Shown piece by piece: positions 1 through 29,662 of a stretch of 29,662 nt of DNA. The DNA is from a virus. Numbering within the stretch: the stretch's first letter is position 1; every line of letters begins with the position of its first letter. The stretch is taken from positions 1 through 29,662 of the IMG/VR virus record IMGVR_UViG_3300023179_000374. One strand, given 5' to 3'. The notes beneath the pieces are model-generated. The model ran no database searches. It worked only from the letters and a program-made list of their open reading frames with translations, and was not told the origin of the DNA. The position numbers were made by a program, and so were the translations under genes.

Positions 1-1267
1 CTGTTATTGCATTAGCAGCTATTTTCGCAGTTATTATAGAATTAGCTGCAATTTGATTAGCACCTATGGCTTCCGCGGCTATCTCTGTGGCGCTTATAGA
101 ACCCGCTGCAATTTTACCAGCAATTATGGCATTAGCAGCTATAACGTTAGAAGTAATAGCACCAGCTGCAATTTGGCTAGCAGTAATGGTGCCAGCAGCC
201 ATTGCTCCAGCAGTAACAGAATTGGCGCCAAGTTTATCTGCGGTAATAGCATTTGCTGCGATTTCAGTTGCGCCAATAGCTCCTGCAGATATTTTTCCTG
301 CTATTATAGCACCTGTAGCTATTTTATTGGAAGTAATTATTCCGTCTTGTAATGCTGCACTATTAATAGAATTAGCACCAACACTAACATTTCCAGATGT
401 TGATTGTATATAACTATTATAGTTATTCCAGGCTCCGTTTACATTAATGTATAAATTTGATTGATTTGTCCAAAATAATGTTCTTCCACTATCGGCAGCA
501 GTTGTTGCCGGAAGACTAGCCCCAGTATAAATTTGTATGCCAGTTAAAGAATTGGCAGTGGGTGTTAAAACTTCAGTTGAGGATTTGAATGCTCCGCCGC
601 TGTATATGTACAAAGCGCCATTAAACAGAACTTGGCGACCTTCAAAATTTTCTGTATTAGGTAAAGAATTAACTACTTGTACACCTGCGATTGAATTTGC
701 GTTAGGAGTAAATGCTGCACTTGCTGTTGTCCAAGCAGAGCCACTCCATACATATAATCCATTGTCAGTATTATTTAATACAGCTTGCCCAGTAGTAGTG
801 CCCGGCGTATTTAAATTTGATACTATTCCTACTCTAGAAGGAGTATTAGCAGTTATAGATGACACTAAATTACTTACATTTCCTAGTAAGGAAAAATCTA
901 TAGTTGCTAATGCATTTCCAAGATTATTTAAGTTTATTAAGGAAATATTAGCAAGGGCATTATTTAATGCTGATAGATTTACTGCATTAACATTGGCTAA
1001 AGCATTATTTAATGCTGATAGATTTACTGCATTAACATTGGCTAAAGCATTATTTAATGCTGATAGATTTACTCCAGTAACATTAGCCAATCCAGAATTT
1101 ACATAGGTTGTGGTGGCATATCCTGTTAAATTGGCTGTTACATTACCACCGCCCCCAAGTCCTATTACATATGTAAAGTTATCATTTATCTTATTAAAAG
1201 CAGTGCGTAGAGGATCGCCTGTACCATCGTTTGCGCTAGAACCTATATTAACGTAACAAAATGCCAT
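1..1267 (-). CDS. Tail fibre-like protein, N-terminal 422 codons, runs off the left edge
   Basis: I translated this by hand from the ATG at 1267; the frame is open to the window edge, so the C-terminus is missing. The N-terminus contains NDGTGDPLRTAFNKINDNFT (residues 10-29), a segment I associate with fibre and structural proteins of marine T4-like phages. Next comes a 15-residue repeat, NVNAVNLSALNNALA, in three close copies plus a degenerate one. A middle part follows with two related blocks (NGLYVWSGSAW, GALYIYSGGAF). From about residue 300 there are many short units of the type IAAGAI-x-A-x-KIAANAI, as found in trimeric fibre shafts. It begins directly after the stop of the 74-aa gene and is the last visible gene of the baseplate operon. 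It is probably a distal fibre for host recognition. The long plus-strand frames over this region are antisense shadows. Confidence 0.8.
   Translation of the reverse strand, partial: MAFCYVNIGSSANDGTGDPLRTAFNKINDNFTYVIGLGGGGNVTANLTGYATTTYVNSGLANVTGVNLSALNNALANVNAVNLSALNNALANVNAVNLSALNNALANISLINLNNLGNALATIDFSLLGNVSNLVSSITANTPSRVGIVSNLNTPGTTTGQAVLNNTDNGLYVWSGSAWTTASAAFTPNANSIAGVQVVNSLPNTENFEGRQVLFNGALYIYSGGAFKSSTEVLTPTANSLTGIQIYTGASLPATTAADSGRTLFWTNQSNLYINVNGAWNNYNSYIQSTSGNVSVGANSINSAALQDGIITSNKIATGAIIAGKISAGAIGATEIAANAITADKLGANSVTAGAMAAGTITASQIAAGAITSNVIAANAIIAGKIAAGSISATEIAAEAIGANQIAANSIITAKIAANAIT
957..1091. repeat. Three tandem 45-bp direct repeats in the fibre gene
   Basis: Units begin at 957, 1002 and 1047. 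The first two are identical over 45 bp and the third diverges in its last third. On the minus strand each encodes a 15-residue unit (NVNAVNLSALNNALA), and a degenerate fourth unit lies at about 912-956. The period is a multiple of three, so unit number can change without breaking the frame. Confidence 0.9.
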
Positions 1268-1492
1268 TTATTTTTCCGTTGAATTAGACTTTACTAACTG
1301 AACTAGTAGTGATTTAATTTCCGCAATGTCTGATTTTATAATATTTATTTCTTCATGTAATCCATCAACTTTTTGATTAATTCTTTTTTTATTTTTATAT
1401 TCTTTAAGAGCCACAATATCTGCATTAATTAAAGAATTATTAGAAATATTTTTAAGAAATTGATTTTCGTCTTCGATTTTAATTAACATCAT
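1268..1492 (-). CDS. Small predicted coiled-coil protein (74 aa)
   Basis: No family recognised. The C-terminal half is heptad-like (VDGLHEEINIIKSDIAEIKS, about residues 42-61), suggesting a coiled coil, and the protein is Lys/Asn/Glu-rich. The ATG at 1492 overlaps the stop of the upstream 613-aa gene by 4 nt (ATGA), and the stop at 1268 abuts the fibre start codon. This tight coupling between two structural genes argues that it is real and translated. It could be a small virion component or a fibre assembly chaperone; that is inference from position only. Confidence 0.65.
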   Translation of the reverse strand: MMLIKIEDENQFLKNISNNSLINADIVALKEYKNKKRINQKVDGLHEEINIIKSDIAEIKSLLVQLVKSNSTEK

Positions 1493-3330
1493 ATTACCGC
1501 TGTTGCTAAAAGATTTTTTATTTTTGGCGTATAACCATTTTCAGTATCACCATACATTACAATTTTTACTTGAAATTGATTAAAGGAGCTAAAATTTGTG
1601 ACAACACCCCCGACATTTGCAGCATAAGTTAAATTAGAAGCATCTGTTTCTAATATTCTATAAGTTTCTGGTATATAAGCATCATCACTTGTTCCAACTG
1701 ATATTTTTCTAGGCGATACAACGGAATAACTTGCACCAGATGAACTCAAAGAATTTGCAGAGCTATACAAAGGCATATATACCCAATTTCTATTTTCTAT
1801 TTTAGAATCTAATGCATTATCTAAACTACTTTTTACTCTGCAGAATACATCTATATCTGTATTGTTTTTTCTATTAATATTTAGTTTTACTTCTAAACCT
1901 GTGGAATCAAAATCTGGATTTAAAGTGATTACTTTACTTATATACTTAGATTTACCATAACCGTTAGTATATAATTTTTCTGATTCTTTTATAAAAGGTT
2001 GATCGTTTAAACTATCTATTTCATACTTAGCAGTTGCAAATACAAGTGAAGACATATTTAATGCTGGACTTATATTTTTATCTTTATTTACAAGTGTAAA
2101 TCTTACTTTAGCATCGCCTTCATTTAAGATAGATCTAACAGAATTTAGTCTTTTAATAGAACCTGTGGGCAAATTTTCATAATCTAATAATGTCCCGCCT
2201 GCATTTTTAGTTTGTAATTCAGCACTAATATTAGTATCATCGCCAAAAGATATAGTTGAAACTTGAACAGCTGCAGCTTGATAAGTAAATCTTGCAGGAG
2301 CAGTAGATGCATTTCGTTTAACAAAAGTTTTAGAACCAGTCTCAAAAATTGCCTTATTAATTTTGAATAATATACTTGCGCCCTTTTCTTCTACCTGCGC
2401 CCCAGTATTGGTCATTTTAAAAAGTTTACCCACATTCGGTTGTTTATTAGATAACGTATTGGTAGAATCCAACGACACAAATTCTCCTACTCTACTTATA
2501 TAGATACCATAATTTTCATCGGGTGTTTTAACACATAGTGCATATTCTTTTTCTGGAAAGAGATACACGGGATTTTGAAACTTAAATTTTGTTGATGTGT
2601 ATGGAGACGTTGTTGCTACGTTAATGCTGGAAGGTGGCAAAAATACACTTGAACCGTCTAAAATTCTATTAGAAGGCAAACCATCAATAACTTCTCTTAA
2701 TTCAATTCGCACATCTAAACCGCTATTTGATTTTTGATAAAAATATAATTCTATAGAAGTGCAAAATAATCCGTTTCTATAATTTTTGGAATCTATAACA
2801 AAAGTTTGAGCCAAAGGATTAACACTAGTTGTTAGTACATTTTTAGCATTAGAAGTATCTGTAGACGTATCAGTTAACCCAGTATTATTTATACTTAATG
2901 CATTATTATTATCTACTACATAAGAACTTCTTGTACTATCACCGGGAGCTATTATTCTCATAGGTATTCTAGCTACTAGTATGCTTCTTACTGCAAGAGT
3001 GGGCTGAGTTGATGTACTATCTTCTTCTAAAAATACTCTTTGCCCATTTCTTTGTTGTATTACTGTAGTTGTATTAGCAGGTTGTCTTACAACAAAATCT
3101 ATATTTACTATACCCGGAGTAGTTAATATATCTAGCCCCAAAGTATCCATAATAATTAACTGCCCAGAAAGTCTACCGGTAGTTACATCAGTTACTAATC
3201 CATCTCCAAAACTTTTACCAGTTTGCGCAGCACATTGAGTAAAATCTATTCCTTGAATTTCAACGTAAACTTCTTGCCCCGGATAATCTGTAGAAATAAT
3301 AAATTCTTGTTGTATTGCTGGTAAGCCCAT
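1489..3330 (-). CDS. Predicted virion structural protein (613 aa), baseplate/fibre associated
   Basis: The protein is Ser/Thr/Asn-rich and predicted to be mostly beta. Its central region (about 170-290) carries a module I associate with large structural proteins of marine T4-like phages. It contains PLAQTFVIDSKNYRNGLF, then SIELYFYQK, LREVIDGLPSN and FPEKEYALCVKTPDENYGIY. The order suggests a lectin- or carbohydrate-binding-like beta sandwich, but no exact family is claimed. It lies distal to gp6, gp7-like and gp8 in the operon, where T4 carries baseplate outer-wedge and fibre-attachment proteins (gp9-gp12). It overlaps its upstream neighbour by 1 nt and its downstream one by 4 nt. Virion location is likely; any closer assignment, such as a gp10-like role, is a guess. 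Confidence 0.75.
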   Translation of the reverse strand: MGLPAIQQEFIISTDYPGQEVYVEIQGIDFTQCAAQTGKSFGDGLVTDVTTGRLSGQLIIMDTLGLDILTTPGIVNIDFVVRQPANTTTVIQQRNGQRVFLEEDSTSTQPTLAVRSILVARIPMRIIAPGDSTRSSYVVDNNNALSINNTGLTDTSTDTSNAKNVLTTSVNPLAQTFVIDSKNYRNGLFCTSIELYFYQKSNSGLDVRIELREVIDGLPSNRILDGSSVFLPPSSINVATTSPYTSTKFKFQNPVYLFPEKEYALCVKTPDENYGIYISRVGEFVSLDSTNTLSNKQPNVGKLFKMTNTGAQVEEKGASILFKINKAIFETGSKTFVKRNASTAPARFTYQAAAVQVSTISFGDDTNISAELQTKNAGGTLLDYENLPTGSIKRLNSVRSILNEGDAKVRFTLVNKDKNISPALNMSSLVFATAKYEIDSLNDQPFIKESEKLYTNGYGKSKYISKVITLNPDFDSTGLEVKLNINRKNNTDIDVFCRVKSSLDNALDSKIENRNWVYMPLYSSANSLSSSGASYSVVSPRKISVGTSDDAYIPETYRILETDASNLTYAANVGGVVTNFSSFNQFQVKIVMYGDTENGYTPKIKNLLATAVI

Positions 3331-3965
3331 TAAATCCCCCCACCAAGTAATTGGATTACGCCTTGTTTATTTTCTGCAAAAGCCAACTCTATTAATTCTT
3401 CTACAGTTTGTGAGTCTTGCTGACACGTAAAAACGTTAGAAGAAAAATTATATAGATTAAGATAAGTATTAGATAAAGCGTAATCTAATCCAGTATTTAT
3501 ATTCAAATTGGAATAAACATTACTATTTGACAGTATGGATGAGGTATAATTATTTACATATGTAGTTGTCAATGCATTACTATTGAATACATTAGAAAAA
3601 ACAAAATCCTTTGGTGGCACTAAGACACTATATGAATTAGTCACGAATACATTTCCGCCGACATTGCCTGGCATAGTGTTAAAGGATTCTAATACTCCTG
3701 AATCATAAAATCCTGACCCATTATTTTGTATTAGTGAGTTTGACCAATTTGAACTAGATTCTAGAGTATTTATCCCAAATACATTTATACCATCTGCCTG
3801 CATAATTCTAGATATATCAGTTATAGCATTGCCTAACCAATTGTAAGTTATATTTGCATTGGCAATATTATTTTGCCTTTCTTTTAATAATAAACCAACT
3901 AAGTCTACATATGCTTGTTGAGTAGCTGGTGTACTTAAAGCTTCTATTGTAATTTCGATGGACAT
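3330..3965 (-). CDS. Hypothetical structural protein (211 aa), Asn/Ser-rich
   Basis: Family not recognised. The N-terminal 40 residues look helical (TQQAYVDLVGLLLKERQ). The middle and C-terminal parts are unusually rich in Asn, Ser and Thr with short repeated turns (SNSNVYSNLNINTG, LSNTYLNLYNFSSNVF), the composition of beta-rich fibre or baseplate proteins. It ends in a glycine-rich tail (QLLGGGI). It sits between two large structural genes, with a 1-nt gap upstream and a 1-nt overlap downstream. A minor virion protein is the simplest reading. Confidence 0.6.
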   Translation of the reverse strand: MSIEITIEALSTPATQQAYVDLVGLLLKERQNNIANANITYNWLGNAITDISRIMQADGINVFGINTLESSSNWSNSLIQNNGSGFYDSGVLESFNTMPGNVGGNVFVTNSYSVLVPPKDFVFSNVFNSNALTTTYVNNYTSSILSNSNVYSNLNINTGLDYALSNTYLNLYNFSSNVFTCQQDSQTVEELIELAFAENKQGVIQLLGGGI

Positions 3966-3966
3966 C

Positions 3967-6900
3967 TTAAAATCCTAATAATATTTTTTCTAACTTTTCA
4001 TAATCTACCATCAGTAAATCGTCATTTTTTATTACCAAATGTGGGTGAGTTAAAAGTAATTCTTGAGCTAATACCCCTACTTCTTTTTTGCCAAATATTT
4101 CATACTGATAAATGTTTATTCCAGATTTATCTTTATAAATTTTTCTTATATTTTTCTTTAAATTGGCATCAGAAAATATCCTTTTGAGTAATTTATATCC
4201 TACATAAACTGCACCAATAACTGGTATAGCTGTTGCAACAGCTCCAACTACTGATCCTGCAATTGCTGCTGTAGATGCAGAAGCACCGAGTGCACTGGCT
4301 GCACTCGCAGCCACGCTACCAACAGCTGCGCCACCTGCAGCCAGTGCGGATGAAACTGCCCCCAATCCAACAGATTCAAGTGCAGCTGCTCCTATTGTGC
4401 TAACCGCTGTAGCACCACTATATAATCCTCCTGCTGCAATTGTACCAACTGAACCCAAATATGCACCAGCACCGCCAACAGTCAATCCGCTTGCCAATGC
4501 TGCAGCACCACCTATAGCCAACAAAGATACTTCAGGAGTAGAAATAAACCCTGTACCAACAGATTTTACGCCTCCATTATTGGGGTTAACTGTTGAAACT
4601 GCTACTTCACTCTGATTACTTGCATTAGTTATTTTAGAAAATGTAGGCTGTGAAACATTAATAAAAGCTTCTTCTTCTAAAATATTAAATGTTACAATAT
4701 CGTTCTCTACATGCAAATCTGGTTCAGAATCAAAAAACAAACTATATGATACAGCCGAGAATGAAGGTTTTAGTTCCTTATTTACTATATCCACAGTACA
4801 GGTTGAATGAGGACTTCTTATGTCATTGGGAACTATATTAGAAAAATCATCTACCAATATACCAGTTTTAAATAGCAATAATTCTGTATTTCCCTGTTCG
4901 AAAACTTGATTATTTAATGCTATAATATCAAGTCCTTGTTTTTTAACTCTTTTTTCTAGATCTGTGAGTCTGGTATTCAAGTTATTAATATCTGACATAG
5001 TATATCTTGGTGCACTATTATAAAGTATTCCAATATCAGAAGAATTTTTAGTAAAAGGAGGAACAGCCAATGTAGCAACTAAAAATCTATCTTTGGATGA
5101 TTCATCGGATGGGGGTTTAGGATATAGGCCCGGGGTTCCTTGAACTACATAAAAATTGTAACCCTTTTTATCCTTTGTAGCTTGTCTATTAGAAAGATAT
5201 AATTTATCAATACGAGCATGATAAAAATCATAATCTATTTGCAAAGCGTTTTCTAATACAGGATTTGGTACTACATAAGTATTAGAATTATTATCTGCAA
5301 ACCAATTAGCAGCTACATTAGTATCATTTTGCTTAGGTCTAAAATCTAAACAATTTCTTAAATCAAACGTAGTACCGTCTTGTGACCTATATAATGGAAT
5401 ATTATTTTGTATTTCCGCCGGATAGGATAGGAAATTAATAACACCCGATCCTGAATGAGAAAAATAATCTAATACTAAAACTACATTGCCTGGATTATAA
5501 TTTTGAATATTTCCTTTGTATGTAATAAATGCATGCCCATAATGAGTATCTTTTATGCCATTATCAAAAGAATACAATGGTGCTGGTTCCTTAGGTACTA
5601 ACTGCCAGTATGTAGTATTTGTAATAGCTTGCCCTGTAGAACCAGTTATTGCTCTGTAAATTGTACCATCTTTTGAAACAAAATCATTAGTAGTATATGT
5701 AGTTCCAGAACTATATTCTCTGCGAAAAGTGTTACTACCAATTGAATATATACCTTTTAGAGCATAGATATCCGATCTAAATGTACTATAACCAGCATTA
5801 GATATTTGTATACTAATAGGTTCAGTTACATAATTTCTATTTAATAATTTAGTTTTTCTAGATAATTCACTATTATAAACAGTAACATACAAATCAATAG
5901 AACCTGTAACTAAATAGGAACTAAGATTTATAGTTAAAGAATTTTTATCTGCATTTAAACTAAAATCGACATCATCTATATTAATTGGTTGGCCAGCAGC
6001 TAAAGAGCCCGAAGATGTTGATCTAACCAATGCTTGATAATACCTTCTCTTAGTATCATCTGGTAAATTTCCAGCATTCCCAACAAATTGTTCTGTACCA
6101 GATAAAGTAATTGTTGTAGAACTTCCTGTTACAGTTTGATTCTCAATTTTTTTACTATGGTATATTCTTATATTTGAAATAGATTTAAGATATTTGTCAT
6201 CTATAGGAAAGAAAAGTCTTTTTCTAGATCCTATTTCATAACCCGCAAGTAAACCGTCAGTACCAAAGCCTTTAGTAGCATTTACATTGGCAAAGAACTT
6301 GGGTGCATTATATGTGCCGTTGTTACCACCAAGTGTGGAAAATACATTATTTTTACTAATAACAGATCTAATATCTCTTACTGTAGCAGATGCGGAAGAA
6401 TGATAATACCATAGGGGGTATAATCTAAATCTTGTATTGTTTCCCTCTCCCCCATCATATACTATGTGGCGAACTAGCAGATATCCGATAGCTGTGCCGG
6501 GATTTGACATAGCTGCTCTATTAGTAGTATTATGACATTCTAGAACATCATATAACTTAAGTTTATTCGGATCAAGATAGCCAAATTGGGGATTATCTAT
6601 AACGATATATTCATCTTGATTTACATCTACAAAAATATCTTCTAGGCTATCATAAGTTTTGGATTTCAAAACATTAATTTGTGTTGGACCCACTGTTTCT
6701 ATAGATTGCCCACCTACTACAACTTTACCAGGATTGATATGAAATTTAGCAAAAGTATCATCTATACTAGACCCCTTAGGAGTAAGCCTAAACGGCCTTA
6801 TTTCGTAATTGCCAGATTCGTCATAAGTTCTCTCTGCTATGATATTGTTTAAATATATAGGCAATGTATTTTTTGCGTTTTCTATAAACTCAGTTCTGCC

Positions 6901-7959
6901 TTCTACAAATCTTACTACTTCTATATAGTCATCTGTAGTATCGGGAAGATTACCACTACCCAAATCCACGCTATCTATAGTCAAAGTTGTTTTTAATCTA
7001 TCAGCGCCGGGAGCTAGATAGTTAGAACTTTCAAATGCTGGATCTAGTAATGTTTCATCTTCAGAATAATCTATTAATGATTCTGAATATTTTAAAATAA
7101 TTGATTTGGTTGGCGCGTTAGTATACTTATCTGGGACAACAGATTGAGAAGGTATTTTAGTATAGTAACCATTCTTATAATATATTCCCGAAGAAACTGA
7201 AACTATAGAACTTAAACTTGTATTTTTTCTCCTAAAATACATTATAGTTGACGTAGTAATATCATTTTTTAATGTATTATTTAAACGTATACCCAATGTT
7301 CCTAAAATTTTAGTAACTACTAAACCTTTTCTAAATGGTAAGGGTAAATCTAATTCATCGCCTATCTTGAGAGGAGCAGACAAACTGGTAAATGTTATTT
7401 CATCATCATATGCAGAAGCTGATGCTGTAGCAGTAATTACTGTGTTAAATTCAGTAGTTTCTATAGCAGCAATATCAGAAGATCTATTAAAAGCATTGGT
7501 AAAATTATTATAAATCCTTACTGTTTCATTTTCATTAAATTCAAGGACACCTTTAAAGGACTCAACAGATATAACTAATGTTGCAGGATCATCTAGATCA
7601 GGATCATTTTTAGCATAGGCAAATCTTACCAATCCGATTGTATTACTAGTGGTTCCCGTTATATACTTGCCAACATAGGATGATACATTTGATCCTGTGC
7701 CAGTTAGTTTAACTGATCTTATTATTTGTCCATGTTCATCATCAAGTATATTAAAGCTAACTGGCTCATTTGTTATTCTTGCTCCGTCGCCGTAGATACC
7801 GTCAGCTGTTTTAGAAATACTATTATGAAAGATAGACTGTATCTGATTTAGTTCTCTTGACTGTACAGAAACCCCAGGTTTGAAAAGTATTCTTTGATAA
7901 TTTTTATCATCAATAAAATCATCATAATATGGAGAACCCGAAATATTTACTATTGCCAT
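3967..7959 (-). CDS. Large virion structural protein with C-terminal S74 intramolecular chaperone (1330 aa)
   Basis: The N-terminus (SPYYDDFIDDKNYQRILF, then KPGVSVQSRELNQIQSIFHN) resembles the DUF4815 domain of large T4-like cyanophage structural proteins. A long beta-rich middle follows, with a short coiled coil near residues 995-1015 (LNTRLTDLEKRVKKQGLD). Residues 1145-1262 are strikingly Ala/Gly-rich and hydrophobic. The last 68 residues, from Ser1263, match the Peptidase_S74 endosialidase-type chaperone: SDANLKKNIRKI, GINIYQYE, GVLAQELL and a final MVDYEKL. In that family the domain trimerises fibres and cleaves itself off just before a Ser; here the likely site is before Ser1263. It is followed by the 211-aa gene after 1 nt and starts 9 nt downstream of gp8. 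Confidence 0.8.
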   Translation of the reverse strand: MAIVNISGSPYYDDFIDDKNYQRILFKPGVSVQSRELNQIQSIFHNSISKTADGIYGDGARITNEPVSFNILDDEHGQIIRSVKLTGTGSNVSSYVGKYITGTTSNTIGLVRFAYAKNDPDLDDPATLVISVESFKGVLEFNENETVRIYNNFTNAFNRSSDIAAIETTEFNTVITATASASAYDDEITFTSLSAPLKIGDELDLPLPFRKGLVVTKILGTLGIRLNNTLKNDITTSTIMYFRRKNTSLSSIVSVSSGIYYKNGYYTKIPSQSVVPDKYTNAPTKSIILKYSESLIDYSEDETLLDPAFESSNYLAPGADRLKTTLTIDSVDLGSGNLPDTTDDYIEVVRFVEGRTEFIENAKNTLPIYLNNIIAERTYDESGNYEIRPFRLTPKGSSIDDTFAKFHINPGKVVVGGQSIETVGPTQINVLKSKTYDSLEDIFVDVNQDEYIVIDNPQFGYLDPNKLKLYDVLECHNTTNRAAMSNPGTAIGYLLVRHIVYDGGEGNNTRFRLYPLWYYHSSASATVRDIRSVISKNNVFSTLGGNNGTYNAPKFFANVNATKGFGTDGLLAGYEIGSRKRLFFPIDDKYLKSISNIRIYHSKKIENQTVTGSSTTITLSGTEQFVGNAGNLPDDTKRRYYQALVRSTSSGSLAAGQPINIDDVDFSLNADKNSLTINLSSYLVTGSIDLYVTVYNSELSRKTKLLNRNYVTEPISIQISNAGYSTFRSDIYALKGIYSIGSNTFRREYSSGTTYTTNDFVSKDGTIYRAITGSTGQAITNTTYWQLVPKEPAPLYSFDNGIKDTHYGHAFITYKGNIQNYNPGNVVLVLDYFSHSGSGVINFLSYPAEIQNNIPLYRSQDGTTFDLRNCLDFRPKQNDTNVAANWFADNNSNTYVVPNPVLENALQIDYDFYHARIDKLYLSNRQATKDKKGYNFYVVQGTPGLYPKPPSDESSKDRFLVATLAVPPFTKNSSDIGILYNSAPRYTMSDINNLNTRLTDLEKRVKKQGLDIIALNNQVFEQGNTELLLFKTGILVDDFSNIVPNDIRSPHSTCTVDIVNKELKPSFSAVSYSLFFDSEPDLHVENDIVTFNILEEEAFINVSQPTFSKITNASNQSEVAVSTVNPNNGGVKSVGTGFISTPEVSLLAIGGAAALASGLTVGGAGAYLGSVGTIAAGGLYSGATAVSTIGAAALESVGLGAVSSALAAGGAAVGSVAASAASALGASASTAAIAGSVVGAVATAIPVIGAVYVGYKLLKRIFSDANLKKNIRKIYKDKSGINIYQYEIFGKKEVGVLAQELLLTHPHLVIKNDDLLMVDYEKLEKILLGF

Positions 7960-7968
7960 GTTTGTACC

Positions 7969-9255
7969 TTAAAATTCTATAACTATATGAACATTTTCTG
8001 ATTGATCATATGATCTAGTTATTTTTTCCCTGTTTTCTATGTATAATACCTCTCCTGAATATTTTTGCACTTCAGGTGGCTCGATTCTTAAAATTCTAGC
8101 AAATGCAGCGGAAGATTGACCAGTTATGCCTTCGTTTACTGCAAAAGACGTAACGCCTGTAAGATATTCTTTGGGCGATGCATATTTAATAAGTATATTT
8201 GGAGCAACTAAATTGGCACTTAGTATAACTGCATTTCCTAGATTAATATTCCCTACAAATTTTTCATCCAATGAAAATGTGCCAGATATTCTGCGCGCAG
8301 TAATTCTCCCAGTTGCACTTAGTGTAACGTTAGAAGCCAAGCTGCCTTGATAATCTAAAGGATTCTTTATTAATCCTATTCTTCTATAATCATTTACTAT
8401 AGGAAAATCTTCATCTCCCTCAACAAAATTAAATCTACAATTAATTATTACATGCCTCGCACCCAGATCTTCTTTTATTTTTCTGCCATGGCCCGTTATT
8501 GGAGTCAGTATAGGTCTTACATTGGCATTGGATCCATTGCCCGTTATAATAGCTTCTGCATATGTATATCCTGATCCAGGATTAGAAATATTAACCCCTG
8601 TGATAGCACCGTTAGTTATAATTGGTGTACCAACAAATGATGAACCATTTCCCACCACAGTAATACTTGCTGAGGAATAATCATTGCCTCTATTCAATAA
8701 TTCAAAACTTCGAATTTCGCCACCAATTGCTGCTAATGAAACATCACTATCAGTATTAACAGGCATATATCTAACAGTGAGAAATTTTAGTATGTCGTCA
8801 TCTGATAAAGAATACAAATATTTCCATTTATAATTATCAGCTGTTGTAAAAACACTTGTAGATATCCCAGAGGGTTTGACCGTAGAAATGGATTCATTAT
8901 TATTATCAACACATAAATAAACTCTATACTGAGGCAAAACTAAAGCATAAAAATTACTGCCTATTAAAGAGGAATTTTTATCATTGTATCTAGAATAAAC
9001 TACACCCGGGGCCCAATCAATTCTTGGTAAAACTAATTTTACATCGTTAGAATTGATTCTTTTTAAAGACAGCATATCATGCCATGCATCTTTTTCAGAA
9101 AAAGCATAATTGCCTGGTGTTTCTGGAGCAGATTCATTAACCCATGAGGTAGATTTACCTATAAATGCATAAAATTTAGTATTAGAATCAGCAAAGGAAT
9201 TTACCAGTGCATTAGCTAAAAATGCTCTAAAATTATTAGTTATTAATTGGGGCAT
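7969..9255 (-). CDS. 8: Baseplate wedge protein gp8
   Basis: It aligns by eye with T4 gp8 along its length. FYAFIGKSTSWVNE matches the T4 ITFGRSEPW region. DAWHDMLSLKRI followed by LPRIDW matches DMWTHMM followed by IPRRDW. YKWKYLYSL matches YVWEYLFEI, and the C-terminus GEVLYIENREKITRSYDQSE matches GEMIYMENRPPI-DQTEE. In T4, gp8 is part of the baseplate wedge and binds gp10, gp7 and gp6. At 428 aa it is longer than T4 gp8 (334 aa). The extra length falls near residues 175-260, which carry Gly-rich beta segments (SASITVVGNGSSF, NPGSGYTYAEAIITGNGS). It starts 11 nt after the preceding stop, with no clear Shine-Dalgarno. Confidence 0.88.
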   Translation of the reverse strand: MPQLITNNFRAFLANALVNSFADSNTKFYAFIGKSTSWVNESAPETPGNYAFSEKDAWHDMLSLKRINSNDVKLVLPRIDWAPGVVYSRYNDKNSSLIGSNFYALVLPQYRVYLCVDNNNESISTVKPSGISTSVFTTADNYKWKYLYSLSDDDILKFLTVRYMPVNTDSDVSLAAIGGEIRSFELLNRGNDYSSASITVVGNGSSFVGTPIITNGAITGVNISNPGSGYTYAEAIITGNGSNANVRPILTPITGHGRKIKEDLGARHVIINCRFNFVEGDEDFPIVNDYRRIGLIKNPLDYQGSLASNVTLSATGRITARRISGTFSLDEKFVGNINLGNAVILSANLVAPNILIKYASPKEYLTGVTSFAVNEGITGQSSAAFARILRIEPPEVQKYSGEVLYIENREKITRSYDQSENVHIVIEF

Positions 9256-9266
9256 TTAATTATTTA

Positions 9267-10883
9267 TTATAAGTATCCGAATATTAAAATTACGTGATCA
9301 GCATTGATAGAAAATTTAAACCCTGTTTTGGAAAATGTATAAAAGGTAGAATTTGCTAGTATTTCGTTATTAAAGTAGTCAGCAGTCAATCCTAAGTAAT
9401 CCTGCACTTCAGATTTACCAGTATCATTTATTATACTATCCAAATCTTTAATTAATAAAACATCACCAAATACTTCCACACCAGAAGGATGAATAGTTGT
9501 TTTGACTATTTCCTTCCATTTACTTGTAGTTTCGCTACTTCTAATTACATAGGAAAATGGTTGATAGTATAATATACTAGAATCAGGTGAATCAGCCAAA
9601 GCACCTTGTATTTTATATCTATCCGACAATCTACCTTTACTATTTAATAAAAATCCTTTATTAGTTTTTAGAATACCCAAATTGCCCCTCAAGGAAGCAG
9701 TAGAGTTTAATGTCAAATTTGCACTTAAATTAGTATTAGAAAAACTATTCAGATAAAAAATAAATCTTTTATCGTCAACTATTTTGGATATAGTAACAGT
9801 ATTAGTTCCATCATTAAAATTAGATAAAGTATTACCATAGTATTTAAGTGTTATTGAATCATTTTTACTCAAATAATGATAAGTATTTGATATGAAGATT
9901 ACTTTTCTACCAATAACTGATACGTTTCCTTGTAATAATTTTGACGGTGAATCAATTTCTACATTAACAAATGAAGGGGTAAAACTTGTACTAATTGTTG
10001 AACTAGGATAGTAAACACCAGAATCTACTACAGTTATTTCTTTTATTTCACCAAAATTATTTACTTTTGATACTTTTAGTGTAGATTGCAGATGTCTAAC
10101 ATTAGCATTTAAATCATATCCTTTACCACCATTTAATATCTCTATAGATGCCAGTTGATAATATGTGTTTGCTTTAATATTAGAAGAAAGTGAAGAAACA
10201 ATAGTTTCTTTTCTAAAGTTTCCATCTATATTTTCTAAGTAAAGTTCATAATATTCAGTAATATCATCAGAAACAGATCCGAACCCAAATAACTTATTTG
10301 GTTTAAGTATTTTAAGAACATTTACTACCTTTGCAGTAGCATTTGAATCTTGACCTGTTATTATAGTATTTAGTGCACCAAATATATTTGCACTGTTTAC
10401 TGGCACAACTAATAGTGTCTTATAATTTTTCCATCGTCCATCGGAAGCCTTAAAAATGAAATCGCCAGGATATGAAAATTCTATAGTATTATTATAAAGA
10501 ACTCTAAATAATAATTTAGCAGCTTCTTCTGTCCCCTTAGTTTCGTAAATATTTCTAAAAAATTTTACAAAACTCTTTTTATTTGTTAATAAGTTTCTGG
10601 GTATATCTGATCCATAATTTTTAAAAAATGATTCCACCAATGATACGTTAGCTGTATCTATTGTTTTTTCTACGTCTGCATACAATATAGCATTTTGTAA
10701 TACTTCCGTAGGATTGGTTTCTTTTTCTAAAAATTTATAGTATGCTTCTACAAAATGAATAAATTTAGAATAATCTGCAGTTACTATGTTACTACCTGAT
10801 ACATATGAAACATAATCTCCTCTAATGTAATCAGGTATTTGACTTACAACTAATGCCGAGGTATTACTTATTAATTTAGGCAT
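9267..10883 (-). CDS. Predicted baseplate wedge protein at the gp7 position (538 aa)
   Basis: The N-terminal 150 residues carry a pattern I associate with baseplate-operon proteins of marine T4-like phages. A segment FIHFVEAYYKFLEKETNPTE is followed by a helical stretch with YADVEKTID. Then come KKSFVKFFRNIYETKGTEEA, AKLLFRVLYNN and a short FIFKASDGRWKNY. The rest is beta-rich with repeated hydrophobic strands and Gly turns (LNGGKGYDLNANVRH, VVDSGVYYPSS). Its place directly between gp6 and gp8 equals that of T4 gp7 (1032 aa), but it is half the length and I see no sequence proof of homology. It overlaps gp6 by 8 nt. A wedge component is likely; the gp7 assignment is positional. Confidence 0.72.
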   Translation of the reverse strand: MPKLISNTSALVVSQIPDYIRGDYVSYVSGSNIVTADYSKFIHFVEAYYKFLEKETNPTEVLQNAILYADVEKTIDTANVSLVESFFKNYGSDIPRNLLTNKKSFVKFFRNIYETKGTEEAAKLLFRVLYNNTIEFSYPGDFIFKASDGRWKNYKTLLVVPVNSANIFGALNTIITGQDSNATAKVVNVLKILKPNKLFGFGSVSDDITEYYELYLENIDGNFRKETIVSSLSSNIKANTYYQLASIEILNGGKGYDLNANVRHLQSTLKVSKVNNFGEIKEITVVDSGVYYPSSTISTSFTPSFVNVEIDSPSKLLQGNVSVIGRKVIFISNTYHYLSKNDSITLKYYGNTLSNFNDGTNTVTISKIVDDKRFIFYLNSFSNTNLSANLTLNSTASLRGNLGILKTNKGFLLNSKGRLSDRYKIQGALADSPDSSILYYQPFSYVIRSSETTSKWKEIVKTTIHPSGVEVFGDVLLIKDLDSIINDTGKSEVQDYLGLTADYFNNEILANSTFYTFSKTGFKFSINADHVILIFGYL

Positions 10884-12744
10884 TTACTGCTATCGTGTTT
10901 ACAGTTAATCCAGATTCTGTGCCCGTTTCAATATCAAAATCACTATTATCGAGTAAAATAATTTGATTAAAATTTACAGTAACATCTAAAAAATCATTTT
11001 GAGGTTTAATCATTATTTTGATATCTGAACCGTTTCCATAATATCCGTATACATTTAATTTTGGAATAGTTATTTCACCTGTACCATAATTTATAGTTCC
11101 AAAATTGCTATTTACTACTGCTTCGGTGGTAGGATCAATTAATCTAACTACACCAAATCCAGAATAATTTGGTGTATAATCATTTGGCAAATCTTGCATA
11201 ACGACAGGATTTATATTTGTATCCGCAACAAATGCAAATCTAGTAGAATTTAAACTTCCGGGCATTACACCAATATAAAATTTTATACTATTAGTTCCAG
11301 TAAGTATATTATCGGTATTCAGTGTAGGTTTTATTCTCTTTTGAACTTTCAAAGTCATCAAATTACCAAGTATTGATTGATTAGTATTATCAATCAACTT
11401 GGATAATTTGGAATAAATAAAATCTTTATCAAACTTTTTAAGATCAGTATTAAAATAATCTTGTATCGTTTCTATTACTTGAGTTTTAAGATCATCTGAG
11501 GATATAGTTAAAGTCTTGTAATCATATTTTACTGAAGTATTTAAATTGATATAAAAATATTCAGGATCTACATATTCAGGATTTACTGAAAGTATTCTTT
11601 TGGATTTTAAAAAATTAGTTATTTCGTCTTGTATTTCCGTGGTTATCGTAAGACCTGAAGCTGGACTAAGAGCCACCATCACTTTACCATATTTTTTTGG
11701 TATATTGTCCTCCCCTCCCCATACTGCAACAGAATCAATTAATCCTGGATTATAAGAATCAATTAATACTTTATAATCATTAGAATTTACTGCTCTATTT
11801 TGAGAAGATCTAAACTTCGGAGCATTAAATTTAATTTCAGTAATAGTCTCCTTTTCCGATCCATAACTAGAGTTTTGTATTACAGTTATACCAGAAATAC
11901 TGCCTCCGCCTATAAGAGAGGATGAACTAAACGATTGGGAAATTAACCCAGATACATTAGTAATAGTTCCGCTACTTATTAAGTATTGAACTCTAATTAA
12001 ATTACCAGAAGATAATTTTTTACCTAAAATATTGTCGCCAAAAACTATTTGATATAAACCAGTAGGATTTTCTTCTAAGAAATAAACCTTTGACGTTTCG
12101 TCTATGCCCAGGGCATCATCAGCAAGTGTAAAAGTTTCTGTAGTTATATCTGTGTTGGAAGATTGCACTGTAACCAGCATTGTAGATGTGTCTACGTCTG
12201 GATTTGGAATCTCGTATTTTTCACCTGGCCCAGGATTTCTTACTCTAAATACAAATTCTAAAGGAACACCTTCAACTATATCTACGTTATTGAAAGTGTA
12301 GCTACCATTGACTCTTTGAATAGTTTTAGCTTCAAGATTAACAAAAGTTCTTAAAGTACCATCTATTAAAGTTGTAAAAGCAGTATATCTATCTAAAGTT
12401 AAAGATGTAGGTGAGCCCGTTGGAGAAGTAACATTAAAACTTATTTTTGCTCTGGATCCTCTTACAGATCTACTAGTATATCCTAGATGTTTAGCTATAG
12501 ATACAGCAGATGATCTTTTCACTGCAGAATCTAAAAACATTTCATTAATAAGCATATTGGATAAGTATGCATTATAATGCGTATTATACGATAATAAATC
12601 TAATAATACTGATAATCCAGATCCTTCAAAATCATAGTCAGAAAAAACTAGATCTCCATTACTATCTCTATAACTAGATAAAAAAGCTTTTAAATTTTGT
12701 TTAATATCGTCGAAATCTAGCTCAGAAACTCTAAGATTGGCCAT
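10876..12744 (-). CDS. 6: Baseplate wedge protein gp6 (baseplate J-like)
   Basis: In T4, gp6 forms the continuous inner ring of the baseplate and holds the wedges together. At 622 aa this is close to T4 gp6 (660 aa). The N-terminus contains DGDLVF-like NGDLVFSDYDFEGSGLSVLL, LLSYNTHYNAYLSNMLINEM and DSAVKRSSAVSIAKHLGYTS, the hallmark start of gp6/baseplate-J proteins. FRSSQNRAVNSNDYKVLI (about 310-327) follows, then VAVWGGEDNIPKKYGKVMVA, also typical of the family. It overlaps gp25 by 1 nt upstream (TAATG) and the next gene by 8 nt downstream. The gp25-gp6 pairing is conserved in contractile injection systems. Confidence 0.92.
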   Translation of the reverse strand: MANLRVSELDFDDIKQNLKAFLSSYRDSNGDLVFSDYDFEGSGLSVLLDLLSYNTHYNAYLSNMLINEMFLDSAVKRSSAVSIAKHLGYTSRSVRGSRAKISFNVTSPTGSPTSLTLDRYTAFTTLIDGTLRTFVNLEAKTIQRVNGSYTFNNVDIVEGVPLEFVFRVRNPGPGEKYEIPNPDVDTSTMLVTVQSSNTDITTETFTLADDALGIDETSKVYFLEENPTGLYQIVFGDNILGKKLSSGNLIRVQYLISSGTITNVSGLISQSFSSSSLIGGGSISGITVIQNSSYGSEKETITEIKFNAPKFRSSQNRAVNSNDYKVLIDSYNPGLIDSVAVWGGEDNIPKKYGKVMVALSPASGLTITTEIQDEITNFLKSKRILSVNPEYVDPEYFYINLNTSVKYDYKTLTISSDDLKTQVIETIQDYFNTDLKKFDKDFIYSKLSKLIDNTNQSILGNLMTLKVQKRIKPTLNTDNILTGTNSIKFYIGVMPGSLNSTRFAFVADTNINPVVMQDLPNDYTPNYSGFGVVRLIDPTTEAVVNSNFGTINYGTGEITIPKLNVYGYYGNGSDIKIMIKPQNDFLDVTVNFNQIILLDNSDFDIETGTESGLTVNTIAVNA

Positions 12745-13145
12745 TACCTTAATCTACCTAAAATTTGAGTAATTGTAATAGGAGTATCTATATTTTTTGG
12801 TGCAAAAACTATTTCCACAACCATTTCATTGTTATCTTGATTTTCTGTCAACTCTACTGATATAAGTCTAATTCTTGGTTCAAAACGTTCTAAGGTATTA
12901 ATAATAGAACGTTCTGTGGCATTTCTTATAGCAGGGGTAAAATTTTCAAATAACATATGAGTTATCTGAGATCCTATTTCAGGATGAAAAGGTCGCTCAT
13001 AATTTTTAGTAAGTATTAAATTCTTTACTGATGCTTTTATGGCTTCAAGATTATATTTTCTGTTTACATCACTAGTATAGGGATGTGCTTGAAAAAGTAA
13101 ATCAAGATCAGAATATTCTTTTGTAATTCTATTTATAGTTGCCAT
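12744..13145 (-). CDS. 25: Baseplate wedge protein gp25 (GPW/gp25 family)
   Basis: At 133 aa it matches T4 gp25 (132 aa). Typical features are YSDLDLLFQAHPYTSDV near the start, the run of aliphatic residues and YERPFHPEIGSQI (residues about 50-62, the EPR-type core), LFENFTP, and RFEPRIRLISVEL. In T4-like tails gp25 sits in the wedge core with gp6 and gp53 and contacts the sheath. The ATG at 13145 lies 12 nt after the gp5 stop with no Shine-Dalgarno; the leader is AT-only (AATAAATAATAAAA). Confidence 0.93.
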   Translation of the reverse strand: MATINRITKEYSDLDLLFQAHPYTSDVNRKYNLEAIKASVKNLILTKNYERPFHPEIGSQITHMLFENFTPAIRNATERSIINTLERFEPRIRLISVELTENQDNNEMVVEIVFAPKNIDTPITITQILGRLR

Positions 13146-13157
13146 TTTTATTATTTA

Positions 13158-15749
13158 TTAACCAAAATAATTAACTAATTGATTTTTAGCAGTGAAAACG
13201 TGGTTAACCATAGTTCCAGTTTTAATCGGACTACTTACCCCAGATTTATCGTAAGAAAAATGAACCCAAGAAATAACTATAGTGCCTCTTCTTTCATATT
13301 CAAGTAATAACTGTTTATGCGGTATATTATCTCTTATCCATTTAGCTACATTAAAGTATTGTGGATAGGACATACTAGGAAATTGTAGATCGGCCGCCAT
13401 ACCTCTACCGTGATCTTCTTCCTTTCTAGGTTCATTTTTGCCCGTTTTTTTGTTATAAAATAATTTTCCGTCTTTTCTAAACCCACTGGTTACTAACAAA
13501 TCCGGATACTTTTTACTTATAAGTTCTAATTGTTCAGCTAAAAATTTTAGATTACATGCTATGTCTGCTCTAGATAGCCCAAGTTGTGCTTCTAAGGAAT
13601 CAACTGTCACAAAATTACCCAGGACAAAATTTTGAGACAATTTAATTGTTTTAGGAAAAGAATTTTGTTTATCGAAAGAAATAAAATCTTTGCATGCCGG
13701 TGAGAATCCGGCAGCAGTTACTGAACTTTGAATACCCGTGTTACTATCAGATCCTGCTACATTAAATACAGTATCTTCAATAATACCTGCTAATAACTTT
13801 TCATTTCTTAAAGCCAAGGCAGCATCTGAAGTAGCGGATGTGGGGTCATCAAATAAAAATGTATTTTGATTAGTTTCAACACTATTTTTTGCAGGTTTGT
13901 TTACTATAGAAATTGTAGCTTTTTCCGGAGGATCAATCGCAGGTATTTTTATTTCTTGTATTTTTGTAGATCCCATTTTAGTTTTTACAACAGCAGCATC
14001 CATTTTTAATTCTAATCCACCATCTATACTAGTAGATTTAGAGCCTTGTAAAACTAATTTATCACTCGATTTTATAGTTAGATTATCTGACTTCGAGAAT
14101 AAATTTAACTCTTTCCCTTGTATTTTTAACTGTTCGTCGGAAACTATACTAAAACCTTTTTTAGCCGAAATATTTACTGTTTCACCTATAAGATTTAATC
14201 TACCCGCAGATTTAATGTTAATATCATTATTACCAACAATATTAGTGGTCCCTAAAACTTGTATATCAGCATTATTTTTAATATAAATTTTACTTGAACC
14301 ATCAACAGTAATATTTTGACCACCTTTAATATAAACATAATCATTATTATCTATAATTTCATATCTATCACCTCGAGTTTTTCTAACACTAGTACCATTA
14401 ACATCTATTTCTATAAATGTACCAGATTTATGATAAATGTTTATTCGTTCACCATTGGGTGTATTGTCAAATTCTAAAAGATGGCCTGATTCAGTTTCAA
14501 ATACTTGATTATAAGGATAAACACCTCCGTATGGACTCGGCGGTTGATCCCAGGAATCTGTTGAATTTGCTAGTTGTACATCAGTAGATCTTGATGCATC
14601 TTTGTTTCTAATAGACGGATGATCTTTGACACCCCTAGCTAATTTATTAGTATCGGCTTCTCCAAAATAATCTGATTTAGGATAAACAGCATTTGGATCT
14701 CTAAATCCGGATAAACTTAACAATTCCTGATTTGTAGGCAGATTGGTATCAAAAATGTCTGTTATAAGTGATTGTGATGGGGGAGATGGATCATCTGTAG
14801 CTCCGGATACAGCTTTACTACCTAAATTAAAATAACTTAAAGTAGTAGCGGCCCCATCATTCTTTACGATGCCTTTGGATAAGTTTATAGCACCGCCACC
14901 GCCGCCCAAATGTGCTGCAGTTAAATATCCTGCTACTGTTTCTGGACTATCTGTATTACTTAATACTTCTTTATTTTTAAGATAGTTATACCAAAACTGT
15001 AAATTATTGAACATAATAAGTTCTTGGGTTTGCGTATTATTATAAAAATCATCTAAAGATTTTAATCCATTTTTATTAAGCCAATTGTCCTTATCATTTA
15101 AATTATTATTATCTTTGTTTTTACTCGTATTTCCTAAATTTTTAACATACCCCAATGTAATCAAGGCTTCATAACCAAATTGATATTTTCCAACAAATCC
15201 TTTATTATTTTTTGCTCTATAATTGGATGAGGATTCTCTTTGACCTATTTTATCCATTAAAGTTTTTATTTGGGCAGGCGATAAAGGGGGCAGAGAAGTA
15301 AGTATATAATCTTTAGTATTAGAATTAGTATTGAGTTCGCTTTGTACTAATATGGGTTCTCCTGATCCATCAGTTATTACTTTACCATCAGAGGAAGTCA
15401 AATAATTGTTTGTGGGATTATTTTGTTTTTTTACTTTGGCAAATGGATCAGGTTTATTTTTGCCCCCTATTGTTCCCATCATAATAGGTTGTTGCATATC
15501 ATCACCATCTAAAAACCAACCTACTACCCAAGATCCTTCCAGTATTCCTACTGGGGCAGTGCCCTTTCCGGATATAGCAGCTGAAGTAATTGGCTGTAAT
15601 GGTAGAGCCCAAGGCAAATCAGATGTCGGAAGTTGTACTTTATCTTCGGTATGTATACCGAGTATACGAACTTTACATCTTCCAAGTTCTTCGGGATCAA
15701 TTCTATCTTCAACTACTCCAATCCACCAATTTAGAATATTGTTTTTCAT
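13158..15749 (-). CDS. 5: Baseplate central spike gp5 with muramidase-like and M15 peptidase-like domains (863 aa)
   Basis: The domain order fits a modified gp5. Residues 1-100 are the OB fold (NWWIGVVEDRIDPEELGRCK to MGTIGGK). Residues 155-310 resemble a muramidase/transglycosylase: IGQRESSSNYRAKN with Glu172 as candidate acid, then GFVGKYQFGYEAL. Residues about 430-600 hold strand repeats of the gp5 C-terminal beta helix (ENITV-type, as in GGQNITVDGSSKIYIKNNAD). The last 150 residues contain SGFRKDG, DHGRGMAADLQF and WVHFSY, matching M15 D,D-carboxypeptidases; His780, Asp787 and His830 are the likely zinc ligands. Gp5 punctures the outer membrane and locally opens peptidoglycan. T4 gp5 (575 aa) has a T4-lysozyme domain, so both enzymatic domains here differ from T4. 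Its start overlaps the gp27-like stop by 1 nt. Confidence 0.88.
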   Translation of the reverse strand: MKNNILNWWIGVVEDRIDPEELGRCKVRILGIHTEDKVQLPTSDLPWALPLQPITSAAISGKGTAPVGILEGSWVVGWFLDGDDMQQPIMMGTIGGKNKPDPFAKVKKQNNPTNNYLTSSDGKVITDGSGEPILVQSELNTNSNTKDYILTSLPPLSPAQIKTLMDKIGQRESSSNYRAKNNKGFVGKYQFGYEALITLGYVKNLGNTSKNKDNNNLNDKDNWLNKNGLKSLDDFYNNTQTQELIMFNNLQFWYNYLKNKEVLSNTDSPETVAGYLTAAHLGGGGGAINLSKGIVKNDGAATTLSYFNLGSKAVSGATDDPSPPSQSLITDIFDTNLPTNQELLSLSGFRDPNAVYPKSDYFGEADTNKLARGVKDHPSIRNKDASRSTDVQLANSTDSWDQPPSPYGGVYPYNQVFETESGHLLEFDNTPNGERINIYHKSGTFIEIDVNGTSVRKTRGDRYEIIDNNDYVYIKGGQNITVDGSSKIYIKNNADIQVLGTTNIVGNNDINIKSAGRLNLIGETVNISAKKGFSIVSDEQLKIQGKELNLFSKSDNLTIKSSDKLVLQGSKSTSIDGGLELKMDAAVVKTKMGSTKIQEIKIPAIDPPEKATISIVNKPAKNSVETNQNTFLFDDPTSATSDAALALRNEKLLAGIIEDTVFNVAGSDSNTGIQSSVTAAGFSPACKDFISFDKQNSFPKTIKLSQNFVLGNFVTVDSLEAQLGLSRADIACNLKFLAEQLELISKKYPDLLVTSGFRKDGKLFYNKKTGKNEPRKEEDHGRGMAADLQFPSMSYPQYFNVAKWIRDNIPHKQLLLEYERRGTIVISWVHFSYDKSGVSSPIKTGTMVNHVFTAKNQLVNYFG

Positions 15750-17098
15750 TAGTATACGTCTTGTATATTAGTAAATGAATCTTTAGCAACTTCCATTATC
15801 ATACTATGTCTTGGCAAGGCATTTATTTTATGATTAATTTTAGTAATGAGATAATTGCCCGAAGTCATGGGATCAAAATTATTGGATGCCTTATCCGTTT
15901 CGTCTAAAGGTCCCGTATCAGGTAAATCAATATACATTAAAGAACCCACTTCTAAATCTGTTCTTCCTGGTATTACTATTTCTAAATTATAATTGGATAA
16001 ATTTAGTATATTAGATAATCTATTCCCATAAATAACAGAATTTTTTTCGGTAAAATTATCTTGTATATTAGTATGTAAACCAGGTTGAACAAAATTTAAT
16101 TTAAAATTATTTTGAGCTGTAACCGCTACACCATTTAAAAATAAAGGGGCTGCAGCAGAATCGTAAGTGCCAGCAGTATGAGAATATTCATTAAACTTTT
16201 CAGGATGAAAATAATCTACATAATTGTAATCTTTTTCCATAATATTTAAATCTATCATTCTACTACCAAAATATCCATTGGTAATATTTTCTAAATTATT
16301 AAGTGAAGTAAGCATTCTAACACTTTCTATTTGAAATAACTTACTTTGAACATCTGTAGTTTCTCTAATTCCGGGGGGAAAAAATCTATACATACCAATG
16401 GATAAGTTAACTCCTAAATTAAAAATCGCTTCTATAGGAACAAAATAAAAAAATTTATTTCCTTCATAGAAAACATAGTTACAAGCTTTGCCGCTTTTAG
16501 GTATGGCTTTAGATGCTAACCATTGAAAACATTTAATTGGAGACCAACCTGGGCTGACAAATTTTATGCTATTATCAGTTTCATCGATAATATTAAGTTT
16601 ACTCCTACCAAAATCTTCAATTTTTTCTCCACTGGGGGAAATATATCTTGCATTACTAAAATATGTACCAAAAATTTCTGCAACTATATCCGATACTTTG
16701 CCATAAAATGCCTTTTTGATTGGTAAAAGATTGCTCACAAAACCTTCAATAGAAATAAAATTAAGCACATATATTTGTGTACTTTGATCTAGTATACGTC
16801 TGTCGGATATAGAATATATTCTAAAGGTTTTTGCTATATAAGTTTCAGATTTAAGTCCAGGCGTTCTTAACTTTATGGAAATATGTTCATCGCCAGTAAT
16901 TGTTAAATATTTTATTAAATTTCTATTATCACCTATTAAAATACTGCCTGTCATAACAGGCGAATAAATTGATTCATAAATGTTTAATTCTTTAAAAAAG
17001 CTTTTCAAATCTACATATAAACCAGTAGCAGATATAAGAAAAAGCTCTTCAACTAAAACTCCGCCAGCATTATTAAGACTTTCTATCGGATTACTCAT
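15749..17098 (-). CDS. 27: Baseplate hub protein, gp27-like (449 aa)
   Basis: T4 gp27 (391 aa) is the trimeric hub that holds gp5. This protein has the hub pattern: an N-terminal beta domain with SVMTGSI-type YSPVMTGSILIGD, LIKYLTITGDEHISIKLRTPG, then FRIYSISDRR and YVLNFISIEGF. Later come SPGWSPIKCFQWLASKAIP and NYVFYEGNKFFYFVP, which resemble a gp27-type second tube-like domain. Its C-terminus (VIPGRTDLEVGSLMYIDLPD, SGNYLITKINHKI) is typical of phage hub proteins. It lies immediately upstream of gp5, its expected partner, and overlaps gp53 by 4 nt. The family call rests on pattern and position. Confidence 0.8.
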   Translation of the reverse strand: MSNPIESLNNAGGVLVEELFLISATGLYVDLKSFFKELNIYESIYSPVMTGSILIGDNRNLIKYLTITGDEHISIKLRTPGLKSETYIAKTFRIYSISDRRILDQSTQIYVLNFISIEGFVSNLLPIKKAFYGKVSDIVAEIFGTYFSNARYISPSGEKIEDFGRSKLNIIDETDNSIKFVSPGWSPIKCFQWLASKAIPKSGKACNYVFYEGNKFFYFVPIEAIFNLGVNLSIGMYRFFPPGIRETTDVQSKLFQIESVRMLTSLNNLENITNGYFGSRMIDLNIMEKDYNYVDYFHPEKFNEYSHTAGTYDSAAAPLFLNGVAVTAQNNFKLNFVQPGLHTNIQDNFTEKNSVIYGNRLSNILNLSNYNLEIVIPGRTDLEVGSLMYIDLPDTGPLDETDKASNNFDPMTSGNYLITKINHKINALPRHSMIMEVAKDSFTNIQDVY

Positions 17099-17682
17099 CT
17101 AACTATTTGTCTGGAAAAATTAGATTGTATTAATGAAACTATCTCAGATTTAGGTATTTTTATTCTTCGTTTTGATTCATTTATTGCTATTTCATATTCT
17201 AATCTAGACACAGGATATAATTGTATCGGGGGATCTCTTAAAAGTAAGGATGTGCCATCCTCAAAGGTAAAAAATACTTCATCTTTTCCCTCGGTAAAAG
17301 AGGATTCTTCTAATCCTCTGTAATTATTTACTACATATCTTTCGGTATTTACAAATAATTTAGTTTTATAAATTTCATTTTCCCCGCCATATTTTTGTAT
17401 ACAAAAACTCTTTAAATTTTCTTGGGATAAAGGCCAATCAAATCTAGGATCTACAATATCATTAGCATGCATAATTATCCAGTGATACAATGGAGTACCA
17501 TAAAATAAATCCGATACTATCTCTGGGGATTCGCCATCCTTTATATCATATAAATCATAACTTGAATTATTTTGTATGAATTCTTGAATAAATCCTATTC
17601 GTCTAGTTATATCAGTTACAACCTGCACCGAGGTTAAATCATCTAAGGAATAAATTATTTTTGGAAAAGATCTAAAATACAT
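17095..17682 (-). CDS. 53: Baseplate wedge protein gp53
   Basis: At 195 aa it equals T4 gp53 (196 aa). The N-terminus has the family layout: YFRSFPKIIYSLDD, VVTDITRRIGFIQEFIQNN and YDLYDIKDGESPEIVSDLFYG, followed by TPLYHWIIMHANDIVDPRFDWPLS. The last part is the LysM-like segment of gp53 homologues (degradation-enzyme-like). In T4, gp53 clamps adjacent wedges around the hub. It is coupled by a 1-nt overlap to the gp48-like gene and by 4 nt to the hub gene, reproducing the T4 neighbourhood of 53 and 5. Confidence 0.92.
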   Translation of the reverse strand: MYFRSFPKIIYSLDDLTSVQVVTDITRRIGFIQEFIQNNSSYDLYDIKDGESPEIVSDLFYGTPLYHWIIMHANDIVDPRFDWPLSQENLKSFCIQKYGGENEIYKTKLFVNTERYVVNNYRGLEESSFTEGKDEVFFTFEDGTSLLLRDPPIQLYPVSRLEYEIAINESKRRIKIPKSEIVSLIQSNFSRQIVR

Positions 17683-18908
17683 TAAAAACCTCTTCTCATT
17701 TCTCTCTTGGTAAGTTGTTCTAATTCTCTAAAAGTAAGTGTTAAATTAACTTGTGTGGGTGCACCATTATCAAAAGTTGAAAATGTGTCGCCACCATATT
17801 CAACTGCCATATCAGTTAATGCACAATTTCCTATTCTATATAAGTAAGGATTTTCTTTATTTCTGCCAGTTTTTGGGTCAACATAATAGTAAACAATTTC
17901 AAATTCTGATGGGTATATGAAAAATAAATTATTGTCTGATAAATCCGGGTGCATATGAATTTTAAACGTATCTACAATATTTTTTATATTTTCTGTTTCC
18001 TTTTTAGATTTCGGAAAAAATCTATATTTAAAATTAAATGTTCTATAATCTATTGATTCAAATAGGGCTTCTCTAAAAGGATTAATTTTAATACCTGCAG
18101 CTGCGCCAACAATATCCTCCGCTTTTCCCCCGCCTATGCCCATGGGTAATTTAGCTAAAGTAAGACCCAGTGCAGCTGCTCCTTCTGTACCAAATCCTTT
18201 AGCAAGTGTAGTTAAAGAATCTAGATTAAAATCGTTTGAATTTTTTATTGTTTGAAGCGCAGATACTCCAGACGCTATTAATCCTGCTAGAATGCCCAAA
18301 TCTGCTTCAGTATAATTGGTTCCATATTTTACTGTAGGGCGATCTTCGACATGCAAAGTTATAACATCTTTTAATCTTAAAAAAGTAGTGGTTTTTAGAA
18401 TATCCAATTCTTTTTGTGCGAATTCGGTTAATCCATATGCTGCTGCTCCTAAAGCGCCTGCAATACCAATAGTTTTTAAACCACTAAAAATATTAACTAT
18501 TGCTTCTTTTCCTGCTTGTCTTGCATTACCAGAAATTTTCGGCTGTGATTTTTCTAGTAATGAACCAACGCTACTAATACCTAAACTTAATAAAGCTGTT
18601 TGTACTCCTACAACAGCTGGTAAAGAATCACCGAGTTGTTCTCTAGTTATTTTTTTAGTAGTTTGAAGTATATTGATATCGCCCTTGTTGAAAGTATCAA
18701 ATGCTCCTTGATTTTTTCTAATGGATTTTTCTCTAACGTTCACATAAAATGCCACATAGTGTAAAAGATCAGGTTTTGTTCCTAAACCTTCCGGATATTG
18801 ATGTAGTTTCCAATTGTATTTGTTTATGTCATAGCTTTTAAATCTTTCCTCATTATATTTTTTTAATTCTTCTTCTACGGAGGGATTTAATTGTTTTGTG
18901 ATTGCCAT
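17682..18908 (-). CDS. 48: Baseplate tail tube cap, gp48-like (408 aa)
   Basis: The C-terminal 130 residues carry the tail-tube-type pattern of gp48/gp54. RTFNFKYRFFPKSKKETENI is followed by FKIHMHPDLSDNNLFFIYPSEFEIVYYY, NPYLYRIGNCALTDMAVEYG and a final DNGAPTQVNLTLTFRELEQLTK. The N-terminus (EEELKKYNEERFKSYDINKY, NWKLHQYPEGLGTKPDLLHY) fits the gp48 version seen in marine T4-like phages. The middle is Gly/Ala-rich and hydrophobic. In T4, gp48 and gp54 join the hub to the tube. It is the first gene of the minus operon, downstream of two TATAAATA boxes. The ATG at 18908 follows an AT-only leader without a Shine-Dalgarno. It could instead be gp54-equivalent. Confidence 0.82.
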   Translation of the reverse strand: MAITKQLNPSVEEELKKYNEERFKSYDINKYNWKLHQYPEGLGTKPDLLHYVAFYVNVREKSIRKNQGAFDTFNKGDINILQTTKKITREQLGDSLPAVVGVQTALLSLGISSVGSLLEKSQPKISGNARQAGKEAIVNIFSGLKTIGIAGALGAAAYGLTEFAQKELDILKTTTFLRLKDVITLHVEDRPTVKYGTNYTEADLGILAGLIASGVSALQTIKNSNDFNLDSLTTLAKGFGTEGAAALGLTLAKLPMGIGGGKAEDIVGAAAGIKINPFREALFESIDYRTFNFKYRFFPKSKKETENIKNIVDTFKIHMHPDLSDNNLFFIYPSEFEIVYYYVDPKTGRNKENPYLYRIGNCALTDMAVEYGGDTFSTFDNGAPTQVNLTLTFRELEQLTKREMRRGF

Positions 18909-18914
18909 TTTTTA

Positions 18915-18922
18915 AATAAATA
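18915..18922 (+). promoter_or_regulatory. Possible late promoter for the plus-strand operon
   Basis: AATAAATA matches the T4 late box TATAAATA at 7 of 8 positions and lies 34 nt before the gp4 ATG at 18957. It is the best plus-strand candidate in the divergent gap. AT-richness makes chance matches common, so this is weak. Confidence 0.3.
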
Positions 18923-18934
18923 ATAGATAAGATT

Positions 18935-18948
18935 TATTTATATTTATA
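18935..18948 (-). promoter_or_regulatory. Two overlapping T4-type late promoter boxes for the baseplate operon
   Basis: The minus strand reads TATAAATATAAATA, so the exact T4 late -10 box TATAAATA occurs twice, at 18948-18941 and 18942-18935. A start about 10 nt downstream would give a leader of roughly 15-25 nt before the gp48 ATG at 18908. The site is in the only divergent gap between structural operons. A gp33 gene is present in the window, consistent with T4-type late transcription. Confidence 0.65.
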
Positions 18949-18956
18949 TCCAAAAC

Positions 18957-19412
18957 ATGTATACAAAATCCTTCAAGGGACGTTATAGACCCAACTATCC
19001 TATGAAATATAAAGGGGATATTACTAATATTGTATATCGATCTCTTTGGGAACTAAGATTTATGAAATGGTGTGACAATAATAATTCAGTGATGGAGTGG
19101 GGTTCAGAAATAGTAGTTATTCCATATGTTTCGCCTATAGACAATAAACCTCATAGATATTTTGTTGATTTTTATATGAAAGTAAAATCATCAGACGACG
19201 TAATACAAAAATATTTGATAGAAATTAAACCCGAAAAATTTACTAAACCACCTGAAATACCAAAGAAGAAAACTAAGAAATTTATTGATGAGGTATTTCA
19301 ATATGGCGTTAATCAGGCAAAATGGAAAGCAGCTTTTGAATTTTGTGAAGACAGAAAAATGAAATTTATGATTTTAACCGAAAAAGATTTAGGGATTAAA
19401 ACTTTAAGCTAA
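18957..19412 (+). CDS. 4: Head completion protein gp4
   Basis: At 151 aa it matches T4 gp4 (150 aa), needed to finish filled heads before tail joining. Family segments are YKGDITNIVYRSLWELRFMKW, written here in parts: the WELRFMKWCDNN core, then WGSEIVVIPYVSPIDNKPHR, YFVDFYMK and YLIEIKPEKFTKPP. The spacing of Glu (in WEL), Asp (in VDF) and E-x-K (in IEIKP) fits a PD-(D/E)XK nuclease fold like TnsA-type endonucleases. It is the first gene of the plus operon; its stop overlaps the next ATG by 1 nt. No Shine-Dalgarno is visible. Confidence 0.9.
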   Translation: MYTKSFKGRYRPNYPMKYKGDITNIVYRSLWELRFMKWCDNNNSVMEWGSEIVVIPYVSPIDNKPHRYFVDFYMKVKSSDDVIQKYLIEIKPEKFTKPPEIPKKKTKKFIDEVFQYGVNQAKWKAAFEFCEDRKMKFMILTEKDLGIKTLS

Positions 19413-19993
19413 TGGCAACAGATAAAGATATATTTTCAGAAATACGACCTACATCAGACGATGTGGAAAAATCTTATAGATGGTTTCAAAATCAAGTAAA
19501 ACGTCTTGGATCAAAAATTAATCCCAATAGATTAATGCAAAATTCTACACAATTGCAAAATAGTATAGATCCTGGTGAAATGTATTTATTTTTTTATGAT
19601 CCTAAACATAAACAAACACTTCCTTATTATGATAAATTTCCGCTAGTCTTACCTTTTAGAGCTGTAAATGATGGTTTTTACGGAATAAATCTTCACTATA
19701 TGCCATATTTAGTGAGATTTAGATTGTTACAAAATTTATCAGAATTAACTACAGATAACAAGTACGATAAAAATACTAAGATAAAAATTTCTTGGGGAAT
19801 TCTAAATAGATATTCTAAACTTGCTCCTATACAAGGAGCAGTAAAACATTATTTATCCAATCATGTAAAAACTAGATTTCTTAAAATTGATTATCCAGAT
19901 TGGATAACTGCATCACAACTACCCATAGAACAATTTGAGGGCGCTGATAAAACTAAGATTTGGTTAGACGCAAGAAAAAAATCAGGACAATAA
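19412..19993 (+). CDS. Conserved-type structural or tail assembly protein of unknown role (193 aa)
   Basis: I do not assign a function. It has motifs that I associate with T4-like marine phages: YRWFQNQVKRLG near the N-terminus, PGEMYLFFYDPKHKQTLPYY, DKFPLVLPF, GFYGINLHYMPYLVR and a C-terminal LPIEQFEGADK. No signal peptide, membrane segment or enzyme motif is visible. It is translationally coupled to gp4 (1-nt overlap) and ends immediately before the tube-like gene, so a tail or head-tail joining role is plausible. Confidence 0.7.
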   Translation: MATDKDIFSEIRPTSDDVEKSYRWFQNQVKRLGSKINPNRLMQNSTQLQNSIDPGEMYLFFYDPKHKQTLPYYDKFPLVLPFRAVNDGFYGINLHYMPYLVRFRLLQNLSELTTDNKYDKNTKIKISWGILNRYSKLAPIQGAVKHYLSNHVKTRFLKIDYPDWITASQLPIEQFEGADKTKIWLDARKKSGQ

Positions 19994-20614
19994 ATGGCAA
20001 AATCAGTATTTAATCTTCAGAATTTTAAAACTGAAGTTTTATATAACGGAGTCTCCAGACCTACTAGATTCGAGGTTTTAATTACCAGACCTCCTTGTTT
20101 AAATGTGCCTGCTACAGAAAATTCTATTACTGTAAATGCTACAAGAAGAATTAATATGTTTTGTGAAAACGCCGTATTGCCTCAACTTAATATAAGTGTG
20201 ATTCCACAAAGAATACAAGGACCTAATTATCAAAACCCTATTACCTCAGACTATGGCGGAGAAGCTATTACTTTATCTTTTCTAGTTGATAGATCTATGA
20301 CTGCTAAAAGATTTTTTGAATCTTGGATGAAATGTATTATTGATCCTTATACTTTCAACGTTGCATATCAAAAAGATCCAGTAAAAGGATATATTGCCCC
20401 AATTTCTATAAGCCAATTGGATGAACAAGATAATATAGTTTATTCTATTGAATTAGAAGACGCTTTTCCTAGAAATATGGGAATAATGGATTTAAATTCT
20501 TCATCCTTAAATACTCCCCATAAACTTAATGTAACATTCGCTTATAGATATTGGAGACAAACGTTTCCTTACAATGAAAAAAGATACAATATTAGTAACT
20601 CTACTTTTTCGTAA
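19994..20614 (+). CDS. Tail tube-fold protein, gp54/gp19-type (206 aa)
   Basis: The layout resembles T4-like tube proteins. NFKTEVLYNGVSRPTRFEVLI is the N-terminal arm and first strand. Then follow MFCENAVLPQLNISVIPQRI, a Gly-rich turn (SDYGGEAITLSFLVD), KRFFESWMKCIID, and a C-terminal strand pair with LEDAFPRNMGIMDLNSSS and KLNVTFAYRYW. T4 gp19, the tube, is 163 aa and normally lies beside the sheath gene; T4 gp54, the tube initiator, is about 320 aa. Placement beside gp26 and away from any sheath gene favours the gp54 role, but length is intermediate. It begins directly after the preceding stop codon. Confidence 0.7.
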   Translation: MAKSVFNLQNFKTEVLYNGVSRPTRFEVLITRPPCLNVPATENSITVNATRRINMFCENAVLPQLNISVIPQRIQGPNYQNPITSDYGGEAITLSFLVDRSMTAKRFFESWMKCIIDPYTFNVAYQKDPVKGYIAPISISQLDEQDNIVYSIELEDAFPRNMGIMDLNSSSLNTPHKLNVTFAYRYWRQTFPYNEKRYNISNSTFS

Positions 20615-20628
20615 TATAAAGGATAATT

Positions 20629-21327
20629 ATGCCATTGCCTATACTAGAAACTCCCATCTATGAACTGATCTTACCATCATCTGGCAAGAGAATTGTTTAT
20701 CGGCCTTTTCTTGTAAAAGAATTTAAAGTACTTCTAACAACATTAGAATCAGACGAAACAGAAATCACAAGAGTATTAACTGAGCTTATAGATAATTGCA
20801 CATTTAAAAAATTAAATGTTTTAGAATTAGCACATTTTGATATTGAATTTATTTTTATTAATCTAAGGGCAAAATCAATAGGTGAAATTACAGATTTAGT
20901 TTATAAATGCGAGTGCGGATATCAAAATAATTTATCTGTAAATTTATTAGATGTAAAAATAGTAAAATCAAAAGAAAATTTTTCTAATAAAATAATGATA
21001 GACGATAATGTTGGCGTAATTATGAGATATCCAAGATTTAATGAAATGGTTGATATCTATGACAATCTTAAATCAGAAAAAATTATAGAATTAGTTTCTT
21101 CTTGTATTGACAAAGTCTTTACTAAAGAAGAAGTTTTTGAATCAAAAGATTATTCAAAAGAAGAATTAATTGCTTTCGTAGAATCTTTTAGTAAAGAACA
21201 ATTTGATAAGTTAGAACAATACTTTTTAAATATGCCTAAAATAGTACACGATATGAAACATACCTGTGAAAATTGTAAAAAAGAAAATGATATTGTATTG
21301 GAGGGCCTACAAAATTTTTTCGTTTAA
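20629..21327 (+). CDS. 26: Baseplate hub assembly protein gp26
   Basis: At 232 aa it is close to T4 gp26 (208 aa; T4 baseplate protein family). Recognisable segments are YELILPSSGKRIVYRPFLVK, EFKVLL, ITRVLTELIDNCTF, LNVLELAHFDIEFIFINLRAKS, and a paired-Cys segment (YKCECGYQN, about 100-108). A second pair (HTCENCKKEN) sits near the C-terminus; these four Cys may bind zinc. It has a good ribosome site (AAAGGATAATT before the ATG). The last codons contain overlapping slippery heptamers leading to the -1 frame extension described separately, so two products are likely. Confidence 0.85.
   Translation: MPLPILETPIYELILPSSGKRIVYRPFLVKEFKVLLTTLESDETEITRVLTELIDNCTFKKLNVLELAHFDIEFIFINLRAKSIGEITDLVYKCECGYQNNLSVNLLDVKIVKSKENFSNKIMIDDNVGVIMRYPRFNEMVDIYDNLKSEKIIELVSSCIDKVFTKEEVFESKDYSKEELIAFVESFSKEQFDKLEQYFLNMPKIVHDMKHTCENCKKENDIVLEGLQNFFV
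21312..21321 (+). promoter_or_regulatory. Probable programmed -1 ribosomal frameshift site
   Basis: In the gp26 frame the end reads CAA AAT TTT TTC GTT TAA. This contains A-AAT-TTT (21312-21318) and T-TTT-TTC (21315-21321), both of the X-XXY-YYZ form. Slipping at either gives the same joined sequence, QNFFRLTLSHENL. A perfect hairpin, CTTGTAAA-TT-TTTACAAG, lies at 21345-21362, and TTTAAC at 21323 can pair with GTTAAA at 21362 as an alternative outer stem. Confidence 0.7.
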
Positions 21328-21515
21328 CTCTTTCTCATGAAAATCTTGTAAATTTTTACAAGTTAAATTTTTCATTGGTTCAACATCATAAGTATTCATT
21401 ATCAGAAATAGAAGCAATGATACCATGGGAAAGAGAAATTTACGTATCGATGTTAGTAGGTTATATTCAAGAACAAAATGAGAAGATGAAACTTAAAGCT
21501 GCGGCTGGGAGATAG
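21318..21515 (+). CDS. 51: gp51-like -1 frame extension of gp26
   Basis: The frame at -1 to gp26 is open to the TAG at 21513 and reads FRLTLSHENLVNFYKLNF, SLVQHHKYSLSEIEAMIPWE, REIYVSMLVGYIQEQNE and a short Lys/Ala tail. This resembles the small protein annotated as hub assembly gp51 after gp26 in marine T4-like phages, and also the helical C-terminal parts of frameshifted tail assembly chaperones. The -1 frame has no ATG or GTG from the stop at 21288 until ATG 21417, which would lose half the protein; TTG 21375 is the only other option. Fusion through the slippery site would give 295 aa (230 + 65). Either a frameshift or initiation at a rare codon is needed. Confidence 0.72.
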   Translation, partial: FRLTLSHENLVNFYKLNFSLVQHHKYSLSEIEAMIPWEREIYVSMLVGYIQEQNEKMKLKAAAGR

Positions 21516-21520
21516 ATTTA

Positions 21521-23320
21521 ATGGCAAATGCCCAAGATTACAATTTAAATCAATCTAAATTAAATGGATTACTTAGAAACGATAACGATAAAAAAACATC
21601 GTCTTCTGCGCCTGTTCCAATTCAACTAATGGCTGCATTGCAAAATAATAATTTTGTGAAAGTACAAAATAAAATTCTAGATGAAATAACTTTACTAAGA
21701 AAAATAACACAACAAAATTTAAATACAAATAAAAAAATAGAAAGATTGACTGAAAAAGATAATCTTAAACTTGATAGTAGACAATACATCACATCTTTTT
21801 TGGGGCAATCTTTTAAAAGAGGAAATTCGTTAAGACAGGACGCAAAAGATTTCGTTAAGGGAATGGGTGATCCTTTTGTTGACACATTCAAGTATATTTT
21901 TGGTATGAATACTTCGCGACAAACATCAAAAACGTTGTCCTTGGCTGGCGGGGTTGATCCTTCGAATGAGATATTAAGAAAAAAAAATAACGAAGAGCTA
22001 TCTGATCTAATTGCAGAAAAATTAAGAGGATTACTAAGTAATCTTCAAAATAATAATGGTATGGATTTTTCTATTCCAGCAATTGGTGGGCCCGGTGGTG
22101 TCAAAGGCGGTGGCAAAGGAACTTCTAATATCCCTAAAGCAGAAGTTCCCAAAGAAACTCCTAAAATCACTCCCGAGGAAGGCAAGCTTCCAAAATCAAC
22201 TGAATTAAAAAATAAAACTCCCGACGTAAATCTTGAAGAAGGCAAATCCCCAAGAATAAGTGCCTCACAATCTAAACCTGTAAATGTTACTACAGAGCCT
22301 GTTATTACTAGTCAAGAAAAATTACCTCCTAGAGTACCATTATCACCAGAAAAGAATTTAAATAGATTAGCATTAGATAAACCCCAAGGCACAGTAGAAA
22401 TACTTGATGCAGAGAAAAAAATATTTGGAGAGGCTAGGGGCAAATCCAATATGTTTCAACAGAAGTATGGAACAATGAGTATGGAATATGATCCGATACG
22501 TAAAGTTTACGTATCGGAAAATGCCCCTGGAAGTTTTGCTAGAAAAATATATCCCGGATTATCTAGTGCTGGTAAAGCAGGAGGTGCTTTAGCTGGAGCA
22601 GCTGGTTCTGGATTGATGAGAATATTAAGTAGTCCAGCGTTGCTTGCTGCACAAATAGGATTAACCCCAAGTGAATTGGCAGATGCTGAAAACCCTCAAT
22701 TCAAAGAAAAATTTGCTGAAAAGTATGGTTATTCTATGGAGGATGCTTTAATAGCAAAAACCGATTTATTGTTTTCAAAATTGCCCACGGATATCCAAGC
22801 TAAACTTAAAACAGAAAGAAAAAATTACAATCCTAGATTAGGCGGCACTAAAACAGAAAAACTTAAACCAGAAGAAGTATTGCAGAATAAATTTGAGATT
22901 ATTCAAGAATATGCTAAAAATATAAATGATCCTAAGGCAAAAGAACAATTTATAAAATCAGTGTCTGATGAGGATATTGGTAAATTTATACAAAATAAAA
23001 ATAAAGAGCATTCAAGTATGATGTCTGCTATACAAAATATTGTGCCCGGTAGTGATGCAGCATCACTGATAACAAATGAAATTAAACCAGAAGCTCTGCC
23101 TGCTACATTATCTCAATTGATTGATAATCAAATGAAAGAAAATGAAAATCTAAAGCAGGCAGTCTCTCCTAATGGTTTTATGTCAATGGGGGGAGTAAAT
23201 TCTGTTACTCAAAACAATTTTGATTCAAGTAAAACTAATATAATGGCAACAAAAGCTACAGTAGATAATCCCGATTCAACTATAAAAAGATTTTTATCAG
23301 TGTACAGTGTTCTTGCTTAG
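21521..23320 (+). CDS. Hub or tape-measure candidate at the gp29 position (599 aa)
   Basis: No family clearly recognised. The first 150 residues are helical and coiled-coil-like (NFVKVQNKILDEITLLRKIT, QQNLNTNKKIERLTEK). Residues about 185-285 are Pro/Lys/Glu-rich low complexity with repeated KTPxxxxEEGK-type units, probably disordered. Residues about 345-380 are a Gly/Ala hydrophobic stretch (AGKAGGALAGAAGSGLMRIL). The C-terminus is helical. Length equals T4 gp29 (590 aa), the tape measure, and it follows gp26 and the gp51-like frame as tape-measure genes follow their frameshifted chaperones. The disordered centre is unusual for a tape measure. The start is supported by GGGAG 11 nt upstream. 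It also carries an exceptional palindrome at 22492-22518. Confidence 0.7.
   Translation: MANAQDYNLNQSKLNGLLRNDNDKKTSSSAPVPIQLMAALQNNNFVKVQNKILDEITLLRKITQQNLNTNKKIERLTEKDNLKLDSRQYITSFLGQSFKRGNSLRQDAKDFVKGMGDPFVDTFKYIFGMNTSRQTSKTLSLAGGVDPSNEILRKKNNEELSDLIAEKLRGLLSNLQNNNGMDFSIPAIGGPGGVKGGGKGTSNIPKAEVPKETPKITPEEGKLPKSTELKNKTPDVNLEEGKSPRISASQSKPVNVTTEPVITSQEKLPPRVPLSPEKNLNRLALDKPQGTVEILDAEKKIFGEARGKSNMFQQKYGTMSMEYDPIRKVYVSENAPGSFARKIYPGLSSAGKAGGALAGAAGSGLMRILSSPALLAAQIGLTPSELADAENPQFKEKFAEKYGYSMEDALIAKTDLLFSKLPTDIQAKLKTERKNYNPRLGGTKTEKLKPEEVLQNKFEIIQEYAKNINDPKAKEQFIKSVSDEDIGKFIQNKNKEHSSMMSAIQNIVPGSDAASLITNEIKPEALPATLSQLIDNQMKENENLKQAVSPNGFMSMGGVNSVTQNNFDSSKTNIMATKATVDNPDSTIKRFLSVYSVLA
22492..22518. 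repeat. 27-nt inverted repeat with 13-bp perfect arms inside the 599-aa gene
   Basis: The left arm TCCGATACGTAAA (22492-22504) and right arm TTTACGTATCGGA (22506-22518) are exact reverse complements around a single G at 22505. It codes for SDPIRKVYVSE-type residues on the plus strand and would form a strong hairpin in RNA or a symmetric protein-binding site in DNA. Confidence 0.9.
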
Positions 23321-23334
23321 GGGCATATGCCCCT
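23319..23334. terminator. GC-rich palindrome between converging operons, candidate bidirectional terminator
   Basis: AGGGGCATATGCCCCT is a perfect 16-nt palindrome in an AT-rich genome. It overlaps the TAG of the plus-strand 599-aa gene and lies 3 nt past the stop of the minus-strand secreted-protein gene. The stem is GGGGC/GCCCC with an ATAT loop. It lacks a clean U-tract on either side, so termination efficiency is uncertain. Confidence 0.5.
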
Positions 23335-23337
23335 TAA

Positions 23338-23577
23338 CTACTTCTTAGCAGAATCTGTAGATTTTTTATCATCTACAGGTTTACCATCTTTTCCGATAGG
23401 TTTTACCTTTGGCTTATCGGCTTTAGGTTGTACTTTTTTGTTGTCATCCTTAGTAGCAGCAGTAGCTTTAGCAGTAGCATTTGCTGAATCTTTCTTTGAT
23501 TCTTCCTTTTTAGAATCTGCAGCAAAAGCACCATGAGCTAAAGCCAAAGACGCAAAAAATGTGATTAAATATTTCAT
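23338..23577 (-). CDS. Small secreted Lys-rich protein (79 aa)
   Basis: From the ATG at 23577 the protein begins MKYLITFFASLALAHGAFAA, a textbook signal peptide with an AxA-type cleavage site (AFA-A). The remaining 60 residues are Lys, Asp, Ala and Ser with no hydrophobic core (KKEESKKDSANATAKATAAT, then KKVQPKADKPKVKPIGKDGK), so an unstructured periplasmic polycation-like tail is predicted. An earlier ATG at 23589 would spoil the signal peptide. GAGGAA placed 5-10 nt before ATG 23577 supports the shorter form, which begins one nucleotide after the gp32 stop. Function unknown; it could act at the envelope during infection or lysis. Confidence 0.75.
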   Translation of the reverse strand: MKYLITFFASLALAHGAFAADSKKEESKKDSANATAKATAATKDDNKKVQPKADKPKVKPIGKDGKPVDDKKSTDSAKK

Positions 23578-23578
23578 A

Positions 23579-24508
23579 TTATTCCTCATTGGCTAATTTA
23601 GCAAAATATGATAACGATTCGTCATCGTCATCGAAGTCTACTTCTTTGGCAGGTACTGCTTTAGAAGCGGGTTTAGAAACAACTTGCGCTTTAGATACAG
23701 AACGACCAATTGGTTCATCTTCATCTAAAGATACTTCTTCAGCTCGTTTGTTAGCAATCGATCCACCAGATAAAACACTATCGAGTTTTTTCTTTAATTC
23801 ATCATAAGGTTTAAAGTGTTTTGGATCCAAAAATTGTTGCAACGAATGCTGAGAATTCCAAATCTGTACTAGTTTATTCTCATCCTCAGATAATGGGCCA
23901 GGAGATTCAAATTCAGATTTATCATAATTACGATAACCCTCAACATTACGAATCTTCAGTTTGAAGTTTGCTCCTGTATCAAAATCATAGACATTTACGG
24001 GCTTTTCGTCTTCAAATTGAGGACTCATTAAATCTTTAATCTTATCAAAAATCTTTTTACCATATCTAAAAAGAAATACTTTGCCTTCATTTTCAGGATT
24101 GGCTGGGTCTTTGATAACCAAAATATTAGAAATATATGTTAATTTACGTTTCTGTTTACGGGCAATTTCTTTATTTGCTTCTGATCCTGAATTCCATAAT
24201 TCAGTATTAAGTTCAGATACAGGATCAGTTTTTCCGATGGTGGTCAATGAATTCTCGATATACCATTTACCTCCTGGTCCTTGAAAACCATGATTCCAAA
24301 TACGAACATAGGGAAAATCTTCGCCAGAAGATTGAGGAAGGAATCGAATAACTGCATAACCATTACCTGCTTTGTCTACAGCAGGTTGCCAAAAGCGATC
24401 ATCAACTTGTTTCTCGCCCTGAGGATTAGAAATCTTTTCCACTTCCTTCATTAGTGATTCAAAACCACTGCGAGATTTGCGAAGTTCAGATAGTGATGTA
24501 AATGCCAT
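23579..24508 (-). CDS. 32: Single-stranded DNA-binding protein gp32
   Basis: Gp32 coats ssDNA during replication, recombination and repair and loads gp59/gp41. At 309 aa it is close to T4 gp32 (301 aa). It contains the core segments NGYAVIRFLPQSSGEDFPYV, WNHGFQGPGGKWYIENSLTT, SELNTELWNSGSEANKEIAR, LVIKDPANPENEGKVFLFRY and LKIRNVEGYRNYDKSEFESP, plus the acidic C-terminal tail (EVDFDDDDESLSYFAKLANE) used for partner binding. There is no cysteine at all, so the zinc-binding motif of T4 gp32 is absent. A good Shine-Dalgarno (ACGGAGAAAC) precedes the ATG. Confidence 0.95.
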   Translation of the reverse strand: MAFTSLSELRKSRSGFESLMKEVEKISNPQGEKQVDDRFWQPAVDKAGNGYAVIRFLPQSSGEDFPYVRIWNHGFQGPGGKWYIENSLTTIGKTDPVSELNTELWNSGSEANKEIARKQKRKLTYISNILVIKDPANPENEGKVFLFRYGKKIFDKIKDLMSPQFEDEKPVNVYDFDTGANFKLKIRNVEGYRNYDKSEFESPGPLSEDENKLVQIWNSQHSLQQFLDPKHFKPYDELKKKLDSVLSGGSIANKRAEEVSLDEDEPIGRSVSKAQVVSKPASKAVPAKEVDFDDDDESLSYFAKLANEE

Positions 24509-24543
24509 TTTGTTTCTCCGTATAAGCGTTGTATGTAATTGTA

Positions 24544-24732
24544 TTAGCGTCGTTTGATTTTGTTAGTGATAGCATAATCTAAATATTCATCAAACGTATC
24601 ATCCTCAATAATTTTAGATGATGCATAATTATATATTATTTTTCGATGCTTGTCAAGTTTATTTTTATTCTTATCTACTCGATGTATTCTTTTTTCTTTA
24701 TCAAACGCATCGTATGTTTTTGTCTTACTCAT
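24544..24732 (-). CDS. Small basic hypothetical protein (62 aa)
   Basis: No family recognised. It is Lys/Arg/His-rich in its first half (KEKRIHRVDKNKNKLDKHRK), followed by a short helical, more acidic part (IIEDDTFDEYLDYAITNK) and a KIKRR tail, so nucleic-acid or protein binding is possible. It starts 3 nt after the stop of the upstream small ORF and lies between gp59 and gp32. No Shine-Dalgarno is seen, but the spacing fits an operon gene. Confidence 0.6.
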   Translation of the reverse strand: MSKTKTYDAFDKEKRIHRVDKNKNKLDKHRKIIYNYASSKIIEDDTFDEYLDYAITNKIKRR

Positions 24733-24735
24733 TTT

Positions 24736-24957
24736 TTAGGCAGTATCTCCCTCATTATCATGAACTACTATATAAGGCCATTGTGAAATTTTTTTGGTTA
24801 AATCCATTTGATTGTGAGCTAATTTAACTAAATATCTTTGTGTATCTTTAATAGATTCACCCAGTTCTTGAATTGTATTCATTTGTATTTCTATTTGCAA
24901 TTCAAGATTCTTTATTTTTTGTAGAGTAATATCCAAATTTTCTTCTAAAAAGTTCAT
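24736..24957 (-). CDS. Small coiled-coil protein overlapping gp59 (73 aa)
   Basis: The ATG at 24957 gives MNFLEENLDITLQKIKNLEL, followed by a heptad-like helix (EIQMNTIQELGESIKDTQRY, LVKLAHNQMDLTKKI) and a distinct tail SQWPYIVVHDNEGDTA. A TTG at 24975 is a less likely start. It overlaps the 3' end of gp59 by 56 nt in another frame, longer than the other overlaps here. Helical heptads and the WPYIVV tail make a real gene more likely than chance. Function unknown; position suggests a link to the replication cluster. Confidence 0.65.
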   Translation of the reverse strand: MNFLEENLDITLQKIKNLELQIEIQMNTIQELGESIKDTQRYLVKLAHNQMDLTKKISQWPYIVVHDNEGDTA

Positions 24958-25528
24958 CGAATTTGTCCAATTCAAATTTAAGGAATGGTCTATACTTTTT
25001 TACCAATCTTGAAATATCAGGATATACTATAGTATCATTTAATTCTGAATCATACTTGTCTATTAAATTAAAGATTTTATCAAGAATGACTAATGTTTCT
25101 ATGGTAATTGATTTTCTTAGATATGCTTTAATTATATATGGATGGGAATCTTTAGACGTTTTAAATAAGTCTTGTATATTATTTTGTTCTATTTCTAATT
25201 CTAACGTATCTAAATCTTTAGTAAAAGTATAAGTTAGCCCCTCAATTCTTTTTTTCCATTTTAAATAGGTTTCTCTTGCATCAGAATCAAAAATACCTCC
25301 CCATCTATCACCAGATACAAAATTTGCTATAAGAAAATTTGCTATTTCTTTATCTGTATAATTTTTTGCTATTTTTTTTAACGCAAATAAATCTGATCTT
25401 TTTGAAAATGCTAATCTACTAGCTTTTACTTTACCTTTTTGTTTTATGACGTCATATTTATCTGTAGTAAAATGTAATTTCAATGCTAAATAATATTTGT
25501 ATACTTGGAAAGCATCCATTGCTATCAT
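24902..25528 (-). CDS. 59: Helicase loader gp59
   Basis: In T4, gp59 (217 aa) loads helicase gp41 onto gp32-coated forked DNA. This 208-aa homologue starts MIAMDAFQVYKYYLALKLHF, then TTDKYDVIKQKGKVKASRLA and FSKRSDLFALKKIAKNYTDK, the typical N-terminal DNA-binding region. It continues with FLIANFVSGDRWGGIFDSDA and YLKWKKRIEGLTY, then helical segments with DSHPYIIKAYLRKSI and VYPDISRLVKKYRPFL. The ATG at 25528 overlaps the gp33 stop by 4 nt (ATGA); an alternative ATG lies at 25519. It is followed by gp32 after two small genes, as expected for functional partners. Confidence 0.92.
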   Translation of the reverse strand: MIAMDAFQVYKYYLALKLHFTTDKYDVIKQKGKVKASRLAFSKRSDLFALKKIAKNYTDKEIANFLIANFVSGDRWGGIFDSDARETYLKWKKRIEGLTYTFTKDLDTLELEIEQNNIQDLFKTSKDSHPYIIKAYLRKSITIETLVILDKIFNLIDKYDSELNDTIVYPDISRLVKKYRPFLKFELDKFDELFRRKFGYYSTKNKES

Positions 25529-25791
25529 AAAGGTAGTTTGCCCCGTTTCTTTTTCAAATAATTTTGTTCCTCAGCTTCTAATTGAATCTTTTCCTTTAAA
25601 GTGCTATTTATTAGTTTAGCAATAGATTCAATATCGATATCAATTTCGCTACAATATTGTATAACTGCATCCATATATCCTATTTTTTCATTTTGTACTT
25701 TTTCTTCTATGTATAAAGAAAATTCATTAGGAGATCTAAATCTTTTAGTTATAATTATGGAATCAGTTAATTCTTTTTGAAGATCATTCAT
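25525..25791 (-). CDS. 33: Late transcription coactivator gp33
   Basis: T4 gp33 (112 aa) bridges RNA polymerase and the sliding clamp to activate late promoters. This 88-aa protein has the marine T4-like gp33 pattern: SIIITKRFRSPNEFSLYIEE, KIGYMDAVIQYCSEIDIDIE, SIAKLINSTLKEKIQLEAEE and a basic NYLKKKRGKLPL tail. A further ATG at 25821 would give 98 aa; I prefer 25791, which overlaps the bilin reductase stop by 8 nt, as at other junctions here. It precedes gp59 and gp32 as a replication/late transcription cluster, and its presence fits the TATAAATA boxes seen in this window. Confidence 0.85.
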   Translation of the reverse strand: MNDLQKELTDSIIITKRFRSPNEFSLYIEEKVQNEKIGYMDAVIQYCSEIDIDIESIAKLINSTLKEKIQLEAEEQNYLKKKRGKLPL

Positions 25792-26473
25792 TACTTTGGT
25801 GTCTTTCTGGAAATAAAACATTGTCCATATATTCTTGAAATAAATTTTTATCTAATCCTAAACTATGCATCATTTGCGATGTTCTAGGATTTTGTTTTTG
25901 ATAATAACAATAACGATTTTGATATACTGAAAAATCTTTATTCTTATTTTTAGTTATTCCAACATTAGTTAAATAATAATTAAGTGAATTATAATATATT
26001 TTGGAAGCCAAATCAAATTCTTTTTTATCCAAATTGCCGGCTGCAATCATATTACTAGAAAAAATTTGATTTGCCCATTCGGGCAATTCTCTTTTTTTAT
26101 TTGGAAGGTAAGAACTTGATATTTCTTTGAAACTATTTAGCATAAAGTGATCATTGGATTCCACCTCAGAATAATCATGAAACATGCCTGTAATTTTTTC
26201 TCTACCGCATACTATATCAAAACCAAATATTGGAGAATTATCATTGTAGTGAGGAAAAATGCAAAAATGCATGATCCAAATTTTTTTTAATTCTCTGGCA
26301 TCTATAATTTCTAGATGTGCTCTACGAAATTTATCATTTTTAAATATATAGTTTTCCCATTTAAAATTATATTCGGCATGCTCAAAATTAAAAGGAATAA
26401 AATTAGAACATCTTAATAGTTTTCCTAAAGTAAAACAAGCTAAATTTTCGGCATTATCCCAAATGTTATCCAT
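25784..26473 (-). CDS. Ferredoxin-dependent bilin reductase, PcyX/PebS/PcyA-type (229 aa)
   Basis: The enzyme family reduces biliverdin IXalpha to phycobilins using ferredoxin. Family marks are RRAHLEIIDA (51-60), IWIMHFCIFPHYNDNSPIFG (65-84) with His69, FGFDIVCGREKITGMFHDYS (83-102) with Asp86 as candidate catalytic acid, and a C-terminal YQNRYCYYQKQNPRTSQMM with LGLDKNLFQEYMDNVLFP. The length is like phage reductases such as PebS and PcyX. Of these, PcyX was reported from uncultured marine phages together with heme oxygenase and makes phycoerythrobilin; the pairing here suggests that type. I cannot settle product specificity. It overlaps heme oxygenase by 8 nt, so the two enzymes are probably made together. 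Confidence 0.88.
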   Translation of the reverse strand: MDNIWDNAENLACFTLGKLLRCSNFIPFNFEHAEYNFKWENYIFKNDKFRRAHLEIIDARELKKIWIMHFCIFPHYNDNSPIFGFDIVCGREKITGMFHDYSEVESNDHFMLNSFKEISSSYLPNKKRELPEWANQIFSSNMIAAGNLDKKEFDLASKIYYNSLNYYLTNVGITKNKNKDFSVYQNRYCYYQKQNPRTSQMMHSLGLDKNLFQEYMDNVLFPERHQSNE

Positions 26474-27008
26474 ATTCTTTTATCAATTCTATATTAAAAT
26501 CAAAGGCAATATTTGCTTCTACAGTCATGGATATATCTATTCTTTTTCTAACCTCAGTTATTAAACCTATCATATTATCAAACTTATACATTAATCCTTT
26601 GCCAGGAACAAGTTTAGCTAATTGTTGTCCGCCAAATAAATCTCCCATATGTCTAACATAAACATGAGCCATTAATCTTTGGCGTCTATTTTCTAAATCA
26701 TCATAGAAAATATCATCTAAATAACTTAAATACTTATTTGTAGATTTTTTAATGTTTATACTATAATTTTTACCAGCCAAATTAATAAAATCTGTTCTTA
26801 CCTTGGGAGCTCTTTTTAAATCCTCAATACCTTTAAATAATTCTAATTCGCTTCCATGATTTTCTAAAGTAAAGTAAATAAAATGTAATTGATACAAATA
26901 ATCGGTATATTTAAATTTATCTACTTCACCTTTAAAAATAGTTTGTATAAAAGGCAAAGATTCGGCTATTCTATGTTTTTCTGCAGTTGTTTGTTTTAAT
27001 GTAGTCAT
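26466..27008 (-). CDS. ho1: Heme oxygenase (biliverdin-producing), HO1-type
   Basis: It should open heme to biliverdin, releasing iron and CO, with electrons from ferredoxin. At 180 aa it is shorter than cyanobacterial HO1 (about 240 aa), as phage versions tend to be. TTAEKHRIAESLPF contains the proximal heme ligand, His12. YLYQLHFIYFTLEN (37-50) is helical core, and AHVYVRHMGDLFGGQQLAKL (114-133) is the distal helix signature (GDLxGGQ). It is linked to the bilin reductase downstream (8-nt overlap) and to the three-TM gene upstream (4-nt ATGA overlap). Whether the aim is pigment, iron release or a signalling bilin cannot be told here. Confidence 0.94.
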   Translation of the reverse strand: MTTLKQTTAEKHRIAESLPFIQTIFKGEVDKFKYTDYLYQLHFIYFTLENHGSELELFKGIEDLKRAPKVRTDFINLAGKNYSINIKKSTNKYLSYLDDIFYDDLENRRQRLMAHVYVRHMGDLFGGQQLAKLVPGKGLMYKFDNMIGLITEVRKRIDISMTVEANIAFDFNIELIKEYG

Positions 27009-27325
27009 TTAAATAATATCAATGCCATAATTATTGCATGAACAATAAACCCAAAACCAATAGTAACTATGTTTAACATATCTTTTAAAATAGATGCTCG
27101 TATAAACATTAAAGATAATCCAGCCCAAGTAAATAAAACTAAATCTATGGAAGGAAGTTTGTCAGTAAGCCCAGACATTACAGCTAGTAATGTTGGTATT
27201 GTTGATGCATGAATAACGATAACAGCTATCCAATGAATTGTTTCAGCCGTGGCTTCAGTTAATTTTGTTTTACAAAATTCACTTATTTTAAGTATATCTA
27301 TAGTGGGAATTTTAAATTTATTCAT
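27005..27325 (-). CDS. Three-TM membrane protein, holin candidate (106 aa)
   Basis: Three hydrophobic segments are visible: about 32-51 (IAVIVIHASTIPTLLAVMSG), 59-77 (SIDLVLFTWAGLSLMFIRA) and 84-104 (LNIVTIGFGFIVHAIIMALI). A soluble N-terminus of 30 residues carries one Cys. Size, three segments and a place next to a cell-wall hydrolase gene (1-nt gap) fit a class I holin, but no holin family is recognised. It overlaps heme oxygenase by 4 nt, so a role with heme or electron delivery is an alternative. Confidence 0.6.
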   Translation of the reverse strand: MNKFKIPTIDILKISEFCKTKLTEATAETIHWIAVIVIHASTIPTLLAVMSGLTDKLPSIDLVLFTWAGLSLMFIRASILKDMLNIVTIGFGFIVHAIIMALILFK

Positions 27326-27326
27326 T

Positions 27327-27866
27327 TTATTTGTAAAAAATATGATTACCTATTACTGCTATTTTTTGTTTTTTCCATCTGGGATTTATATAATTAGCAT
27401 GGTAATACATTGCCTCTGTTAATCCTTCCAATCTAAAACCTTCCAAAAGAACTTTTTTTGCCACAGACATACATTCATTATATGCTGAAACATGTATAGG
27501 TTTAAATTTTTTACCCGATTCACAATACCAGCTAAATTGACAAACTACTTTTTCCATAAAAATATTTTTTTGATAAATAACCTTACATATATCTGAAGGA
27601 AATAAACCTGATTCTGCACGATTAATTGTGACTTGTGCTATTGCTACTTTCCCTTCAAAAGATTCTTTGGCTGCTTCAAAATAAATATTACGAGCTAAAC
27701 AATCTAATTGTTGTTCTCTTTTTTCCAAAGTTATTGTGCTAAATGTCGAAGATAAATTAGATTCAAGTTTTAAATAATTAAATTTTAATTCTACAATCTT
27801 TACTAGTAAATTACCTATTATCACCGCAGCCAAGCATACCAAAAAGTATTTAATAAGCTTTTCCAT
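27327..27866 (-). CDS. SleB/CwlJ-type cell wall hydrolase, likely endolysin with N-terminal anchor
   Basis: Residues 5-25 form one hydrophobic segment (IKYFLVCLAAVIIGNLLVKI), a signal-anchor or SAR-type sequence that would place the enzyme in the periplasm. From residue 56 the hydrolase_2 (SleB) pattern appears: CLARNIYFEAAKESFEGKVA with Glu64 as catalytic candidate, then AIAQVTINRAES, VCQFSWYCESGK, and a C-terminal LTEAMYYHANYINPRWKK ending GNHIFYK. SleB enzymes cut peptidoglycan glycan strands. A strong ribosome site (GGAGAC, 5 nt before the ATG) lies next to a short GC hairpin. It pairs with the three-TM gene as a plausible lysis cassette. Confidence 0.85.
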   Translation of the reverse strand: MEKLIKYFLVCLAAVIIGNLLVKIVELKFNYLKLESNLSSTFSTITLEKREQQLDCLARNIYFEAAKESFEGKVAIAQVTINRAESGLFPSDICKVIYQKNIFMEKVVCQFSWYCESGKKFKPIHVSAYNECMSVAKKVLLEGFRLEGLTEAMYYHANYINPRWKKQKIAVIGNHIFYK

Positions 27867-27876
27867 AAAAGTCTCC

Positions 27877-27888
27877 GGGCATAGGCCC
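27877..27888. other. GC hairpin between the small gene and the endolysin
   Basis: The minus strand reads GGGC-CTAT-GCCC just after the TAA of the 89-aa gene and directly before the ribosome site of the endolysin. It resembles the GGGGCATATGCCCC palindrome at 23320-23333. With only four pairs and no U-tract it may be a weak terminator, processing site or translation control element. Confidence 0.4.
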
Positions 27889-27897
27889 CAACTTAGA

Positions 27898-28167
27898 TTA
27901 CTTCTTAGATGTTTTTTCTAAGGGCTGTGGAATTTGAGATACAAAACTATTCAAAGTAATTGCCTTAGCAATTATATCTGATTCTGTAGGAAATGTTGGA
28001 AAAACGGGATGATCCGGGGGACTTTGGCCAGCATGACGAGCATTTTCAACCTTAATGTTCCAGTCATTAGAAATTTGTTCGCGTTTACCAAAATAATCAT
28101 GCTCTAGCATAGTCTGTGCCATTTTCAAAAGCTCGAGACGAATCTCGAAAGGGGTCATATTACTCAT
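27898..28167 (-). CDS. Conserved-type small hypothetical protein (89 aa)
   Basis: Function unknown. The N-terminus MSNMTPFEIRLELLKMAQTM, followed by LEHDYFGKREQISNDW, looks helical and is of a type I associate with small T4-like marine phage proteins. The centre is Pro-rich (AGQSPPDHPVFPTFPTESD) and a helix follows (IIAKAITLNSFVSQIPQ). It has a clear ribosome site (AAGGAAAA) and a TATAAATA box 44 nt upstream, so it is probably strongly expressed late. The codon choice is GC-richer than its neighbours at the start (TTC-GAG-ATT-CGT-CTC-GAG), where the RNA can fold into a TTCG-loop hairpin at 28133-28148. Confidence 0.75.
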   Translation of the reverse strand: MSNMTPFEIRLELLKMAQTMLEHDYFGKREQISNDWNIKVENARHAGQSPPDHPVFPTFPTESDIIAKAITLNSFVSQIPQPLEKTSKK

Positions 28168-28209
28168 TTCTTTTCCTTGTGTCTGTGTTATGAATCTGGA
28201 TTATTTACC

Positions 28210-29388
28210 TTATTTATATTTCAAAATTAGATTTTTCATAGTTTCATTAAGTTTAAAAGTATCCAAATGTTGTTTAAAACTTCTAAATGTCCAAGTACCT
28301 ATTTCACTTGTTTCATTATTTAAATCATAATTAAAATCATTACTTATACATAGTTTCATCATTTCAGAAAATAAATTATTTTTTTTAAAATCACATTCAA
28401 TTTTATTTTTTGCCAATCCTTTGGCATATTCCCAAAAATCATTTTTATATACAGATCCCGATAAATAATGCAGCGATATCATGGATCCTATATTTTCAAT
28501 ATAATTACTATAATACTGATTAGCAAAACTTATATCTATTTTTTTCATAAAAAATAAATCTATAGTAATTCTATTAATTATATCAGAAGTAGATGTAGAT
28601 GTTGCTTCTAAAGGTTCTAAAAAGAAAGAAGCATTACCATTATAAATTATATTATCTTTAAAATTAATTTTTCTACTATAGTTATAAAATTTTAGACTTC
28701 TTACTAACTTAGGTTTTAAATCGAATTCATCAAGTATTGATTGTACATCTTCCTTGATATCATCTTCTGTACAAAAATCACTATTGAATACATATCCTAT
28801 AGCACATCTATTTTTTAAAGGAATACCAAACACCCATCCATATTTTTTAGCAAAAGTTAATGAGTATAAAAATTTGGGCAAATCCCATGGACACTGAAAA
28901 ACCATAGCTGAATTTACAGGAATATAATTTTTATAATCAAAATCGTCAGTTAATTTTGCAGGAGAACCAGTACATACCATAATAATATCTGAATCTATAT
29001 TATTTGGATCACTATAATTAGTTTCTTTACAAGTGACTCTTGAATTGTTTTCTAATAACTTGAATACATAATCTTGAAATTCTATAGCATTAAAATGCAC
29101 TCCGTGATTGCCGGCAGGAAAGCAATGAAAAAATTCCTCACCTTCTCCCCAATTCCTTTTCCAAATACCCAATTTTGGGGTTGAATGAATTTTATCAAAT
29201 GAAGAACTATCAAAATTAAGATTTTCATACAAAGAAATTGGCAAAGCTAAGTTGGTGCCTTCACCAACAGGGGTGGGGCTAATGTTTGGATCATAAATCC
29301 ATTCTATTTCCCAGTTAGTCCATCTTAAAAAATGAGCAACAGCCAAGCATCCGACTGTTCCTCTCCCCACTATACATATTTTTTTCAT
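28210..29388 (-). CDS. Flavin-dependent halogenase (tryptophan halogenase family, 392 aa)
   Basis: FAD-dependent halogenases use FADH2, oxygen and halide to halogenate electron-rich substrates. Visible marks are the Rossmann start MKKICIVGRGTVGCLAVAHF with GxGxxG at 8-13, GEGT (42-45), KLGIWKRNW with Lys72 at the place of the catalytic Lys (Lys79 in PrnA), GWVFGIP (184-190) for the GWxWxIP motif with Phe in place of the second Trp, and LEPLEATSTSTSD with Glu261 matching the active-site Glu of the PLEST motif. It is shorter than PrnA (about 540 aa). A marine cyanophage halogenase (VirX1) is known and prefers iodide; that is the closest precedent I know. The ATG at 29388 puts the Rossmann fold at residue 3; an upstream TTG at 29433 is rejected. 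Confidence 0.88.
   Translation of the reverse strand: MKKICIVGRGTVGCLAVAHFLRWTNWEIEWIYDPNISPTPVGEGTNLALPISLYENLNFDSSSFDKIHSTPKLGIWKRNWGEGEEFFHCFPAGNHGVHFNAIEFQDYVFKLLENNSRVTCKETNYSDPNNIDSDIIMVCTGSPAKLTDDFDYKNYIPVNSAMVFQCPWDLPKFLYSLTFAKKYGWVFGIPLKNRCAIGYVFNSDFCTEDDIKEDVQSILDEFDLKPKLVRSLKFYNYSRKINFKDNIIYNGNASFFLEPLEATSTSTSDIINRITIDLFFMKKIDISFANQYYSNYIENIGSMISLHYLSGSVYKNDFWEYAKGLAKNKIECDFKKNNLFSEMMKLCISNDFNYDLNNETSEIGTWTFRSFKQHLDTFKLNETMKNLILKYK
28211..28218 (-). promoter_or_regulatory. T4-type late promoter box
   Basis: The minus strand carries an exact TATAAATA spanning the last codons and stop of the halogenase gene, 44 nt before the ATG of the 89-aa gene at 28167. Distance and the 42-nt intergenic gap downstream fit a late promoter driving the 89-aa gene and possibly the endolysin-heme oxygenase-gp33 run. 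Confidence 0.55.
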
Positions 29389-29429
29389 TTCAATTAATTG
29401 CCCAATTAGATTGACCTGATAAAATCTTT

Positions 29430-29612
29430 CCAACCACTTCTGTTACCGAGCAGGTTGGGACCTTCTCTGAGTCTAAGATTAACCTATGCGGCTAAACGAA
29501 CCTCAAACGCGTTATCATTCGCTGCGTCTATTTAGTTTGCTAGGATTACGTCCTTCGCCTATCGAGTTGTCCACTTACATACTATTTGCTCCGTCGAAAC
29601 CATGTCTGGCCC
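29430..29612 (-). ncRNA. ssrA: tmRNA (ssrA), coding segment; acceptor half not in the window
   Basis: The minus strand carries GGGCCAGACATGGTTTCGACGG (29612-29591, in two parts GGGCCAG and GGTTTCGACGG), the 5' acceptor strand and D-arm hallmark of tmRNA. Downstream, AAATAGAC precedes resume codon GCA at 29525, as UAGUC precedes GCA in E. coli. The tag frame 29525-29484 reads AANDNAFEVRLAA then TAG, beginning with AND-like residues and ending LAA, the ClpXP-type end. TAATCCTA (29548-29541) pairs with TAGGTTA (29486-29480, one bulge) around the tag, as in helix P5. No T-arm or CTGGCCC-CCA end occurs before the halogenase start. This suggests the two-piece permuted alphaproteobacterial form, with its acceptor piece beyond the right edge. 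The 3' limit is a guess at a CCAACC/GGTTGG stem. Confidence 0.85.
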
Positions 29613-29631
29613 ATTAAAATAAACTCTTCAG

Positions 29632-29662
29632 TATACCTATAATAATTCCTATTCCAGGTATA
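29632..29662. repeat. Inverted repeat at the right edge, upstream of the tmRNA segment
   Basis: TATACCT (29632-29638) and AGGTATA (29656-29662) are exact 7-nt inverted arms around a 17-nt AT-rich loop. In a permuted tmRNA gene this would fall in the intervening sequence between acceptor and coding pieces, where processing occurs; that is inference. The repeat may continue beyond the window. Confidence 0.5.

Follow-up and report, generated by a model that had tools for sequence, protein, structure and literature searches.

Two-piece tmRNAs in marine phages have already been published, including that of the Methylophilales phage Melnitz. Among 133 unique phage tmRNA structures, 53 are two-piece, and 50 of those 53 come from marine or aquatic phages (PMC9004378). 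Host-protein recycling has been proposed for the Melnitz tmRNA (PMC9004378). For permuted genes with additional content in the intervening sequence, the precedents found in print are a repetitive element and a tRNA gene (PMC11915505). The DNA analyzed here (the window) makes up an entire IMG/VR record, 29,662 bases long, with no sequence further right. We interpret its right end as the coding half of a permuted beta-class tmRNA gene, carried by a T4-like phage akin to the Melnitz/Mosig/HTVC008M group, with the contig end cutting the intervening segment (probability about 0.9).

Read on the minus strand, the right-most 263 bases of the window correspond to a tmRNA coding half preceded by intervening sequence. 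GGGCCAG is followed by ACATGGTTTCGACGG, the PK1 region and AATAGAC-GCA, in that order. The visible 3' part of the intervening segment (29613–29662, minus) is identical to that of a related viral locus, L005, and has one difference from L016 and L022. The coding piece (about 29612–29420, minus) begins with the 5' acceptor strand of the tRNA-like domain, GGGCCAG (29606–29612, minus), which would pair with CTGGTCC of the L005 and L016 acceptor piece. The 5' tRNA-like domain, ACATGGTTTCGACGGAGCAAATA (29583–29605, minus), was placed by the RF04321 alignment and is invariant through GACGG in eight phage loci; ATGGTTTCGACGG lies at 29603–29591 (minus). Homology with L005 and L016 suggests that the P2 5' strand and the PK1 region occupy 29533–29582 (minus), up to the resume context. 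The tag frame runs from the resume codon GCA (29525–29523) to a TAG stop (29484–29525, minus), and its 13 codons translate as AANDNAFEVRLAA. This frame is intact in the window, and its position agrees with the tag end in RF04321. In the minimum-energy fold, a P5-like helix may form around the tag end (29471–29508, minus), as may a terminal hairpin, CCAACC...GGTTGG, close to where the coding piece finishes on its 3' side (29430–29458, minus), at the same place as a hairpin in relatives. Both are suggestive only, and the overall fold does not stand out from shuffles in stability (z −1.28). Thus the elements listed in an earlier sequence-only reading, namely the hallmark TGGTTTCGACGG, a TAGAC-GCA resume context, a 13-residue tag ending in LAA with a stop, and a P5-like helix, were all found on the minus strand at the right end of the window.

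The ATG of a halogenase-like gene lies 95 bases past the tag stop. As that reading had also claimed, the 3' half is absent before the halogenase: no T-arm or CCA was found between the tag and this gene on the minus strand of the window. A one-piece tmRNA was rejected, since the tag is not followed by these elements and the relatives are all permuted.

Pattern scans of viral contigs detected the same 5' piece at 26 loci. The last 140 nt of the window, including 50 bases of the intervening segment, are 96–98% identical to L005, L016 and L022, which excludes chance. L005 and L016 have a complete acceptor piece, GCGGACGCGGGTTCGACTCCCGCCTGGTCCACCA, whose final CTGGTCCACCA is separated from the downstream GGGCCAG by 109 nt; in L022 only the 3' end of this piece is present, as the contig begins within it. 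ARAGORN calls the L005 and L016 tmRNA genes permuted. Homology to these complete genes indicates that the window gene is permuted as well. The acceptor piece, with its T-arm and CCA, is seen in close relatives only; it lies outside the contig, whose end falls within the intervening segment. By comparison with L005 and L016, it would be found just beyond the right end of the window, 109 nt from the coding piece and inside the 300 nt that had been predicted. The expected acceptor partner, CTGGCCC, was not the one found. The relatives have CTGGTCC, which forms seven pairs with GGGCCAG, including G3-U70 (CTGGCCC would be without G3-U70). G3 is present in the window, and U70 is seen in the relatives only. 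The G3-U70 pair is the identity element for alanyl-tRNA synthetase.

Identity of the rest of the window to L005, L016 and L022 is about 70–74%, and the high identity stops exactly at the tag. This pattern could arise from an assembly chimera, in which a co-occurring phage contributed the last 140 nt and the join was made at shared tmRNA sequence near 29523. However, near-identical 5' pieces with different tags are also found in other contigs from other samples, making a chimera unlikely. Furthermore, the tag and 3' domain are on the window's own side of such a join, so a tmRNA would be present regardless.

For the 3' part of the coding piece, none of the sequences compared is a close relative. 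Together with the visibility of only half a gene, in a segment that stops at the contig end, this is consistent with a broken remnant that kept the coding half, lost the acceptor half and makes no working tmRNA. We consider a remnant very unlikely, given that the gene retains an intact tag frame, resume codon, acceptor strand and 5' domain, all near-identical to those of relatives with complete genes, and that the intervening segment is intact in its visible part.

A covariance-model search, which the sequence-only reading had proposed, gave a tmRNA-class match. When positions 29300–29662 were scanned alone, RF04321 (tmRNA_permuted) matched with 45.2 bits (E 5.5e-8, 5' end cut), just below its gathering score of 47, and RF01850 (beta_tmRNA) with 16.2 bits (E 0.0034, 5' end cut; cut-off 84). 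Complete relatives score 127–136 bits with RF04321. As a yardstick, L005 was cut at the homologous position; its score fell from 135.8 to 69 bits with RF04321 and from 110.6 to 63.7 bits with RF01850, so a low score is expected for half a gene. Truncation at the contig end explains why ARAGORN called no tmRNA in the window and why an Rfam scan of the whole window found none at gathering thresholds. The RF04321 match and the homology to L005, L016 and L022 therefore support the earlier claim of a phage-encoded, permuted tmRNA.

The class had been given as alphaproteobacterial, with SAR11 as the suggested host. Alphaproteobacterial tmRNA tags begin AANDN, as does the window tag, and the related phages Melnitz and Mosig have alpha-class tmRNAs. 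However, the alpha model (RF01849, cut-off 50) had no match in the window, which is its own whole record, nor in the complete relatives that match the beta model, while the positive controls (Caulobacter, Melnitz with 106.7 bits and Mosig with 67.6) all matched. Complete relatives that reach the class cut-off match beta_tmRNA, which is their best match in the clan: L020 scores 116.4 bits, L005 110.6, L019 107.3, L003 95.3 and L016 87, and L008, L009, L011 and L012 score 98.2 each (cut-off 84). On these class-model scores of the relatives, the window tmRNA is most likely of the beta class, and a SAR11-type permuted tmRNA is highly improbable. Since the class evidence is for beta and not alpha, a SAR11 host is not implied, and that argument falls. 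The 22-mer GGGCCAGACATGGTTTCGACGG of the phage 5' piece occurs in 0 of 84,980 species genomes, and the acceptor pattern is absent from the same genomes, so this search pointed to no donor or host. The isolates closest in gp6 are Melnitz (host OM43) and Mosig and HTVC008M (host SAR11), with an identity of only 37–40%. When the window piece was compared with phage records by blastn, the sole match was a weak one, to Synechococcus phage BUCT-ZZ01 (74% over 33%).

Near-identical 5' pieces are followed by different tags: ANDDYFSQDFKLAA in L016, ANDDYFYQDLKLAA in L003 and AANDNAFEVRLAA in the window. In L005 the tag is ANDEVYALAA by resume position; the start called by ARAGORN lies further upstream. 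L003 and L007 share a tag and have different PK1 regions. The exact tag of the window, back-translated, was not found in viral contigs. One and the same acceptor strand is combined with either of two T-arm versions, CGCGGGTTCGACTCCCGC and CGGGGCTTCGATGCCCC (L006, L019–L021), so that the T-arm is another swapped module.

The intervening segment is of at least seven unrelated sequences among the loci and is swappable between phages. In L005 and L016, the full segment is 109 nt long and lies between CCA and GGGCCAG. In six of the seven types tested, a closing stem of 9–15 pairs (composition-shuffle P 0.003 or less) starts right after CCA and leaves exactly four bases between its end and the 5' acceptor strand; in the seventh type (L019–L021), the stem has only 5 pairs (P about 0.12). 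The stem of L005, AAATAAACTTT/AGAGTTTATTT, has 11 pairs (shuffle P 0.0026). Its 3' arm, AGAGTTTATTT, is present in the window (29617–29627, minus); the partner AAATAAACTTT follows CCA directly in L005 and L016, so that the stem joining the two ends of the segment is seen in close relatives only. Mosig has a similar arrangement, TAAACACAT...ATGTGTTTA, as judged by eye. We infer that the closing stem would join the two pieces in the precursor. A 74-nt segment with a 15-pair closing stem occurs in L003–L012, L014–L018, L023, L024 and L026; it is identical among them (one base different in L014) though PK1 and tags vary.

Several types of intervening segment contain small open reading frames. Melnitz and its relatives (L027, MZ577097.1, 46077–46218; also L031, L032 and L034–L041) have a frame, MFKWLSKTRLVVITRDYF..., preceded by a ribosome-site-like GGAGAAG. 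Six distinct sequences keep this frame open, including two with a 24-base insertion that preserves the phase; its dN/dS is 0.2–0.35 (Melnitz compared to the others). As the sequences are few and closely related, these values are suggestive of a protein-coding frame. The Melnitz-type frame continues without a phase change through the RNase P site into the tRNA-like domain, so cleavage would deprive it of a stop codon. L033 has a Melnitz-type tmRNA with a 76-base segment instead. Unrelated frames of 61 aa in L025 (1611–1836) and 45 aa in the L002 intervening segment were also observed. Comparison of intervening-segment proteins with PHROGs, and of two of them with phage records (tblastn), gave no convincing match.

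The window type has a possible hydrophobic frame of 32 codons, starting with TTG without a clear ribosome site, ending in ...IIPGIGIIIGILKSLF and stopping at TAA. Its copies differ by one synonymous change only; with this single change and no clear ribosome site, coding is unproven. It is conceivable, though on balance doubtful, that the intervening segment is a stem-held cargo pocket of small protein genes swapped between phages. The window type would then encode a 32-aa membrane peptide, and processing of the Melnitz type would leave a stop-less message that only trans-translation clears. If the segments do code, a processed non-coding RNA gene would double as a carrier of small phage proteins. 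No paper on reading frames in intervening segments was found in a literature search whose coverage did not extend to key older papers. These frames are a more novel lead than the tmRNA half itself.

The window has a T4-like setting, with homologues of gp32, gp5, gp6, gp33 and gp59. L005, L016, Melnitz and Mosig share the gene order PD-(D/E)XK nuclease, tmRNA, then gp33 and gp59; in the window, the gp33 and gp59 homologues are likewise downstream of the tmRNA. This slot holds an alpha-class tmRNA in Melnitz and Mosig and a beta-class tmRNA in the L005/L016 group, which points to an exchange of lineages there. Two tmRNA lineages in one slot suggest replacement or independent recruitment, and favour repeated recruitment over chance capture.

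Between the tmRNA and gp33/gp59, the window carries a cassette of genes for a halogenase, an 89-aa protein, a cell-wall hydrolase, a 106-aa protein, a heme oxygenase and a bilin reductase. The halogenase is a short protein of 392 aa resembling tryptophan halogenases (Pfam PF04820; 28210–29388, minus), encoded between the tmRNA and the 89-aa gene. Its nearest phage match is in cyanophage S-RIM4 (41.6%), and no relatives were found in viral contigs. The heme oxygenase and ferredoxin-dependent bilin reductase genes lie at 25784–27008 (minus), and the nearest isolate match of the bilin reductase is in Pelagibacter phage Mosig (38%).

A single transcript would fold via the closing stem. By analogy with established tmRNA biology, RNase P would cut before GGGCCAG and tRNA 3' processing would expose CCA, so that two RNAs held together by base pairing result. 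The two-piece tmRNA would be charged by host alanyl-tRNA synthetase and, with host SmpB, would rescue ribosomes on broken mRNA and add the tag AANDNAFEVRLAA to stalled products for proteolysis. Host SmpB would be needed, as a search of nine related phage records, among them two complete genomes, detected no smpB, while its control was positive in 10 of 14 reference genomes. Ribosomes would stay free during mRNA degradation in infection, and the simplest benefit to the phage would be the rescue of ribosomes while mRNA decays.

Compared to the permuted tmRNAs described by RF04321 and RF01850, the locus has the same hallmark sequences, resume context and tag, and its relatives have the same gene order (acceptor, intervening, coding). 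It differs in the acceptor strand GGGCCAG and the 22-mer noted above, and the window copy is only a half. L005 (IMGVR_UViG_3300023179_000601) is near-identical in the intervening segment and the first 90 nt of the coding piece and has the same downstream genes, but has a different tag and no halogenase between the tmRNA and the homologue of the 89-aa gene. The two-piece ssrA genes of Melnitz and Mosig are likewise phage-encoded, permuted and located in the slot between the PD-(D/E)XK nuclease and gp33-gp59. In contrast, they are of the alpha class and have the tags ANDNYVPVDYALAA (Melnitz) and GEDNFALAA (Mosig), and Melnitz has a glutamine riboswitch just downstream of its tmRNA, whereas the Rfam scan of the window found none. 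The window tmRNA therefore adds to the phage two-piece tmRNAs that are already known, with a corrected class, and brings a probable beta-class lineage to them.
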